A stretch of 64,000 nt of DNA from Seonamhaeicola sediminis (GTDB taxonomy: Bacteria > Bacteroidota > Bacteroidia > Flavobacteriales > Flavobacteriaceae), in the NCBI RefSeq assembly GCF_004358095.2, contig NZ_SMZJ02000002.1:248001-312000 (forward strand), read 5' to 3'. Below the pieces are notes generated by a model, which was given only the letters and a program-made list of their open reading frames with translations, was not told where the DNA came from and did not search any database. This document shows positions 1-64,000 of this stretch, piece by piece (the first letter of the stretch is position 1; each line of letters starts with the position of its first letter). The translations under genes and the position numbers were made by a program.

Positions 1-117
1 TTTTATTAATTATTGTTAATTGATGGTACAAAGATGTGGTTGTTATTAACCCTAAACCATGTAACCATTTCCTTTTTGATTGTCAATTTTTCCCTTATTA
101 TTTTATAACAATATTAT

Positions 118-270
118 TTAGTTAACATGTGGCATTTCTGCATCACAATAGAAATCGTGAATATGCTTCTGCTCACAATGCGTTTTTGGAGAAATAGTAT
201 TTAATCCTTCTTTTCTTTTTCCTCTGAATATTTCAATTAAATTGAAAATAGATATGTGTTTTAAATTCAT
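118..270 (-). CDS. small His/Cys-rich hypothetical protein (50 aa)
   Basis: A 50-codon reading frame begins with ATG and ends in TAA, downstream of and on the same strand as the AraC gene at 362-1204. The N-terminal half is basic and amphipathic. The C-terminal half carries three His and two Cys in a short stretch (around HCEQKHIHDFYCD), with a further His at the tail. That composition would suit metal binding, but this is inference. The start is preceded by an A-rich leader with AAAGAG close to the ATG. A near-match -7 box (CATCTTTG on the minus strand, 297-304) lies 27 bases upstream. I do not recognise the family. Low codon count means it could be chance. Confidence 0.45.
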   Translation of the reverse strand: MNLKHISIFNLIEIFRGKRKEGLNTISPKTHCEQKHIHDFYCDAEMPHVN

Positions 271-361
271 CTCTTTATTGTTTTAATTATACAGTGCAAA
301 GATGAAGTAAAGGCAAGAGCAATAAAATGAAGAGAATGCCCTATATGTTGTCAATATTTCC

Positions 362-1204
362 CTAAACAGATTGTTTCAGCTGTTTTTTAAAATCTGAAGG
401 TGAAAGTTCGGTATATTTTTTAAATAAACGACTTAAATGAGAAGCATCTTCAAAACCTATTTCATAGGCAATTTCCTTGGCGGTTTTATCTGTGTATATT
501 AGTAATCGCTTTGCTTCTAATATTACCCGTTCGTGTATAATTTGAAGCGGACTCGTATTTAGTTTAGCAAACGTATTAGATAAGGTTTTAGGAGATTTAA
601 AGAGTTTTTCAGCGTAAAATGAGACACTGTGCTCAGTTTTAAAGTGTGCTTCTACCAAGAGGTTGAAATCACGTAACAAGTCTATCTTTGTGTTTTTTGA
701 AGATTCTACAAAACCTTCTTTAGCTTTTAACAAACGGGTGCTTATGATGATAAAACGTGCCATAAGCATACGTAACATTTCTGCTTGAATAGTATCTTTT
801 GTTTCTAATTCATCCAAAAACACTTCATTCAAAATATCTAATTTTCGTTGCTCCTTGTTATCTAATTCAATAATAGGTATATGAACATTTCCAAAGAATA
901 ATAACCCTGCGCAACTCACCTCATGGTCATGATCTTTTATGCAATAAAACTCTCTATTGAATTGATAGACTACTAAATCTGTACCCGTAATAAATTGAAA
1001 GTATTGTACCACCGTTAAAGCCAAAATGCTATGGGGCTCTATAGTGTAAGGGATACTATCTACAATGATTTCGGCTTTAGAACTTTTTGTACGAATGAAA
1101 GTGTATAACTCTGGTTGTTTTGAAGTTCTAAAGGAATCTAGTAATTCCTCATTACCAATTTTAAGAACAGCGTTGGTTGAAAACTCTGTGAATGTTTTTT
1201 GCAT
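362..1204 (-). CDS. AraC family transcriptional regulator
   Basis: The 280-residue protein has a C-terminal AraC/XylS DNA-binding domain (about residues 173-276) with two helix-turn-helix units. The second is recognisable by KEIAYEIGFEDASHLSRLFK followed by a P-x-D-F-K ending. The N-terminal 150 residues look like a cupin-type sensing domain and contain a His/Cys patch (IKDHDHEVSCAG). Length is usual for one-component AraC regulators. It stands between a hypothetical exported protein gene upstream and a 50-codon ORF downstream, all on the minus strand, so no clear target operon is indicated. Ligand and regulon are unknown. Confidence 0.85.
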   Translation of the reverse strand: MQKTFTEFSTNAVLKIGNEELLDSFRTSKQPELYTFIRTKSSKAEIIVDSIPYTIEPHSILALTVVQYFQFITGTDLVVYQFNREFYCIKDHDHEVSCAGLLFFGNVHIPIIELDNKEQRKLDILNEVFLDELETKDTIQAEMLRMLMARFIIISTRLLKAKEGFVESSKNTKIDLLRDFNLLVEAHFKTEHSVSFYAEKLFKSPKTLSNTFAKLNTSPLQIIHERVILEAKRLLIYTDKTAKEIAYEIGFEDASHLSRLFKKYTELSPSDFKKQLKQSV

Positions 1205-1281
1205 TTTTCATAAGTCGAAATAAATGCTAGACATTACACAACATACTTTGAAATGAAATAGTTTTAACTTTTTAAATATAT

Positions 1282-2721
1282 TTAAATATTGGTATAGATG
1301 TAGCTGTTAAGGTCTTTATTATAGTACCCAAAAATATAATCATTACCAGTTTTAAAAATAGTTTGTAATGGGGCCGTTTCTAAATTCATCTTATCAACAT
1401 ATTCTTTAATCCGATCAAAGCCATTTAAAGGAATATTTCCTGAAACATGATTAAAACTTTCATCAAACAAACATTCTATTCTAGTAGACTTAGTAGTAAT
1501 ATAAGAATGATATGAAGAGGTAAGTAATTGATGTGCTGCTATTGCCATTAAACCTCCAACTAAGCCTCCTGGATAATAATAACCCATTTGAGCTTGTTGC
1601 TTTGGCTCACTACTTCCTATGCTAATCACATAATTTCCTCCCATTTTATATACATAGGTGCTGATTTTTGAATTAGTTACTTTTCTTATAAATTGAGTTG
1701 TTTTGTCGAGCTCTCGATAATTTTTAAAATCGCCCCCTTCTAATATTATTGGTGTATTCTTAAACCTTATAGAATCCTTTCTACTAAAATTCAGTCTTTT
1801 AATTAATTCTTTAGTGCTTCTGTCGTAAATATCATAAGTCAACCCTTCCTTTGAAATATACATGTTAAAGAAGTAATCTCCATAAATAAAAGAATTAGCT
1901 TTATTCCAAAGGTCTTCCTTCTTATAATTTACATTATCAAATTTTGAATATTCATAACTTCCATCATCTACATTAATATCAATTATATAAGTGCAATGGT
2001 CAAAATAGTTAGATGTAAACGTAATTACATTATTGTTATAATAAAGCTTGTTTTTTGCAGATGCCAGTTCCAATGAACTAGGCTCACCTACTTTAATTGA
2101 GGTAGTCATTGATTCTTGGTTTAACCCACGTATCAAGAAGTTTAAATTAGTCCTAAAACCATTTGGTTTCTCAAATACTTCATCTGATAAATCAATTAAC
2201 TTTAACTCAAATCGATTATCATAAAACAACTCATATAAATTTAATTTAGAGGTTTTATCTATTGAAGTTAATATATATACTCTATTATTATCTTCGAAGG
2301 ACTCAACATAAGTTTCTTTTTTAAAAAATAAACCAATATCTTTAGTAGAATTAAAAGTTGAGTTTTTAAAATCGATAGTTAATGAACTAAATTTTGTGCT
2401 CCCAATATTTTTGAAAAACAATGTGTAAACGCTATTAAAATTGCTACACCCCAAATAATTAACAGAAAATCTGGGCAATTTGTCTACTAATAATTTATTA
2501 ATCAGTTTTTTATCCTTGTCATACAGGTAAGCTCTTATTGTATTTGAATATTTAAAGAAAATAGCAACATTGCCATTTTCTTCATCGACCAAGTTAATTA
2601 CTTCAATGGGTTTTTTAAAATTTTGGAAATCAGTAAAATTAACAGTTAACCATTCTGCTTGAGAAAAAGAAGTTTGAATTACTAAGAATAGAAGTATTAC
2701 TGATAAATATAAGTTTTTCAT
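1282..2721 (-). CDS. exported hypothetical protein, 479 aa
   Basis: The protein starts with a clear signal peptide (MKNLYLSVILLFLVIQTSFSQ, cleavage expected after SFS-Q). The rest is rich in Asn, Tyr and Ser with many short beta-like segments, suggesting a periplasmic or outer-membrane-associated beta protein, perhaps a propeller. A Gly-rich hydrophobic stretch near residue 385 (GGLVGGLMAIAAHQLL) is unusual for a soluble propeller. It follows metG by 9 bases on the same strand, so it is probably co-transcribed, but no functional link is obvious. I do not recognise a named family. Confidence 0.75.
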   Translation of the reverse strand: MKNLYLSVILLFLVIQTSFSQAEWLTVNFTDFQNFKKPIEVINLVDEENGNVAIFFKYSNTIRAYLYDKDKKLINKLLVDKLPRFSVNYLGCSNFNSVYTLFFKNIGSTKFSSLTIDFKNSTFNSTKDIGLFFKKETYVESFEDNNRVYILTSIDKTSKLNLYELFYDNRFELKLIDLSDEVFEKPNGFRTNLNFLIRGLNQESMTTSIKVGEPSSLELASAKNKLYYNNNVITFTSNYFDHCTYIIDINVDDGSYEYSKFDNVNYKKEDLWNKANSFIYGDYFFNMYISKEGLTYDIYDRSTKELIKRLNFSRKDSIRFKNTPIILEGGDFKNYRELDKTTQFIRKVTNSKISTYVYKMGGNYVISIGSSEPKQQAQMGYYYPGGLVGGLMAIAAHQLLTSSYHSYITTKSTRIECLFDESFNHVSGNIPLNGFDRIKEYVDKMNLETAPLQTIFKTGNDYIFGYYNKDLNSYIYTNI

Positions 2722-2730
2722 TCCTAAATA

Positions 2731-4815
2731 TTAACTTATCTTCAATCCATTATTAACAGAAGCATCATCTGGGTTCACAAACACCAGTTTTCCATCAGGC
2801 GTTTCAGTCATTAAAATCATCCCTTGGCTTTCTACGCCACGTAACGCCCTTGGAGCTAAATTTACCAAAACAGTAACACGTTTACCGATAATTTCTTCAG
2901 CAGAAAAACTTTCGGCAATACCAGAAACAATAGTTCTGGTATCTATACCAGTATCGACCTTTAATTTTAAAAGTTTTTTAGTTTTTGGCATTTTTTCGGC
3001 TTCCAAAATAGTTCCAACGCGAATATCCAGCTTAGTAAAATCCTCAAATGTGATAGTTTCTTTTTGTGGCTCAACGCTTTTATTTGCTGCTTCATTGGCT
3101 TTTCTACTAGCTTCTAATTTATCTAATTGGGCTTGTATAGTGGCATCTTCAATTTTAGAAAACAATAGTTCGGCTTTACCTATTTGGTGACCTGCTGGAA
3201 GTAATACTTCCTTTGTTGAGATATCATTCCATATATTCTCGATACGATGCTCCTGTGTGGCATCACTCGAACTGACATTCAGGATACTTTTTAATTTTTC
3301 TGAAGTGAATGGTAAAAACGGTTCACATAAAGTAGCTAAAGCAGAGGCTATTTGCAATGCCACATACATGATGGTTTTGGTGCGTGCAGCGTCTTCTTTA
3401 ATTACTTTCCAAGGCTCTTCATCTGCTAGATATTTGTTACCTAAACGAGCTAAATTCATTAACTCCTGTCCTGCTTCTCTAAATCGGTAGCGCTCAATAG
3501 AACTTGCAATAACATTTGGATAAGCTTTAACAGCAGCCAACGTTTCCTCATCTATTTTTGTAAACTCACTTGGTGTTGGCACTACACCTTGGTAATATTT
3601 ATTAGTTAATACTACCACACGATTAATAAAATTACCAAAAATAGCTACCAACTCATTGTTATTTCTAGCTTGAAAATCTTTCCAAGTAAAATCGTTATCC
3701 TTAGTTTCAGGAGCATTGGCATTTAAGGCATAACGTAATACATCTTGTTGCCCTGGAAAATCTTTTAAGTACTCTGGTAACCAAACTGCCCAATTTTTAG
3801 ACGTTGACAGTTTATTGCCTTCTAAATTTAAAAATTCGTTTGCTGGCACATTTTCTGGTAGTATATAACTGCCCTCTGCCTTTAACATAGATGGAAAAAT
3901 AATACAATGGAATACAATATTATCTTTTCCTATAAAATGCACCAGTTTGGTGTCTTCACTTTTCCAATAAGGTTCCCAATCTTTTCCTTCACGTTCTGCC
4001 CATTCAATAGTTGAAGAAATGTATCCTATAGGGGCGTCAAACCATACATAAAGTACCTTGCCTTCACCTCCTTCAACAGGCACAGGAATTCCCCAATCTA
4101 AATCTCGGGTTACTGCACGTGGACGTAGTCCGTCGTCTATCCATGATTTTACTTGTCCGTATACATTAGGTTTCCAATCTTTTTTATGACCTTCTAAAAT
4201 CCACTCTTTTAAAAAATCTTCATGTTTATCTAATGGTAAAAACCAGTGTTTTGTTTGTTTTAGAGTAGGCGTATTTCCAGTAATTGCCGATTTAGGATTA
4301 ATTAAATCGGTTGCATTATGGCTGGTCCCACAGTTTTCACACTGGTCACCGTAACTTTCCTCGTTGCCACACTTTGGGCATGTACCTATTACAAACCTAT
4401 CTGCTAAAAACTGTTTAGCTTCTTCATCGTATAACTGCTCTGTAGTTTCTTCTATAAACTCTCCTTTATCATACAAAGTTTTGAAAAATTCTGAAGCTGT
4501 TTTATGATGAATGGGTGCCGAAGTGCGGGAATAGTTATCATAGGTAATTCCAAATTCCTCAAATGATTTTTTTATGATGGCGTGGTACTTATCAACAATA
4601 TCTTGAGGTGAAACACCTTCATTTTTCGCTTTAATAGTAATAGGCACACCATGTTCATCGCTACCTCCAATAAAGGCAACATCATTACCCGTTAAACGCA
4701 AATAACGCACATAAATATCTGCAGGCACATAAACCCCCGCCAAATGCCCAATATGAATAGGTCCGTTAGTGTAAGGCAATGCCGTGGTAACTGTATATCG
4801 TTTTGGTTTGTTCAT
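2731..4815 (-). CDS. metG: methionyl-tRNA synthetase
   Basis: Charges tRNA-Met with methionine in the cytosol. The class I HIGH motif is at residues 21-24. A zinc knuckle with CPKC and CENC pairs lies around residues 145-165. The KMSKS-type loop reads KLSTSKN near residue 335. The C-terminal 100 residues form the EMAPII-like tRNA-binding domain ([15 protein letters not shown]), as in the long dimeric MetRS forms. At 694 residues the protein is full length. A -7 promoter box lies 30 bases upstream of the ATG. The LD-carboxypeptidase gene is divergent. Confidence 0.97.
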
Positions 4816-4844
4816 AATTTAAGAAGATGTCTTCATCTAAGGCG

Positions 4845-4852
4845 CAAAAGTA
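4845..4852 (-). promoter_or_regulatory. metG promoter -7 box
   Basis: Minus-strand TACTTTTG matches the Bacteroidota primary-sigma -7 consensus TAnnTTTG and lies 29 bases before the metG start. No TTG -33 box is evident at the usual spacing. Confidence 0.5.
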
Positions 4853-4895
4853 CACAATTTGAAGGCTATTTAGAAAAAAAATGTACATTTACAAT

Positions 4896-5918
4896 ATGTC
4901 GAGAAACCTACTCATTTTATGTTTGTTTTGTACTTCAATTCTACTTGGTAAAAACTTAGTAATAGCACAAAATACAGCATTAATAAAACTTGAAAAAAGT
5001 ATGAAGCAACCTCCATTTTTAAAACCCGGTGATACGGTGGCTATTGTAGCACCCGCTGGAATTTTGAAGAATAAAACACATATAATTAATCAGTCTCAAA
5101 AACTGTTAGAAGGGTGGGGACTAAATGTGGTTGTAGGTAAACATGTTTTTAATCAAAATAATCATTTTTCGGGAACAGATGATGAACGATATGAGGATTT
5201 TCAAAAAGCTTTGAATAATCCAAAAATAAAGGCCATTTGGTGCGCCCGTGGTGGATACGGTAGTGTTAGAATTTTAGATAAACTAGATTGGTCTAGTTTT
5301 GTACAAAACCCCAAATGGATTATAGGCTATTCTGATATTACTGCCTTTCATAATCACACACATAATTTAGGGTTTGAAAGCATTCATGCTATGATGTGTA
5401 CAAGCTTACAGGACGCTCCTAATACTATAAAAAAAACCATAGAATCTTTTAAGGCTGCTCTTTTTGGAACACCACTAAATTTTACTCTTGATGGTTCGGT
5501 TTACAATAAAGAAGGAAGTGTATTAGCTCCCATAGTTGGAGGCAACTTAACTATCTTGCAAACTATGTTAGGTTCTAAAACCAGTATTGATACTTCTGGA
5601 AAAATCTTATTCATTGAAGAAATTGGCGAATATAAATACCATATTGATCGCATGTTGCAAAGTTTAAAACGTGCTGGTTATTTTGATAACTGTAAAGGGG
5701 TTATTGTGGGCAATATGAGCAAACTAAAATCTAACACAACCAAATGGGGAAGTTCTATAGAACAGCTTGTTTTAGATGCCCTTTCAGACTACAATTTTCC
5801 TATAGCATTTAACATGCCTGCTGGCCATGAGAAAGACAATAGAGCCTTGATATTTGGCAAAACTGTTGAGTTAATCGTTAAAAAAGAACGATCAACTATT
5901 ATTTTCAAGGATTTGTAG
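4896..5918 (+). CDS. LD-carboxypeptidase, S66 family, exported
   Basis: Muramoyltetrapeptide LD-carboxypeptidases remove the terminal D-Ala from peptidoglycan tetrapeptides. The Ser-Glu-His triad is visible: Ser in GYSDIT (about residue 147), Glu in FIEEIGEYKYH (about 241) and His in MPAGHEKDN (about 310). The domain proper begins at PPFLKPGDTVAIVAPAG. It is preceded by a hydrophobic leader ending in VIAQN, which predicts export, whereas E. coli LdcA is cytosolic. An earlier ATG at 4881 is possible. I prefer 4896 because a TACATTTA box at 4884-4891 looks like the -7 element. It is divergent from metG. Confidence 0.88.
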   Translation: MSRNLLILCLFCTSILLGKNLVIAQNTALIKLEKSMKQPPFLKPGDTVAIVAPAGILKNKTHIINQSQKLLEGWGLNVVVGKHVFNQNNHFSGTDDERYEDFQKALNNPKIKAIWCARGGYGSVRILDKLDWSSFVQNPKWIIGYSDITAFHNHTHNLGFESIHAMMCTSLQDAPNTIKKTIESFKAALFGTPLNFTLDGSVYNKEGSVLAPIVGGNLTILQTMLGSKTSIDTSGKILFIEEIGEYKYHIDRMLQSLKRAGYFDNCKGVIVGNMSKLKSNTTKWGSSIEQLVLDALSDYNFPIAFNMPAGHEKDNRALIFGKTVELIVKKERSTIIFKDL

Positions 5919-5927
5919 GCTATATCA

Positions 5928-5935
5928 TAGATTTG
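5928..5935 (+). promoter_or_regulatory. -7 box for the small exported protein gene
   Basis: TAGATTTG matches TAnnTTTG and sits 23 bases before the ATG at 5958. This suggests the small gene is transcribed on its own, besides any read-through from the carboxypeptidase gene. Confidence 0.4.
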
Positions 5936-5957
5936 TTAATAATTTAAAACCATTTCT

Positions 5958-6212
5958 ATGATGAAAAAATTACATGTATTATTAGTAGTTGTTATGCTAT
6001 CTTTTTCTATCGGTGCAAATGCCGATACTATTAAGAATTCTGATTTAAACTTAAATAATCCTGATGTACGCAAGTGCTTGTTAGATGCTACTAAAGTTTC
6101 TGGATGGGAATTAGCATCTGTTTATTTAAATGATGACAACAAAATAGTGATGATTTTTGATAAAGGAGATGACACTAGAATCTACACAAGTAAAGAAGTG
6201 TTTTCAAACTAG
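5958..6212 (+). CDS. small exported hypothetical protein, 84 aa
   Basis: A typical signal peptide is present (MMKKLHVLLVVVMLSFSIGANA, start possible at either of two adjacent ATGs). It is followed by about 62 mature residues with a single Cys, two short strands and a charged C-terminus. It resembles many small periplasmic proteins of Flavobacteriaceae, but I cannot name a family. It has its own promoter-like box and a strong terminator, so it is a likely monocistronic unit. Confidence 0.65.
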   Translation: MMKKLHVLLVVVMLSFSIGANADTIKNSDLNLNNPDVRKCLLDATKVSGWELASVYLNDDNKIVMIFDKGDDTRIYTSKEVFSN

Positions 6213-6238
6213 GAAATTCATCATTTTAAAAATTAACG

Positions 6239-6272
6239 GCCAACTATTTTCTTCTAAGTAGTTGGCTTTTTT
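6239..6272 (+). terminator. Rho-independent terminator
   Basis: An 8-bp stem GCCAACTA/TAGTTGGC with a 12-base loop is followed by a run of six T, just downstream of the 84-residue gene. Confidence 0.8.
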
Positions 6273-6324
6273 ATTTCTGCCGTTATTCTATAACATAGAG
6301 AAACGCTAGAGTATTGCAAAATAT

Positions 6325-7092
6325 CTAATTAAACTTCAACTCCTTTTGCAAATGCTCATAAGCCTCTTGTACCTGCCTAAACTTTTCTTCAGCACCTTTT
6401 TGATGTTCTTCCCCTAAGTGAATCACCCTATCTGGATGGTATTTTTTTGCCATTTTACGATAAGCACTCTTAATTTCATCAACAGAAGCCGTTTTTTCAA
6501 TCTCTAAAACGGTATAAGCATTGTCTATGTTATTGTAGAACATAGCTTTAATGCTCTCATAGTCACGTGCATTAATACCTAAATATCCAGCCATAATCTG
6601 TATTTCTCGCTCTTCGTCTTGCGTAACAACCCCATCTGCTTTAGCAATTCCAAATAAAAAGTGAATGAGTTGTAATCGTGATGGGTGATCCATCATTTGT
6701 TTAATCTGTAAACACACTTGACGTTTTGAAACTTTTTGCTTACTAATACCTTTAAATAACTGAAACGCATGATTAGCACGCTCTTTCCCATACATATTGG
6801 CAAACTGTTGCCTCACATAATCTAGCTCACGTTGATCTTGTTTTCCATCGGCTTTTATAACTATGGATGCCAATACCAATAAGCTTACCTCAAAATCACC
6901 AGATTGTGTCTGTGGTTGTTGTGTTCTACTATAAGTGGTTCTTCTTGTTCGTTTGCCTTCACCCAAGAACTTATCACCATTACCGTTAGACATGGCATCA
7001 ATTATACTCCCTAAGGCAACCCCAATGATAGCGCCAATAGGACCTCCAAAAGACCACCCTAATGCACCACCAATCCATTTTGAAAAATTCAT
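6325..7092 (-). CDS. TerB/J-domain (DjlA-like) membrane-anchored co-chaperone
   Basis: Layout follows DjlA: an N-terminal Gly-rich hydrophobic segment (residues 5-32, [20 protein letters not shown]), a TerB-like helical domain (about 65-180), and a C-terminal J domain with the HPD motif ([10 protein letters not shown]) that would stimulate DnaK ATPase. Length, 255 residues, is normal. A -7 box lies at 7118-7125. It is divergent from the bacilliredoxin gene. The client or partner is unknown. Confidence 0.88.
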
Positions 7093-7117
7093 GTAAGTAA
7101 TAGATTTTAATTATGAC

Positions 7118-7125
7118 CAAATATA
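7118..7125 (-). promoter_or_regulatory. -7 box for the TerB/J-domain gene
   Basis: Minus-strand TATATTTG, an exact TAnnTTTG match, 26 bases before the ATG at 7092. Confidence 0.5.
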
Positions 7126-7168
7126 ATATTAGTTAGTTGATTACATTACCATTTTGTTACACAATTAA

Positions 7169-7176
7169 TATCTTTG
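7169..7176 (+). promoter_or_regulatory. -7 box for the bacilliredoxin gene
   Basis: TATCTTTG, an exact TAnnTTTG match, 38 bases before the ATG at 7214, followed by an A/T-rich leader. Confidence 0.5.
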
Positions 7177-7213
7177 TATCTCTAAAAATTGTTAATTATT
7201 AAAATTTAAAAAT

Positions 7214-7624
7214 ATGTATCCAGCAGAATTAGTAAAGCCAATGCGTGAAGATTTAACAAGCGTTGGTTTTGAAGAATTACAAACTCCCGAAGCGGTAGAT
7301 ACTGCTTTAGCAAAAGAAGGCACTACTCTTGTAGTAGTGAACTCTGTATGTGGTTGTGCTGCTGCCAATGCACGCCCCGGAGCCAAAATGAGTTTACAAA
7401 ACGAAAAAAGACCAGATAACGTAGTAACGGTTTTTGCTGGGGTTGATAAAGAAGCTGTAGCAAAAGCACGGGAATATATGATTCCGTTTCCTCCTAGTTC
7501 ACCAAGTATGGCTTTATTTAAAAATGGAGAGTTAGTGCATATGCTAGAACGTCATCATATTGAAGGTCGTCCAGCAGAGCTTATTGCTGAAAATTTAGTT
7601 GATGCTTATAATGAGTACTGTTAA
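7214..7624 (+). CDS. BrxA/BrxB family bacilliredoxin
   Basis: Thioredoxin-fold disulfide reductase of the YphP/YqiW family. The defining CGC motif is at residues 46-48 in VVNSVCGCAAANARPG. The conserved PFPPSSPSMALFKNGE segment follows, and the length of 136 residues matches the family. In Bacillus these proteins remove bacillithiol mixed disulfides; which thiol is used here is unknown. It is monocistronic, with its own promoter and terminator. Confidence 0.93.
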   Translation: MYPAELVKPMREDLTSVGFEELQTPEAVDTALAKEGTTLVVVNSVCGCAAANARPGAKMSLQNEKRPDNVVTVFAGVDKEAVAKAREYMIPFPPSSPSMALFKNGELVHMLERHHIEGRPAELIAENLVDAYNEYC

Positions 7625-7656
7625 AACCTGTAACTAAAAAATTCAATACCAATATA

Positions 7657-7682
7657 ACCACGATTTATTCGTGGTTTTTTTA
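7657..7682 (+). terminator. Rho-independent terminator after the bacilliredoxin gene
   Basis: Stem ACCACGA/TCGTGGT with a five-base loop and a run of about seven T. Confidence 0.85.
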
Positions 7683-7734
7683 TGTCTTTACGCAACCTTA
7701 TTTTACACTTCTCATCTTGAAAAAAACAATTGAC

Positions 7735-8133
7735 ATGAAACCTACTCAAAAATTACTGGCATTAACTCTTATTTTGTGCCTTTTATTTATAGCTTGTTTA
7801 CCAGATGATGGTGATGTATCAAACTACGATAAGGATATTGAAAGGCTTATTTCTTTAAAAACAGAAATTGAAGCACTTGCTGCCACATCAGTTTGTAATG
7901 ATGACTCTGATTGTAAGTATATTGCATTTGGAAGCAAACCTTGTGGTGGGCCATGGACCTATTTGGTATATTCAACCTCGATTGATACGGTTGAACTAGA
8001 AACACAGGTACAGCAATACAATCAATTAGAGAGCATTTTTAACGCGCAATATGGTATTGCTTCAGATTGCGCTATTACTCAAGAACCTTTGGAAGTAATT
8101 TGTGAAAGTAATAAGTGTGTAGCTGTGTACTAA
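7735..8133 (+). CDS. hypothetical lipoprotein, Cys-rich
   Basis: A signal sequence ends in a lipobox-like LLFIAC at about residue 21 from the ATG, so membrane lipidation is likely. The mature part carries six or more Cys (CNDDSDC, KPCGGP, DCAI, CESNKC), suggesting disulfide bonds in the periplasm. The frame is also open from a TTG at 7717, but the ATG at 7735 gives a normal signal peptide. No named family is recognised. It lies upstream of the acyltransferase gene by about 70 bases. Confidence 0.7.
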   Translation: MKPTQKLLALTLILCLLFIACLPDDGDVSNYDKDIERLISLKTEIEALAATSVCNDDSDCKYIAFGSKPCGGPWTYLVYSTSIDTVELETQVQQYNQLESIFNAQYGIASDCAITQEPLEVICESNKCVAVY

Positions 8134-8202
8134 TTATTTAGCATATATGCTTCTCTGGTACAAAAAAATAAATTTTTTCATTTCAGTTTTATCCATTTTT
8201 AA

Positions 8203-8967
8203 ATGGGAAAATTTCATGTACTTTTGGGCATGGTGAAAATTTTATCGTATCCCTTAACCGTAATTTATTATTTGCTTTTTTTAATAACCCTTGTAATTTT
8301 CCATCTGTTACAGTGGCTATGCTTCAATGTTTTTGGGTACCAAGCGCATAAAAAATGTGTAGATATCCTTCAGTTTTTCTTATTAAAATGTACTCATGTT
8401 TTAGGAACACGTTTTACTTTTGATAACCCGCACACTATTAGCACTAACCAGCCCTTAATAATAGTAGCCAATCACCAAAGTATGTATGATATATCGCCCA
8501 TTATGTGGTACATGCGTAAACATCACACAAAATTTATCAGTAAAATTGAACTTGGCAAGGGCATCCCGAGTGTATCATACAACTTACGCCATGGTGGTTC
8601 GGTTTTAATTGATAGGAAAAACCCAAGACAGTCCTTACCTGCTATTATGAAATTTGGTGAATATATTGAAGCTAATAATCGTGCTGCTGTTATTTTCCCT
8701 GAAGGTACCAGAAGTAAAAATGGAGAGCCAAAACCGTTTCAAACAAAAGGTTTAGAGATATTATTGAAAAAAGTCCCCTCTGCTTTGGTAGTACCCATTA
8801 CGGTTAATGATTCCTGGAAAATGTTAAGGTATGGTAAATTTCCAATGGGTTTGGGCACACACATTAAATTTAAAGTACATAAACCACTAAAAATTGCTGA
8901 TTACAAAGACAAAACAGAACTAATAAATATTGTTGAGAATACTATTAAATTGTTCATTCAACCTTAA
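8203..8967 (+). CDS. lysophospholipid (1-acylglycerol-3-phosphate) acyltransferase, PlsC family
   Basis: Membrane-bound acyltransferase for phospholipid synthesis. The catalytic HX4D motif is NHQSMYD (about residue 90) and the substrate-binding motif is FPEGTRS (about residue 165). An N-terminal hydrophobic region (residues 10-50) anchors it in the inner membrane. Length, 254 residues, is typical. The HD hydrolase gene starts five bases after the stop, so the two are co-transcribed. A second PlsC-type gene is at 53769. Confidence 0.92.
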   Translation: MGKFHVLLGMVKILSYPLTVIYYLLFLITLVIFHLLQWLCFNVFGYQAHKKCVDILQFFLLKCTHVLGTRFTFDNPHTISTNQPLIIVANHQSMYDISPIMWYMRKHHTKFISKIELGKGIPSVSYNLRHGGSVLIDRKNPRQSLPAIMKFGEYIEANNRAAVIFPEGTRSKNGEPKPFQTKGLEILLKKVPSALVVPITVNDSWKMLRYGKFPMGLGTHIKFKVHKPLKIADYKDKTELINIVENTIKLFIQP

Positions 8968-8972
8968 ATCCG

Positions 8973-9620
8973 GTGAAAGATATTATTGAGAAAACTAAAG
9001 CGTTTGTAAAAACAACTCTTTCTGAAGCAGAAGGTGGTCATGACTGGTTCCATACGCTAAGAGTCTACAACAACGCTTTATTAATTGCAAAAAACGAACC
9101 TGTTGATTTATTTGTTGTCTCGCTAGGGGCGTTATTGCACGATATTGCAGATAGTAAATTTCATGATGGCGATGAAACCGTTGGTCCAAGAATAGCTAGA
9201 GAATTTCTTTTTAAATTGAATGTAGATTCGGTTGTGATTGAGCATGTTTTAAAAATTATTGAAAACGTCTCGTTTAAAGGCGGTAATGAAAAACAAGACT
9301 TTAAGTCGCATGAATTGGATGTTATTCAAGACGCAGATAGGTTAGATGCCATTGGAGCTATTGGTATTGCAAGATGTTTTAATTACGGCGGTTTTAAAAA
9401 TAGGGCGCTTTACAATCCTGAAATTAAGCCTAAGCTTAATATGAGCAAAGAAGCATATAAAGCTTCAACAGCACCCACTATTAATCATTTTTACGAAAAA
9501 CTTCTATTGCTAAAAGATAGAATGAATACAAAAACTGGAAAAAGAATTGCTGAAAATAGACACAACTTTATGCAGCTATACCTAAAAAAATTCTATAGTG
9601 AGTGGGAGGGTGAAAGTTAA
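8973..9620 (+). CDS. HD domain phosphohydrolase
   Basis: Metal-dependent phosphohydrolase of the YedJ-like HD family. The metal ligands can be followed: H27 in HDWFHTLRV, H56-D57 in ALLHDIAD, and a late Asp in QDADRLDAIGAIG (about residue 119). The start is GTG, five bases after the acyltransferase stop, implying translational coupling. Substrate unknown. It is convergent with the 990-residue protein gene, with only three bases between the stops. Confidence 0.88.
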   Translation: MKDIIEKTKAFVKTTLSEAEGGHDWFHTLRVYNNALLIAKNEPVDLFVVSLGALLHDIADSKFHDGDETVGPRIAREFLFKLNVDSVVIEHVLKIIENVSFKGGNEKQDFKSHELDVIQDADRLDAIGAIGIARCFNYGGFKNRALYNPEIKPKLNMSKEAYKASTAPTINHFYEKLLLLKDRMNTKTGKRIAENRHNFMQLYLKKFYSEWEGES

Positions 9621-9623
9621 TAA

Positions 9624-12596
9624 CTAATTATAAACAAATTCATCTAGTGTGGCTTTGCTTTGCAGTTCAAATAATTTGATGACCCTAACAGATTTAGTTT
9701 CATTGGGTTTTGCAAAGTTTTTATAAACCGTATACTTTAAATAGGTTGGATTTTGAGTTTCTTCTCCTTTTAAATTTTTAATATTAATAAGCCATTTTCC
9801 AGGTTCAGCATCATCAATAAAAAACTCTTCTGTTTGATACCCTTTTTGTATGCCATCTAATATTCGTTCTTTTTTTGAAAATTCCGAAAGTTCCCAAGTA
9901 AAATATTTATTATCAGGATTTACAAATTGTAATTCAAACTCTGCCAACGGATTATTCCATTCAAAAACAAAACGCATATCTTTTTTAAAGTTTAAACTTA
10001 ACAAATCAGGAGACAAATCATTATAATCAACTTCTGCTTTATGTAACATCACTAAATGTCTAAGTTCATTTTCTATAACACTTCTCAATCCTGAAAAATC
10101 AACTTCAGGAATTGTGCCTAAAAGCATTTGTTTATACAATAACATAGCTTTATTATAATTTCCTGTATTTTGATAAGCCAAAGCCATATCTCTGTATGAT
10201 TGCGCTTGTTTAGGGTTTAACTCCAATATTCTTTTATATATAAACCTAGCTTCTTCATATTTGTTTAATGCTTCTAACTTATATGCTAACGTTTTCAATG
10301 CTTTAACATTATTATAGGCAATATCTGCAATACTAGTAAGAATATTGTAGGCTTTTGTAGAATCCCATCTTTCAAAATATTCTGAAGCATCAAAATAAAA
10401 GAAAATTGGCAACTGTTCAAATCTGGTTTTTTGTGCTTCATAAATTTGCAATGCTTCATTAAATGATGATGCCGCATATAATTCATTTACAAAATTAGAA
10501 ACTTTTGAATTGGTTTCAGGATAGAATTTTGTTTGGTCATAATCGTTACCTGTTAATAACGCCCAATTTTTTAATTGCTCTTCAGAACTAAATTCTGAAG
10601 TTTTGGTAGTAACTAAAATAGCACCTCCAGCAGCATCAGACCCAAACCTATTAATTCCAGCTAGCGATCTTAAAACAGTAATTGACTTTATGTTTTGTGG
10701 AGATAAATTCAAGTAATTCAAACTATATAATCCATCAACAAAAACAGCTGGTGGAGTCCTTTTATCTCTTATCCAAATATTAGCATTAATGGGAGTTCCA
10801 GATACATTTACTCCAGGTGTTCTGCGTAAAACATCAACAAAATAAATATCTGAGGGACGGATATCATTTTCACTTATGTAATTAGATGCATAACCTAATT
10901 TTCTGTTACCAAGCCTAGCAATATTATCATTATCGTTAGATTTTTCATTTATACCACTTACACTAATCTCTTCAAGAAACTCTATATTTAACTCTAAATC
11001 AATATCGATATTCTTTTTATTTGATACTGTTATTGCCTTTTGTTTTACTCCAAAATAATTAACCAATAAAATATCACCATAATCTGCTTTTATTTCATAT
11101 TTACCTTCTTCATCGGTAAAAACCTCATCATATGTATTTTTAATACTTACTGAAACACCTTCAAGAGGCCCTGATTTGCTTTGTACTACTCCGTAAATAG
11201 TATTTCTGTTATCCAAAACACTTGCTTCATCATATACTGTTTTATCTAAAATATCAAACTCCATGTATCTCAAAGCAGAAGAAATTGAGGTTTTATTCAG
11301 ATTAACATAACTTGCATCTGAGCTTTGAGAAATCTCTTGTAAAACTTTATGGTTTGTTTTATAATTTGAGCTAATACAAAATATGGGATTTCTGAAGTTA
11401 TACTCGAAATCTGATAAAGTTGAATACCCATCACCAAAAAGCATTACAATGTCAGAATTAAACGAATTTTTTGAAAATACATCGGTAAAACTAGTTCCTG
11501 CTTCGTAAGTTGTGTTTTTTAAGTGATTAAGCAGTAACTCACTCTCTCCTTTTTTGACTTCAAATGTTTTATCGCTTGTTATTTCCATATTAAACTTTAC
11601 TACCCTTACTTTAACATTCTTAATTGTATTTAAATAGGTTTTTAAAAATTCAAATTCTTTATTAATATTTCTATTTAAAAACATAGATTCAGAATTGTCC
11701 CAAAGAATGGTTATGGTATTAGGCTTCGTTCTTTTTTCTATTTTGTTGTACTTTTTTGGAAAAGATGTTAATACCTGAAAAGACATTGTGGCATCTTTTA
11801 TTTCCTCCCACTTATCTTGACTTATGTAACGAGTGAAGGTAGTTCCTGAGCCAATACCAGCCACAACAAACCCTACTTTATCACCAAATACCTCAACTAG
11901 TTCAATACTAACTATAATATCATTATCTACTTTGATATTATATGGTTTTAAGTTAATGGTATCAATACCTATTTTCTTGGTTACAACATGAAAAATATTA
12001 GTACTTAGCAAGTTTTTATTGGGAAGCTTTTTGTTGGAATCATAAATATTTACTCTTAATTTAATGCTGTCGGAAATATTTTCTAAAATCCTTAACTTTA
12101 AATCTAATAATTTAGAGTCCTTTTTATTTATTTTAAGTCTTGTTGCAATTTCACCTCCAAGTGCAACCTCTTCTTTCCAATAACCTATTGTATAACCATC
12201 AAAATCTAAACCACCTACTTGCTTTTTCTCGGTTTCAGGTGCAGTAATTATTAATTCATCTAAACTTTGAATGTCGGGTTGTAAGTATATTTTGTTGGTG
12301 TTTGATAATTTTGAAAATAAATCTGGAGCCTTTATTTTTAAGGTTTTATATCCTAATGAAGAAAATTGTAATACATCAAAATTTCTAATGTAATCTTCTT
12401 CATATTGCAATTTAAAACTGCCTTTTTCATTACTTGCTGTACCAATACTTTTATCAACAAAACCAATATTTACATATGGTATCGGCTGATTTGTAGATTT
12501 ATCTAATACAAAAGCATCAATAGTGATAATATCCTGTGAAAAAACTTGATTATATCCAAACAGAAGGAGTAGTATAAATACTAATATCTTATTCAT
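9624..12596 (-). CDS. mosaic exported protein: carboxypeptidase-regulatory-like, VWA, TonB plug, TPR
   Basis: A signal peptide (ending VFSQ) precedes, in order: a carboxypeptidase-D-regulatory-like beta sandwich (about 24-105), a beta-rich region (about 147-270), a von Willebrand A-like domain with the MIDAS start DNSES near residue 298 (about 293-460), a second regulatory-like sandwich (about 466-545), a TonB-plug-like domain (about 575-670; VDVLRRTPGVNV, then AVFVDG and GAILVTTK), TPR repeats (about 720-860) and a C-terminal beta domain. There is no 22-strand barrel, so it is not a transporter. It is probably periplasmic or surface-exposed; the role is unknown. Confidence 0.75.
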   Translation of the reverse strand: MNKILVFILLLLFGYNQVFSQDIITIDAFVLDKSTNQPIPYVNIGFVDKSIGTASNEKGSFKLQYEEDYIRNFDVLQFSSLGYKTLKIKAPDLFSKLSNTNKIYLQPDIQSLDELIITAPETEKKQVGGLDFDGYTIGYWKEEVALGGEIATRLKINKKDSKLLDLKLRILENISDSIKLRVNIYDSNKKLPNKNLLSTNIFHVVTKKIGIDTINLKPYNIKVDNDIIVSIELVEVFGDKVGFVVAGIGSGTTFTRYISQDKWEEIKDATMSFQVLTSFPKKYNKIEKRTKPNTITILWDNSESMFLNRNINKEFEFLKTYLNTIKNVKVRVVKFNMEITSDKTFEVKKGESELLLNHLKNTTYEAGTSFTDVFSKNSFNSDIVMLFGDGYSTLSDFEYNFRNPIFCISSNYKTNHKVLQEISQSSDASYVNLNKTSISSALRYMEFDILDKTVYDEASVLDNRNTIYGVVQSKSGPLEGVSVSIKNTYDEVFTDEEGKYEIKADYGDILLVNYFGVKQKAITVSNKKNIDIDLELNIEFLEEISVSGINEKSNDNDNIARLGNRKLGYASNYISENDIRPSDIYFVDVLRRTPGVNVSGTPINANIWIRDKRTPPAVFVDGLYSLNYLNLSPQNIKSITVLRSLAGINRFGSDAAGGAILVTTKTSEFSSEEQLKNWALLTGNDYDQTKFYPETNSKVSNFVNELYAASSFNEALQIYEAQKTRFEQLPIFFYFDASEYFERWDSTKAYNILTSIADIAYNNVKALKTLAYKLEALNKYEEARFIYKRILELNPKQAQSYRDMALAYQNTGNYNKAMLLYKQMLLGTIPEVDFSGLRSVIENELRHLVMLHKAEVDYNDLSPDLLSLNFKKDMRFVFEWNNPLAEFELQFVNPDNKYFTWELSEFSKKERILDGIQKGYQTEEFFIDDAEPGKWLINIKNLKGEETQNPTYLKYTVYKNFAKPNETKSVRVIKLFELQSKATLDEFVYN

Positions 12597-12762
12597 CTAC
12601 CTTTATAATTGAAAAATTTATTTTAAAAATAAACTAATAAAACCCCTTTACCGTAATATAATTAGTTTTTTAAGAAAAATATAAGATATTACGATGTAAG
12701 ACGAAAAGCCCTAAAAGATATTGATTATTTTAGAGCTTGAAATTTATAAACTTAAGGTTAAG

Positions 12763-13638
12763 TTAACCAATTATTTGCTTAATTTCCTTGCGGTAATTAG
12801 AGGCACTTTTACCTATAACTTCATTAAACTGTTTATTAAAATGTGAAAAATTGTTGAATCCACATTCAAAACAGATATCAGCAATACTCAACTGACTTTC
12901 ATTAAGTAGCTTAGTAGCATGTACAATTCTAATCTCATTAACCACTTGGGTAAACGTTTTTCCAGTAGTTTTCTTAAAATATCTACAAAAAGCAGGTACT
13001 GTCATACTCACCTTGTTAGCAATATCTTCTAAGGCTATATGCTCTTTAAAATTGACATTTACATATTTATAAATGGTCTTAATCTTATCAGTATCTTGAG
13101 GTTCTGCTTCAAATACAAAGCCATCGGCATTTAAAATGGTATAATCTTCTGTAGTAGCTAAGTATTGCAATATTTCCAAAAGTTTCAAAACCCTTTCAAA
13201 GCCTGTATGGTTTTCTAAATCTTCAATTTTTTTTCCTACCGCATCCTTAGCCTCTCTTCCAAACTTAATACCATTTTTGGCTTTTTCAAATAAAGACGCT
13301 ATCGCAATTGCTTCTGGCACATTATTAAGAAAATCTTCACCTAAAAATTCTGGTTTAAATTGAATAGTGGTTTCAATACCAGCAGCTGTTAATCTATCTG
13401 TAAAACCATTATGTGGTAAATTTGACCCTATTAGGATAAGTTGGCTATTATTAAAGTAGGACAAGTGATTGCCAATGTGTGTTTTTCCCTGTCCTCTGTT
13501 TACGTATATAAGTTCTATTTCTGGGTGAAAATGCCAGAACATTTCACTCCTATCTTGCTTATCGTTGTGTTGTTTCACCAAAATAGAATTACCAAAAGTT
13601 GGTGACAACTTTTTAAATGTAGGTTTCTTAGTTATCAT
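12763..13638 (-). CDS. AraC family transcriptional regulator, cupin type
   Basis: An N-terminal cupin (MFWHFHPEIELIYVNRGQG, about residues 25-110 from this start) is typical of sugar- or small-molecule-sensing AraC regulators. The C-terminal two-helix-turn-helix domain is complete (IADICFECGFNNFSHFNKQF, ending ASNYRKE). The frame is open upstream to 13740, but a good -7 box at 13659-13666 places the transcription start downstream of that ATG. I therefore choose the ATG at 13638 (291 residues). It is divergent from the secreted paralogue island and may regulate it; that is inference. Confidence 0.87.
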   Translation of the reverse strand: MITKKPTFKKLSPTFGNSILVKQHNDKQDRSEMFWHFHPEIELIYVNRGQGKTHIGNHLSYFNNSQLILIGSNLPHNGFTDRLTAAGIETTIQFKPEFLGEDFLNNVPEAIAIASLFEKAKNGIKFGREAKDAVGKKIEDLENHTGFERVLKLLEILQYLATTEDYTILNADGFVFEAEPQDTDKIKTIYKYVNVNFKEHIALEDIANKVSMTVPAFCRYFKKTTGKTFTQVVNEIRIVHATKLLNESQLSIADICFECGFNNFSHFNKQFNEVIGKSASNYRKEIKQIIG

Positions 13639-13658
13639 ATTGGGTAATCTTTTGTGTG

Positions 13659-13666
13659 CAAAATTA
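13659..13666 (-). promoter_or_regulatory. -7 box for the cupin AraC gene
   Basis: Minus-strand TAATTTTG matches TAnnTTTG and lies 21 bases before the ATG at 13638. It decides the start choice against the upstream ATG at 13740. Confidence 0.55.
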
Positions 13667-13807
13667 CAATATATTATGCGTACATTATACATATAATTAC
13701 CATAAACGTGTGTTAAATTAACTTTAAAGCTATTTAACAAATCCTTAACTGTTAATATAGCATATAAATTAGCTAAAATTGATGTTTTTTGACCCTAATA
13801 TGTAACA

Positions 13808-13815
13808 TATATTTG
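13808..13815 (+). promoter_or_regulatory. -7 box of the decayed paralogue unit
   Basis: TATATTTG is an exact TAnnTTTG match, with a TTG at 13789-13791 sixteen bases upstream. No intact gene follows, only about 140 bases and then a terminator. Confidence 0.45.
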
Positions 13816-13838
13816 TACCATAAAGTTTTAGTTAAGTT

Positions 13839-13980
13839 ATGAAACAATAATTGAAGCAAAGAAAATCAAAGGTCTTACTTCAATTTAAGAATAAAAAGAT
13901 TTCATAAATACATTAATAATTAGTTTAATGTCTTATTTAGTTTAGTTGGTAGAGTGGGCTGTGGTGGCCCACTTTTTTTT
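13839..13980 (+). pseudogene. decayed third copy of the secreted paralogue, or short non-coding RNA
   Basis: After a promoter-like box the sequence has an ATG followed two codons later by a stop. In another frame it then ends as ...RFHKYINN-stop, matching the last codons of the paralogue at 14291 (TKFINN) and that at 15294 (IKYINK). From 13911 to 13980 the sequence, including stop codon, spacer and terminator, is nearly identical to 14866-14935. The body of the gene is missing. Either it is a deletion remnant or the roughly 150-base transcript is itself functional. Confidence 0.55.
13953..13980 (+). terminator. Rho-independent terminator of the decayed unit
   Basis: Stem AGTGGGC/GCCCACT with a seven-base loop and a run of seven T. 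Nearly identical to the terminator at 14907. Confidence 0.8.
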
Positions 13981-14140
13981 GCATGAACTTTATTCAACAA
14001 TTAAAAACTTACTTCGTTTAATAACAAAAAACTTTGCTAAGATCTTCTGCTTAAATATTTTTTGATTTATCGTTGATAACAATGGTTTTTACCCAAAGGA
14101 ATAAGACACGTATCCTCATAGTGTTTTTCTTTGAAATATA
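13981..14140. other. non-coding stretch with nothing recognised
   Basis: A/T-rich spacer between the decayed unit's terminator and the start of the repeated promoter segment. No ORF, hairpin or RNA gene is visible. Confidence 0.5.
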
Positions 14141-14356
14141 TATTATTAACCCTACAATATACTATTTTAACTTAACACAAACTTATTATACATTTAACAG
14201 ATAATATAGGACATAAATTAATCAATTTCAATGTTTTACACGCTATTTATCTACTATACATTTGCAGTGTAAAACGTTAAAAACCAAATCATGAAAAACG
14301 TATTTTCAAACACTAAAAAAGGAATCTTAATGGTAGCAATGATGGCTACGGTTATG
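14141..14356 (+). repeat. direct repeat copy A: promoter, leader and signal-peptide codons
   Basis: About 216 bases are repeated at 15144-15359 with an offset of 1003 bases and only two clear mismatches (a/c near 14220, g/a near 14242) before divergence at 14356. The repeat covers the upstream region, the -7 box and the first 21 codons. Confidence 0.9.
14257..14264 (+). promoter_or_regulatory. -7 box of secreted paralogue 1
   Basis: TACATTTG, an exact TAnnTTTG match, 27 bases before the ATG at 14291. The same box occurs in the repeat upstream of paralogue 2. Confidence 0.6.
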
Positions 14357-14875
14357 GGTTTTGCTAATGACGGTGAATTAATTGTAAAAGATGCTAAAAG
14401 AACTTCCTTAACGTTTAAAAACGTAAAAGAAGGTAACTCACTTACAATAAAAGATGCTAACGGTCTTACTTTATATAAGGAGTTAATTAAAAAATCAGGA
14501 GTTTACTCAAAAGGGTTTGACTTAAGAGCACTACCAGATGGTATTTACTTTTTTGAACTAGAAAAAGATGTTGAAATTAAAACCATTCCTTTTTCGGTAT
14601 CTCATAATAAGGTAACGTTCAATAAAGAATCAGAAACTCTATACAACAAACCCATAGTAGTTGTTAAAAAAGATATGTTATACATTACTAAAATTGATTC
14701 TAACTACGAACCTTTTACAATAAGCCTATTTGGCAAAAATAGTGGTGAATTGTTATATACTGAAACCGTTACAAATACTTGTGTTATTGAGAAAGTTTAT
14801 AAGCTAAAAGCGGGAAATTATAAATTAGTATTAAATTCTAATAATAAATATTTTACAAAATTCATTAATAATTAG
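14291..14875 (+). CDS. secreted hypothetical protein, paralogue 1
   Basis: A signal peptide (hydrophobic core GILMVAMMATVMGFA) is followed by about 170 residues of two repeated-looking beta domains. The first (about 37-105) contains LTIKDANGLTLYKE, GFDL and LPDGIYFFE. The second (about 127-190) contains PFTISLFGK, ELLYTET and LKAGNYKLV. The pattern resembles the beta sandwich found in type IX secretion C-terminal domains, but no sorting signal is clear. It is roughly 45 percent identical to the next gene over the mature part and identical in the first 21 residues. Flavobacteriaceae have many such proteins of unknown function. Confidence 0.8.
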   Translation: MKNVFSNTKKGILMVAMMATVMGFANDGELIVKDAKRTSLTFKNVKEGNSLTIKDANGLTLYKELIKKSGVYSKGFDLRALPDGIYFFELEKDVEIKTIPFSVSHNKVTFNKESETLYNKPIVVVKKDMLYITKIDSNYEPFTISLFGKNSGELLYTETVTNTCVIEKVYKLKAGNYKLVLNSNNKYFTKFINN

Positions 14876-14906
14876 TTTTAATGTCTTATTTAGTTTAGTT
14901 GGTAGA

Positions 14907-14935
14907 AGTGGGCTGTGGTAGCCCACTTTTTTTTT
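14907..14935 (+). terminator. Rho-independent terminator of paralogue 1
   Basis: Stem AGTGGGC/GCCCACT, seven-base loop, then a run of eight or nine T. It differs from the upstream copy only in the loop. Confidence 0.85.
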
Positions 14936-15143
14936 ATCAAAAATTTACACATAACTTCTTTGTTTTCTTTTTTGGCAACCTCTCCTCTCTTATAAACTCC
15001 TTTTACTTTAGCTGTATTGTAATAAAAGTAATTTAACTTTCTCAAGTCAAGCAATACAATTTCATAATAGAATTTTTAATTCTATAACTGCTATCAAAAT
15101 AAAACTAACAACATCATGAAAGAATCCTTTTCTTAAAAGTATG
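14936..15143. other. non-coding spacer with one small inverted repeat
   Basis: No ORF or RNA gene is visible. At 15067-15085 there is a perfect 8-bp inverted repeat AATAGAAT-type arm pair (ATAGAATT and AATTCTAT around TTT). It has no T-run and no obvious role. Confidence 0.45.
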
Positions 15144-15359
15144 TATTATTAACCCTACAATATACTATTTTAACTTAACACAAACTTATTATACATTTAA
15201 CAGATAATATAGGACATAAATTCATCAATTTCAATGTTTTACACACTATTTATCTACTATACATTTGCAGTGTAAAACGTTAAAAACCAAATCATGAAAA
15301 ACGTATTTTCAAACACTAAAAAAGGAATCTTAATGGTAGCAATGATGGCTACGGTTATA
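15144..15359 (+). repeat. direct repeat copy B: promoter, leader and signal-peptide codons
   Basis: Second copy of the segment at 14141-14356, with an offset of 1003 bases. Identity ends abruptly at codon 22 of the downstream gene. Confidence 0.9.
15260..15267 (+). promoter_or_regulatory. -7 box of secreted paralogue 2
   Basis: TACATTTG inside repeat copy B, 27 bases before the ATG at 15294. Confidence 0.6.
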
Positions 15360-15890
15360 GGTTACGCAAACGAGATGTCTTTAGTTAATTATGGAAGAGA
15401 TCTGAGAGCAACAGCATTAACAATTACTAATGCAAAAGAAGGAGACTTACTTTCTATTAAAGATGGTTACGGTACTACTCTATATAAAGAAATTATTGAA
15501 CAGACTGGTACATATAATAAAGGTTTTGATTTAACCGACCTACCTGATGGAGAGTATTTCTTTGAAATAGATAAGGATATGGAAATTAATTCTATTCCCT
15601 TTTCTGTAAAATCTAGTGCAGTAACCTTTAAAAAAGAAAAGGAGACTACAGTATTTAAACCGTATGTTAGAGAGGAGTATGATTTAGTGTATATCACTAA
15701 ATTAGCACCAAACAAAGAACCGTTATCTGTTAAAATATACGGTCTTTATAATGGTGTTTCAGAATTGTTATACACAGAAACTATTGAAGGTATTCAAAAC
15801 ATAGAAAGAGCTTTTAAGCTTTATGAAGGGGAATACAAATTAGTTTTTGCTTCTAACGATAGAGAATTTATAAAATACATTAATAAATAG
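15294..15890 (+). CDS. secreted hypothetical protein, paralogue 2
   Basis: The same architecture as the gene at 14291: identical 21-residue signal region, then two beta domains with conserved landmarks LSIKDGYGTTLYKE, GFDL, LPDGEYFFE, SIPFSVK, ELLYTET and EGEYKLVFAS. The mature part has diverged strongly and gained a few residues (198 in total). It ends with its own, different terminator. Function unknown. Confidence 0.8.
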   Translation: MKNVFSNTKKGILMVAMMATVIGYANEMSLVNYGRDLRATALTITNAKEGDLLSIKDGYGTTLYKEIIEQTGTYNKGFDLTDLPDGEYFFEIDKDMEINSIPFSVKSSAVTFKKEKETTVFKPYVREEYDLVYITKLAPNKEPLSVKIYGLYNGVSELLYTETIEGIQNIERAFKLYEGEYKLVFASNDREFIKYINK

Positions 15891-15925
15891 TTTACTCAAG
15901 TAGTTCTTATTTTGTTAAGTTTCTA

Positions 15926-15956
15926 AAAGCGGGCCTATTTAAGCCCGCTTTCTTTT
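15926..15956. terminator. terminator between paralogue 2 and the radical SAM gene
   Basis: Stem AAAGCGGGC/GCCCGCTTT with an eight-base loop and a following T-rich run on the plus strand. It reaches the stop codon of the convergent radical SAM gene and may act in both directions. Confidence 0.75.
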
Positions 15957-17029
15957 TAAAAAAACTTTAGCTGCCTGGTTTTGTGTTGCTCATGTAAATC
16001 ACAATTAAGTTTGGGCATGCGCTTTTCTTTAAAGTATTTCCGTTTTGCTAAGAGCATTAGGTTTGTAATCTGTTCTGCTATTTTGCCTTCACCTCGCATT
16101 CTAGTTCCAAATCTACTATCATTTAAAGTACCTCCGTGGCAATTTTCAATTTGATGCAACACTTTATCAGCACTATCAGGCAACGTCTTCTTAATCCAAT
16201 CTGTAAAAATACCACCAATAGCTCCATTGAGTCTAACTAAAGTGTGTGCTATGGCGTTAGCACCATGCTCTGAAGCCGCTTTTGCTAATGGTAAAATTTC
16301 ATGACTATTTATTGATGGAATAATTGGTGCTATCATAACATTTACTGGAACACCATTATTTGTAAGGGTTTTAACAGTTTCCAAACGCTTTTTTATGGTG
16401 GTTGTTCTTGGTTCTAAAACACGTCTTGTTTTTTCTGAAAGTGATGTTACAGATAGATTAACAGCTATCAAATTATTCTTAGCCAGTTCCTTTATTAGGT
16501 CAAGATCACGTAAGATCTGTGAATTTTTGGTGATGATACCTACAGGATGTTTGTGTTTTAAAAACACTTCCAAACACTGTCTGGTTATTTTATAAATTTG
16601 TTCGGCAGGTTGATAGCAATCGGTATTGCCAGACATTACTATAGGATGCGCTTTCCAGTGCTTCTTTTGTATGAAAGCCTCTAGTAATTTTGGCGCCTCT
16701 TTTTTTACTAAAATTCGTCTTTCAAAATCTAAACCAGCACTGTAACCCCAATATTCATGTGTGTTTCTGGCATAGCAATACACACAACCATGCTCACAAC
16801 CTTGATATGCATTCATGGAGTATGACATCCCTATATCTGGACTAGTTACTTTATTTACTATGGTTTTAGGAAATACCTCCAGATAGCGTGTTTTATTTTT
16901 ATCAGCTTGTTCGCCTTCTTTTTGGCAATATTCAAGAAAATCATCACGCATTTCATGACTTAATTCAAAGAAACGATTAGGGACGTTAAGCTGTGCGCCA
17001 CGTCCTTTTATAACAGACTTGGGGTTCAT
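15956..17029 (-). CDS. radical SAM protein, PA0069/SplB-like family
   Basis: A radical SAM [4Fe-4S] motif is present as CEHGCVYCYARN (CxxxCxxC spacing) near residue 78. The context MNAYQGCEHGC and the later segments MSGNTDCYQPAE and VNVMIAPIIPSIN are typical of the PA0069 family of spore-photoproduct-lyase-like proteins. Length, 357 residues, is usual. Its natural substrate is not established. It is convergent with the paralogue island and divergent from the methyltransferase gene. Confidence 0.88.
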   Translation of the reverse strand: MNPKSVIKGRGAQLNVPNRFFELSHEMRDDFLEYCQKEGEQADKNKTRYLEVFPKTIVNKVTSPDIGMSYSMNAYQGCEHGCVYCYARNTHEYWGYSAGLDFERRILVKKEAPKLLEAFIQKKHWKAHPIVMSGNTDCYQPAEQIYKITRQCLEVFLKHKHPVGIITKNSQILRDLDLIKELAKNNLIAVNLSVTSLSEKTRRVLEPRTTTIKKRLETVKTLTNNGVPVNVMIAPIIPSINSHEILPLAKAASEHGANAIAHTLVRLNGAIGGIFTDWIKKTLPDSADKVLHQIENCHGGTLNDSRFGTRMRGEGKIAEQITNLMLLAKRKYFKEKRMPKLNCDLHEQHKTRQLKFF

Positions 17030-17198
17030 AATACTAAATTTTAAAAGTTATTGGGAGTACCAGACTTGTTAAAATTAACCATTATTTGAACCTAATAATG
17101 TTAAATAAAAATTGGGTTATTAACAATTTGAATTTCAGTAATAAAATACAGAACTTCGTTAACTGCTTAAAACAACTATTAAAATTATTTAGTATTAA

Positions 17199-17789
17199 AT
17201 GAAAGGAGTCATTAAGGCAAGTACTGCAGATAAATACTTAACCCCGTTGCGTAGTCAGATAGTAGATTTGGTTAAGCCAAATACAACAGTAGTTGATTTT
17301 GGATGTGGAAGTGGAGATCTACTTTTTAAGCTTTCCAATAAGATTACTTGTGGAATAGGTATAGATAAATCAGAGAACTTAATCTCATATGCCTCAAAAC
17401 GAGCTCATATAGCCAAATTTCAAAATCTTGAATTTAGAATTTCAGACATAGTTAAAGAACCTTTAATTGGGCTTGAAAAAAACTATTCCATTGCCAGTTT
17501 ATTATTTCATGTGTTAGATTGGGAAGCGTCAACAGAACTATTAAAAAAGATAATTAGTATTTCAGAAACGACTATAATCTGTGGATTCTGTAAACCCAAT
17601 AGTTTTAAGCAAAATTTGTTGCTATGGCTTGATCAAAGATTCACTGCTCATTATAGCAATTATAAGAACTATTCCCGTAAAGGATTTACCGAAGGCCTAT
17701 TAAACTCTATAGAGAATATTAAATACGATACTATAAATACTTTTGATTCATGTATAAAGATTTATGTGATAAGTAAATTTAACCTCTAA
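17199..17789 (+). CDS. class I SAM-dependent methyltransferase
   Basis: Motif I VVDFGCGSGDLLF (about residues 30-42) and the acidic IGIDKSENLI loop show a Rossmann-type SAM-binding fold. The protein is 196 residues long. The C-terminal half has no signature I recognise, so the substrate is unknown. It stands alone between the radical SAM gene and the convergent enoyl-CoA hydratase gene. Confidence 0.8.
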   Translation: MKGVIKASTADKYLTPLRSQIVDLVKPNTTVVDFGCGSGDLLFKLSNKITCGIGIDKSENLISYASKRAHIAKFQNLEFRISDIVKEPLIGLEKNYSIASLLFHVLDWEASTELLKKIISISETTIICGFCKPNSFKQNLLLWLDQRFTAHYSNYKNYSRKGFTEGLLNSIENIKYDTINTFDSCIKIYVISKFNL

Positions 17790-17870
17790 AAAAGAACTGT
17801 TTTTAAATTACTTTTGATAAATAAACAAGATTTTTTACTTCATAAGCCTTAAGAGCCCTGAAAATATTAA

Positions 17871-18653
17871 TCACCGCCCCGGAAAATTAGCCTTACGTTT
17901 TTCCAAAAAGGCTGTGGTACCCTCAGCAAAATCTTCGGTTCCAAAACTTTTACCAAACCCTTTAATCTCCACTTCAAAACCATCTTTCCCCTCCTGAAAA
18001 CAAGCATTAACGGCTTTTATGGCAGTTGCAATTGCAACTGATGAATTTTGGGTAATCTTATTAGCTATTTTTCCACAAAGAGATAGCAATTCCTCCTGAG
18101 ATGTAACGTGATTTACCAACCCATAATTCAAAGCTTTATTAGCATCAATCATGCCTGCAGTCATAATCATTTCCATAGCACGCCCTTTACCTATCAATTG
18201 GGTTAAACGTTGCGTACCACCATAACCAGGAATGACTCCCAAAGACACTTCAGGTAAGCCCATTTTGGCATTTTCACTAGCTACTCTAAAATGGCAAGCC
18301 ATAGCCAGTTCCAATCCGCCACCTAAAGCAAAACCATTAACTGCGGCAATTACAGGCGTTGATAAATTCTCCACAAAATTGAAAAGTATTTTTTGTCCGT
18401 TAGCTGCTAAATACTCACCTTCTTCAACCGTATAATCTGCAAATTCACTTATATCAGCACCAGCAACAAAGGCCTTTTCACCACTACCAGTTACTATAAT
18501 AACCTTTGTATCTTGATCTAAATCAGCTTCCTTAAAAGCATGATGTAACTCATTAATGGTTTCTTGATTTAAAGCATTGAGTTTTTTAGGACGATTGATA
18601 GTAATGGTTGTAATGCTATTATCGTATTCGGTTAGTATGTTTTTGAAATTCAT
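17871..18653 (-). CDS. enoyl-CoA hydratase/isomerase family protein
   Basis: Crotonase fold enzyme that hydrates trans-2-enoyl-CoA in fatty-acid or amino-acid degradation. The CoA oxyanion-hole segment KAFVAGADISEF and the core motif NGFALGGGLELAMACHFRVA are present. Both catalytic glutamates are in place, one in LPEVSLGVIPGYGGTQRL. Length, 260 residues, is standard. It lies 44 bases downstream of the sensor kinase gene on the same strand, with a small CCTGCT/AGCAGG hairpin between them. Confidence 0.92.
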   Translation of the reverse strand: MNFKNILTEYDNSITTITINRPKKLNALNQETINELHHAFKEADLDQDTKVIIVTGSGEKAFVAGADISEFADYTVEEGEYLAANGQKILFNFVENLSTPVIAAVNGFALGGGLELAMACHFRVASENAKMGLPEVSLGVIPGYGGTQRLTQLIGKGRAMEMIMTAGMIDANKALNYGLVNHVTSQEELLSLCGKIANKITQNSSVAIATAIKAVNACFQEGKDGFEVEIKGFGKSFGTEDFAEGTTAFLEKRKANFPGR

Positions 18654-18679
18654 AATTAATGGTTATGGATTATGAAATT

Positions 18680-18693
18680 CCTGCTTCAGCAGG
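18680..18693. repeat. small palindromic hairpin CCTGCTTCAGCAGG
   Basis: A 6-bp stem CCTGCT/AGCAGG with a TC centre lies between the kinase stop and the enoyl-CoA hydratase start. It resembles short dispersed GC-rich palindromes common in Flavobacteriaceae intergenic regions. It has no terminator-type T-run. Confidence 0.4.
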
Positions 18694-18697
18694 CATT

Positions 18698-20182
18698 TTA
18701 CTCTTTTGGAAATATCACCTTGAACGTAGTGCCTTTATCTTTTATAGACTCAAACGTTATGGTACCTTTATAGGTTTCTACAATGTTTTTTACCATAGCT
18801 AACCCAAGGCCCATACCACTGGTTTTTGTGGTGAATTTGGGCTCAAACACTTTGTTTTTGTTTTCTTCTGAAACACCAGAGCCATTATCTGCTACCGTTA
18901 ACAAAACATTATCATCTTTAGTAGTAACATGAATGGCTATTCTTGGTGTTTGATTTTTGGGTATTGCTTGAATACCATTTTTTACCAAGTTAGTCACTAC
19001 TCTAATAAGTTGAGTCCTATCAAATTTAGCGATAATTTCTTTGTAATCTGAAGTAAAAATAATGTAATCCTCATTAAAAATATCCAGGGCCAATTTTATG
19101 ATTTCAACTACATTCAGGGTCTCATTTTGTTGCGCCGGCATTTTAGCAAAATTTGAAAAGGCCGATGCTATGGAACTCATAGTATCTATTTGCTGAATTA
19201 AGGTTTTACTATATTCATCTAATTTTGCATTGATATTAGGATCTGTGGGGTCAAACTTTCTTTGAAAATTCTGTACCGTCAATCGCATAGGGGTTAGCGG
19301 ATTTTTAATTTCGTGGGCCACCTGTTTAGCCATTTCTCTCCAAGCTTGTTCACGCTCACTTCTTGCCAATTGCACTGCACTTTCTTCAAGCTCATCAATC
19401 ATACTATTATAAGAGTTTACTAGAATGGATATTTCATCACTAGTATCGCCAATTTCAATTTTTTTATTGCGCTTTTCTAATCTTGTAGAAATAATTTTAT
19501 CGCTGATATTTTGCAATGATTTTGTTATAAATTTAGATAGTAAAAAGGCAATAGCTATTGCTGCTAAGAGTATTAATATAAAAGCAAACCCAATACGCTT
19601 TAAAAACTCCATAAGTTCCATCTCAAGAAAATCACTTTTCTCTAAATACGGAAGGTTTAATATTGCTAATGGCTTGGAATTTTTATCTAATAGAAATGTA
19701 TATGAAGATTGAAAAGACTCCCCATTTTCATTAAGATCATGAACATATCTGTGTCTTGAAATTTCTAAGGTGCTATTAAATTCAACGGTATTGAAAATGG
19801 CATTTAAAATTTCGGCATCTATACATTTTTCTTCTATATCTCCTTGTAAGTTCGCCTTTGATGAAATTAAAAGCCCTCCATCCATATCATAGAGATTAAT
19901 TTGAAGTTTATGGATATTGGCAATATTATAAATTTCATCTTTAAAAATATAAGGAAGATTTTCTGTTTTAACTTCCCAAGTATTATAACGACCATTAAGA
20001 AACTGCTTTAGGTCTGTTTGAATATTTTGTTCTTTACGCTCTAAACGTGCTTTATGGTAATCATGACTTTGCTCTTTATACTGGTAAATAGCTACCGCAG
20101 AAATTAGTACCGATGCCATTAAAACCAACAGTATCATGGCCAAAAAAATACGGGTACGTAAGGAGAGCTTTTTTAAGTTCAT
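18698..20182 (-). CDS. NtrY-like sensor histidine kinase
   Basis: The N-terminal transmembrane helix (about residues 12-30), periplasmic sensor region, second helix (about 193-213), HAMP linker (about 214-268), HisKA domain with phospho-acceptor His in QVAHEIKNPLTP (about residue 291) and HATPase with N, G1 and G2 boxes (NLVKNGIQAI, DNGSGV, GMGLGLAM) form a complete kinase of 494 residues. No response regulator is adjacent, so it is an orphan here. The signal is unknown. Confidence 0.92.
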   Translation of the reverse strand: MNLKKLSLRTRIFLAMILLVLMASVLISAVAIYQYKEQSHDYHKARLERKEQNIQTDLKQFLNGRYNTWEVKTENLPYIFKDEIYNIANIHKLQINLYDMDGGLLISSKANLQGDIEEKCIDAEILNAIFNTVEFNSTLEISRHRYVHDLNENGESFQSSYTFLLDKNSKPLAILNLPYLEKSDFLEMELMEFLKRIGFAFILILLAAIAIAFLLSKFITKSLQNISDKIISTRLEKRNKKIEIGDTSDEISILVNSYNSMIDELEESAVQLARSEREQAWREMAKQVAHEIKNPLTPMRLTVQNFQRKFDPTDPNINAKLDEYSKTLIQQIDTMSSIASAFSNFAKMPAQQNETLNVVEIIKLALDIFNEDYIIFTSDYKEIIAKFDRTQLIRVVTNLVKNGIQAIPKNQTPRIAIHVTTKDDNVLLTVADNGSGVSEENKNKVFEPKFTTKTSGMGLGLAMVKNIVETYKGTITFESIKDKGTTFKVIFPKE

Positions 20183-20314
20183 TTGGTTATTTAATGTTTA
20201 AATATAGCAATTATCACACCAAAAGACATTGCGTTAAATTACAATTTAAAAAAAATTAAAAACCAAAAAGATTTTTATCAATTTAAAATAAAGAGATTAG
20301 AATTTAGCGTTTTA

Positions 20315-20863
20315 TTATGCGTCAGGATTTTTCTCCCTAAATTGTTTGTACAGTTTAAATCCTAGTATAATTAGAACTGCTAAAATGAGCATTCCAATAA
20401 TGCCCCAAATCCAATTAATACTACTCTTTAAAACTACTAAAAAGATAACTGCAAACAAGATAAAAGTGGCTCCCTCATTCCATATACGCATAAAGCTAGA
20501 CGATTTTTTACAAGTATCTGTCTGTAACTGTTTATAGTATTTATGAGTTAAAATGTGATACACAAATAATAACACTATAAAAAACAACTTTACGTGCATC
20601 CATGATTGTTGTAATAAAGCTGGATTTATTATTAATAATATAATAGCAAAAACAGTACATAAAATGGCTGATGGCCATGTAATAATATACCATAAGCGTT
20701 TTGCCATAATTTTAAGTTGCTTACCTAAAATATCTCTGTCTGGTGATGGTTTTTCAAGAGCCTCAATTTGATATACAAAAAGCCTTGGAATATAAAACAA
20801 ACCTGCAAACCAGGTAATTACAAAAATGAGATGAAACGCTTTAAGGTAGAAATAATAATCCAT
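20315..20863 (-). CDS. hemJ: HemJ-type protoporphyrinogen IX oxidase (CopD family)
   Basis: Four transmembrane helices and the N-terminal signature LKAFHLIFVITWFAGLFYIPRLFVYQ with the conserved early His identify the HemJ/UPF0093 family. These proteins oxidise protoporphyrinogen IX to protoporphyrin IX in the membrane. Length is 182 residues. It starts five bases after the hemH stop on the same strand, so the enzyme and the ferrochelatase that uses its product are co-expressed. Confidence 0.88.
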   Translation of the reverse strand: MDYYFYLKAFHLIFVITWFAGLFYIPRLFVYQIEALEKPSPDRDILGKQLKIMAKRLWYIITWPSAILCTVFAIILLIINPALLQQSWMHVKLFFIVLLFVYHILTHKYYKQLQTDTCKKSSSFMRIWNEGATFILFAVIFLVVLKSSINWIWGIIGMLILAVLIILGFKLYKQFREKNPDA

Positions 20864-20868
20864 ATACT

Positions 20869-21888
20869 TTAGTTTTTATTCCAGTCTGATATCCATTTAG
20901 ACAATAAATTTACAAAATCATCATCATCATTTAAACAAGGAATGGTTGTAAACTCATTTCCGCCCATTTCATGAAAAATCTCTTGACCTTCCATAGCTAT
21001 TTCCTCCAAAGTCTCAAGACAATCACTCACAAAAGCAGGTGTTACAATGGCCATATTTCTTATACCCTCTTTACCCAAACGTTCAATAGTTCTATCTGTG
21101 TAAGGTTGTAACCACGGATCGAATCCTAAACGAGATTGAAAAGATGTTGAGTAACTACCTTCCTTTAACTGAAGCTTCTCAGCCACCAATCTAGTAACTT
21201 CTAGACACTGATGTCTATAGCAAAATTCATGAGCTTTACTTGGGGTTACACAACAGCTTCCATTTATTTTACAATGCGATTTTGAAATATCACTTTTTCT
21301 TATGTGTCGTTCAGGAACACCATGGTAAGAGAATAGTAAATGTTCATATGGCTTCCCTTTTAAATATCTTTGAATTGATTTTGAAAGCACTTCAATATAA
21401 TCTGATTTATTATAAAATGCAGGTACAGACTCTATTTTCAAATTGGGGAAATGCATTTTCCTTATATCCTCGGCTTTAACCAAAATAGTTTCGGTTGTAG
21501 CCATGGCAAACTGTGGGTACAGAGGAAATAAAAGCACCTCTTTTACGCCTTGCTCAACCAGCTCTTTCAAACCCTTTTCAATGGTCATACTACCGTATCG
21601 CATTGCTAAAGCTACAGGGATATCAACCTGATTTTTAATTTTATCCTGAAGTCTTTTTGAGATAACAATGAGTGGAGATCCTTCTTGCCACCAAATTTTC
21701 TTATAGGCTGCCGCTGAAGCTTTTGGACGCGTTTTTAAAATAATACCTCTTACCAAGAGTGCTCTGGCAGTGTATGGAATATCAATAACTCTTTCGTCCA
21801 TTAAAAACTCCCCTAGATATTTTTTAACATCTTTAGGGTTAGGGCTGTCTGGAGAACCCAAATTTACAAGTAAAACACCTTTTTTCAT
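20869..21888 (-). CDS. hemH: ferrochelatase
   Basis: Inserts Fe(II) into protoporphyrin IX. The conserved His is in YHGVPERHIRKSD and the catalytic Glu is in FVSDCLETLEEIAMEG. The N-terminus MKKGVLLVNLGSPDSP is typical, so I use the ATG at 21888 rather than 21906. Between these motifs, residues about 205-227 hold five Cys (HCKINGSCC, EFCYRHQC), where some ferrochelatases bind a [2Fe-2S] cluster. It forms an operon with hemJ downstream. Confidence 0.95.
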   Translation of the reverse strand: MKKGVLLVNLGSPDSPNPKDVKKYLGEFLMDERVIDIPYTARALLVRGIILKTRPKASAAAYKKIWWQEGSPLIVISKRLQDKIKNQVDIPVALAMRYGSMTIEKGLKELVEQGVKEVLLFPLYPQFAMATTETILVKAEDIRKMHFPNLKIESVPAFYNKSDYIEVLSKSIQRYLKGKPYEHLLFSYHGVPERHIRKSDISKSHCKINGSCCVTPSKAHEFCYRHQCLEVTRLVAEKLQLKEGSYSTSFQSRLGFDPWLQPYTDRTIERLGKEGIRNMAIVTPAFVSDCLETLEEIAMEGQEIFHEMGGNEFTTIPCLNDDDDFVNLLSKWISDWNKN

Positions 21889-21942
21889 GTTGTAAAAATA
21901 CAACACAAATTCTTAACTAAAAGCTAGAATTATAGATTTAAA

Positions 21943-22110
21943 CTATGATTTCTTTTGTGTTTTCTGATAAAAAGGAAAAGGTTTTTTCTCAGAATAATTA
22001 CAGTCTTGAAAAATACCACAAGAAGAACTTTGTCTAATTAAAGATTTTTCATTTGTGTTTCCATAATAAAGCTTATATAAAGCTTCAATTTCAGGTGATA
22101 AAAATTTCAT
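21943..22110 (-). CDS. small hypothetical protein, 55 aa
   Basis: A 55-codon ATG frame with an A-rich leader directly before the start lies between the AraC-type gene and hemH on the same strand. The sequence starts with a helical segment (FLSPEIEALYKLYYG) and continues to a C-terminal half with two Cys (SSCGIFQDC) and a Lys/Pro-rich basic end. I recognise no family. Position in a haem locus and the spaced Cys pair make it worth keeping. Confidence 0.5.
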   Translation of the reverse strand: MKFLSPEIEALYKLYYGNTNEKSLIRQSSSCGIFQDCNYSEKKPFPFYQKTQKKS

Positions 22111-22209
22111 TTTTAAGTAGTTTTGGGTTATAGATTTATGCTATAAAGAAATAAATATACCAAAAAATACCTAAATTAAAGAAAACACACTTACAAAACA
22201 GAATATAAA

Positions 22210-23106
22210 TTAATTTAAAGACATAATATACTTTTTGGGCGTAGTACCATATTTCTTCTTAAAAGCAGCTATAAAATGACTTGAGGTACTATAACCAACC
22301 TTATGCCCAACTTCATTAACGTTATCCTCTCCAGCTTCCAATAACTTTCTTGCAACTTCCATTTTATAATCAAACAAGAAACTAAATACAGAATCGCCAT
22401 AAATTTGCTTGAAGCCTTCTTTAAGTTTCTTTAAATTTAGTCCAATTTCATCAGCTAATTCCTGTAAACTAGGAGGTTCTGCCATCCTAGACACAATAAT
22501 ATCCTTAGCATTTCTAATCTTAATAACATTAGCTTCGTCAACCAAAAAGGGGCATTGTTCAACATCGGCATCTTCACTTCTATTAAAATACAAACTCAAT
22601 AATTCATAAGCTTTCCCTTTGAAGTAGATATGCTTTATAGAACTACTTAAATTATAATTTATTAATTGATTAAGCACAATAGCCATTGAGGGTGAAATCA
22701 CTCCATCCTTATAGTATTTCTTATCTTTGTTTTCTTCATTTAAGAACAAAATGTGATCTGCTTCTGTAGAGAATAAGCCATGAAATTTTTTAATTGAAAT
22801 CAAAATAGATACCATCCATGAATTAGGCTCTACCTGCAAATTAATAGGTAATTCCCGTTGCGGATTATATAGTAACAAAGAATTTTCTTCGTGGATATCT
22901 AAAACATAGTGTCCTTGATTGAAAACAAACTTAGCAATACCCTTAACACAAAAATGAAATTGAATAAAAGAGCTATCTATCTCTTTTGTAACACTTTGAA
23001 CTACATTTTTCTCATTTTTAAACGTTAAAACAAAAACACCTTCATCTACATTTGTTTCATTAAAGGAACTTTCTGCGACACTTTTTACACCCATTTTGTT
23101 GTCCAT
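22210..23106 (-). CDS. AraC/PchR-like transcriptional regulator of the haem locus
   Basis: The C-terminal AraC domain is complete (LQELADEIGLNLKKLKEGFK, VNEVGHKVGYSTSSHFIAAF, GTTPKKYIMSL). The N-terminal half resembles the PchR-type regulators that respond to iron or iron-chelates. It is divergent from hemA with a 190-base intergenic region that carries a strong dyad, and it stands upstream of hemH-hemJ. Control of haem synthesis is therefore likely, but this is inference from position and resemblance. Length is 298 residues. Confidence 0.88.
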   Translation of the reverse strand: MDNKMGVKSVAESSFNETNVDEGVFVLTFKNEKNVVQSVTKEIDSSFIQFHFCVKGIAKFVFNQGHYVLDIHEENSLLLYNPQRELPINLQVEPNSWMVSILISIKKFHGLFSTEADHILFLNEENKDKKYYKDGVISPSMAIVLNQLINYNLSSSIKHIYFKGKAYELLSLYFNRSEDADVEQCPFLVDEANVIKIRNAKDIIVSRMAEPPSLQELADEIGLNLKKLKEGFKQIYGDSVFSFLFDYKMEVARKLLEAGEDNVNEVGHKVGYSTSSHFIAAFKKKYGTTPKKYIMSLN

Positions 23107-23163
23107 TTTTTTATATTATTTAGAATCATTCTATATTAAAGCTTTGAAAACTACTGATTTCAC

Positions 23164-23197
23164 TGTAAAAATATGACATTTGTCATGTTTTTTTACA
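23164..23197. promoter_or_regulatory. dyad-symmetric candidate operator between the AraC gene and hemA
   Basis: The core ATGACATTTGTCAT (23173-23186) is a 6-bp inverted repeat around TT. It is enclosed by a second pair, TGTAAAA at 23164-23170 and TTTTACA at 23191-23197. It lies about 60 bases beyond the AraC gene start and about 110 bases before hemA, where a divergent regulator site would be expected. Confidence 0.5.
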
Positions 23198-23267
23198 AAA
23201 AAACTCTAAAAAACTTAAAGCGATACTAAAAGTTCTTTGAGCGTTACTTTTTTTAAAACTATGATTC

Positions 23268-23275
23268 TATTTTTG
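23268..23275 (+). promoter_or_regulatory. -7 box of the hemA operon
   Basis: TATTTTTG matches TAnnTTTG and lies 22 bases before the hemA ATG at 23297. Confidence 0.5.
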
Positions 23276-23296
23276 CTTCGTATAGTCTAGTTAAAT

Positions 23297-24562
23297 ATGC
23301 ACAGGTATAACATTTCTAGGAACAAGAACTTTTATGCAATTGGTTTAAGTTACAAAAAGGCCGATGCTAAAATACGTGGTCATTTTAGTTTAAGTGATGA
23401 TGCTAGAATTGATTTATTGCAACAAGCCAAGGACAATCATATTGAAAGTCTTGTAGTAACTTCTACATGTAACCGCACAGAGATTTACGGTTTTTCAGAA
23501 CATCCGTTTCAACTAATAAAATTACTTTGTGATAATACCGAAGGAACTGTTGATGAGTTTCAAAAAGTGGCTTACGTGTATAAAAACAAAGAAGCCATAA
23601 ATCACATGTTTAGAGTTGGTTCTGGACTAGATAGCCAGATTTTAGGTGATTTTGAAATTATTAGTCAATTAAAATCGAGCACTAACCTATCTAAAAATCA
23701 TAATTTACTTAATCCGTTTCTAGAACGTTTGATAAATGCTGTCATACAAGCAAGTAAACGTATTAAAACTGAAACTGAATTGTCCTCGGGAGCTACATCA
23801 GTGTCTTTTGCATCAGTTCAATACATATTGAAAAACATCCAGAATGTTTCTAATAAAAATATTTTACTCTTCGGAACTGGTAAAATTGGTAGAAACACCT
23901 GTGAAAATTTGGTGAAGCATACCAAAAATGAGCTCATAACTCTTATTAACAGAACAAAAAACAAGGCTGAAAAGATTGCTGGCAAATTCAATTTAATAGT
24001 TAAAGACTATGCCAATCTTCAGGAAGAAATTTCCAATACAGATATTTTAATCGTAGCTACAGGAGCACACCGTCCTACTGTTGATAAGCACCTTATTCAG
24101 TCTAAAAAGCCTTTGTTAATTCTTGATTTATCTATACCTAAAAATGTAGATGAAAACGTTGTGGAATTATCAAACGTAACCCTAGTGCATTTAGACTACT
24201 TGTCTCAAATGACCGATGAGACTTTAGAGAAACGCAAAGCGTATATACCTCAAGCCGAAGAAATCATTAAAGAAGTAAATGATGACTTCAACGCTTGGTT
24301 AGAAACCAGAAAGTTTGCCCCTACTATTAAAGCTTTAAAGCACAAACTTGCTAATTTTGCAACTGCAGAGTTAGATACGCAACGTAAAAAATTATCAGAC
24401 TTTAATGAAGAGCAAGCTGAACTTATTAGTAACAATATCATCCAAAAAATCACAAACCACTTCGCTCATCATTTGAAGGATGACAATATTTCAACAGACG
24501 ATAGTTTGGAGCTCATAAAAAAAGTGTTTCAACTAGAAGAACCTTCAAAAATCAATGTCTAA
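23297..24562 (+). CDS. hemA: glutamyl-tRNA reductase
   Basis: Reduces glutamyl-tRNA to glutamate-1-semialdehyde, the first step of C5 haem synthesis. The catalytic Cys is in TSTCNRTEIY (about residue 58). The NADPH-binding domain starts near LLFGTGKIGRNTCENL, and the C-terminal dimerisation helix is present. Length, 421 residues, is normal. The stop overlaps the hemC start by eight bases, implying translational coupling. Confidence 0.96.
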   Translation: MHRYNISRNKNFYAIGLSYKKADAKIRGHFSLSDDARIDLLQQAKDNHIESLVVTSTCNRTEIYGFSEHPFQLIKLLCDNTEGTVDEFQKVAYVYKNKEAINHMFRVGSGLDSQILGDFEIISQLKSSTNLSKNHNLLNPFLERLINAVIQASKRIKTETELSSGATSVSFASVQYILKNIQNVSNKNILLFGTGKIGRNTCENLVKHTKNELITLINRTKNKAEKIAGKFNLIVKDYANLQEEISNTDILIVATGAHRPTVDKHLIQSKKPLLILDLSIPKNVDENVVELSNVTLVHLDYLSQMTDETLEKRKAYIPQAEEIIKEVNDDFNAWLETRKFAPTIKALKHKLANFATAELDTQRKKLSDFNEEQAELISNNIIQKITNHFAHHLKDDNISTDDSLELIKKVFQLEEPSKINV

Positions 24563-26129
24563 AATTATAAAAATTGGCACGCGCGATAGTGAATTAGCTC
24601 TATGGCAGGCTAAAACCGTACAAAAACTTCTTGAAAATTTAGGGTATAAAACAGAACTAGTTCCTGTGAAATCTACTGGCGATATTGTTCTAGACAAACC
24701 GCTTTATGAGTTAGGAATTACTGGTATTTTCACAAAAACCCTTGATATTGCTTTATTAAATCACAATATAGACATTGCCGTACACTCCCTTAAAGATGTC
24801 CCTACTATCTTGCCAAAAAGCATAAAACAAGTAGCTGTTCTAAAACGTGGTAATGTTAACGACACTCTTGTTTTTAAAAATAATGAAGAGTTTTTAAGTG
24901 CCAAGGAAGCCATTGTGGCTACTGGAAGTTTACGCAGACGTGCTCAATGGCTCAACCGCTACCCAACCCACACCATTGTAGATTTACGTGGTAATGTTAA
25001 TTCCCGTCTTCAAAAATTAAAAGATAATAATTGGAACGGTGCTATTTTTGCTGCTGCGGGTATTGGTAGAATTGGCATTAGACCCGATGAATCCATTAAT
25101 TTAGATTGGATGATACCTGCACCTGCTCAGGGTGCAATTATGATTGCTGCACATCAAGATAATGATTTTGCCATAGAGGCTTGTACCCAATTAAACCACG
25201 AAGAAACCAAAATCTGTACCACTATAGAGCGTGAGTTTTTAAATAAACTAGAAGGTGGTTGCACAGCACCTATTGGTGCTTTAGCTAGAATTAAAGATGA
25301 TGAAGTTACTTTTAAAGGGGTACTTTTAAGTAAAGATGGTTCTAAAAAAATTGAGGTAAAAAGTGTTCAAAAATTAGGAAGACATCAAGGTATTGCTGAA
25401 TATGCTTCTAACTATATCATTGAACGAGGTGGTAAACGCCTAATGGACTATATTAAAAGTGAAGGCAAAAAAACCAATGTATATTCCACCAAATCCTTAA
25501 CAGAAGACCAACGTTTGTTGTTTAATGAAAATGTAAAAGCAGAGAGTTCAGATTTCATAAAAACAAACCCCAATAGAATTCACAATCATATTGTAAAAGA
25601 AGAAATTCAAAACGTAATCATTACCAGTAAAAATGCTGTTGATGCATTATTAACTAATTTTTCATCTGAAGAATTACGCTTTAAAAATATTTATTGCGTA
25701 GGAAGACGCACCAAGCGCCTAGTTGAAAACAAAATTGGGAAGGTTAAACATTCTGAAAAAAATGCTAAAGCATTAGCTAAATATCTTGTTGAATTTATTG
25801 ATGGGACTGAAGTTACCTACTTCTGTAGTAATTTAAGATTAGATGATTTACCTACTGTTTTGGAAGAAAATCATATAAGAGTGCATGAAGTAGAAGCCTA
25901 TCAAACTAAATTTGATGCGGTAGAACTCGATGATACTGTAGATAGTGTGATGTTTTATAGTCCATCAACCGTTCAAAGTTACAAGCAAAAGAATGATAAA
26001 GATGTTATTGCTTTTTGTATAGGCGAAACAACTGCAAAAGAAGCAAGAAAACACTTTAAAAAAGTAAAAATTGCTAAAGTACCAACGGTTGAAAGTGTTA
26101 TTGAATTAGTGAATGAACATTATATTTAA
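24555..26129 (+). CDS. hemCD: fused hydroxymethylbilane synthase / uroporphyrinogen-III synthase
   Basis: Residues 1 to about 305 are porphobilinogen deaminase: KIGTRDSELALWQAKTV start, dipyrromethane cofactor Cys in LEGGCTAPIGALA (residue 236), and the LRRRAQW arginine cluster. Residues from about 330 to 524 are uroporphyrinogen-III synthase (VIITSKNAVDAL, CVGRRTKRL, MFYSPSTVQSY, FCIGETTAKEA). The fusion passes the unstable hydroxymethylbilane directly to cyclisation and is known in Flavobacteriia. It is coupled to hemA by overlap. Confidence 0.94.
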   Translation: MSKIIKIGTRDSELALWQAKTVQKLLENLGYKTELVPVKSTGDIVLDKPLYELGITGIFTKTLDIALLNHNIDIAVHSLKDVPTILPKSIKQVAVLKRGNVNDTLVFKNNEEFLSAKEAIVATGSLRRRAQWLNRYPTHTIVDLRGNVNSRLQKLKDNNWNGAIFAAAGIGRIGIRPDESINLDWMIPAPAQGAIMIAAHQDNDFAIEACTQLNHEETKICTTIEREFLNKLEGGCTAPIGALARIKDDEVTFKGVLLSKDGSKKIEVKSVQKLGRHQGIAEYASNYIIERGGKRLMDYIKSEGKKTNVYSTKSLTEDQRLLFNENVKAESSDFIKTNPNRIHNHIVKEEIQNVIITSKNAVDALLTNFSSEELRFKNIYCVGRRTKRLVENKIGKVKHSEKNAKALAKYLVEFIDGTEVTYFCSNLRLDDLPTVLEENHIRVHEVEAYQTKFDAVELDDTVDSVMFYSPSTVQSYKQKNDKDVIAFCIGETTAKEARKHFKKVKIAKVPTVESVIELVNEHYI

Positions 26130-26130
26130 A

Positions 26131-26162
26131 TACCTTTGGCTCCTAGCTTTTAGCTATTGGCT
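26131..26162. repeat. left flank repeat of the four-helix-bundle cassette
   Basis: Contains GCTTTTAGCTATT (26146-26158), whose exact reverse complement AATAGCTAAAAGC occurs at 26468-26480. More distant matching bases (GGCTC, TTTGGC) extend the imperfect inverted repeat. Confidence 0.7.
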
Positions 26163-26208
26163 CAACAGTTATAACAAAAGAATCGCTAACAGCTAACGGC
26201 AAATCGTA

Positions 26209-26455
26209 ATGAGAGATTTCAGAAAACTAGACATATGGAAGAACGGGATTCAACTGGTAAAGCAGATATAGTGAAGTAGCGTTTAAACGCTTTCTTGAGA
26301 TAGCAATTGGCTCTTTATTCGAAGTAGAAACCCAACTAGTAATTGAGCTAGAATTAAAATTTATAGAAGAAAAAGAACTAGTATCCATTTTTACTTTAGT
26401 CCAAAAAAAAGCAAAAATGATAAATAGTTTAATAAATAAAATTAAAAACAGTTAA
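26209..26455 (+). pseudogene. four-helix-bundle (23S rRNA intervening-sequence) protein, internally deleted and frameshifted
   Basis: The frame starts MRDFRKLDIWKNGIQLVKQI, the classical N-terminus of the S23/IVP four-helix-bundle family, and hits TAG after 20 codons. In a different frame from 26270 the family's C-terminal half continues (AFKRFLEIAIGSLFEVETQL, then KMINSLINKIKN and a stop). About 45 residues that normally lie between (RRAAVSIPSNIAEG region) are missing. This is therefore a deletion plus frameshift, not just a stop codon. The remnant stands alone between hemCD and hemE. Confidence 0.85.
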
Positions 26456-26499
26456 CGCTTTTTAGCTAATAGCTAAAAGCCAAAAGCTAAACGCTAACT
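26456..26499. repeat. right flank repeat of the four-helix-bundle cassette
   Basis: Runs to the base before the hemE ATG. Contains TTTTTAGCTAATAGCTAAAA, itself a hairpin (TTTTAGCT/AGCTAAAA around AAT), and AAAGCTAAACGCTAAC. It pairs in inverted orientation with the left flank. Confidence 0.7.
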
Positions 26500-27528
26500 A
26501 TGATAAAGAACGATTTATTTTTAAGAGCATTAAAAGGTGAAACCGTAGACCGTCCACCAGTATGGATGATGCGTCAAGCAGGCCGTTATTTACCAGAATT
26601 TATGGCTATTCGTGAGAAATACGACTTTTTTACACGTTGCCAAACTCCCGAATTAGCAAGTGAAATAACTGTGCAACCCATCCGTAGATATGGAATGGAT
26701 GCCGCTATTTTGTTTAGCGATATTTTAGTAATTCCTCAAGCTATGAATATTGAGGTACAGATGAAACCAAATTTCGGACCTTATTTACCAAACCCTGTGC
26801 GTTCTCAAAAAGATGTTGATAATGTTATTGTTCCAGATGTAACTATTGAATTAGATTATGTATATCAAGCCATAAAAGCAACTAAAGAATTGTTAAATGA
26901 TGATATTCCTTTAATCGGTTTTGCAGGTTCACCATGGACGATTCTTTGTTATTGTGTACAAGGTCAAGGCAGCAAAACGTTTGACAAAGCAAAGGAATTC
27001 TGTTTTACAAATCCGTTAGCAGCTCATCAAATGCTTCAAAAAATAACCGATACCACTATTGCTTATCTTAAAGAAAAAGTAAAAGCTGGTGTTAACGCCG
27101 TACAGGTATTCGATTCTTGGGGAGGCATGTTATCTCCTTCAGATTACCAAGAATTTTCATGGCAATATATCAATCAGATTATTGAAGCTCTTAAAGATGA
27201 TGTCCCAGTAATTGCCTTTGGAAAAGGTTGTTGGTTTGCGCTTGGCGAGATGGCCAAAAGTAACGCCTCGGCTTTAGGTGTAGATTGGACGTGTTCTCCA
27301 CGAAACGCCCGTTATTTAACTGGTGGAAACATTACCTTACAAGGAAATTTTGACCCATCAAGATTATTATCCCCTCCTGCAGACATCAAAAAAATGGTAA
27401 CTCAAATGATTAACGATTTTGGCAAAGATAAATACATTGTAAACCTAGGTCATGGCATTTTGCCAAACATACCTTTAGACCATGCTAAAGCATTTATTGA
27501 TGCTGTAAAAGAATATAAGGCTTCATAA
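26500..27528 (+). CDS. hemE: uroporphyrinogen decarboxylase
   Basis: Decarboxylates uroporphyrinogen III to coproporphyrinogen III. The signature [16 protein letters not shown] is near the N-terminus, followed by [21 protein letters not shown], and the C-terminal [15 protein letters not shown]. Length, 342 residues, is standard. The leader directly before the ATG is the flank repeat of the decayed cassette (ends ACGCTAACT), so no usual A-rich or Shine-Dalgarno-like site is seen. Confidence 0.97.
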
Positions 27529-27581
27529 TTGTAAAGCACAAAAGTATATCTTTATCAATTAAGATATCAAAACTTTAAGTC

Positions 27582-28937
27582 ATGCCCAATAAATTTAAAC
27601 AATTGGCAAAAAAATACACCCTTATCAAAAAAGGATGGAGCCCGCAACAAAATTTATTCTATGGCTTTTCTACATATATTTTGTTGGGTTTCATATTATT
27701 GTGTTTACCCATATTTCAAAAGGAAAGCGCCTCTCTATTAGACCATTTATTTATAGCCACTTCGGCTGTTTCTACAACAGGTTTAGTTACTATTTCAATA
27801 TTTGATACCTACAATGTCTTTGGGCAGTTTATAATCATGATACTTATCCAACTAGGAGGTATTGGATATTTAACCTTTACAACCTTCATGTTGCTGTCTA
27901 CTACACGTAAAATGACCTTTTGGCACAAAAAAATACTATCTACAGAATTTACATTACCAAAAACCATAAGAATTAATGATTTTATTAAATCTGTAATTCT
28001 ATTCACATTAATTATGGAACTTATAGGTGCTGTACTTTTCTTTATTGCCTTTAAGGGTAAAGGTATGCCTATTGTTGAAGCTATTTGGTCTTCAATTTTT
28101 CATAGTATAAGCACCTTTTGTACTGCAGGATTTAGTTTGTTTAACAATAGCTTCATGGATTATGCAGATGACCATTTTATAAACTTTATCATATCCATGT
28201 TAGCTATTTGTGGGTCTATGGGGTTTATTGTAATAACAGATTTTGGTTTATGGATAAAACAGAAGTCGCACAAACTTAGTTTTACAACTAAAATTGTACT
28301 CTGGGGGTTTTTAATCTTACTAACATCAGGAACTTTATTTTTCTATTTTTTTGAACCTAGTATATCTCAATTGTCGGGCAGTTCACGTTTTTTAGCCTCT
28401 TTTTTTCAAACCATGACAGCCATGACAACCGTTGGTTTTAATACCGTAGACTTTGGCATTTTTACCCAAGCCATGATGCTTATTTGTATCTTTTTAATGT
28501 ATATTGGAGCGTCACCTTCAGGTACTGCTGGGGGTATAAAAATCACAACATTAACTGCTGTTTTTGCCATTTTAAAAAGTCAACTTAAAGGCAGTAAAAA
28601 CATTACGTTTTTGGGTAGAATTATTCCCTATGAACGATTATATATTGCCACTTCAGCCTTTATTTTTTATACTATAATTATCTTGATAGGCACATTTTTA
28701 ATTACTATTACTAACCATTTAAAATTTGAAAATATTCTTTTTGAAGTAGCTTCGGCACTTGGTACTGTTGGTATAAGTACAGGTATTACAGGTGATATTA
28801 ATAGTTTTGGCAAACTAGTAATTATCATACTTATGTTTATTGGCCGACTAGGTGTTTTAACGTTTGGGTTGGCTATTTGGTCAAGAACCAAAAACGAAAA
28901 AGCGGCTGAAGCTATAAAGGAAGATATTGCAGTTTAA
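27582..28937 (+). CDS. TrkH family potassium uptake channel protein
   Basis: A Trk/Ktr potassium channel subunit with about ten membrane-embedded segments over 451 residues. The four selectivity-filter loops can be seen as TSAVSTTGLVT, STFCTAGFSLF, TAMTTVGFNTV and ASALGTVGISTG. The C-terminal cytosolic tail is short. No TrkA/KtrA nucleotide-binding partner is in the window. It sits inside the haem gene run, 53 bases after hemE and three before the EI24 gene. The reason for that placement is unclear. Confidence 0.92.
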   Translation: MPNKFKQLAKKYTLIKKGWSPQQNLFYGFSTYILLGFILLCLPIFQKESASLLDHLFIATSAVSTTGLVTISIFDTYNVFGQFIIMILIQLGGIGYLTFTTFMLLSTTRKMTFWHKKILSTEFTLPKTIRINDFIKSVILFTLIMELIGAVLFFIAFKGKGMPIVEAIWSSIFHSISTFCTAGFSLFNNSFMDYADDHFINFIISMLAICGSMGFIVITDFGLWIKQKSHKLSFTTKIVLWGFLILLTSGTLFFYFFEPSISQLSGSSRFLASFFQTMTAMTTVGFNTVDFGIFTQAMMLICIFLMYIGASPSGTAGGIKITTLTAVFAILKSQLKGSKNITFLGRIIPYERLYIATSAFIFYTIIILIGTFLITITNHLKFENILFEVASALGTVGISTGITGDINSFGKLVIIILMFIGRLGVLTFGLAIWSRTKNEKAAEAIKEDIAV

Positions 28938-28940
28938 AAT

Positions 28941-29684
28941 ATGATGAAGAGTATCATTTCAGGAATTAAAGCATATTTTGGAGCCTTTGGTTTAATATCA
29001 AAACTAAAACTATGGAAATATTTTGCAATTCCTATGTTTATAAGCTTTGTTACTGCTCTTGTCATTTTCTTTTCAGCATATAATCTTTCAGATAATATTA
29101 GCAATTGGATTGCTAGTATTTTACCAAGTTGGGGAGGTGCTAACTGGTTGAAAATAACTTACAGAATTATTTCTGGACTAATAATTATTGTTATTGGTCT
29201 TATTCTTTATAAACACGTCATAATGGCATTGTCGGCACCATTTATGAGTCCCGTATCCGAAAAAATTGAAGCGCACTTAACTGGAAACCCTTTACATTCT
29301 CATAGAGACACAACATTTGCGCAACAATTGTGGAGAGGTATTAGGATTAATGTTAGAAACCTGATTATGGAACTAGTTTTAACAATTCCTATTTTGATTT
29401 TAAAATTCATCCCAATAGTTAACATATTCTCTACTATTTTGCTCTTTTTAATGCAGGCCTATTATGCTGGTTTTGGTAACATGGATTACACGCTTGAACG
29501 CCATTTTACTTATAAAGAAAGTATACAATTTGTTAGAAGGCATAAAGGCATTAGCATTGGCAATGGTATTATTTTTTTACTACTATTATTCATTCCGGTT
29601 GTAGGTGTTGTATTGGTTTTACCCCTATCGGTTACAGCGGCATCAGTAAAAACAGTTGAATTACTCAACCCAAAAGAATCCTAA
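28941..29684 (+). CDS. EI24/CysZ-like integral membrane protein
   Basis: A 247-residue membrane protein with four to six transmembrane stretches (about 27-47, 75-100, 150-175, 205-235) and an EI24-type centre (FMSPVSEKIEAHLTG, then MDYTLERHFTYKES). The family includes the sulfate permease CysZ, but transport here is not shown. The start may be either of two adjacent ATGs. Its stop overlaps the hemF ATG in TAATG, so the two are translationally coupled. Confidence 0.82.
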   Translation: MMKSIISGIKAYFGAFGLISKLKLWKYFAIPMFISFVTALVIFFSAYNLSDNISNWIASILPSWGGANWLKITYRIISGLIIIVIGLILYKHVIMALSAPFMSPVSEKIEAHLTGNPLHSHRDTTFAQQLWRGIRINVRNLIMELVLTIPILILKFIPIVNIFSTILLFLMQAYYAGFGNMDYTLERHFTYKESIQFVRRHKGISIGNGIIFLLLLFIPVVGVVLVLPLSVTAASVKTVELLNPKES

Positions 29685-30607
29685 TGAAAGACAAATTCTA
29701 TCAATACATACAAGATTTACAAGACACCATTACTTCTAAATTGGAAGAAATAGATGGTAAAGCCAAATTTCAAGAAGATATTTGGAAACGCCCCGAGGGT
29801 GGTGGTGGAAGAACCCGAGTTATACAAAATGGTGATGTTTTTGAAAAAGGTGGCGTAAATATTTCGGGGGTACATGGTAAATTACCAAAAAGCATGCAAG
29901 CGTATTTTAAAGTAGGTGATGTCAATTTTTTTGCTTGTGGGCTTAGTTTAGTAATCCATCCTAAAAGCCCCATGGTACCAACCGTACATGCCAATTGGCG
30001 CTATTTTGAAATGTACCCTTCAACTCCGCTAAGCACAGGTGAAAAAAGAGAGATTATTGATAGCTGGTTTGGTGGTGGACAAGACTTAACACCATATTAC
30101 TTATTTGAAGAAGACGCAAAACACTTCCATAAAACTTGTAAAACAGCTTGCGATAAACACAATCTTGAGTTTTATCCAACATATAAAAAACGTTGCGACG
30201 AGTACTTTTACAACACTCATAGAAATGAAGGACGAGGTATTGGCGGTTTGTTTTTTGATTATTGCAAAACCTCAGATAACATGACCATGGAAAATTGGTA
30301 TAACTTTGTCACCCAAGTTGGGGATAGTTTTCTTGATGCTTATGTACCTATTGTTGAAAAACGAAAAAATTTACCATATACAGATGCACAACGCAACTGG
30401 CAAGAAATCCGTCGTGGCCGCTATGTAGAGTTTAATTTAGTGCACGATAAAGGTACCTTGTTTGGATTGAAAACCAACGGACGTATTGAAAGTATTTTAA
30501 TGAGTTTACCACCACATGTACAATGGGTTTATGACCATCAGCCAGAACCTGGTAGTGAAGAAGAAAAATTGATTGAAGTTCTAAAAAATCCTGTGGATTG
30601 GATATAA
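29684..30607 (+). CDS. hemF: oxygen-dependent coproporphyrinogen-III oxidase
   Basis: Aerobic oxidative decarboxylation of coproporphyrinogen III. The family blocks GGGGRTRVIQNGDVFEKGG, VHANWRYFEM, WFGGGQDLTPYY, NEGRGIGGLFFDY and RGRYVEFNLVHDKGT are all present. Length, 307 residues, matches HemF. It is coupled to the EI24 gene upstream, and the following TTG-started gene begins inside its last codons. No oxygen-independent HemN/HemZ is in the window. Confidence 0.97.
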   Translation: MKDKFYQYIQDLQDTITSKLEEIDGKAKFQEDIWKRPEGGGGRTRVIQNGDVFEKGGVNISGVHGKLPKSMQAYFKVGDVNFFACGLSLVIHPKSPMVPTVHANWRYFEMYPSTPLSTGEKREIIDSWFGGGQDLTPYYLFEEDAKHFHKTCKTACDKHNLEFYPTYKKRCDEYFYNTHRNEGRGIGGLFFDYCKTSDNMTMENWYNFVTQVGDSFLDAYVPIVEKRKNLPYTDAQRNWQEIRRGRYVEFNLVHDKGTLFGLKTNGRIESILMSLPPHVQWVYDHQPEPGSEEEKLIEVLKNPVDWI

Positions 30608-31554
30608 AGGCTTACATATTAAATGTAATATTATTCTGTGCTTCACTATCTTTTTCACAAAATGATAGTATTGTTAAAAATCAATATATAACGCAGTTTC
30701 AAGATAAAATAAGTACGCGATTATCTATCATTAACACTTCAAATAGCTTTTACATTAATGATTCTGACTTAGGCCTAAAATACCAGTTAAAACCAAATGT
30801 CAGGGATTATTTTGGTGCATCTATACTTTTTAGGAGCGTAGAGATTGATTATGGTTTTTCACCAAAATTTCTAAAGTCAAATAGAGACAACGCAAACTCA
30901 AAACTCTTTAACCTAAACCTCAGAATGTTTCAAAGTCAATGGATGCAAACTATAGATTTGTATAACCAAAAAGGGTTTGATCTTATTCTTAATAACGAAA
31001 GAGTACGCATATCAGGAATTAAAACGTTTAAAATTGGAGGTTCAACTTCATATATACTTAACAAAAAATTTTCTTTCAGAGCCATTGGTTTTCAAAATGA
31101 GTGGCAAACCAAAAGCGCAGGAAGTTTTATTCCCAGACTTTATTACTACTACACTAAATATACCCTAAATGACAATGGTTTTAATGAAGACACCCGTTCT
31201 TATGATGTTGCTATCGGTCCATCTTACTACTATAATTTAAGCATCCATAAGAACTTTCTATTCTCGGTTGGAGCCTCTGCTGGAATAGGCATAAATCATA
31301 GTTCGATTATTGGCGATGGTAGTCTAACCTCAGCGCTTTATGAGTTTTCTGGCAGAGCTGTTATAGGTTATAATTCTGAAACTTTTTTTGGCGGCATTAA
31401 TTATAGCTTGTTAATATTAGAACACAATGTTGACCGATATACAAGGCAGGATGATACTATCCCTTATTTGGAGTTTTATATTGGATATCGTTTTAAGGCT
31501 TCGAAAAAAATAATGAAATTAGCAGACGATTTTAATCGTAAATTTGGATTTTAA
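30598..31554 (+). CDS. putative outer-membrane beta-barrel protein (DUF4421-like)
   Basis: Starts with TTG inside the end of hemF in another frame and begins with a signal peptide (about residues 1-20, ending SFSQN). The rest is rich in alternating aromatic and polar residues with Gly turns, as in outer-membrane barrels, and ends ...FNRKFGF. It resembles DUF4421 proteins of Bacteroidota, though I hold that family name loosely. It lies between hemF and hemB, separated from the hemB ATG by ten bases, so it is expressed with haem genes. A role there is unknown. Confidence 0.7.
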   Translation: MDIKAYILNVILFCASLSFSQNDSIVKNQYITQFQDKISTRLSIINTSNSFYINDSDLGLKYQLKPNVRDYFGASILFRSVEIDYGFSPKFLKSNRDNANSKLFNLNLRMFQSQWMQTIDLYNQKGFDLILNNERVRISGIKTFKIGGSTSYILNKKFSFRAIGFQNEWQTKSAGSFIPRLYYYYTKYTLNDNGFNEDTRSYDVAIGPSYYYNLSIHKNFLFSVGASAGIGINHSSIIGDGSLTSALYEFSGRAVIGYNSETFFGGINYSLLILEHNVDRYTRQDDTIPYLEFYIGYRFKASKKIMKLADDFNRKFGF

Positions 31555-31564
31555 AAAAAGTAAT

Positions 31565-32554
31565 ATGTTCCCTCTTAGAAGAAACCGAAGACTAAGAACC
31601 AACGAAGCCATTCGCTCATTAGTTCGTGAAACCATTATAACACCAAACGATTTTTTAGTACCTCTTTTTGTAGTGGAAGGTAAAGGCATTAAAGATGAAA
31701 TTCCATCGATGCCAAATTACTTTCGTTATAGTTTAGATTTGTTGGAGGGTGAAGTAAAAGAACTTTGGAAACTAGGTTTAAAATCGGTGTTACTTTTTGT
31801 AAAAGTACCAGACAACTTAAAAGACAATGCAGGAAAAGAAGCCCTAAACCCCAACGGACTCATGCAACGTGCCATCAAAACTGTTAAAAATGTGTGTCCG
31901 GATATGTTAGTAATGACAGATGTGGCATTAGATCCATATTCAGTTTACGGACATGATGGTATTATTGAAAACGGACAAATTATAAACGATGAAACTGCCG
32001 AAGTTTTGGCAGAAATAAGTATATCTCATGCGCAAGCTGGAGCTGATTTTGTAGCCCCAAGTGATATGATGGATGGCCGTATTTTAACCATTCGCGAGGC
32101 TTTGGAAGACGAAGGATTTACCAATACAGGGATTATGAGTTATTCGGCAAAATATGCTTCGGCATTTTATGGGCCTTTTAGAGATGCCTTAGATTCTGCC
32201 CCTGTGGATATCCAAGATATTCCAAAAGATAAAAAAACCTATCAAATGGATTACGCCAACAGGTTTGAAGCTATTAGAGAAACCGAAATGGATATTGATG
32301 AAGGCGCCGACATTGTGATGGTAAAACCAGGGATTTCTTATTTAGATATTGTTAGAGAAATTAAAAATGAAGTGTATGTTCCTGTAGCCGTGTACCAAGT
32401 ATCTGGGGAATATGCCATGATAAAAGCTGCAGCCGAAAAAGGTTGGCTAGACCATGACCAGATTATGCTAGAAACTACTACGGCGTTTAAGCGTGCTGGT
32501 GCCGATATTATAGCATCTTACTTTGCTAAGGACGTTGTGAAATTGATCTCTTAA
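31565..32554 (+). CDS. hemB: delta-aminolevulinic acid dehydratase (porphobilinogen synthase)
   Basis: Condenses two 5-aminolevulinate molecules into porphobilinogen. The Schiff-base lysines are in SYSAKYASAFYGPFRDA and MVKPGISYLD. The metal region reads TDVALDPYSVYGHDG: the three Cys of zinc-dependent enzymes are replaced by Ala/Asp, so this should be the magnesium-dependent type. I use the ATG at 31565 (MFPLRRNRRLR), which clears the preceding stop, rather than an upstream TTG. The end overlaps the convergent plug-protein gene by four bases. Confidence 0.96.
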   Translation: MFPLRRNRRLRTNEAIRSLVRETIITPNDFLVPLFVVEGKGIKDEIPSMPNYFRYSLDLLEGEVKELWKLGLKSVLLFVKVPDNLKDNAGKEALNPNGLMQRAIKTVKNVCPDMLVMTDVALDPYSVYGHDGIIENGQIINDETAEVLAEISISHAQAGADFVAPSDMMDGRILTIREALEDEGFTNTGIMSYSAKYASAFYGPFRDALDSAPVDIQDIPKDKKTYQMDYANRFEAIRETEMDIDEGADIVMVKPGISYLDIVREIKNEVYVPVAVYQVSGEYAMIKAAAEKGWLDHDQIMLETTTAFKRAGADIIASYFAKDVVKLIS

Positions 32555-35397
32555 TTATTTTCCAATCGTTTTTCTACAGTATAGGAAGTTTCAAAATAGC
32601 CCAATTTCCCATTTTGGGTAATGGCTTCAATGAGAATAAGTTTATCGCCTGTGCTGTCGTCATTATAAAACTCCAGTTGCGCCTCGCCTTTCTTATTGGA
32701 CGTCATTGAAGGCTCCCAATGAATCACCGGCCGCAAATCTGGTATATCCCAATCTTCTGGTTTTAAAACATCATATTTAGGCACATAAAACTCCCGTTTG
32801 GTTGAGAAACCCAAAATTTTTCCTTTGTATATCCCTTTTGGTGATGACAGAGCAGACATGCCAACACCTCCATAAGTATAAATACTTATAATCCCAACTA
32901 AAGGTATAGCGGGTCTATCAAAAAGATCATTTCTTGGGAAAGCCTCTTGAAAATAGTGTAAAACAGCTCCACTTGGTTTTCTTAATATTTCAACACTTTT
33001 AATGTTTTCTACGGAGAGGAACGGCAACAATGGGTAGTCTATTCCTTCTACTATTTCCCCATCAATAAATACAAAAGCAACATTAGTTTCTGCAATTTTA
33101 GGAACTTCAAGAGATGGAACAATAGTATCTACTGGAGTAAAAGAAGGATCTTGTTTAACTCCAAAAGCTTCGGAAGGATAACGTACATTTTCGAAATAAA
33201 TATCATCAGGAAATTTTACCCGGAGTAGGTCATAAAGCCCAGACATCCATTGTTCTTCCTCTTGAATCAGTTCTTCATTCTCAATAACCGTATCGGGTGC
33301 TCCGTGCAGTTTAAAAAGCTTCTCGCGTTCTGGGGTAACGTTGTACCCCGTGAGTTGCACGGCATCGAGCTCTACAGTATCATCAGAGAGGTTAAAACCT
33401 CCCGCCGCTCTTTTTTCCTCTGTTTTTAACTTTAAAATTTCAGAAATAACCGTATCTGGTAATGCCACTGCTTCTGCCCTTTCGAAAAAAATCTTTGGAG
33501 CTGGTAAAGGTTTATCTATGTTAATATCAAAATCTTTGGCCTTTCCTTTTTTATTTGCCGATTGTATTAATATTTCGAGCTCGTCTGTATAATGGTCTCT
33601 TAAGTTAAATACAAAATTCCCAATACTGTCTACGGTTTGCGTATATATCCCTGGCGGTTTACCTGAAGTGAGCATGGTTAAATCTACGCGTTTTTTAGGC
33701 GCTTTATTCTTGTTGAAAACAGAGCGTATATTTCCTGAGATTTGCATAGCCACCTCTGGCTTTATATCGAAACTAAAATTGGTATCGTTGTTATTAAACA
33801 CATAATTTCGCCAACCCTGTGTGAGCATAAGCGCATCTAAATCACGTTTTCTGTAAATATTCTTTTTATCAAAATATATGCTTGGGGTTTCTATAAAACC
33901 CTTTAATTCTGAATGTAACAAAAAATAAGATAATATGTCGGGTTGATAATTTCGGTTTGCAGCTAATTTGTCCTTATCCATTACCAGAGTAGAGAAGTTT
34001 GCTGGGACGGATTTACCATCCTTATTTGTAATATTAAGGTTTAAAACCGTTTTATCACGCTTGGTGTAAGCCTCTTTATCTGTGCTTGCTGTTATATTGA
34101 GTAAACTACTTTCATCAAAATTAAAAAACAAACGTTCGCAAACAGGGAGGTTATCACTATTAAAAAGTGTTATGCCAACAATACCATTGGGGAGTTCGGT
34201 TTTCTTTACTAGGGCTTCATGTTTTCCATGCTCTAAAATAAAAGGATGCTTTTGGATTAATACCCCGCGGCTTTTAACTTCAACATAAAGACTGTCTTTG
34301 GTTTCTATATTGCTCTTTATGCTCAAGCCCATAAATTCACTCGTTTCTCCTACTCTCAAGAGATATCCGGTTTCCATCACTTTTGGCAAAGGGTATTTAT
34401 AAGCTAGTTTATCAGCCCCCATTATCTTTCCATAATAGGTCTTATTTTTATCGGGCATAAAGAACACAAAACCCATACCTATTTTGTTGGTTGAAAAGGA
34501 TGTAACTATACTATCGATTTCATCAACAATGTAACCGCTAACTTCGGCTCCTAAACCTTCACCATTAATAGATTTATAGGCCACTTTATTTGTAAAACCA
34601 TCTACCATCTTTCCGCCCTCTGGGAAAAATTGCAGGTCTATAAAGTCGTTATTAAGTACAATAGTTTTAGAATAGGTGCTTTCTACCTTACGTTTTCGGT
34701 TTTTTAATTTGGTATCCTCTAGCTTTACCTTAAGTTCTATCTTAAATAGGTCTTTAGGAACAACGTACTCAATTGCATATTGTCCATTAACAGGTTTAAC
34801 CTCTATGGAATCCTGTAATGCTTCTGAAGCAAGATATATTCTTAAGTCCTTTTTGTAATCTCGTTTTAGGGTTTCAGGGTGTATTTTTGCAGTTATTTTT
34901 AGCTCATTTGCTCCTATCTCAGTTAACACTAAATCTGATACAACGTCTTGCTTTCTTTTAAAATTTAACTTGAATACATCGATATACTGTTTAAAAACAA
35001 AATCCGACCCAAAATTACTATTCCACGTCGTATAGGCCCTTACCAAATAACGTCCTGGAGAAAGCTTATCACTTAACTCGAAAAAACTATAGGCCAGACC
35101 ATTTTCTAACTTGAGCTTTTTTGTGGTTACAATGTTCTCATCGTAATCGATAAGCTCTACATGCAAAATACCACTTAATTTCGATGGAACATTTAAGGTA
35201 TTGGTCACAATGGCTTTGAACCAAATGGTTTCTCCGGTAGCGAAAATAGTATTGCTAAGCTGAAGGTATATCTTTTCGGAAAAAGCATTTCTGTTAATGC
35301 TCTTCTGAGAATTCGTGTTTTGAGAATACCCATTAAAAAAAGTTAAAATAAAGATTACTTTAACCCAGTAACGCATAGCAAATTTCTTCATTTTCAT
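32551..35397 (-). CDS. barrel-less TonB-plug protein with MG2-like domains
   Basis: A 948-residue exported protein (signal peptide ends near NGYSQ). An alpha-2-macroglobulin MG2-like domain covers about residues 43-142 (KIYLQLSNTIFATGETIWFK, then PGRYLVRAYT). More beta-sandwich domains follow. A TonB-plug-like region lies at about 770-845 (VAFVFIDGEIVEG, VEILRKPSGAV, GIISIYTYGG). The end carries a macroglobulin-like beta domain (HWEPSMTSNKKGEAQLEFYN). No beta-barrel is present. Relatives are common in Flavobacteriaceae but without assigned function. Confidence 0.78.
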   Translation of the reverse strand: MKMKKFAMRYWVKVIFILTFFNGYSQNTNSQKSINRNAFSEKIYLQLSNTIFATGETIWFKAIVTNTLNVPSKLSGILHVELIDYDENIVTTKKLKLENGLAYSFFELSDKLSPGRYLVRAYTTWNSNFGSDFVFKQYIDVFKLNFKRKQDVVSDLVLTEIGANELKITAKIHPETLKRDYKKDLRIYLASEALQDSIEVKPVNGQYAIEYVVPKDLFKIELKVKLEDTKLKNRKRKVESTYSKTIVLNNDFIDLQFFPEGGKMVDGFTNKVAYKSINGEGLGAEVSGYIVDEIDSIVTSFSTNKIGMGFVFFMPDKNKTYYGKIMGADKLAYKYPLPKVMETGYLLRVGETSEFMGLSIKSNIETKDSLYVEVKSRGVLIQKHPFILEHGKHEALVKKTELPNGIVGITLFNSDNLPVCERLFFNFDESSLLNITASTDKEAYTKRDKTVLNLNITNKDGKSVPANFSTLVMDKDKLAANRNYQPDILSYFLLHSELKGFIETPSIYFDKKNIYRKRDLDALMLTQGWRNYVFNNNDTNFSFDIKPEVAMQISGNIRSVFNKNKAPKKRVDLTMLTSGKPPGIYTQTVDSIGNFVFNLRDHYTDELEILIQSANKKGKAKDFDINIDKPLPAPKIFFERAEAVALPDTVISEILKLKTEEKRAAGGFNLSDDTVELDAVQLTGYNVTPEREKLFKLHGAPDTVIENEELIQEEEQWMSGLYDLLRVKFPDDIYFENVRYPSEAFGVKQDPSFTPVDTIVPSLEVPKIAETNVAFVFIDGEIVEGIDYPLLPFLSVENIKSVEILRKPSGAVLHYFQEAFPRNDLFDRPAIPLVGIISIYTYGGVGMSALSSPKGIYKGKILGFSTKREFYVPKYDVLKPEDWDIPDLRPVIHWEPSMTSNKKGEAQLEFYNDDSTGDKLILIEAITQNGKLGYFETSYTVEKRLENN

Positions 35398-35494
35398 GCA
35401 TTTTCTTTCTTTAAAAATAACTAAAATCTACTGCTTTTAGAAATATTTAGTATTAATTAACTTTTGTAAATTAGCCTCTATAAAACCCATTTAA

Positions 35495-36604
35495 ATGGCC
35501 TTACTGATATTCTACGGTGTTATTTCAATTTTCTTCTCCTTTTTATGCTCCATTCTAGAAGCTGTTTTATTGAGTGTAACCCCAACTTTTATTAATCTTA
35601 AAAAGAAGGAAGGTAAAGCCTATGCCTTAGAACTCGAAGCACTTAAAAAGGATGTAGACCGCCCTTTAATTGCAATTCTCACTTTAAATACAATCGCCCA
35701 TACAGTTGGTGCTATATTAGTTGGTGTACAAGCAAAAGTAGCCTATGCAGAAATGTATGGTTCTGAAACGAAAACCATCCTTGGAATAAGATATACTGAG
35801 GATGTCATGGTGGGCGTAGTGTCTACCATCATGACCATTTTAATATTAATTGCCTCTGAAATAATTCCAAAAACGATAGGTGCTACCTATTGGAAAGGAC
35901 TCTCAAACTTTACAGCAAAAGCCTTAAATGTGCTTATTTTCCCGTTAAAATGGACAGGTATGCTTTGGTTACTGCAATTAACCACAAAACTCATTGGAGG
36001 TAAAGGTCACGGTAGTATTCTGAGTAGAGAAGGTTTTATGGCTATGACCGATATGGCTCATGAAGAAGGGGTTTTTCAAGAAAACGAAAGTATTATTATA
36101 AAAAATCTACTAACGTTTAAGGAGGTATCTGCTAAAGATGTTATGACCCCAAGAACTATCATGCAAATTGAAAATGCTACTACTACCGTTGAAGATTTTT
36201 TTAAAAGAAACTTAAATTTACGTTTTTCCAGAATCCCCATATATACCGGCAATACAGATAATATTACAGGGCTAGTTTTAAAGGATGAAATTTTTAAAGA
36301 AATGGCTTTGGACAACGGTTCTAAAACCCTTTCAGATTTAAAACGAAATATTATTGTAGTTCATAGAAATTTACCCATCCCAACATTATTTGAAAAGCTG
36401 GTTGAAAGCAAAAACCACATGGCTTTAGTGGTTGATGAATACGGTTCGGTTAGTGGCTTAGTTACTATGGAAGATGTGATTGAAACACTACTTGGTCTGG
36501 AAATTATGGATGAAAGTGATAATGTATCTGACCTACAAGTACAAGCCAGAAAAAACTGGGAAGCCCGAGCCAAAAAATTAGGACTTCTTAAAGATGAAGA
36601 CTAA
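35495..36604 (+). CDS. CNNM domain / CBS-pair membrane protein
   Basis: An N-terminal CNNM (DUF21) domain with three or four membrane helices (about 1-180; EIIPKTIGATYWKGL) precedes a CBS pair (about 205-335; VMTPRTIMQIE, MALVVDEYGSVSGLVTMEDV). The CorC/HlyC C-terminal domain found in longer relatives is absent. Family members are implicated in magnesium or cobalt efflux. The stop overlaps the ogt start by one base, so this opens a packed five-gene run. Confidence 0.88.
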   Translation: MALLIFYGVISIFFSFLCSILEAVLLSVTPTFINLKKKEGKAYALELEALKKDVDRPLIAILTLNTIAHTVGAILVGVQAKVAYAEMYGSETKTILGIRYTEDVMVGVVSTIMTILILIASEIIPKTIGATYWKGLSNFTAKALNVLIFPLKWTGMLWLLQLTTKLIGGKGHGSILSREGFMAMTDMAHEEGVFQENESIIIKNLLTFKEVSAKDVMTPRTIMQIENATTTVEDFFKRNLNLRFSRIPIYTGNTDNITGLVLKDEIFKEMALDNGSKTLSDLKRNIIVVHRNLPIPTLFEKLVESKNHMALVVDEYGSVSGLVTMEDVIETLLGLEIMDESDNVSDLQVQARKNWEARAKKLGLLKDED

Positions 36605-37077
36605 TGGAAGAATGTATCATCAATACGCCTTTAGGTTTTACCAAAATTACGGGTGATGATGATGGTGTTAATTCCGTCACTATTTTAAACACAGAAGAAA
36701 AAACTACAGATATCATTCCTGAAATTTTGGAAGATTGTGTGATACAGCTTAAAGAATATTTTGAAGGGTCACGTAAGCAATTCAGTTTAAAACTCAACCC
36801 ACAAGGAACGGATTTTCAAAATAAAGTTTGGAAACAATTGGAACAAATTCCTTACGGAAAAACGATATCGTATTTAGAATTATCAAAACAATTGGGAAAT
36901 GCAAAGGCCATAAGAGCTGTTGCTAATGCCAATGGTAAAAATCCATTATGGATAATTGTACCATGTCACCGCGTTATTGGGTCTGATAGTCGTTTAACAG
37001 GATATGCTGGAGGCTTACACCGTAAGCAATGGTTACTAAATCATGAAAGCCCATTTAAACAGCAATCTTTATTTTAA
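36604..37077 (+). CDS. ogt: methylated-DNA-[protein]-cysteine S-methyltransferase
   Basis: Suicide repair of O6-alkylguanine in DNA. The acceptor Cys lies in IIVPCHRVIGSD and is followed by LTGYAGGLHRKQWLL. The helix-turn-helix region IPYGKTISYLELSKQLG is intact. At 157 residues it is a short, single-domain Ogt. It shares one base with the end of the CNNM gene. Confidence 0.95.
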   Translation: MEECIINTPLGFTKITGDDDGVNSVTILNTEEKTTDIIPEILEDCVIQLKEYFEGSRKQFSLKLNPQGTDFQNKVWKQLEQIPYGKTISYLELSKQLGNAKAIRAVANANGKNPLWIIVPCHRVIGSDSRLTGYAGGLHRKQWLLNHESPFKQQSLF

Positions 37078-37125
37078 TTCATTATTCAATGAATTTATTC
37101 CTATATTTAATAATAAAATTCATAA

Positions 37126-38280
37126 ATGAAGTTTTTAAAAAAATTCTTTAAATGGTTATTAATTACCATTGGGCTAATAGTTGTTTTACTCTATATTTTT
37201 GATTATGGCTACATCTTAAGAGGTGCTCGCATTGTTTATTTTACAGGACATAATACTGCCTTTATTGATGATTATTCCTATTTTGAAAATGATGTTATAG
37301 AAAAAGGAGATACGCCCGAACCTTGGCCAAATCATACAAGTTATAATAAAGTACAAGAAACCGAGAAGCTTTCTAAAGTTAACCAAGATTGGGGTACTAT
37401 TGCCTATTTAATTATTAAAAATGATAGTGTTTGGTTTGAGAAATATTACGATGGCTTTGATGAAAACTCGAAAACAAATTCATTTTCTATGGCTAAAAGT
37501 ATTACAACCACTTTATTGGGTAAAGCTATAATGGATGGCTACATTGAAAATTTAAACCAACCCATAAGCGATTTTTATCCGCAATATGATTATGCCAAAA
37601 CAACAGTAGGTGATTTAGCATCTATGGCTTCAGGTTTAGATTGGATAGAACATTATACAAGTCCGTTTTCCGTAACAGCTAGAGCTAATTATGATGATGA
37701 TTTAGCTGAGACCATTTTAAATCAAAAGGTGATAAAAACTCCAGGTGTTGAGTTTGAATACCTTAGTGGCAGCACACAACTTTTAGGTATGATAATTCAA
37801 AAAGCAACCCAAAAACCCCTGGCAAATTATTTATCCGAAAGCTTTTGGAAACCTATGGGAGCAACCAATGATGCTTTATGGCAACTAGATGATGATAAAA
37901 ATAGATTAGCAAAGGCGTTTTGCTGTATTTCTAGCAGTGCTAGAGATTTTGCTCGTTTCGGAAAATTATACAAAGATTATGGAAAATGGAATGGTAAGCA
38001 ACTTTTAGATTCTGCATTTGTTGTAAAGTCTATTACACCTCGTTTTCCTGAAAGTCCAGAGTATGGTTACGGATGGTGGCTATACAAAAAAAATGATAAG
38101 AACTTTTTTATGATGCGGGGGCATTTGGGACAATACGTCATTGTTGAACCTAACGACAACTTAATTATTATACGTTTAGGGCATGAAAAATCTAGCGATG
38201 CTTCAAGGAAAAAACCGAACCCTTTTACCGAAGATATAATTACATATATTGATGAAGCTTATAAAATGCTTAGAGAATGA
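37126..38280 (+). CDS. serine hydrolase, beta-lactamase/class C family
   Basis: The catalytic SxxK motif is SMAKS (about residue 125), the YxS motif is YLS in FEYLSGSTQ (about 208), and the third-box segment is RGHLGQYV. An N-terminal hydrophobic helix (about 8-28) anchors or exports the protein. Length is 384 residues. Such proteins are esterases or peptidases as often as beta-lactamases, so resistance should not be inferred. The stop overlaps the exonuclease start by four bases. Confidence 0.87.
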   Translation: MKFLKKFFKWLLITIGLIVVLLYIFDYGYILRGARIVYFTGHNTAFIDDYSYFENDVIEKGDTPEPWPNHTSYNKVQETEKLSKVNQDWGTIAYLIIKNDSVWFEKYYDGFDENSKTNSFSMAKSITTTLLGKAIMDGYIENLNQPISDFYPQYDYAKTTVGDLASMASGLDWIEHYTSPFSVTARANYDDDLAETILNQKVIKTPGVEFEYLSGSTQLLGMIIQKATQKPLANYLSESFWKPMGATNDALWQLDDDKNRLAKAFCCISSSARDFARFGKLYKDYGKWNGKQLLDSAFVVKSITPRFPESPEYGYGWWLYKKNDKNFFMMRGHLGQYVIVEPNDNLIIIRLGHEKSSDASRKKPNPFTEDIITYIDEAYKMLRE

Positions 38281-38990
38281 TTTCAAAAGTAAACCTAGAA
38301 AACATACTATTCCTAGATATTGAAACGGTCCCAGAACAGCAATATTTCTCAGATTTAGACAAGGAAAAACAAATCCTTTGGGAAAACAAATCACAATATC
38401 AACGTAAGGACGACTTTACTGCAGAAGAATTTTATGATCGTGCTGGTATTTGGGCAGAATTTGGAAAAATCATCTGTATTTCTGTAGGGTATTTTAACTT
38501 TCATGGTGATACAAGAAAATTTAGAGTGACTTCTTTTTATGGTGATGAGATTACTATTTTAAAAGAATTTAAAAATCTTTTAATTACACATTTTAGTCAA
38601 ACCAAACACTTACTTTGTGCCCACAATGGAAAAGAATTCGACTTTCCTTACATTGCACGCCGAATGATTATTAATAATATTGAATTACCATACAAGCTTA
38701 ACCTTTTTGGGAAAAAACCATGGGAAGTCCCTCATTTGGATACTCTAGAATTATGGAAGTTTGGCGATTATAAAACCTATACATCTTTAAAATTATTAAC
38801 CAATGTTTTAGGTATTCCATCTCCAAAAGATGATATAGATGGTAGTGAGGTGTATAGTGTGTATTATGGAGAAAATAATATTGATAGAATCATACAGTAC
38901 TGTGAAAAGGATACGATTGCTGTGGCTCAAATCTTTTTAAGATTTCAAGGTGAAGACATTTTAGATGACGATGAAATTATCCATATTTAA
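38277..38990 (+). CDS. 3'-5' exonuclease, PolB-like (DnaQ fold)
   Basis: A DEDD-type exonuclease: the first motif is FLDIETVPE (about residue 13), the second is LCAHNGKEFDFPYIARRM (about 115), and the third is YCEKDTIAVAQIFLRF (about 210). At 237 residues it is a free-standing exonuclease of the PolB_2 type. Start and stop overlap both neighbours (ATGA, TAATG), indicating coupling. Its nucleic-acid target is unknown. Confidence 0.87.
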   Translation: MISKVNLENILFLDIETVPEQQYFSDLDKEKQILWENKSQYQRKDDFTAEEFYDRAGIWAEFGKIICISVGYFNFHGDTRKFRVTSFYGDEITILKEFKNLLITHFSQTKHLLCAHNGKEFDFPYIARRMIINNIELPYKLNLFGKKPWEVPHLDTLELWKFGDYKTYTSLKLLTNVLGIPSPKDDIDGSEVYSVYYGENNIDRIIQYCEKDTIAVAQIFLRFQGEDILDDDEIIHI

Positions 38991-40669
38991 TGAATCCAAA
39001 ACCTATTTTATCAGTTAAAAACCTTTCCATTTCATTTGGTAACAATGAAGTAATTCATAACATTTCCTATAACCTCTTTAAAAATGAAATTTTAGGGATT
39101 GTTGGTGAGTCTGGTTCTGGTAAATCGGTATCATCATTATCCATTTTAGGCCTGCTCCCAAAAGGTGTTTCTAAAATCACCTCTGGAAGTATTATGTTTA
39201 ATAATACAGATTTAACAAGGCTTTCTTCAAAAGCATTTCAAACAATCAGAGGTAATAAAACAGCCATGATATTTCAAGAACCCATGAGTTCCTTGAACCC
39301 CTCAATTTCCTGTGGTAAACAGGTTCAAGAAATTTTATTTCAACATACCAACTTATCTAAATCTGAAACTAAATCGGAAGTCATTTCCCTGTTTGAAAAA
39401 GTAAAATTACCTGATCCAAACAGGGTGTTTAAATCTTATCCTCATGAAATTTCTGGCGGACAAAAGCAACGTGTTATTATAGCTATGGCAATTGCTTGTA
39501 AGCCAGATATTTTAATAGCAGATGAGCCCACAACCGCTTTAGATGTAACTGTGCAAAAAGAGATTATCAAATTGCTAAAAACACTCCAAAAGGAAACTAA
39601 AATGAGTGTTATATTCATTACGCATGATTTAGCGTTGATATCTGAAATTGCTGATAGGGTTCTAGTTATGTACCAAGGTAATATTGTTGAAGAAGGTGAT
39701 GTTTACAGCACTTTTAATAACCCTAAGCACAATTATACCAAAGCACTCATTAATTCCCGTCCTTCGTTAGATACTAGATTAAAAGTCTTGCCTACCATTC
39801 AAGATTATTTAGATGATTCCATTTCGGGAGAAATAGTAACAGAAGAACAACGCAAACTTCAACATAAAAAGCTTTATAATAAACCACCCTTATTGGAAGT
39901 TATAAATGTTGAAAAGACATACTTTTCAAAATCTGGTTGGTTAAAAAAACCAACCGTCTTTAAGGCAGTCAATAACATCAGTTTTAAATTGTATGAAGGC
40001 GAAACACTAGGTTTAGTTGGCGAATCGGGTTGTGGTAAATCTACTCTTGGGAATGCTATTCTTCAATTAGATAAAGCAACAGCAGGACAAATTATGTACA
40101 AAGGTGTTGACATAACCAAACTTTCTAAATACGAGTTGAAAAAACTTCGGAAAGACATTCAAATCATTTTTCAAGATCCGTATTCATCATTAAATCCAAG
40201 AATTCCTGTTGGAGAAGCTATTATGGAACCTATGAGAATTCATAAGCTTTTTAATTCTGATAAAGAACGAAAAGTAAAAGCGCTTGAAATATTAAGAAGT
40301 GTTGGATTATCTGAAGATTATTTTAACCGATATCCGCATGAATTTTCAGGAGGACAAAGGCAACGTATTGGCATTGCTAGAACTATAGCATTACAGCCTA
40401 AACTCATTGTTTGCGATGAATCAGTTTCAGCATTGGATATATCAGTTCAAGCACAGGTTTTAAACTTGCTTAATAAACTTAAAGAAACGTTTGGATTTAC
40501 CTATATTTTCATTTCACATGATTTAGCAGTGGTAAAATATATGTCTGACCAACTTTTGGTTATGAATCAAGGTAAGGTTGAAGAACTTGATGATGCTGAT
40601 GTAATCTATAACTCCCCAAAGAAAGATTACACTAAAAAGTTAATTCATGCTATCCCTAAAGGGTTATAG
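38990..40669 (+). CDS. ABC transporter, tandem peptide-type ATPase (DppD-DppF-like fusion)
   Basis: Two ATP-binding cassettes in one 559-residue chain, as in YejF and GsiA. The first has Walker A GESGSGKS (about residue 37) with signature ISGGQKQR; the second has GESGCGKST (about 347) with signature FSGGQRQR. Each is followed by the oligopeptide-transport extension (NPKHNYTKALI, SPKKDYTKKLI). No permease or binding-protein gene is adjacent, so partners must be elsewhere. The start overlaps the exonuclease stop. Confidence 0.9.
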   Translation: MNPKPILSVKNLSISFGNNEVIHNISYNLFKNEILGIVGESGSGKSVSSLSILGLLPKGVSKITSGSIMFNNTDLTRLSSKAFQTIRGNKTAMIFQEPMSSLNPSISCGKQVQEILFQHTNLSKSETKSEVISLFEKVKLPDPNRVFKSYPHEISGGQKQRVIIAMAIACKPDILIADEPTTALDVTVQKEIIKLLKTLQKETKMSVIFITHDLALISEIADRVLVMYQGNIVEEGDVYSTFNNPKHNYTKALINSRPSLDTRLKVLPTIQDYLDDSISGEIVTEEQRKLQHKKLYNKPPLLEVINVEKTYFSKSGWLKKPTVFKAVNNISFKLYEGETLGLVGESGCGKSTLGNAILQLDKATAGQIMYKGVDITKLSKYELKKLRKDIQIIFQDPYSSLNPRIPVGEAIMEPMRIHKLFNSDKERKVKALEILRSVGLSEDYFNRYPHEFSGGQRQRIGIARTIALQPKLIVCDESVSALDISVQAQVLNLLNKLKETFGFTYIFISHDLAVVKYMSDQLLVMNQGKVEELDDADVIYNSPKKDYTKKLIHAIPKGL

Positions 40670-40816
40670 CATGAATACACGTTTTGTTAGATATATTAAA
40701 CTTTTAAAAAAACGTAAATTATCCTGAAGGGTTTCTTTAAACTTCCATTCATTTAATGGAAGTTCCTCAGGTAGGTTTGGTTCGAACGTAGGTAGTTCAG
40801 GTAGATTTGGTTCCAT
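40664..40816 (-). CDS. small Pro/Glu/Leu-rich hypothetical protein, 50 aa
   Basis: A short ATG frame on the minus strand (open further to an ATG at 40837, 57 codons). It has an internal repeat MEPNLPELP...EPNLPEELP followed by an amphipathic, basic C-terminal helix (KETLQDNLRFFKSLIYLTKR). Its end overlaps the convergent ABC gene stop by a few bases. There is no clear -7 box. It may be chance; the repeat and the end-to-end fit are the only arguments for it. Confidence 0.3.
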   Translation of the reverse strand: MEPNLPELPTFEPNLPEELPLNEWKFKETLQDNLRFFKSLIYLTKRVFML

Positions 40817-40837
40817 ATTTCTGTAGGTTAAGTTCAT

Positions 40838-41032
40838 GGTAGATTTGGAATAATCTATAAATGTAATTTGGTAAATTTGGGGACTGCTAATATCAAATTA
40901 TTTTTCAATTAATCAGATTAAAAACATATAATTTCGATGAAATGCATTTTATTTTAACATTTTTGTCGATATTACTATAAATTTTACTTGAAGTACCCTT
41001 TTCCTAAAAAGTTAAAACTGCAGTTAAATTTT
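40838..41032. other. non-coding spacer upstream of the acetoacetyl-CoA ligase gene
   Basis: A/T-rich, with repeated GGTAGATTTGG-like and TTTGGTAAATTTGG words at its left end. No RNA gene, hairpin with T-run or ORF is seen. Confidence 0.4.
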
Positions 41033-41040
41033 TATCTTTG
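41033..41040 (+). promoter_or_regulatory. -7 box of the acetoacetyl-CoA ligase gene
   Basis: TATCTTTG, an exact TAnnTTTG match, 24 bases before the ATG at 41064. Confidence 0.5.
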
Positions 41041-41063
41041 AAAGAACTTAGACGGTTTAATTC

Positions 41064-43022
41064 ATGAAAAAGCTTTGGGAAGGTTCTAATAATTTTAAAC
41101 AAAACAGCCTACTAAACAAATATTGCAACTGGCTGAAAGAGCAATACAATTTGTCATTTGAAAATTATCATGATGTATGGCAATGGTCTGTTGAAAATAT
41201 TGAAGATTTTTGGGAAAGTGTCTGGAAGTACTTTCAGATAAAATCTCATTCGCCTTACACCCAAGTGTTGTCATCATACAATATGCCTCATTGTAAATGG
41301 TTTGAAGGTGCTTCTCTAAATTATTCCGAACACATTTTTAGGCAATCTAAACCAAATAAAATAGCTATATTTTTCAGTAATGAATCTGGAATAAACATAG
41401 AAATTACTTGGGATGAATTGGAAAGAAAAGTAGCTTCCATGGTAAGCTATTTAAAATCTCTAGGAGTCACTAAAGGAGATAGAGTTGTAGCCTATTTACC
41501 CAATGTTCCTGAAGCAACTATTGCTTTTTTGGCAACTAATGCTCTTGGTGCTATTTGGTCTAGTACCTCCCCAGATTTTGGTACTGAAAGTGTTGTAAAT
41601 CGCTTTGCTCAAATAGAACCTAAAGTTTTATTTGCTGTTGATGGTTACACCTATAACGGAAAACCTTTTGATAAAACTGAAACAGTTATAGACATTGTTT
41701 CGTCTTTGCCTACTTTAAAAAAAGTAATTGTTCTACCCTATTTAAACAAAAAAGCCCTAGACAATTTACCTAATGAATATTTAGATATTAATACTATTTA
41801 TAGTATTAATGGATATGAATTGCAGTTTCAACCTGTAGACTTTAATCATCCAATTTGGGTACTATACTCATCTGGAACCACAGGGTTACCAAAAGCTATT
41901 GTACACTCACATGGTGGTATTTTACTTGAACATTACAAGTATATGGCATTTCATAACAATGTCCGTGAAGGTGAACGTTATTTTTGGTTCACTACCACTG
42001 GTTGGATGATGTGGAATTTTTTACAATCTGCTTTACTTATGGGAGCTTCCATAGTGCTTTATGATGGAAGCCCAACCTATCCAAAATTTGATTCACTTTG
42101 GAGGTTTTCAGACAATTTAACCATTGATCATTTTGGAACTAGTGCCCCTTATTTGGTTGCCAATATGAAAAAGCAACTTGATATTAAAAAAGCACATAGC
42201 CTGCAATCTATAAAATCTATAAGCTCTACAGGAGCTCCTTTACCTACTGAAGCTTTTGATTATGTATATAAAAACATAAAAACCGATGTTTGGTTATGTT
42301 CCATGGCAGGAGGAACAGATGTTTGTACAGCATTTGTAGGTGGTATGCCATTGTATGCTCTACACTCTGGTGAAATTCAGTGTAGAGCTTTGGGAGTTTC
42401 TCTGTATGCCTTAGATGATTTAGGCAACCCTATTGAAGATGATTTAGGTGAAATGGTTATTGATAAACCTATGCCCTCTATGCCTATTTACTTTTGGAAT
42501 GACAAGAACAATACCCGATATCTGGCAAGTTATTTTGAAGACTATCCTGGTAAGTGGCGCCACGGCGATTTTATTAAGATTAACTCCAAAACCAAAGGTT
42601 TGATAATTTTTGGACGCTCTGATGCTACATTGAACAGACACGGCATTAGAATTGGCACGAGTGAAATTTACAGTGCTGTAAACAAAATCAATGATGTTGA
42701 AGATTCTTTAATTATAAATCTAGAATTAGAAGGAGGTAAACACTACATGCCTCTATTTGTAAAGTTAAAAGCAGGAATCCCATTAACAGATAATATTAAA
42801 CAAGCTATAAATTATCAACTGAGAAGTGATTATTCTCCACGTCATGTACCAGATGAAATCATTGAAGTTACAGACATTCCTTATACCATTAGTGGAAAAA
42901 AAATGGAGGCTCCGGTAAAAAAGATATTACTTAAAATGCCCATTGAAAAATCTATTAATATTGATGCCATGCGCAATCCTGAATCTATAGCGTTTTATGT
43001 TGAGTTTGCCAGAAATCTTTAG
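41064..43022 (+). CDS. acetoacetate-CoA ligase
   Basis: Activates acetoacetate (ketone body) to acetoacetyl-CoA. The adenylate-forming core motifs LYSSGTTGLPKAIVHSHGG (A3) and the later GKWRHGDFIKI are present. The N-terminus (KKLWEGSNNF, then CNWL) and WFTTTGWMMWNF fit the acetoacetyl-CoA synthetase subfamily. The A10 lysine is in SGKKMEAPVKK. At 652 residues it is full length. It is convergent with PBP1A, with three bases between the stops. Confidence 0.9.
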   Translation: MKKLWEGSNNFKQNSLLNKYCNWLKEQYNLSFENYHDVWQWSVENIEDFWESVWKYFQIKSHSPYTQVLSSYNMPHCKWFEGASLNYSEHIFRQSKPNKIAIFFSNESGINIEITWDELERKVASMVSYLKSLGVTKGDRVVAYLPNVPEATIAFLATNALGAIWSSTSPDFGTESVVNRFAQIEPKVLFAVDGYTYNGKPFDKTETVIDIVSSLPTLKKVIVLPYLNKKALDNLPNEYLDINTIYSINGYELQFQPVDFNHPIWVLYSSGTTGLPKAIVHSHGGILLEHYKYMAFHNNVREGERYFWFTTTGWMMWNFLQSALLMGASIVLYDGSPTYPKFDSLWRFSDNLTIDHFGTSAPYLVANMKKQLDIKKAHSLQSIKSISSTGAPLPTEAFDYVYKNIKTDVWLCSMAGGTDVCTAFVGGMPLYALHSGEIQCRALGVSLYALDDLGNPIEDDLGEMVIDKPMPSMPIYFWNDKNNTRYLASYFEDYPGKWRHGDFIKINSKTKGLIIFGRSDATLNRHGIRIGTSEIYSAVNKINDVEDSLIINLELEGGKHYMPLFVKLKAGIPLTDNIKQAINYQLRSDYSPRHVPDEIIEVTDIPYTISGKKMEAPVKKILLKMPIEKSINIDAMRNPESIAFYVEFARNL

Positions 43023-43025
43023 AAT

Positions 43026-45374
43026 CTAAAATTCTAATTCTTCAGGAATGGTGTTGTCTAAGTTATCATTAACAATATCATCTTTAACTATTTTAGAGCA
43101 ATCAACTATAATTGATAATTCTTCAGGCTCTTCAAATTCTTCCTTTGATATGTTAAGGGTTTCATCATTATAACAACTCTTCATATATAACCCCCAAATA
43201 GGCAAAGCCATAGAAGCCCCTTGTCCATAGGTTATGCTTGCAAAATGTGCAGCTCTATCTTCGGCACCAACCCAAACACCCGTCACTAGATTAGGTACCA
43301 TACCCATAAACCAACCATCACTTTGGTTTTGAGTAGTTCCAGTTTTTCCTGCAATAGGATTATCAAACTTGTAAGGATAACCAGTAATTATTTCTTTATA
43401 CTCTGGACTAGTAGCACCAGAATGTCTTAATCTAGTACCAGACCCACCTTCAGTTACTCCTTCTAAAAGTTTTACAGTTACATAAGCAGTTTCTTCACTT
43501 AAAACATCACGAGTTTCTGGTTTGAATTGATACAGTACGGTTCCGTTTTTATCTTCAATAGTGGTTACCATTACAGGCTTTGTATATACTCCTTTATTAG
43601 CGAAGGTAGCATAAGCACCTACCATTTCATAAACACTTAAATCTGGTGTTCCTAAAGCAATAGAAGGTACTGGAAGTATATTAGACTCCACACCTAACTT
43701 ATTAGCTAAATCTACCACCGGTTGCGGTCCTACTTTATCAATTAGGCGTGCTGTAATGGTATTAACTGAGTTAGCTAGAGCGTTTTGTAGTGTTCTAGTT
43801 CCTCCATAGTCATTTTCTCCTCCTGAGTTTCTTGGACACCATTCTTCAGGATTCCCATATTTATTGGCCTCAATACAAAATGGGGTATCTGGAAATACCT
43901 GACATGGCGAGTAATGTAATTGATCTATGGCTGCTGTATAAACAAACGGCTTAAATGTAGACCCTATTTGTCTTTTTCCTTGCTTAACCATGTCATACTG
44001 GAAATGTCTGTAATTAATCCCTCCAACCCATGCCTTTACATGACCTGTGTGCGGATCCATGGACATCATTCCTGTTCTTAAAAAAGATTTGTAATATCTC
44101 ATAGAATCCCATGGTTTCATAATGGTATCTATCTCACTTGCAACGCCATCTTTCCACTCAAAAACTTTCATTTCAACAGGTTTTTGAAACGAGGCTTTTA
44201 TCTCTTCGTCTGATTTTTTTAAATCATATTTCATGTGTCTCCAGCGTTCAGATTGCTTCATTGATTTTCGCATCAAAGTATCAATAGCCCCACGTGTTAA
44301 TTCTAAAAATGGCGCTGTAGGATTACGTTTTGGTGTGTTTTGATGGAAAAACTCTGCTTGTAACCTTGGCATATGCTGCTGAACAGCGTCTTCAGCATAT
44401 TGTTGCATGCGAGAATCTATAGTTGTATAAATTTTTAAACCATCATTATACAAGTTCCATTTTGAGCCGTCTGGTTTTGGATTCTCTTTAATCCAATCTT
44501 TCATAAAGCCATCTAAATAGCCTCTAAAATACGTCGCTAATCCATCACGATGTGACTGAGGTGTGTATTTTAAATCGAGTTCTGTTTTTTGAAGTGAATC
44601 TTTTAATTTTTCGTCTATATAACCATATTTTGCCATTTGAGCCAAAACCACATTCCGTCTATCTCGTACCATTTCTGGGCGCCTTCTCGGATTAAAAAGA
44701 GAAGAGTTCTTAAACATTCCCACCAACATAGCCGATTCCTTCAAGTCTAACTCTTCTGGCTCTTTATCAAAATATATACTTGATGCACTTCTGATACCAT
44801 CGGCATTGTTTAAAAAATCATAAATATTAAAATATTGGGCAATGATTTCCTCTTTAGTATATTGGCGTTCCAAGCGCGTAGCGATAATCCATTCTTTTAC
44901 TTTTTGAAAGCCTCGCTCAAACTTACTGTCTGATACTTGTTTTGTGAATAATTGTTTTGCCAATTGTTGTGAAATAGTACTGGCTCCACCTCCTCGTCCT
45001 AATTTAACAATAGCTCTTAAAGTCCCTCTAGCGTCAATTCCAGAATGCTCATGATAACGAGCGTCTTCTGTAGCAATCAAAGCTTCCACCAAATGTTTTG
45101 GAAGTTGATTATAACTTACTGGGGTTCTATTATCATTTAAATAAAATTTACCAATGGTTTTTCTATCCGAAGAAATAATTTCGGCTGCCAAGTGCGTTTT
45201 TAAGTTTTCCAATTGGGTATGGTCTGGAAGCTTGCCGAAAACACCCCAAGATGCCATTAGAAAAATAAATACTACAGATAAAACACCCACAGAAAATAAA
45301 ATCCAAAACCAACGAATGTATTTTGAAAAATTTGGGGTAGCGGTTTTTTTATTTTTTGCTTTTGTTTTTGCCAT
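43026..45374 (-). CDS. penicillin-binding protein 1A (glycosyltransferase/transpeptidase)
   Basis: Bifunctional peptidoglycan synthase. An N-terminal membrane helix (about residues 20-45) is followed by the GT51 glycosyltransferase with ALIATEDARYHEHSGID (catalytic Glu) and STISQQLAKQL. The transpeptidase shows GSTFKPFVY (SxxK), SxN in NALANSVN, and KTGTT. Length is 782 residues. It lies downstream of gldH on the same strand, a neighbour order common in Flavobacteriaceae. Confidence 0.95.
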   Translation of the reverse strand: MAKTKAKNKKTATPNFSKYIRWFWILFSVGVLSVVFIFLMASWGVFGKLPDHTQLENLKTHLAAEIISSDRKTIGKFYLNDNRTPVSYNQLPKHLVEALIATEDARYHEHSGIDARGTLRAIVKLGRGGGASTISQQLAKQLFTKQVSDSKFERGFQKVKEWIIATRLERQYTKEEIIAQYFNIYDFLNNADGIRSASSIYFDKEPEELDLKESAMLVGMFKNSSLFNPRRRPEMVRDRRNVVLAQMAKYGYIDEKLKDSLQKTELDLKYTPQSHRDGLATYFRGYLDGFMKDWIKENPKPDGSKWNLYNDGLKIYTTIDSRMQQYAEDAVQQHMPRLQAEFFHQNTPKRNPTAPFLELTRGAIDTLMRKSMKQSERWRHMKYDLKKSDEEIKASFQKPVEMKVFEWKDGVASEIDTIMKPWDSMRYYKSFLRTGMMSMDPHTGHVKAWVGGINYRHFQYDMVKQGKRQIGSTFKPFVYTAAIDQLHYSPCQVFPDTPFCIEANKYGNPEEWCPRNSGGENDYGGTRTLQNALANSVNTITARLIDKVGPQPVVDLANKLGVESNILPVPSIALGTPDLSVYEMVGAYATFANKGVYTKPVMVTTIEDKNGTVLYQFKPETRDVLSEETAYVTVKLLEGVTEGGSGTRLRHSGATSPEYKEIITGYPYKFDNPIAGKTGTTQNQSDGWFMGMVPNLVTGVWVGAEDRAAHFASITYGQGASMALPIWGLYMKSCYNDETLNISKEEFEEPEELSIIVDCSKIVKDDIVNDNLDNTIPEELEF

Positions 45375-45429
45375 TCCTTTTTTACTATTAAAGATACTTT
45401 GACTACGCTAAGTGTGACTATTGACATTT

Positions 45430-45927
45430 TTATTTGGAGATTTCTGGTTTTTCTATTCTAAAACCAACATCAGTTATACCCTCAAGTTCCACCACACCAT
45501 TAACCTTTCCGTTTTCTCTCATAGCTTGTTGAATATTTACCGTATATTCACCTTTTTCTTGAAAAATAACAAGCTCTTTATACCAAAGTTTATTTTCTTT
45601 TACATCAGTATATCCTGTTCCTAATAGCTTTCCGTTAGGGTCTGCCATTCTATATTCTAATGTGTCTTTAATAGTTTTTCCATGCGGAAAAACCATTTCA
45701 ACTATTACATGTAAATTATTGTATTTGTAAGCACTTGTGTTTCTTAAATTAATAAATAGATTATAGGCGTTTATTGAATCTGGTGGCGTAACTTTAAAAC
45801 TTACAATAGAATCTTTATGCCATGTATTAGGAATAGATTTATAGGTATCAAACACCCGGTTTGAATCACAAGAAACCACAACAAAAAAAAGTATTAAAAA
45901 AAATAGCCAACTATTATTTTGTTGCAT
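45430..45927 (-). CDS. gldH: gliding motility lipoprotein GldH
   Basis: A lipoprotein of the gliding machinery of Flavobacteriia. The start at 45927 (MQQNNSWLFFLILFF) gives a signal sequence with lipobox VVSC. The mature part has SNRVFDTYKSIPNTWHKDS, typical of GldH. The frame is open further upstream, but that would precede the signal peptide. It overlaps the end of ricT by 14 bases. Motility genes gldA-N are otherwise not in the window. Length is 165 residues from this start. Confidence 0.87.
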   Translation of the reverse strand: MQQNNSWLFFLILFFVVVSCDSNRVFDTYKSIPNTWHKDSIVSFKVTPPDSINAYNLFINLRNTSAYKYNNLHVIVEMVFPHGKTIKDTLEYRMADPNGKLLGTGYTDVKENKLWYKELVIFQEKGEYTVNIQQAMRENGKVNGVVELEGITDVGFRIEKPEISK

Positions 45928-47098
45928 TTTTACTGTTTTGAGGTTTTCTTTGGTTTCTATTTCTATTATTCTTTCGGTTTCTATTATTTTTACGACGCTT
46001 TTTAGGTTTTGGATTATCAAAGCGAGTTAAACTATCTTGACCTACAACGTTTTCAAAATCTGCTTTAGTATCCTCAATAAGGTCTGAGGCATATTCTTCA
46101 AGACTTGTAACTTTTTCGTTTTTCTTATTTAGATCAATAATTTCTTTAACCTGATCTGTTGTTAATTTATGCCAATTAGTCCATTCTCCCTCATAAGCAA
46201 ACCACAAATGCCTTTTGAAAATATCAGTTTTTTGGCATACCGCCACTCCTTTTTCAGTTTGAAGTTTTACATCGGCTTTTGGAAAATCTTTAAGCGCATC
46301 AAGATAGGTATCTAACTCATAATTCAAACAACACTTAAGTTTACCACACTGACCTGCCAATTTCTGAGGGTTTAATGATAATTGCTGATAACGAGCCGCA
46401 GAAGTACTAACCGATCTAAAATCTGTTAACCATGTAGAACAACATAATTCTCTACCACATGAACCTATACCACCCAATCTGGAGGCTTCTTGACGGAAAC
46501 CAACTTGCTTCATTTCAATACGCGTTCTAAACTCTCGGGCAAATACCTTAATAAGCTCTCTAAAATCTACACGCTCTTCAGCAGTATAATAAAACGTTGC
46601 TTTACTGGCATCACCTTGAAACTCAATATCAGAAATTTTCATTTGCAACTTTAAATCTATAGCAAATTGGCGTGCTTTAACCTTCATTGGATCTTCTCTA
46701 TCTCGTGCTTCTTGCCAAATATCAATATCTTTTTGAGTGGCTTTTCTGTAAATTTTAAGCCCTTCTTCAATATTGTCTGCAATACTCTTACGCTTCATTT
46801 GAATACGCACTAATTCGCCAGTGAGGGTAATCATACCTATATCATGACCTGTTTTAGCTTGCGTAGCTACAATATCTCCAATACTGAGTGTTAAATTATC
46901 TGAATTGTAATAGTAGTCTTTTCTGCCGTTTTTAAAACGAACTTCAACCCAGTTAAAAGGCTTTTCGCCATTAGGAAGTGACATATTTGATAACCAATCA
47001 AAAACGGTAAGTTTGTTACAACTATCCGTTCCGCACGTACCATTATTTTTACAGCCTTTTGGTTGGCCGTCTTTTGTTGAACAGCTTGCACAAGCCAT
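45914..47098 (-). CDS. ricT: RicT/YaaT-like PSP1 domain protein
   Basis: The PSP1 C-terminal domain family, represented by Bacillus RicT of the Y-complex. The protein shows the N-terminal Cys-rich stretch (CASCSTKDGQPKGCKNNGTC), the PSP1 core (FYYTAEERVDFRELIKVF, RIEMKQVGFRQEA) and Cys motifs GRELCCSTWL and CGKLKCCLNYE, which may bind an Fe-S cluster. The C-terminal 30 residues are Lys/Arg/Asn-rich (KRRKNNRNRKNNRNRN), suggesting nucleic-acid contact. It overlaps gldH by 14 bases. In this phylum its target is not known. Confidence 0.85.
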   Translation of the reverse strand: MACASCSTKDGQPKGCKNNGTCGTDSCNKLTVFDWLSNMSLPNGEKPFNWVEVRFKNGRKDYYYNSDNLTLSIGDIVATQAKTGHDIGMITLTGELVRIQMKRKSIADNIEEGLKIYRKATQKDIDIWQEARDREDPMKVKARQFAIDLKLQMKISDIEFQGDASKATFYYTAEERVDFRELIKVFAREFRTRIEMKQVGFRQEASRLGGIGSCGRELCCSTWLTDFRSVSTSAARYQQLSLNPQKLAGQCGKLKCCLNYELDTYLDALKDFPKADVKLQTEKGVAVCQKTDIFKRHLWFAYEGEWTNWHKLTTDQVKEIIDLNKKNEKVTSLEEYASDLIEDTKADFENVVGQDSLTRFDNPKPKKRRKNNRNRKNNRNRNQRKPQNSKNATK

Positions 47099-47219
47099 AG
47101 ATCTATATATTGAGTTCGCTAATAATTAAATTATTACGAATGACGGTTTATATTAAATTCGATTTGTAAAGATAAGATTATTATACTTACTTAAAAGTTA
47201 GGGAAGTTAAAATAGTAAA

Positions 47220-47450
47220 CTAAACATTTTTTACACTAATAATTTTTACAGGACATGCCTTAGCAGCTTTATCACATTCATCATAAATAAAGTCATTTGG
47301 AGATTTTATTGTGTGAAAACCTTTTTTTTCTTTGGACTGCAGCAATACACTTTTCCCATCTTTTTTAGACATTTGAAACTGATTTGGTGCTAGTTCTACA
47401 CAATAGTTACAGCCAATGCACTTTTCACGTTGCAAGGTTACTACTACCAT
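47220..47450 (-). CDS. single-cluster ferredoxin
   Basis: A small 76-residue electron carrier. One cluster-binding set is visible: CIGCNYC near the N-terminus and CDKAAKACPVKII near the C-terminus, giving a [4Fe-4S] or [3Fe-4S] site. The start shares one base with the U32 gene stop, so it is translationally coupled to it. That suggests it supplies electrons to, or supports the cluster of, the U32 protein. It is not known which. Confidence 0.87.
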   Translation of the reverse strand: MVVVTLQREKCIGCNYCVELAPNQFQMSKKDGKSVLLQSKEKKGFHTIKSPNDFIYDECDKAAKACPVKIISVKNV

Positions 47451-48694
47451 TAAGCTTCTACTTTGTTTTCAACAATTTTATAAAGCTTGTCTGATGGTCT
47501 GATTCTAAAACCTAACGGAATAGTAACAGAGTCTCCTTTTGAAGCGGAAGACTGCTTTTTATCATTAACAAGCATTTCCGCAACATTCAATTCTTTAACG
47601 CCGGTTGTTGGACCCGTAATTAAAATAGTATCGCCTATTTTAAGGTCGAAGGCTTCTATTTTAAACTCTCCAATTTCTGGTTTAGGAAAATAATGCATCC
47701 CCTTACCAATATATACTTTCTTCTGTGTAGCATGAGACCCTGAACCTTTACTCCATTCCCCCAGTTTTTGCCCCAAATAATAACCACTCCAAAAACCTCG
47801 ATTGTAAACAGTCTCTAAAGTTTGCATCCAAGCAATGACTTCTTCTTTGCTATACGTACCAGCCTCAACAGCATCAATGGCTTCTCTATAGCATCCAATT
47901 ACTTTAGCTACATATTCTGGAGCTCTACCGCGACCTTCAATTTTCAAAACTTTAATGCCTGCATCTGCAACCTGATCAAGAAAATCAATAGTACATAAGT
48001 CTTTTGGTGACATGATATACTCATTATCCAATTCCATCTCAAAACCAGACTCTTGGTCAATAACCGTATATTTCTTTCTGCAATTTTGCTTACAGGCACC
48101 TCTATTTGCCGATGAATTATAAGAATGCAAACTCATATAACACTTGCCTGAAACCGCCATACAAAGAGCCCCATGACCAAAAATTTCAATTTCTACCAAT
48201 CGTCCTGATGGTCCTTTTATTTCTTCCTTTTCTATTTGCTCGGTTATCTTTTTTACTTGGCGTAAACTTAACTCTCTACTCAATACCATTGTATCTGCAA
48301 ACATAGCATAAAACCTTACCGTTTCAATGTTGGTAATATTAATTTGAGTAGAAATATGCACTTCCATTTGCTGCTCACGAGCCATACCAATTACAGCTTG
48401 ATCCATGGCTATTACTGCCGTAATATCAGCTTCCTTTGCTCTTTTAATCAATGTTTTTACAATAGATAAATCATGGTCATATATAATAGTATTGAGCGTA
48501 AGATATGTGCGAACATTTTTAGCCTTGCATCTTTTTGAAATCTCTTCCAAATCATCAATTGTAAAGTTAATAGAGGCCCTCGCTCGCATGTTTAATTGCT
48601 CAACTCCAAAGTAAACGGAATCTGCACCGTTATCTAAAGCCGCTTGAAGTGATTCAAAATTTCCAGCAGGCGCCATTAATTCAATCTTTTGCAT
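47450..48694 (-). CDS. U32 family protein (TrhP/RlhA-like RNA hydroxylation factor)
   Basis: U32 proteins were first called collagenase-like peptidases. Two E. coli members are RNA hydroxylation factors: TrhP (tRNA ho5U34, prephenate-dependent) and RlhA (23S rRNA C2501). The start MQKIELMAPAGNFESLQAAL and four Cys (GALCMAVSGKC, RGACKQNC), known as Fe-S ligands in these, are present. The HGALCMAVSGKCYMS block is diagnostic. I use the ATG at 48694; an upstream start would overlap trhO. Which RNA it modifies is inferred from the neighbouring trhO. Confidence 0.85.
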   Translation of the reverse strand: MQKIELMAPAGNFESLQAALDNGADSVYFGVEQLNMRARASINFTIDDLEEISKRCKAKNVRTYLTLNTIIYDHDLSIVKTLIKRAKEADITAVIAMDQAVIGMAREQQMEVHISTQINITNIETVRFYAMFADTMVLSRELSLRQVKKITEQIEKEEIKGPSGRLVEIEIFGHGALCMAVSGKCYMSLHSYNSSANRGACKQNCRKKYTVIDQESGFEMELDNEYIMSPKDLCTIDFLDQVADAGIKVLKIEGRGRAPEYVAKVIGCYREAIDAVEAGTYSKEEVIAWMQTLETVYNRGFWSGYYLGQKLGEWSKGSGSHATQKKVYIGKGMHYFPKPEIGEFKIEAFDLKIGDTILITGPTTGVKELNVAEMLVNDKKQSSASKGDSVTIPLGFRIRPSDKLYKIVENKVEA

Positions 48695-48698
48695 AACG

Positions 48699-49772
48699 CT
48701 ATTTTTTATCAACCTTAAGGGTTTCGTAAATGTTTCTTAGGTCTTTTTTAAATGGCAAATGGTCTGCACGCCCTTTCTTAAAAATATCATTGCTATTACC
48801 TTGCCCTTTTCGCAACGCTTTCTGCGCTTCGTATGGCAAAGCATTTATTTCCTGACAAGTGGTTGAACAACAATTATCCATTTCATTTTTACAATCGTCA
48901 CATTGAATGAATAACAAGTGACAAGCATCATTGGCACAGTTTGTATGCACATCGGCCGGTTTTCCGCATTGGTGACATTGTGCAATAACCTCATCACTTA
49001 TTTTTTCAGCGCGTCGCTCATCAAATACAAAGTTTTTACCAATGAATTTATTTTCCAACCCTTGTTCCTTTATCTGGCGTGTGTACTCAATAATACCTCC
49101 TTCTAACTGGAATACATTTTTAAAGCCTTTATGCTTAAAATAGGCGCTGGCTTTTTCGCATCGAATTCCACCAGTGCAATACATTACCAAGTTTTTATCT
49201 TCTTTGTGCGCCTTTAAATCCTCTTCAATGATATCTAAAGATTCTCTAAATGTATCAACATCGGGAGTTATAGCATTTTTAAAATGTCCAATCTCACTTT
49301 CGTAGTGATTACGCATATCAACAAGAACGGTTTTTTTATTCTCGATTAACTCATTAAATTTCTCTGCACCTACATGAATACCTTTGTTAGTAACATCAAA
49401 GGTGTTGTCATTTAAACCATCGGCTACAATTTTATTACGAACCTTCACCTTCAATTTTAAAAAAGACATGTTGTCCTGCTCAATTGCGATATTCAGTCTA
49501 ATATCTTTTAAGAAGTTAATAGTATCTAGATGTTCTTTAAATTCATTGAATCTATCTGCTGGTAGCGATAATTGTCCATTAATACCTTCGGAGGCAACAT
49601 AAATTCTACCCAAAACATCTAATCTATCCCAAACTACAAAAAGTTGGTCACGAAATTCTTGTGGATTACTAATCTTGGCGTATTGATAGAAAGAAAGCGT
49701 TAAGCGGTCTTTTCCCGCTTGCTCAATTAATGCTGCTCTTTCTTTAGCACTTAATTTATTGTACAGTTGCAT
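48699..49772 (-). CDS. trhO: tRNA uridine(34) hydroxylase, rhodanese family
   Basis: TrhO makes 5-hydroxyuridine at wobble position 34 using oxygen. The N-terminal domain is ferredoxin-like (about 1-115), followed by the rhodanese domain (about 130-235) with active Cys in MYCTGGIRCEKA. A C-terminal Cys-rich tail (CHQCGKPADVHTNC, CDDCKNEMDNCC) may bind zinc. Length is 357 residues. A -7 box with a TTG -33 box lies upstream. The U32 gene begins four bases after its stop. Confidence 0.93.
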   Translation of the reverse strand: MQLYNKLSAKERAALIEQAGKDRLTLSFYQYAKISNPQEFRDQLFVVWDRLDVLGRIYVASEGINGQLSLPADRFNEFKEHLDTINFLKDIRLNIAIEQDNMSFLKLKVKVRNKIVADGLNDNTFDVTNKGIHVGAEKFNELIENKKTVLVDMRNHYESEIGHFKNAITPDVDTFRESLDIIEEDLKAHKEDKNLVMYCTGGIRCEKASAYFKHKGFKNVFQLEGGIIEYTRQIKEQGLENKFIGKNFVFDERRAEKISDEVIAQCHQCGKPADVHTNCANDACHLLFIQCDDCKNEMDNCCSTTCQEINALPYEAQKALRKGQGNSNDIFKKGRADHLPFKKDLRNIYETLKVDKK

Positions 49773-49811
49773 GCTATACTAATTTATAAGGTTAAGAAAT
49801 ATTTCAGGTTG

Positions 49812-49839
49812 CAAAAGTACATTTTTTACACAGAACCAA
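49812..49839 (-). promoter_or_regulatory. trhO promoter
   Basis: Minus-strand TACTTTTG (49812-49819) with TTG at 49837-49839, a spacing of 17 bases. This fits the Bacteroidota consensus TTG-N17-23-TAnnTTTG and lies about 40 bases before the ATG at 49772. Confidence 0.65.
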
Positions 49840-49854
49840 CTATTTACACAATAA

Positions 49855-49884
49855 AAAAGCACTTTAGGGACATAAAGTGCTTTT
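49855..49884. terminator. strong hairpin in the trhO-recA intergenic region
   Basis: A perfect 12-bp stem AAAAGCACTTTA/TAAAGTGCTTTT with loop GGGACA. The T-run is longest on the minus strand (six T). It lies between two divergent genes, so no known transcript ends there. Confidence 0.6.
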
Positions 49885-50051
49885 CAGTCAGAATTGAGTT
49901 AGTTTTAGTTTTACCAAGTAGGCATATTTCATAGCAAAGTTTTTCCCACTTTAATATTAGATGCAAATTGTGGAAAAAGGTTGCGTGATAAAATTGTATT
50001 GTGAAAAAAGATGTATTATTTTAGCATGTATAACTTCAGAAAAAAAGATAA

Positions 50052-51050
50052 ATGAGTAAAGAACAAGAGGCAAAATTAAAAGCGCTAAAACTTACATTAG
50101 ACAAACTAGATAAAGCCTACGGAAAGGGTACGGTAATGAAAATGAGTGATGCCGCTGTTGAAGATATTGATGCTATTTCATCGGGGTCCTTAGGCTTAGA
50201 TATTGCCTTAGGTGTTGGTGGATATCCTAGAGGAAGGGTTATAGAAATTTACGGTCCAGAATCGTCGGGTAAGACTACGTTGACCTTACACGCAATAGCC
50301 GAAGCCCAAAAATCTGGTGGTATTGCTGCTTTTATAGATGCTGAACACGCATTTGATAGATTTTATGCCGAAAAATTAGGTGTTGATATAGATAATCTCA
50401 TTATCTCACAGCCCGATAATGGAGAACAAGCTTTAGAAATTGCCGATAATTTAATTCGCTCTGGCGCTATCGATATTGTTGTTATAGATTCCGTAGCTGC
50501 TTTAACTCCTAAGAGTGAGATTGAAGGAGAAATGGGTGATTCTAAAATGGGACTTCATGCGCGTTTAATGTCACAGGCTTTAAGAAAATTAACAGCTTCT
50601 ATTAGTAAAACCCATTGCACTGTTATATTTATTAATCAATTACGTGAAAAAATTGGTGTTATGTTTGGTAACCCAGAGACCACAACTGGTGGAAATGCTT
50701 TAAAGTTCTATGCTTCCGTTAGATTAGACATTAGACGTTCTACTCAAATTAAAGACACCAATGGCGAAGTGTCTGGTAATAAAACAAGGGTTAAAGTGGT
50801 TAAAAATAAAGTGGCACCACCTTTTAAAACAGCAGAGTTTGATATTATGTATGGTGAAGGCGTTTCAAAAGTAGGTGAAATTTTGGATATTGCCGTTGAT
50901 AATGAAATCATCAAAAAAAGTGGTTCGTGGTTTAGCTACCAAGATACCAAGCTGGGGCAGGGAAGGGATGCTGTAAAAGCTCTTATAAAAGATAACCCAG
51001 AACTCATGGATGAACTCGAAGCCAAGGTTAGAGAAATTGTAACCTCATAA
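50052..51050 (+). CDS. recA: recombinase A
   Basis: The DNA strand-exchange ATPase of homologous recombination and SOS induction. Walker [10 protein letters not shown] (about residues 67-75), the loop segment [15 protein letters not shown], and [29 protein letters not shown] are all intact. Length, 332 residues, is a little short because the C-terminal acidic tail is reduced. It is transcribed alone and closed by a terminator at 51063. No LexA-like operator is evident. Confidence 0.98.
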
Positions 51051-51062
51051 TAATTAAATAAA

Positions 51063-51086
51063 GTCCCGAAATTATCGGGATTTTTT
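51063..51086 (+). terminator. recA terminator
   Basis: Stem TCCCGA/TCGGGA with a five-base loop followed by six T. Confidence 0.85.
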
Positions 51087-51161
51087 GTTTTTACACGCAA
51101 CCTTTCAATAGTTATAACATCTAAAGGTTATAAACATGTATTTAACCCTAAAAAGTTTGCT

Positions 51162-51572
51162 ATGAAAAGAGTTATTATGCTATGTTTAACACTAACGCTT
51201 TTTGCTTCTTGTAGTGTTGACGATGATGGTATAAACTATAGTTTTGAAATTTTACCAGTTGAGAGTGTAGATATACCCTCAGAATTTGTCTTAGGAGAAG
51301 TTTATCCTATTACTATTTCTTATTTTAGACCCTCAACTTGTTACGCTTTTAACGAATTTTATTATTTAAAAGAACTTAATGAGCGTACTGTGGCTCCTAT
51401 CAACTATGTGTTTGATAGAAATGACTGTGAAAACCTAACAGACGAACTGGTTGAAGCCACCTTTAATTTTATAGTAACCAGTAATGGTTCTTATATTTTT
51501 AAATTTTGGCAGGGTGAAGACAGCAATGGTGAAAGCCTATTCTTAACTATAGAGGTACCTGTAGTTGAGTAA
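51162..51572 (+). CDS. hypothetical lipoprotein, 136 aa
   Basis: The signal sequence ends in the lipobox LFASC at residue 18, so the protein is likely lipidated. The mature 118 residues form a predicted all-beta domain (IPSEFVLGEVYPITISYFRP, then SNGSYIFKFWQGED) with a Cys pair. It precedes the sigma factor gene by 32 bases on the same strand, but a functional link is not shown. Family unknown. Confidence 0.7.
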   Translation: MKRVIMLCLTLTLFASCSVDDDGINYSFEILPVESVDIPSEFVLGEVYPITISYFRPSTCYAFNEFYYLKELNERTVAPINYVFDRNDCENLTDELVEATFNFIVTSNGSYIFKFWQGEDSNGESLFLTIEVPVVE

Positions 51573-51604
51573 AAAGTAAGAAATTAATTAATACATGTTT
51601 AAGT

Positions 51605-52147
51605 TTGAGTTTAAACCAACTCATAGAAAATTGTAAGGTTAATGATACCAAAGCACAAGGAGAATTATATAGGCTTTTTTCAAATAAGCTATTCTCTATT
51701 TGCTTGAAGTATTCGCGCAACTATGCTGAAGCAGAAGATAATTTACAAGATTCATTTCTTACAATTTTCAACAAAATTGAACAATTTAAACATAAAGGTT
51801 CTTTTGAGGGTTGGTTAAAACGCATTACCATTAACACGGTTTTGCAACGTTATAGAAACGAAAAAGTATTTGATATTGTAAATGAAAATACTATTGAAGA
51901 TGAAGAAATTGAGATTCATGAAGATGGTTTCTCTCTAGATTTTCTTTTACAAATCATTCAAGAGTTGCCAGATAGGTACCGATTGGTTTTTAACCTTTAT
52001 GTACTAGATGGTTTTTCACATAAAGATATAGCAGATATGCTAAATATCAATGTAGGAACCTCAAAATCTAACTTAGCAAGGGCAAGACAGATTTTGAAGC
52101 AGAACATTGAAGATTATAAATTGTCCCAAAGTTTACAATCATTATAA
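51605..52147 (+). CDS. ECF-type RNA polymerase sigma factor
   Basis: Sigma-70 region 2 covers about residues 20-70 (YRLFSNKLFSICLKYSRNYA, QDSFLTIFNKIEQF) and region 4 about 118-165 (ELPDRYRLVFNLYVLDGFSH, KDIADMLNINVGTSKSNLAR). The linker is short, as in ECF factors of 180 residues. The start is TTG. The gene's stop is directly followed by the ATG of the membrane protein at 52148, which is likely its anti-sigma or output partner. Confidence 0.92.
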   Translation: MSLNQLIENCKVNDTKAQGELYRLFSNKLFSICLKYSRNYAEAEDNLQDSFLTIFNKIEQFKHKGSFEGWLKRITINTVLQRYRNEKVFDIVNENTIEDEEIEIHEDGFSLDFLLQIIQELPDRYRLVFNLYVLDGFSHKDIADMLNINVGTSKSNLARARQILKQNIEDYKLSQSLQSL

Positions 52148-53686
52148 ATGAGTGATAAAAAACATATAGATAGGTTATTCCAAGAAGGCTTTAAAGATTT
52201 TGAAGCAACTCCTAGCGATACAGTGTGGGAACGTATTGAAGCTAATCTAATTAAGAAAAAGAAAAGGCGTGTTATTCCTATCTGGTGGCGATATGCAGGC
52301 GTGGCAGCATTACTCATACTATTGCTTACCCTTGGCATTGTCTTTAAAAAAGATTCTAACAACAATAATCCTACTGAAATAGTTAACGAAGATATTGATA
52401 CTAACAGTTCAAATAATAAAAACTTAGATATCTATAAGAGTAACGTTAATAAGGTTATTTCAAATTCAAACGAAGATGACTTAATAATCCCCGAAGAGAA
52501 AACTAAAGTATCTGAATCACCATTAAATAATATTATTCCACAAAGCGAAACAACCATTGCTAAAACTTCAACTTCAAAAAATTTAAATGAAAGTCAAATA
52601 GATAAAAATCTGAATGTCAATAAAAAGCAAAATAATAATATAGCCGCCAATAATAAAACAGAAACTGACAGTTCTAACAAGCTTGACGGCAACTTTAATA
52701 ATTCGGTTGTTTCAACTAAATTAGAAGAGAACAAAACTAATAATGACGTAAATAGCGAGGAAAAAATTATCCAAAATAAAACAACTCACATCAATTCAGT
52801 TGATGGTAAAAATTTGGTTGCCCATAATAAAAGAGAGTTAAGTAAGAAAGACAACCATCAAGCTATAGCCGAAAACAATAACAAAGAAAACTTAACTATT
52901 GAAGAAGCTTTAGAAGAAAAAAATGACATTTTAGAAGACACCGAGAAAAGAAACCGATGGGCAGTAGTTCCTAATGCAGCGCCTGTTTATTTTAACACAT
53001 TAGGAGAAGGGTCCTCTATAGACCAGCAGTTTAATGGTAATCCTAAAAGCGGTGAATTTAATATGAGCTATGGCATTTCAGCTAGTTATGCGTTTAACGA
53101 TAAAATTAAGATTCGTTCTGGTATTAATAAAGTTAATTTAGGATACAATACCAATAATGTGGTAATTTTTCAAACCACTGGTTTAAGTAGTTCTATTAAT
53201 AATTCTTTACAAAATATTACCCCGAAAAATAAATCTAACGACTTTGCGTCATCAGAAAATATATCTATTGTTAGTGGTGAAAATTTAAATAAAAGTTCTA
53301 TTCCAGAATCTTTTGATTTAACTAATAGTTCCATTAACCAATCATTTGGTTTCATTGAAGTTCCTTTAGAAATTCAATACGCCTTATTAAACAACAAACT
53401 GGGAGTTAATGTTATTGGTGGTTTTAGTTCTTTCTTTTTAAATAATAATAAAATATTTTCTGAAGCCGAAAATGGCTCCAGAACTTTTTTAGGAGAAGCC
53501 AATAACCTAAATAAAATTAGTTACAGTGCTAATTTTGGTTTTGGATTCAGTTATAAATTTTCAGAAAAAATAGATTTGAATTTAGAACCTATGTTCAAAT
53601 ATCAAATCAATACATTTAACAATACTTCCGGAAATTTTACCCCAATTATAATTGGAGTTTATACCGGATTTGCTATTAAATTCTAG
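52148..53686 (+). CDS. membrane-spanning anti-sigma-like protein with a C-terminal beta-barrel-like domain
   Basis: The N-terminal 44 residues are cytosolic and charged (DRLFQEGFKDFEATPSDTVW), followed by a transmembrane helix (46-66, WWRYAGVAALLILLLTLGIV). An Asn/Lys/Glu/Ser-rich low-complexity linker runs about 70-270. The C-terminal part (about 275-512) has the alternating pattern and Phe-ending of an outer-membrane barrel (GVYTGFAIKF). The layout could span the periplasm. It starts right after the sigma gene stop, so an anti-sigma role is likely but unproven. Confidence 0.7.
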   Translation: MSDKKHIDRLFQEGFKDFEATPSDTVWERIEANLIKKKKRRVIPIWWRYAGVAALLILLLTLGIVFKKDSNNNNPTEIVNEDIDTNSSNNKNLDIYKSNVNKVISNSNEDDLIIPEEKTKVSESPLNNIIPQSETTIAKTSTSKNLNESQIDKNLNVNKKQNNNIAANNKTETDSSNKLDGNFNNSVVSTKLEENKTNNDVNSEEKIIQNKTTHINSVDGKNLVAHNKRELSKKDNHQAIAENNNKENLTIEEALEEKNDILEDTEKRNRWAVVPNAAPVYFNTLGEGSSIDQQFNGNPKSGEFNMSYGISASYAFNDKIKIRSGINKVNLGYNTNNVVIFQTTGLSSSINNSLQNITPKNKSNDFASSENISIVSGENLNKSSIPESFDLTNSSINQSFGFIEVPLEIQYALLNNKLGVNVIGGFSSFFLNNNKIFSEAENGSRTFLGEANNLNKISYSANFGFGFSYKFSEKIDLNLEPMFKYQINTFNNTSGNFTPIIIGVYTGFAIKF

Positions 53687-53704
53687 GTTTTTGGTTAGAT
53701 CTGG

Positions 53705-53737
53705 ATAATGGTTTTCATTAAGCTCGGAAACCATTAT
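53705..53737. other. 10-bp inverted repeat after the barrel-protein gene
   Basis: ATAATGGTTT at 53705 and AAACCATTAT ending at 53737 form a perfect 10-bp stem with a 13-base loop. It has no T-run of its own. Confidence 0.5.
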
Positions 53738-53740
53738 CAA

Positions 53741-53770
53741 AAAAACTGCTCTTCCCCAGAGCAGTTTTTT
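53741..53770. terminator. bidirectional terminator
   Basis: A stem of 11 bp (AAAAACTGCTC/GAGCAGTTTTT) around TTCCCCA, with A-run and T-run on the two sides, separates convergent genes. Confidence 0.85.
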
Positions 53771-54506
53771 ATTTATTAAATGTTTTTAACTGTTTAAAAA
53801 TAATGTTCCTAGCCCTCTCATTCAAAGTTTTAGTATCTTCAATTGTTAAGCCTTCAGTTAAAAGAAACTTATGAATTTTAACACGTATTTTTCCAGGTCC
53901 TCCGCTAAAAAAAGTATAAGAAAATCGTTTTTTATTATCGGCAAACGTAATTGGTACAATAGGTATTTGATGCTTAATAGCTAACCTGAAAGCGCCATCT
54001 TTAAACTCGTCTAAATCTATTTGCGGTTCAGGAACGCCACCTTCAGGAAAAATACAAATACTCAATCCTGATTGTAATCTTTTTTGAGCTCTTATAAAAA
54101 CGGCTTGCCTACTTTTAGCAGAACTTCTATCAACTAAAATACAAGTGCGCTTATAAAAAAAGCCAAATAACGGAATCTTAGCCAATTCTTTCTTTCCTAC
54201 AAAAACAAATGGATTTTTTACAGATACCAACATGAGCATAATATCAATCATTGATGTATGATTAGCAATAAACATGTAACTTTTACTCTGTTCTGGTTCT
54301 TGTTCTTTTTGAAAAACACATCTAAATCCCATGCCACTTAAAATGAATTTAGCCCATAACCTAGCTAATTTAAAAAAGAAAGGATACCATGATTCTTTAG
54401 AGATAGATAATAAAAGTACTGGGAATAGTAAAACAATAGGGATAGTTACAAGAACATAAAACCAAATGCGATATAAAACCCAAAAAGGATATTTAAATAA
54501 CTTCAT
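53769..54506 (-). CDS. lysophospholipid acyltransferase, PlsC family
   Basis: A second acyltransferase of the window. Motif I is NHTSMID and motif III is FPEGGVPEP. The N-terminal membrane helix (about 3-35) starts at MKLFKYPFWVLYRIWFY, so the ATG at 54506 is preferred; the frame extends to 54515. A -7-like box (minus-strand TATTTTTG at 54513-54520) would then give a very short or no leader. Length is 245 residues. It is divergent from trpS. Confidence 0.9.
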   Translation of the reverse strand: MKLFKYPFWVLYRIWFYVLVTIPIVLLFPVLLLSISKESWYPFFFKLARLWAKFILSGMGFRCVFQKEQEPEQSKSYMFIANHTSMIDIMLMLVSVKNPFVFVGKKELAKIPLFGFFYKRTCILVDRSSAKSRQAVFIRAQKRLQSGLSICIFPEGGVPEPQIDLDEFKDGAFRLAIKHQIPIVPITFADNKKRFSYTFFSGGPGKIRVKIHKFLLTEGLTIEDTKTLNERARNIIFKQLKTFNK

Positions 54507-54530
54507 TAATACCAAAAATACACAATTGTA

Positions 54531-54561
54531 TTGAGCAATTCTATTAAAAAAATTACCTTTG
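54531..54561 (+). promoter_or_regulatory. trpS promoter
   Basis: TTG at 54531-54533, 20 bases, then TACCTTTG at 54554-54561, a good fit to TTG-N17-23-TAnnTTTG. It lies 20 bases before the trpS ATG. Confidence 0.7.
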
Positions 54562-54581
54562 TCGCTTCATAAAATTATATT

Positions 54582-55550
54582 ATGGCAAGAATACTAACGG
54601 GTATACAAAGTACAGGCACCCCCCACTTAGGAAACATTTTAGGCGCTATCATTCCAGCAATAAAAATGGCTAAAAAACCTGAGAACGATTCTTATTTGTT
54701 TATTGCTAACTTACACTCCTTAACTCAGATTAAAGATGCTGATACATTAAGAGAAAACACCTATTCTACAGCTGCTACTTGGTTGGCATTTGGTTTAGAT
54801 ATTGAAAAAAGTGTATTTTACAGGCAAAGTGATGTGCCACAAGTTACCGAATTGACTTGGTATTTAAATTGCTTCTTTCCTTATCAAAGATTAACTCTTG
54901 CACATAGTTTCAAAGATAAAGCGGATAGATTAGAGGATGTTAATTCTGGTTTATTTACGTATCCAATGCTTATGGCTGCAGACATTTTAATGTATGATGC
55001 TGAAATTATTCCCGTTGGAAAAGATCAAGAGCAGCATATTGAAATGACTCGTGATGTGGCTTCTCGTTTTCACTCAAAGGTTGGCGAAACCTTTGTGTTG
55101 CCTACAGCCGAGATTCAAAAAGAAACCATGCTTATTCCCGGTACCGATGGTGAGAAGATGAGCAAAAGCAAAGGAAACATAATCAACATATTTTTGCCAG
55201 ATAAAAAGCTGCGTAAACAAATCATGTCTATTAAAACAGACAGTACTCCACTTGATGATCCAAAAGACTGGAAAACTTGCAACTGTTTTGCTATTTACAG
55301 TTTACTAGCTACAGATGAACAAAAAGAAACCATGAAAGCCAATTACGAAAAAGGTGGTTATGGTTATGGGCATGCAAAACAAGCTTTGTTTGAGTTAATT
55401 ACAGAAAGGTTTGCGGTAGAACGCGAAAAATATAATTACTACATGGACAATCTGGCTGAACTTGATAAAGCACTTTTAGTAGGTGCAGAAAAAGCAAAAT
55501 TAGTTGCTAATAATGTTTTAGACAGGGTTAGAAGAAAAATTGGGTATTAA
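54582..55550 (+). CDS. trpS: tryptophanyl-tRNA synthetase
   Basis: Charges tRNA-Trp. The class I signatures are GTPHLGNILG near the N-terminus and KMSKSKGNIINIF near residue 197. Length, 322 residues, is standard for bacterial TrpRS. The stop overlaps the dprA stop by a few bases on the opposite strand. Confidence 0.97.
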   Translation: MARILTGIQSTGTPHLGNILGAIIPAIKMAKKPENDSYLFIANLHSLTQIKDADTLRENTYSTAATWLAFGLDIEKSVFYRQSDVPQVTELTWYLNCFFPYQRLTLAHSFKDKADRLEDVNSGLFTYPMLMAADILMYDAEIIPVGKDQEQHIEMTRDVASRFHSKVGETFVLPTAEIQKETMLIPGTDGEKMSKSKGNIINIFLPDKKLRKQIMSIKTDSTPLDDPKDWKTCNCFAIYSLLATDEQKETMKANYEKGGYGYGHAKQALFELITERFAVEREKYNYYMDNLAELDKALLVGAEKAKLVANNVLDRVRRKIGY

Positions 55551-56650
55551 ACAAGCTCAAACAATTTACCAGGAAGTGGTCTGATAACTCCTTTTAGCTC
55601 CATATTTAAAAGAATACTAGAAACTTTAAAAATGGGTATATTACAGGTAATGGCAATAGTATCTAATTGCTGTTTGTTGTTTTCTAGTAAATAATTATAT
55701 ATCTGTTTTTCTTGGGTATTTAGCTCAACAAACAATTGCTTTTGAACTGCTGGTTTATTTGCATTTTCTAATTCCCAATTTAAAATATAGGGTATATCTA
55801 ATGGGTTAGAAAGCATCATGGCTTTTTGGTGTTTAATTAAATTATTACAACCTATACTTAACAAATCTGTTACCCTACCGGGAACTGCAAAAACATCTCT
55901 ATTGTAAGAATTGGCAATGTCAGCAGTTACCAAACTACCTCCTTTTTCAGCAGACTCAATCACAATGGTGGCTTCACTTAAACCAGCAATAATTCTATTT
56001 CTTTTTAAAAAATTGTTTCTATCAAAAGCATCAGAACTCCAAAAATCAGAGAAAAACCCACCGTTCTTTTCAACATTAACCATATATTTTTTGTGAACCT
56101 TAGGATATATTTGATTCAATCCATGAGCCAAACAACCTATAGTTTGCAAATTGTTTTTCAATGCTTCTTTATGAGCTGTGATATCTGTTCCATAGGCAAA
56201 ACCCGAAACTATTACTGGATTATAAGGTGTGAGTTCCTCTATCAAATTTTTACAAAACGCAATGCCGTTTGTAGTAATTTTTCTTGTTCCTACAATACTT
56301 ATAATTCTTTGATTTTTTAAATTGATATTACCTGTTTGAAACAAAAGAATTGGACCATCTATACAATGTTTTAATCTTTCTGGATAGGTATCACCTGTAA
56401 AATAGGAAACCTTAATTTTATTTTCTCTTATAAAAACAATTTCTTGTTCTGCTGCCTTTAAATGTTCAGCATTGTGAATATCTGATAAAATGGCTTGTCC
56501 AATACCATCAATCTTAGCAAGATTTTGCTTTTTCTCTTTTAAAACAGCTTCAGCAGAACCACAGAAAGAAATGAGTCTTTTAGCTGTAATATCACCAATG
56601 TTTGATACATGCTGTAAAGCCAATGTGTATAGCAAGTCCTTTTCGGTCAT
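55547..56650 (-). CDS. dprA: DNA-processing protein DprA
   Basis: Loads RecA on incoming single-stranded DNA during natural transformation. The N-terminal helix-hairpin-helix-like region is followed by the Rossmann fold with ISIVGTRKITTNG, VSGFAYGTDITAH, and ESAEKGGSLVTADIANSYNR (about residues 215-240). A C-terminal winged helix closes the 367-residue protein. Presence argues for DNA-uptake ability, but no other competence gene is in the window. Confidence 0.93.
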   Translation of the reverse strand: MTEKDLLYTLALQHVSNIGDITAKRLISFCGSAEAVLKEKKQNLAKIDGIGQAILSDIHNAEHLKAAEQEIVFIRENKIKVSYFTGDTYPERLKHCIDGPILLFQTGNINLKNQRIISIVGTRKITTNGIAFCKNLIEELTPYNPVIVSGFAYGTDITAHKEALKNNLQTIGCLAHGLNQIYPKVHKKYMVNVEKNGGFFSDFWSSDAFDRNNFLKRNRIIAGLSEATIVIESAEKGGSLVTADIANSYNRDVFAVPGRVTDLLSIGCNNLIKHQKAMMLSNPLDIPYILNWELENANKPAVQKQLFVELNTQEKQIYNYLLENNKQQLDTIAITCNIPIFKVSSILLNMELKGVIRPLPGKLFELV

Positions 56651-56807
56651 TATTTACTTTTCAAAAAAAAATTAGACCCTACAAGAAACACATTTTTAAC
56701 CAATAATTACCAATAAATTTAACGCAATGCTTTTTTATTACTTGACACATTATTCTTGTTTGTTAATAAATAGTTATCCCCAGATTTTCATTAGAAACTT
56801 ATTTTTT

Positions 56808-56815
56808 TAACTTTG
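56808..56815 (+). promoter_or_regulatory. -7 box directly before the HU-SPOR gene
   Basis: TAACTTTG matches TAnnTTTG and ends only five bases before the ATG at 56821, so the mRNA may be leaderless. Confidence 0.5.
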
Positions 56816-56820
56816 TTTTC

Positions 56821-58164
56821 ATGCAACTTGAAACCTATATTAGCGATTTACTATATCGATACGAATGTGTTACTATTCCTGAGTTTGGAGCCTTTTTAAC
56901 CCAACGTGTATCGGTTTCAATTAATGATTCAACTAATACATTTTATCCTCCTAGTAAGAGTATATCATTTAATGAACAAATTCAAACAAATGATGGTTTA
57001 CTCGCTCACTACATTGCTGATGTTGAAAAAATCCCCTTTGAAGTTGCAAATAAAAAAATAGCAAAGCGTGTAAAAATTTTAAAATCTTATTTAACACAGG
57101 GTGAAACGCTTACTTTTAAGAATATAGGAGACATAAGCTTAAATAATGAAAGTAAAATTTTATTTGAACCTACTTATAATCTTAATTATTTAACTGATTC
57201 TTTTGGGCTATCACGGTTTGTATCACCCCTTGTTAACAGAGAGGTTTATAAACAAGATGTTGAAAATATTGAAAAAGTTGTCCCTATTGCCATTACTACA
57301 AAACAACGTAAAGCCAGACCTTATTTAAGGTATGCCGCTGTTGCTTTAATAGCATTAACATTAGGAGGGTTTGCAGCTTCTAATTACTATATTAATAACA
57401 TTGAAGCGCACAATCAATTAGCTCAAGAAGAAGCTGAACAGAAACTAGATTATCAAATTCAACAAGCCACCTTTAGTTTAAGTACTTTACCTACAGTTAC
57501 TTTAAATGTTAGTAAACAAACAGGTAACTATCATATTGTAGCTGGAGCATTTAGAGTTGAAGAAAATAGTGTTAAAAAAATAAAGCAACTTAAAGCTGAA
57601 GGATTTAAAGCCAGAAAATTAGGTGTTAACAAATACGGTTTACACGAAGTTGTTTATGGTAGCTACGAAGATAGACTAGAAGCTTTGCAAGCTCTAAGAA
57701 CTATTAAAAAGACTCACAATAAAGACGCTTGGTTAAAAGTTAAAAATGTTGCAAATAAAACTATTGGTAAAAACGTTCCTAAAAAAGTTCCTCAAGAAAG
57801 TACATTCCAATTTGAGCAATCTAGCCTACTAACTAACCCTGGTAAAGGGCAATTAATTTCAAAAGACACTTTTTTTAATCAAAGTCCCAACATTACACCT
57901 ATAATCAAAGAAGTAGATAATTTAAAGAGTGGTTTTTACACTGTAATTGGTGTTTTTTCTAATATTTCAGATAGTGAAGAGTTTATCAATAATCTTTCTG
58001 AAACTGGTCATGAAAATCTTGGTTTCTTCTTTGATAAAAAAAGTCAAAACTACCTTATATACAACGAAATTTTTAGTGATCTTGGCACTGCCAAAGCGGC
58101 TCTATCATCAGAAAAGAATACTGTATTTAACGGTAAAATTGCAGTTGTAAAAGTAGAAAACTAA
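56821..58164 (+). CDS. HU-like / SPOR-domain membrane protein
   Basis: The N-terminal 140 residues match the prokaryotic HU-CCDC81-type pair of small domains (ISDLLYRYECVTIPEFGAFL, IKN-like FKNIGDISLN). A transmembrane helix follows (about 168-190). A SPOR domain lies at about 233-313 (GNYHIVAGAFRVEENS) and a second, weaker SPOR-like unit at about 367-431 (SGFYTVIGVFSNISDSEEF). SPOR domains bind denuded septal peptidoglycan. The layout joins a DNA-binding-type fold in the cytosol to a cell-wall-binding unit in the periplasm. Confidence 0.83.
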   Translation: MQLETYISDLLYRYECVTIPEFGAFLTQRVSVSINDSTNTFYPPSKSISFNEQIQTNDGLLAHYIADVEKIPFEVANKKIAKRVKILKSYLTQGETLTFKNIGDISLNNESKILFEPTYNLNYLTDSFGLSRFVSPLVNREVYKQDVENIEKVVPIAITTKQRKARPYLRYAAVALIALTLGGFAASNYYINNIEAHNQLAQEEAEQKLDYQIQQATFSLSTLPTVTLNVSKQTGNYHIVAGAFRVEENSVKKIKQLKAEGFKARKLGVNKYGLHEVVYGSYEDRLEALQALRTIKKTHNKDAWLKVKNVANKTIGKNVPKKVPQESTFQFEQSSLLTNPGKGQLISKDTFFNQSPNITPIIKEVDNLKSGFYTVIGVFSNISDSEEFINNLSETGHENLGFFFDKKSQNYLIYNEIFSDLGTAKAALSSEKNTVFNGKIAVVKVEN

Positions 58165-58212
58165 GGCACTTACATTATAGGTCATTTTCTTTCTTATATC
58201 CTTAAAAGCATA

Positions 58213-58220
58213 TACCTTTG
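58213..58220 (+). promoter_or_regulatory. -7 box of the thioesterase gene
   Basis: TACCTTTG, an exact TAnnTTTG match, 21 bases before the ATG at 58241. Confidence 0.5.
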
Positions 58221-58240
58221 CTTTTGTTAAATCAACAGTA

Positions 58241-58750
58241 ATGGACGCATATACTCCTGAACAATCCAAAACCATACTCACTGATATGGTTTTACCCGGT
58301 GAAACCAATCCGCTTAACAATTTATTTGGCGGCGAACTTTTAGCAAGAATGGATAGAGCCGCAAGTATTGCTGCAAGACGCCATAGCAGGCGTATTGTGG
58401 TTACCGCTTCTGTTAATCATGTAGCGTTTACAAGAGCTGTTCCCTTGGGTAGTGTTGTAACGGTAGAAGCTAAAGTATCTAGAGCTTTTAAAACTTCTAT
58501 GGAAGTATTTATAGATGTTTGGATTGAAGACCGCGAATCTGGCGAAAAAACCAAGGCAAATGAAGCTATTTATACATTTGTAGCAGTTGATGAAACTGGG
58601 CGTCCCATAAGTATCCCCGAAGTTATTCCAGAGACTAGTCTTGAAAAAGAACGGTTTGATGCTGCCTTAAGACGCAAGCAATTAAGTTTATTACTTGCAG
58701 GAAAAATAAAACCAAATGAAGCTACTGAATTAAAAGCTTTGTTTGAGTAA
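58241..58750 (+). CDS. acyl-CoA thioesterase, hotdog fold (YciA-like)
   Basis: Hydrolyses acyl-CoA to fatty acid and CoA. The core NLFGGELLARMDRAASIAAR and VVTASVNHVAF segments fit the cytosolic acyl-CoA hydrolase family, with the conserved Asp in ARMD. Length is 169 residues. It is transcribed alone. Chain-length preference cannot be read from the sequence. Confidence 0.92.
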   Translation: MDAYTPEQSKTILTDMVLPGETNPLNNLFGGELLARMDRAASIAARRHSRRIVVTASVNHVAFTRAVPLGSVVTVEAKVSRAFKTSMEVFIDVWIEDRESGEKTKANEAIYTFVAVDETGRPISIPEVIPETSLEKERFDAALRRKQLSLLLAGKIKPNEATELKALFE

Positions 58751-58945
58751 ACTATTCCCCCTAACTAAGCCGCTTATTGTTAAAGCAGTTGCAGAATCTT
58801 ACACAACCTAATTGTACTTATTTAGACCTTTGTAAAGTGGTTTGGTCATAATTTTTGCGTAGAATCTTATCAGCTTTTTAAATTTACGTATTCTTCGAGA
58901 TTGGACATAGATCATACAGAATTACTACCACTGCCTAAACAGTTA
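58751..58945. other. 195-base intergenic region without a recognised feature
   Basis: No intact ORF, RNA gene or terminator with a T-run is visible between the thioesterase gene and the convergent lipoprotein gene. Scattered short frames on the minus strand may be decayed coding sequence, but I cannot name a family. Confidence 0.3.
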
Positions 58946-59452
58946 TTATTTTGAAAACCATTCATTAAAACAGTTAATTCTGTTTAGGTTATTTACAATT
59001 TCAATTTTATTGGTATTTGTATTTGCGGTCCATACTTTTCTAATATTCCGAATTTTTAAGCTATCGGTTTTTTCAACAATCGCGATAAGATTTTCGTTGT
59101 TATTATCATTTCGTTGGCAATATCCTATTGTGATAACTTCATGTTTATTCAATTTTGGTATCACTAATGTATCCAGAATTCTAAAAATCCTATTTTCATT
59201 TTCTGAGTCAAAATTTATGCTTTTAAAAATTATCAGATTAATTTTTTTGTTTCGTAAATGAAGAATTCCATGTTTTGGTTCAGAATAATTTCCGTAAACA
59301 ACTGTATCACTTATTTTAGAATAATTTGAAAATCTTTCTATTTCCTTAAACTTTTGAAACTCCATCCCTATTATAGAATGATTTTTTTTGTTCGTTTTAT
59401 TTCCGCAACTAAATAGAATTAAAGAAATCAAAACAAACAGTAAATTTTTCAT
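58946..59452 (-). CDS. hypothetical lipoprotein, 168 aa
   Basis: From the ATG at 59452 the protein has a signal sequence ending in the lipobox LFSC at about residue 16. An alternative upstream ATG at 59485 would put eleven polar residues before the signal. The mature part is Asn/Lys/Ile-rich with beta-like segments and a single Cys pair (GYCQRN, NCFNEW). No family is recognised. The A/T richness and lack of neighbours in operon suggest an accessory gene. Confidence 0.65.
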   Translation of the reverse strand: MKNLLFVLISLILFSCGNKTNKKNHSIIGMEFQKFKEIERFSNYSKISDTVVYGNYSEPKHGILHLRNKKINLIIFKSINFDSENENRIFRILDTLVIPKLNKHEVITIGYCQRNDNNNENLIAIVEKTDSLKIRNIRKVWTANTNTNKIEIVNNLNRINCFNEWFSK

Positions 59453-59552
59453 AATGTTTAAATTTATAACCAATGTTTTTATCAAAAACTATTCCTTATA
59501 ATTGTTTAAAGTACTGTAAAAACTTGAAATTGGTTTAGGTTGACACTAATTG

Positions 59553-60782
59553 TCACATTTTGTCAATCCAGTTTGCTGGGTTTTCTTTATTCAACCCCTT
59601 AGAAATTACAAAGGTTAAAACAGTTTCTCCATTTGAAGGATTGGTATAAACCTCGCCAATAACTTGCCTTGTTGTTACTTTATCTCCTTTTTTAACGTAA
59701 ATCTTAGAAAGGTTTTGGTAAATGGTAAGATAATTTCCGTGACGAATCATTACCATAGGATTGGCGTTTTTAATTTTAATAATACTGCTCACTTCTCCAT
59801 TAAACACAGCAAATACTTTAGCACCTTTATTAGTAGATATACCAACACCGCTACTGTTAATAGTTAGAGATCTATCAATTTGAGATGGCTGACTTCCATA
59901 CCTTCTACTTACTCTTCCACGTTCTACAGGCCAAGGTAATCTGCCTTTATTTGCTACAAAATTAGATGCTAAAACTTTTTCAGCAGGTGTTAACGCAAAA
60001 CTTGTTGAAGTTCCAGATTTACCTGCTGCCTTATTAGAACTTGCAATAGCTTCCTTAATAATCTTATCAATTTCTCTATCTATTCGCGCTGCTTCACTTT
60101 GTTTTTGCCTTATTTGTAATGTATATTTTGTTAGATTCTTTCTTATAGATTTCATTAAATCTTCATGTAATCTTCGTTCTGATTCTAATGCTTTTTGTGT
60201 TACTCTATTTTCGGCAATAAGTTTCTTTTTTTCTTCCTGCTGTTTAAATAAATCATTATTCAATTCTTGTAACTCAACCGTCTTAGCTTTTATGATTTCT
60301 CCCTGTTGTCTTTGATGATTTGAATATTGCTTAATGTATTGTAAGCGTTTGTAGGCTTGTTTAAAGTCTTTTGAAGACAATAAAAACATGATTCTACTAT
60401 GCTGGTTTTTACTTTTATAAGACTTAACCACCATGGCTGCATAATCTTCTTTTAACTGTTTTAATTCATCTCGTAAATTGGAAATTTTATTTTGATTCAA
60501 ATTAATTTCCCTATTGATATAATTAGCTTGCTGATTAGTTACCTTAATCAAATTACCTAATACACTAATCTTATAATTGTATTCTTCTATTTGTGAAAGT
60601 TCAGAACGCTCTTTAGATCTATCCTCGGCTCTTAACTGACTTATTTTTTGTATCTCCCTTCGTAACTCTTGTCTCCTAGTTTCTAACTCTTTCCTTTTAT
60701 TACTAGTTTGTGAAAAAGCCAGTGAGTTACATAACAACACTGTTAAGATTATAATTTTATATGAGATGATTCTTTTAATCAT
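59553..60782 (-). CDS. EnvC-like murein hydrolase activator (M23 fold)
   Basis: A signal peptide (ending AFSQ) and a long coiled coil (about residues 25-250, rich in Glu/Gln/Lys/Arg) precede a C-terminal LytM/M23 fold (about 290-409; PWPVERGRVSRRYGSQ, PSNGETVLTFVI). The metal ligands are missing: the first-His region reads LTINSSGVGIST and the HxH region reads LTIYQNLSK. It is therefore probably a non-enzymatic activator of an amidase, like EnvC. It shares one base with the upstream DUF4292 gene. Confidence 0.87.
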   Translation of the reverse strand: MIKRIISYKIIILTVLLCNSLAFSQTSNKRKELETRRQELRREIQKISQLRAEDRSKERSELSQIEEYNYKISVLGNLIKVTNQQANYINREINLNQNKISNLRDELKQLKEDYAAMVVKSYKSKNQHSRIMFLLSSKDFKQAYKRLQYIKQYSNHQRQQGEIIKAKTVELQELNNDLFKQQEEKKKLIAENRVTQKALESERRLHEDLMKSIRKNLTKYTLQIRQKQSEAARIDREIDKIIKEAIASSNKAAGKSGTSTSFALTPAEKVLASNFVANKGRLPWPVERGRVSRRYGSQPSQIDRSLTINSSGVGISTNKGAKVFAVFNGEVSSIIKIKNANPMVMIRHGNYLTIYQNLSKIYVKKGDKVTTRQVIGEVYTNPSNGETVLTFVISKGLNKENPANWIDKM

Positions 60783-61549
60783 TAAAGTTTAATCTCTTTA
60801 AAACCTGATGGAATTTTAAACGGAAATCTTAAATCTTCATTCAAGGAAACATTTTTAAATTCAAGACCAATAATAAGTTCTTCATTAGCTTCAACTGCTA
60901 TTACTTTTACTTTTTCTGGTAAAATTTGTTTGTCCACTTCCTGATGACTTAAATAATCTATTTGCAAATGCCTTAGTTCTTTTGGTTGCGAAATCTGCTG
61001 AGATTTTACCTTAAAAAGGAAAGGATCTAACAAAAAGAAAATTTCGAATAATTCCTGTTGCCTTTTAGGTTGAAGTATATAGGAACCCTCATCCACATAA
61101 ACCTTATAATTATCTTCCTTTAAATCAAAAATAGCATCTCCTATTAATAAATTTTGAACTTTATTAAAATCAAGCTCTGTACCCAGTAATTTGCTTAAAT
61201 ATGTGTAATCTCCTTCAAAATAAGTGTTATCTAGTTTATTATAAAAACTAACTTTTTCTGGTGTTACTAATGCTTTTACAACCGAAAATGTGGCGCTCAT
61301 CCACAAAGCCTCATCCTTTTTTGCTCTAAAACTTACAGAATGGCTTTGGGTATTCTTACCATCATCATAGGTTATTTTAAGCGTTGATTTTAAGGTTTTG
61401 TAATTAGGACTTTTTCTTGCATTTTCCTTTATTAATTGGCGCGAAGACAAGTTATAGTTAGCCTCACCTACTGCAACTGTTTTAGTAGATTTACAATTAA
61501 AAAGTAAGACCGAAAATAAAATGATATAGATTGGGGTTCTAAATGTCAT
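60782..61549 (-). CDS. DUF4292 lipoprotein
   Basis: The signal sequence ends in the lipobox LLFNC (about residue 19). The 255-residue mature protein has a LolA/LolB-like beta pattern (HSVSFRAKKDEALWMSATFS, GDYTYLSKLLG, PSGFKEIKL), which is the DUF4292 profile in Bacteroidota. Start and stop share one base with the TPR and EnvC-like genes, so the three form a tight operon. An outer-membrane lipid or lipoprotein carrier role is plausible but unproven. Confidence 0.8.
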   Translation of the reverse strand: MTFRTPIYIILFSVLLFNCKSTKTVAVGEANYNLSSRQLIKENARKSPNYKTLKSTLKITYDDGKNTQSHSVSFRAKKDEALWMSATFSVVKALVTPEKVSFYNKLDNTYFEGDYTYLSKLLGTELDFNKVQNLLIGDAIFDLKEDNYKVYVDEGSYILQPKRQQELFEIFFLLDPFLFKVKSQQISQPKELRHLQIDYLSHQEVDKQILPEKVKVIAVEANEELIIGLEFKNVSLNEDLRFPFKIPSGFKEIKL

Positions 61550-62907
61550 TAATTAGTGTTTTGTAATTGTTTTGCCTTATCAATAAACGTTTTAGCCTTT
61601 GTGGTATTGCCTAAGAGCGTATATGCTTTACTTAATTGAGTATAAAAATCAGACTCCATTTTAGTGTCATCAATTATATAATCTAAACCAATTTCTAAAA
61701 CCTCTATAGCTTCAGCAGGTTTATTTAATTGGTTATAAGACACCCCATTAATTAAATATAATAAGGGTTGTGATGGGTAATTTTCAAGCGCTTCACTACT
61801 CTTTTTATTAGCCAAATTAAACTTCTTTAAATCTAAATATAGAAGCATGATATTTTTAGATATCCCAAAATTATTAGGTTCTAATTTTAAAGCCGCTTCA
61901 AAATTTTCTAATGCTTTAGCTTTATTGCCTTTGGCCAAATAATATTGTCCCAACTCTGATAAAGTATTACTGTTATTTGTTCCTTCTACTAAAGCAGTAG
62001 CTTCTATTAAATCTGACTCATATTCTGGGTTTTCTCCAACAAAATTCACAAAATCTGTCAACACTTTTAATTTAGCTTCTGGTTTTATTTGGGTACTTTT
62101 AACCACTATTTTCATAGACTCTATAGCCTTTTCAGGTTCATCTTCTAAATAAAACTTATAAAGTGCTAAATGAACTTTTTGAGAGTTTGGATTAATTTTT
62201 AGAAGTTCTTTAGCTGTTTCAAATGCTTTTTCTTCTTGATTGTTTTGGCTGTAACGATAAATAAGAGCTAAATAATTAGATTCCTTTTCTGGGTTGTCAT
62301 CAATTCGTTGCTCTAGGTTTTTAATTTGATCTTTTTTCCTTCCTGTAAGTTCGTAAATCCTATTTCGCTTTATATCTCTAGAGAAAGAAATACCATGAAC
62401 GGCATCTAAATCGTCTAAAATCTTTAAAGCATCATTATACTTTTCCATTCTCATGTAAAGCGATGCTAAATCCTCTTTATAGTCTGGATGATACTCTACT
62501 AATTGTTTAACAACCTTTAAGGCTTTATCATATTCATTTTGCAAAATGTAAAACCCATATAATTCGTCTAAAAACCATTCATTATCAGGATCCTTACTTA
62601 TTGCTTTTTTAAGAGCATCCTCTGCTGCTCCAAAGTTTTTTAATTTGTTATAGCTTTTTCCTAGTTCAAAATATAAAACAGGTACTGATGCGTCTAATTC
62701 AATACATTTTAAAAGTGATTCTACTGCTCTATCATAGTTTTCAATACCCTTTTGTTTCATCGCTTCATAAAAGTGCTCTTGAAATTGGTCTTCAACATTG
62801 CCTAAATCATCATCAGGAGTTTTATTAAAATCTACTTGGGCATAGGCTATCTGGGAAAGACTAAGGATTCCTATTAAAAAAAAGTATATGTAAACTTTCT
62901 TTTTCAT
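61549..62907 (-). CDS. exported tetratricopeptide repeat protein
   Basis: After a signal peptide (start MKKKVYIYFFLIGILS, ending AYAQ) come about ten TPR units (for example KLGKSYNKLKNFGAAEDAL-type, AKGNKAKALENFEAALKLEP and LYLINGVSYNQLNKPAEA). I use the ATG at 62907; the frame also opens at 62922. It is a periplasmic or outer-membrane-associated scaffold. It is the first gene of a unit with DUF4292 and the EnvC-like factor, so a cell-envelope role is likely. Confidence 0.85.
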   Translation of the reverse strand: MKKKVYIYFFLIGILSLSQIAYAQVDFNKTPDDDLGNVEDQFQEHFYEAMKQKGIENYDRAVESLLKCIELDASVPVLYFELGKSYNKLKNFGAAEDALKKAISKDPDNEWFLDELYGFYILQNEYDKALKVVKQLVEYHPDYKEDLASLYMRMEKYNDALKILDDLDAVHGISFSRDIKRNRIYELTGRKKDQIKNLEQRIDDNPEKESNYLALIYRYSQNNQEEKAFETAKELLKINPNSQKVHLALYKFYLEDEPEKAIESMKIVVKSTQIKPEAKLKVLTDFVNFVGENPEYESDLIEATALVEGTNNSNTLSELGQYYLAKGNKAKALENFEAALKLEPNNFGISKNIMLLYLDLKKFNLANKKSSEALENYPSQPLLYLINGVSYNQLNKPAEAIEVLEIGLDYIIDDTKMESDFYTQLSKAYTLLGNTTKAKTFIDKAKQLQNTN

Positions 62908-63003
62908 AATTCTATTTGACATCTATACCTTTCAAAACTTTACATGATTCTGAAACAACGCTTCGAATACGCTCTGTGTAATAGTTTAGAATGACAAAAT
63001 TTT

Positions 63004-64000
63004 TTATTCTAAAACAGAGTAATCTCCAATACTAATACTTGTAAAATTGCCATTATAAATAACGTTATTACCAATCATTGCATTATCTAAATTAGCATTT
63101 TTAATTGATGTATTGGTTTGAATTAAGCTGTTTTTAACCGTTGAATTCTCAATAACAGTGCCATTCCCGACAGACACATGAGGGCCAATGGTTGTGTTTT
63201 TGAGGACCACATTTTCTCCAACAAAACAAGGTTCTATGATTTTAGAATTTTCTAAGATTATTGAGGAAGCCACCAGTTGCTCTTCACCATCAGCCTGAAG
63301 GAAATCAAGCATTTTGCCATTAGTTTCCAAAGTAATGGCTTTATTTCCACAATCCATCCATTCGTCTACCGTGCCAGTTTTAAACACTTTCCCATCGGCC
63401 ATCATACGCTTAATGCCATCATTTATTTGGTATTCTCCTCCATTTGTGATGTTCTCATCTAGAATCTCTTGAAGTTTATCTTTTAAAACCGAAACCTCTT
63501 TAAAATAATATATACCTATAACAGCTTGATCACTCACAAAAGTCTCAGGCTTTTCAACCAACTCTATTATTTCATTATTTGTATTTAACTTAACTACGCC
63601 ATAAGCTTCTGGATTTTTTACTTGTTTGGTCCAAATGACACTATCTGCAACTGGATCTAAATCAAATTTCGCTCGTATTAAGGTGTCTGCATAAGCAATT
63701 ACGGCAGACCCTGATAATGATGGCTTTGCACACATGATGGCGTGACCTGTGCCTAGAGGTTGGTCTTGACGATAAATAGATGCTTTAGCTCCTAAGCTTT
63801 TGGCTAATGCTTTTAAACTCTCAACAACGTCATCTCCAAACCAGGCAGGGTCACCTAATACAAAAGCGACTTCATCAATGGGTTGTTTTAATACTTTGGC
63901 AATATCTTTTACTAAACGGTGCACAATAGGTTGTCCAGCTACTGGAATTAATGGTTTTGGTACTGTTAAGCTGTGTGGACGTAGTCGAGAACCTCGACCT
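63004..64000 (-). CDS. sugar-phosphate nucleotidyltransferase with left-handed beta-helix, 5' end outside window
   Basis: The gene continues past the right edge. From the edge the frame reads GRGSRLRPHSL, the nucleotide-binding signature of NDP-sugar pyrophosphorylases, then VPKPLIPVAGQPIVHRLV. The catalytic domain covers the next 200 residues (DTLIRAKFDL, NGGEYQINDG, VDEWMDCGN). The end is a hexapeptide-type left-handed helix (VVLKNTTIGPHVSVGNGTVI, IENSTVKNSL). It resembles glucose-1-phosphate thymidylyl- or uridylyltransferases, but the sugar cannot be assigned. It lies 96 bases upstream of the TPR gene. Confidence 0.9.
   Translation of the reverse strand, partial: GRGSRLRPHSLTVPKPLIPVAGQPIVHRLVKDIAKVLKQPIDEVAFVLGDPAWFGDDVVESLKALAKSLGAKASIYRQDQPLGTGHAIMCAKPSLSGSAVIAYADTLIRAKFDLDPVADSVIWTKQVKNPEAYGVVKLNTNNEIIELVEKPETFVSDQAVIGIYYFKEVSVLKDKLQEILDENITNGGEYQINDGIKRMMADGKVFKTGTVDEWMDCGNKAITLETNGKMLDFLQADGEEQLVASSIILENSKIIEPCFVGENVVLKNTTIGPHVSVGNGTVIENSTVKNSLIQTNTSIKNANLDNAMIGNNVIYNGNFTSISIGDYSVLE

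Follow-up and report, generated by a model that had tools for sequence, protein, structure and literature searches.

Our analysis of a 64,000-nucleotide stretch of the Seonamhaeicola sediminis genome (the window) points to a small-RNA gene that, on our best reading, derives from a family of secreted-protein genes with which it still shares both ends, and whose presumed product would act in regulation. The unit in question (13745-13980) lies upstream of a tandem array of two coding copies, A and B, 160 bases ahead of the 5' block that these share, and combines a related promoter with the 3' end of copy A and no reading frame. An earlier note on this DNA had described the array as a pair: the two tandem coding copies are indeed there, but the description was incomplete, as this third unit without a coding sequence (CDS) lies directly upstream. 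The features of a stand-alone small RNA gene, as far as they can be read from sequence, are all present (own promoter, intrinsic terminator, absence of a reading frame), and we consider that the CDS-less unit probably is a functional small-RNA gene. It would most likely make a small RNA, with its conserved 3' module serving as the 3'UTR of the sister mRNAs as well. A wider proposal, which we regard as evenly balanced, is that in a clade of the Flavobacteriaceae a protein-coding gene became a small-RNA gene by losing its CDS while keeping promoter and 3' end, that the module exists both as independent transcript and as sister 3'UTR, and that one regulator, perhaps the AraC-type neighbour, yields protein and RNA outputs that end in a common RNA element.

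On the map we propose, the array sits between an araC-type gene that diverges from it and a radical-SAM gene that converges on it. The former (12763-13740, minus strand; Pfam HTH_18, 5.4e-21) is listed from a TTG codon, and an ATG at about 13638 looks the more likely start; 51 of the 56 loci examined, ours among them, had a match to this gene, with 66-96% identity outside our own. Copy A (14291-14875, 194 aa) and copy B (15294-15890, 198 aa), both on the plus strand, open with signal-peptide-like starts. The radical SAM gene (15956-17029, minus strand; Pfam, 2.1e-19) closes the neighbourhood, a synteny not seen in every locus, several stretches ending before that gene. On the far side of the araC-type gene, 9624-12596 encodes a 990-aa protein that matches CarboxypepD_reg, TonB plug and TPR but not a TonB barrel.

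The shared 5' block of copies A and B

Copies A and B have in common a 5' block made up of 150 upstream bases (promoter and 5'UTR) and codons 1-21. Between 14141-14355 and 15144-15358 (both plus strand) 213 of 215 aligned bases are identical, with mismatches at 14220 and 14242, which bears out the near-identity with two mismatches that the earlier note described. The edges are sharp on both sides, matches per 30 bases falling from 26-30 inside the block to 11-18 within one to two windows. While the leader codons are identical, the proteins agree from codon 22 onwards at 88 of 177 positions, and windowed match counts together with the protein alignment thus confirm the drop previously placed at codon 22, at 50% rather than the roughly 45% then given for the mature proteins. 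Synonymous divergence is 0 in the leader (about 12 sites) and 1.49 in the mature part (108 sites); because the leader offers so few synonymous sites, the argument leans mainly on the 150 non-coding bases. In a whole-genome search the block occurred at these two places only, and A and B were the only members of their protein family in the genome (search at E<=1).

Counting the window's own genome, the family turned up at E<=0.001 in 38 of the 98 genomes searched, and all seven genomes of the genus (ours again among them) carry two to three tandem copies. With one genome per species and G005 as the nearest relative for orthologue comparison, identities reverse between the two parts of the gene. 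In the 5' block (-150 to +63) A and B of the same genome are 99% identical, whereas A matches A of G005 at 89% and B matches B of G005 at 85%; in the mature part the paralogues share 60%, the orthologues 82% (A) and 88% (B). Trees conflict in the same manner: the mature part forms an A clade and a B clade throughout the genus (support 100/100 each) and pairs each copy with its own orthologue (100/99), whereas in the 5' tree our A and B pair with each other (99/95) and the A copy of G005 is sister to that pair (96/95). AU tests rejected orthologous pairing for the 5' block (p=0.012 and 0.0002), paralogue pairing for the mature part (p=5e-71) and a single clade of A-type 5' blocks (p=3e-5).

We consider it very probable that gene conversion homogenised the 5' blocks of A and B, as had been proposed from the sharp edge, and regard this as a clean but ordinary case; identity reversal, tree conflict, AU tests and differing tract edges all speak for it. 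Base-by-base alignment, sliding identity, synonymous rates and comparison with related species revealed neither synonymous divergence as low in the mature part as in the 5' part nor one and the same edge fixed in all relatives. Elsewhere in the genus homogenised tracts extend over -122 to +314 (G002) and -266 to +463 (G004), both between B-type copies, while the A/B tracts of G001 and G005 are shorter, eroded and richer in mismatches. Since likeness in the A/B pairs of G000, G001 and G005 begins at about -150 to -120, and resemblance within the B/B pairs of G003 and G004 reaches beyond that point, the left edge would mark the end of recognisable homology between the two intergenic regions; the right edge may be the mere stopping point of that tract. 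We thus envisage an old family of secreted proteins arrayed in tandem, whose copies would recombine by short-tract gene conversion. In the latest event B most likely received its 5' block, comprising promoter, 5'UTR and leader to codon 21-22, from A, at a time when this lineage had already parted from its nearest relative. The direction from A to B is read from one branch and is the most likely one. Since a single A-type 5' clade is rejected, an earlier exchange appears to have given A of this lineage a B-type promoter. G020 (L040:4009-13387) carries five copies over 9 kb with one weak module match (33.5 bits), and its copies 2-4 are partly homogenised.

That the start-codon zone is also alike between paralogues of different species lends some credit to strong purifying selection, acting alone and without exchange, on the promoter and signal peptide that the copies have in common. 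In a permutation test of the longest matching run over polymorphic columns, the A/B run reached 74 (p=0.0002), and two cross-species paralogue pairs had runs of only 23 and 26, yet p=0.0004; as the start-codon zone is conserved anyway, the test is confounded and the specific signal for A/B is run length, not the permutation p-value. Selection of this kind would, however, leave orthologues no less similar than paralogues, which is the reverse of what the 5' block displays (99% against 89% and 85%), and it is at odds with the AU rejection of orthologous pairing there. Pure constraint was rejected on the orthologue comparison and, barring unusually weak constraint in the nearest relative, is to our minds very improbable. 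Unequal crossing-over or a recent duplication that put a new 5' block in front of an old coding part would agree with copy numbers of two to three across the genus, but the flanks of A and B are distinct beyond -150 and the old mature parts stand in the order A, B as in G001 and G005, which leaves this scenario improbable. As for the edge itself, its position near the end of the signal peptide might suit diversifying selection on exposed mature domains, a possibility the earlier note had raised as rapid diversification. It lacks support: A and B are old clades, dN/dS is low (about 0.08 among A orthologues, about 0.19 among B orthologues, 0.27 between the paralogues) and right edges elsewhere fall at +314 and +463. 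We rejected it on dN/dS and rate it the least probable of these alternatives. Our preferred reading remains gene conversion of the 5' blocks between mature parts that are old and constrained and that purifying selection would keep distinct.

Structure prediction gave copy B an all-beta fold, confident outside residues 1-38 (mean pLDDT 78, 10 sequences), and the 50 PDB matches listed by structure search are mostly generic Ig/FnIII-like with TM-scores of 0.33 or less. Against Pfam DUF3244 (PF11589; gathering score 25) the copies stayed below threshold at 24.8 (copy A, a narrow miss) and 15 bits, and matches to the T9SS sorting domain (PF18962, TIGR04183) were below the curated cut-off and covered residues ~41-95 rather than the C-terminus. 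Weak profile resemblance and, for copy B, a predicted all-beta fold are what A and B have in common with DUF3244 and Por_Secre_tail domains, from which they differ in scoring below the curated cut-offs.

The CDS-less unit and its promoter

The upstream unit (plus strand) begins with a 25-nt promoter element (13745-13769), followed by a -7 box TATATTTG (13808-13815) that fits TAnnTTTG, the -7 consensus as given in the text of PMC9723704. From this box we deduce the putative start of a candidate small RNA (13820-13980), most likely about 155 nt long. Its variable interior, some 85 bases without a long reading frame, is followed by a relic of the family's last codons, ATTAATAATTAG, and by the conserved 3' module (13903-13980), in which a small hairpin and a nearly invariant single strand precede a terminator hairpin with conserved loop. 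A start-like codon, too, remains in this unit. The 25-nt element recurs in front of copy A (14194-14218; -7 box TACATTTG at 14257-14264) and copy B (15197-15221). Allowing up to three mismatches, it has three matches in the genome, one per unit, against one for a backward control. With at most one mismatch it has 19 matches in the seven genomes of the genus, all within this locus, the CDS-less units of G003 and G005 carrying it with three mismatches; matches with two to three mismatches occur outside the locus too. In the promoters of A and B the -7 region is flanked by an inverted repeat (14226-14282 and 15229-15285; core GTTTTACAC / GTGTAAAAC) with 25 bases between its arms; the repeat, which some relatives lack in intact form, may be an operator. 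Simple repeats for phase variation were absent from the 5' part, the sole array reported being at 14833-14880 with period 25.

Behind related promoters at the same position, related loci carry a full gene, a decayed gene or a CDS-less unit. The unit of G214 (L107), for instance, retains a leader with an early stop codon and gene relics. In a promoter tree of 14 genomes the araC-adjacent promoters group together at 91/98, under the tool's 95/80 mark, and this irrespective of whether a CDS stands behind them (six) or not (eight), so that the promoter goes with the position, and it is the sequence downstream of it that has changed. Placing the first-gene promoters of G002 and G006 in one clade with the genus's five CDS-less promoters gave p=0.30, a value that neither refutes nor establishes this grouping. 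The araC-adjacent promoter would drive either the first secreted-protein gene or a copy whose coding sequence is gone, and judging by position and the shared promoter element, the AraC-type protein perhaps regulates the locus. In G004 (L037:4260-6270) the CDS-less unit lies about 2.0 kb from the first coding copy, as against about 0.3 kb, and the extra stretch may be an insertion.

The 3' RNA module in the family

Besides closing the CDS-less unit, the module spans the last codons, 3'UTR and terminator of copy A (14855-14934, plus strand) and, in diverged form with its own terminator, the end of copy B (15870-15956, plus strand), which scored 43 bits compared with 102.5 and 105.7 for the other two. 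A 25-nt core of this 3' end, with up to three mismatches, was found only in the CDS-less unit and behind copy A. Our covariance model (79 positions) was derived from 22 sequences taken from this locus and its relatives; these match it by construction. At E<=0.01 it identified the module in 60 of 397 genomes and 42 of 237 genera of the family, though the weakest matches may be due to chance; in an order-wide sample of 296 genomes at E<=0.0001 three matched, our own included, all within the family. Altogether 109 matches in 59 loci and sources were collected, 69 of which end a CDS of 193-223 aa. From the 40 that do not, six were dropped: L123 and L088 lie at contig ends, L041 and L124 immediately follow another module, and L113 and L126 follow a different reading frame of about 80 aa. 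The remaining 34 CDS-less copies belong to 31 of the 52 genomes with matches, and each of these 31 has one CDS-less unit in first place next to the araC-type gene. Of the three left over, G218 and G392 each have one as a second unit, and the last belongs to a separate cluster of G392. With the exception of G057, all units (33 of 34) have TAnnTTTG correctly spaced from the 25-nt element, compared with 6% in shuffles. In L113 (4191-4266) and L126 (4202-4285) the ~80-aa frame with the module behind it lies between araC-type gene and array. A search of 12500-16500 against Rfam 15 returned 13 sub-threshold matches, none at gathering score.

Among the 70 distinct matches above 70 bits every position of UUAAUGUCUUAUUUAGUUUAGU is conserved in 97% or more; as it was the score that decided which rows entered this strong set, the model itself accounts for some of their near-invariance, and conversion among copies may account for some as well. 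The terminator loop is strongly conserved while stem pairs co-change, most clearly at one pair that is G-C in 42 rows and A-U in 26. Among the strong rows both-sided changes affect four of the ten pairs in the terminator and one of the six in the small first hairpin. Across all 92 distinct matches 98.2% of cells pair and 15 of 16 pairs have both-sided changes, above all 500 shuffles and the slid controls, with terminator pairs 99.3% paired and both-sided changes at 9 of 10. The strong-row count is nevertheless the sober one, because the 92-row alignment was fitted to the model and owes its variety largely to weak B-type matches. Just before the module a small hairpin (stem score 6) occurs in 24 of 34 CDS-less copies (71%; shuffles 14%) and in 44% of CDS-linked modules (shuffles 15%); in this genome it is absent at that score. 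Further hairpins were spotted by eye in the interiors of the CDS-less units L089, L095, L096, L045, L087 and L090, their loops, such as GTGGTAG or TTGGTGGTAGA, resembling the terminator loop CTGTGGTGG.

Searches for partners of the module yielded no supported target. Pairing of its core with the array's own 5'UTRs was weaker than with shuffled sequences (mean z +0.62, 69 mRNAs). For the complement of an 18-nt core, with up to three mismatches in seven genomes, forward and reverse counts include the module itself and, among the matches listed, exceed the backward control only in part. One recurring complementary site lies between two ribosomal-protein-like genes, which from their protein letters we take to be rplD and rplW, and is mismatched in G004 and G006, that is in two of the five genomes inspected. 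The two other recurring sites, inspected in G000 only, have no nearby reading frame of 70 aa or more.

Could the CDS-less unit be nothing but a decaying pseudogene with a lingering promoter and terminator? The early stop codon and gene relics of the G214 unit, as well as the start-like codon and last-codon relic seen here, would fit such decay, and promoter and module are the parts that conversion could keep renewing. Mean pairwise identity among eight CDS-less units is, however, 70% in the promoter, 44% in the interior and 88% in the module, and the contrast between interior and module, the promoter box in 33 of 34 units and the presence of such units in 31 of 52 module-bearing genomes argue against it, which makes this reading unlikely, if the most serious competitor. 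A little less likely, in our view, is that the module serves as an efficient terminator only and is conserved for termination. It does contain an intrinsic terminator, yet B-type copies at the same locus have terminators that differ in stem and loop. Moreover, we know of no need of termination for a nearly invariant 22-nt stretch upstream of the terminator. A small-RNA gene that shares its promoter type and 3' end with the secreted-protein genes is what we continue to favour over both.

Comparison with known systems

Work on flavobacterial small RNAs is recent, and the module offers a conserved candidate across many genera that is simple to delete. It is widespread in the sampled genera of the family without a matching Rfam family, and the CDS-less unit may allow one to watch the transition from mRNA gene to small-RNA gene with the RNA end held nearly constant. 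In Flavobacterium psychrophilum 85 new independent RNAs were described in the text of PMC9723704. Neither the module nor the locus was described in the literature searched, and a 17-nt core stretch did not occur in the main texts of the papers searched.

Among paralogues, the nearest parallel to A and B we can name are babA, babB and babC of Helicobacter pylori, whose ends are near-identical around a divergent middle and whose 5' regions undergo conversion, as laid out in the text of PMC4552749. Copies A and B resemble them in identical 5' ends, a diverged mature part and 5' conversion, but are arranged in tandem, whereas bab genes occupy separate loci, and have no simple repeat for phase variation; in addition, the 3' part common to copy A and the CDS-less unit lies mostly outside the protein. 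On the RNA side, CpxQ, SdhX and OppZ are small RNAs derived from mRNA 3' ends (reviewed in the text of PMC9438474). Like these, the module is a conserved 3' end of an mRNA that finishes in an intrinsic terminator. It differs in that it also stands as a separate CDS-less unit behind the promoter type of the mRNA genes, and in being known here from its sequence alone.
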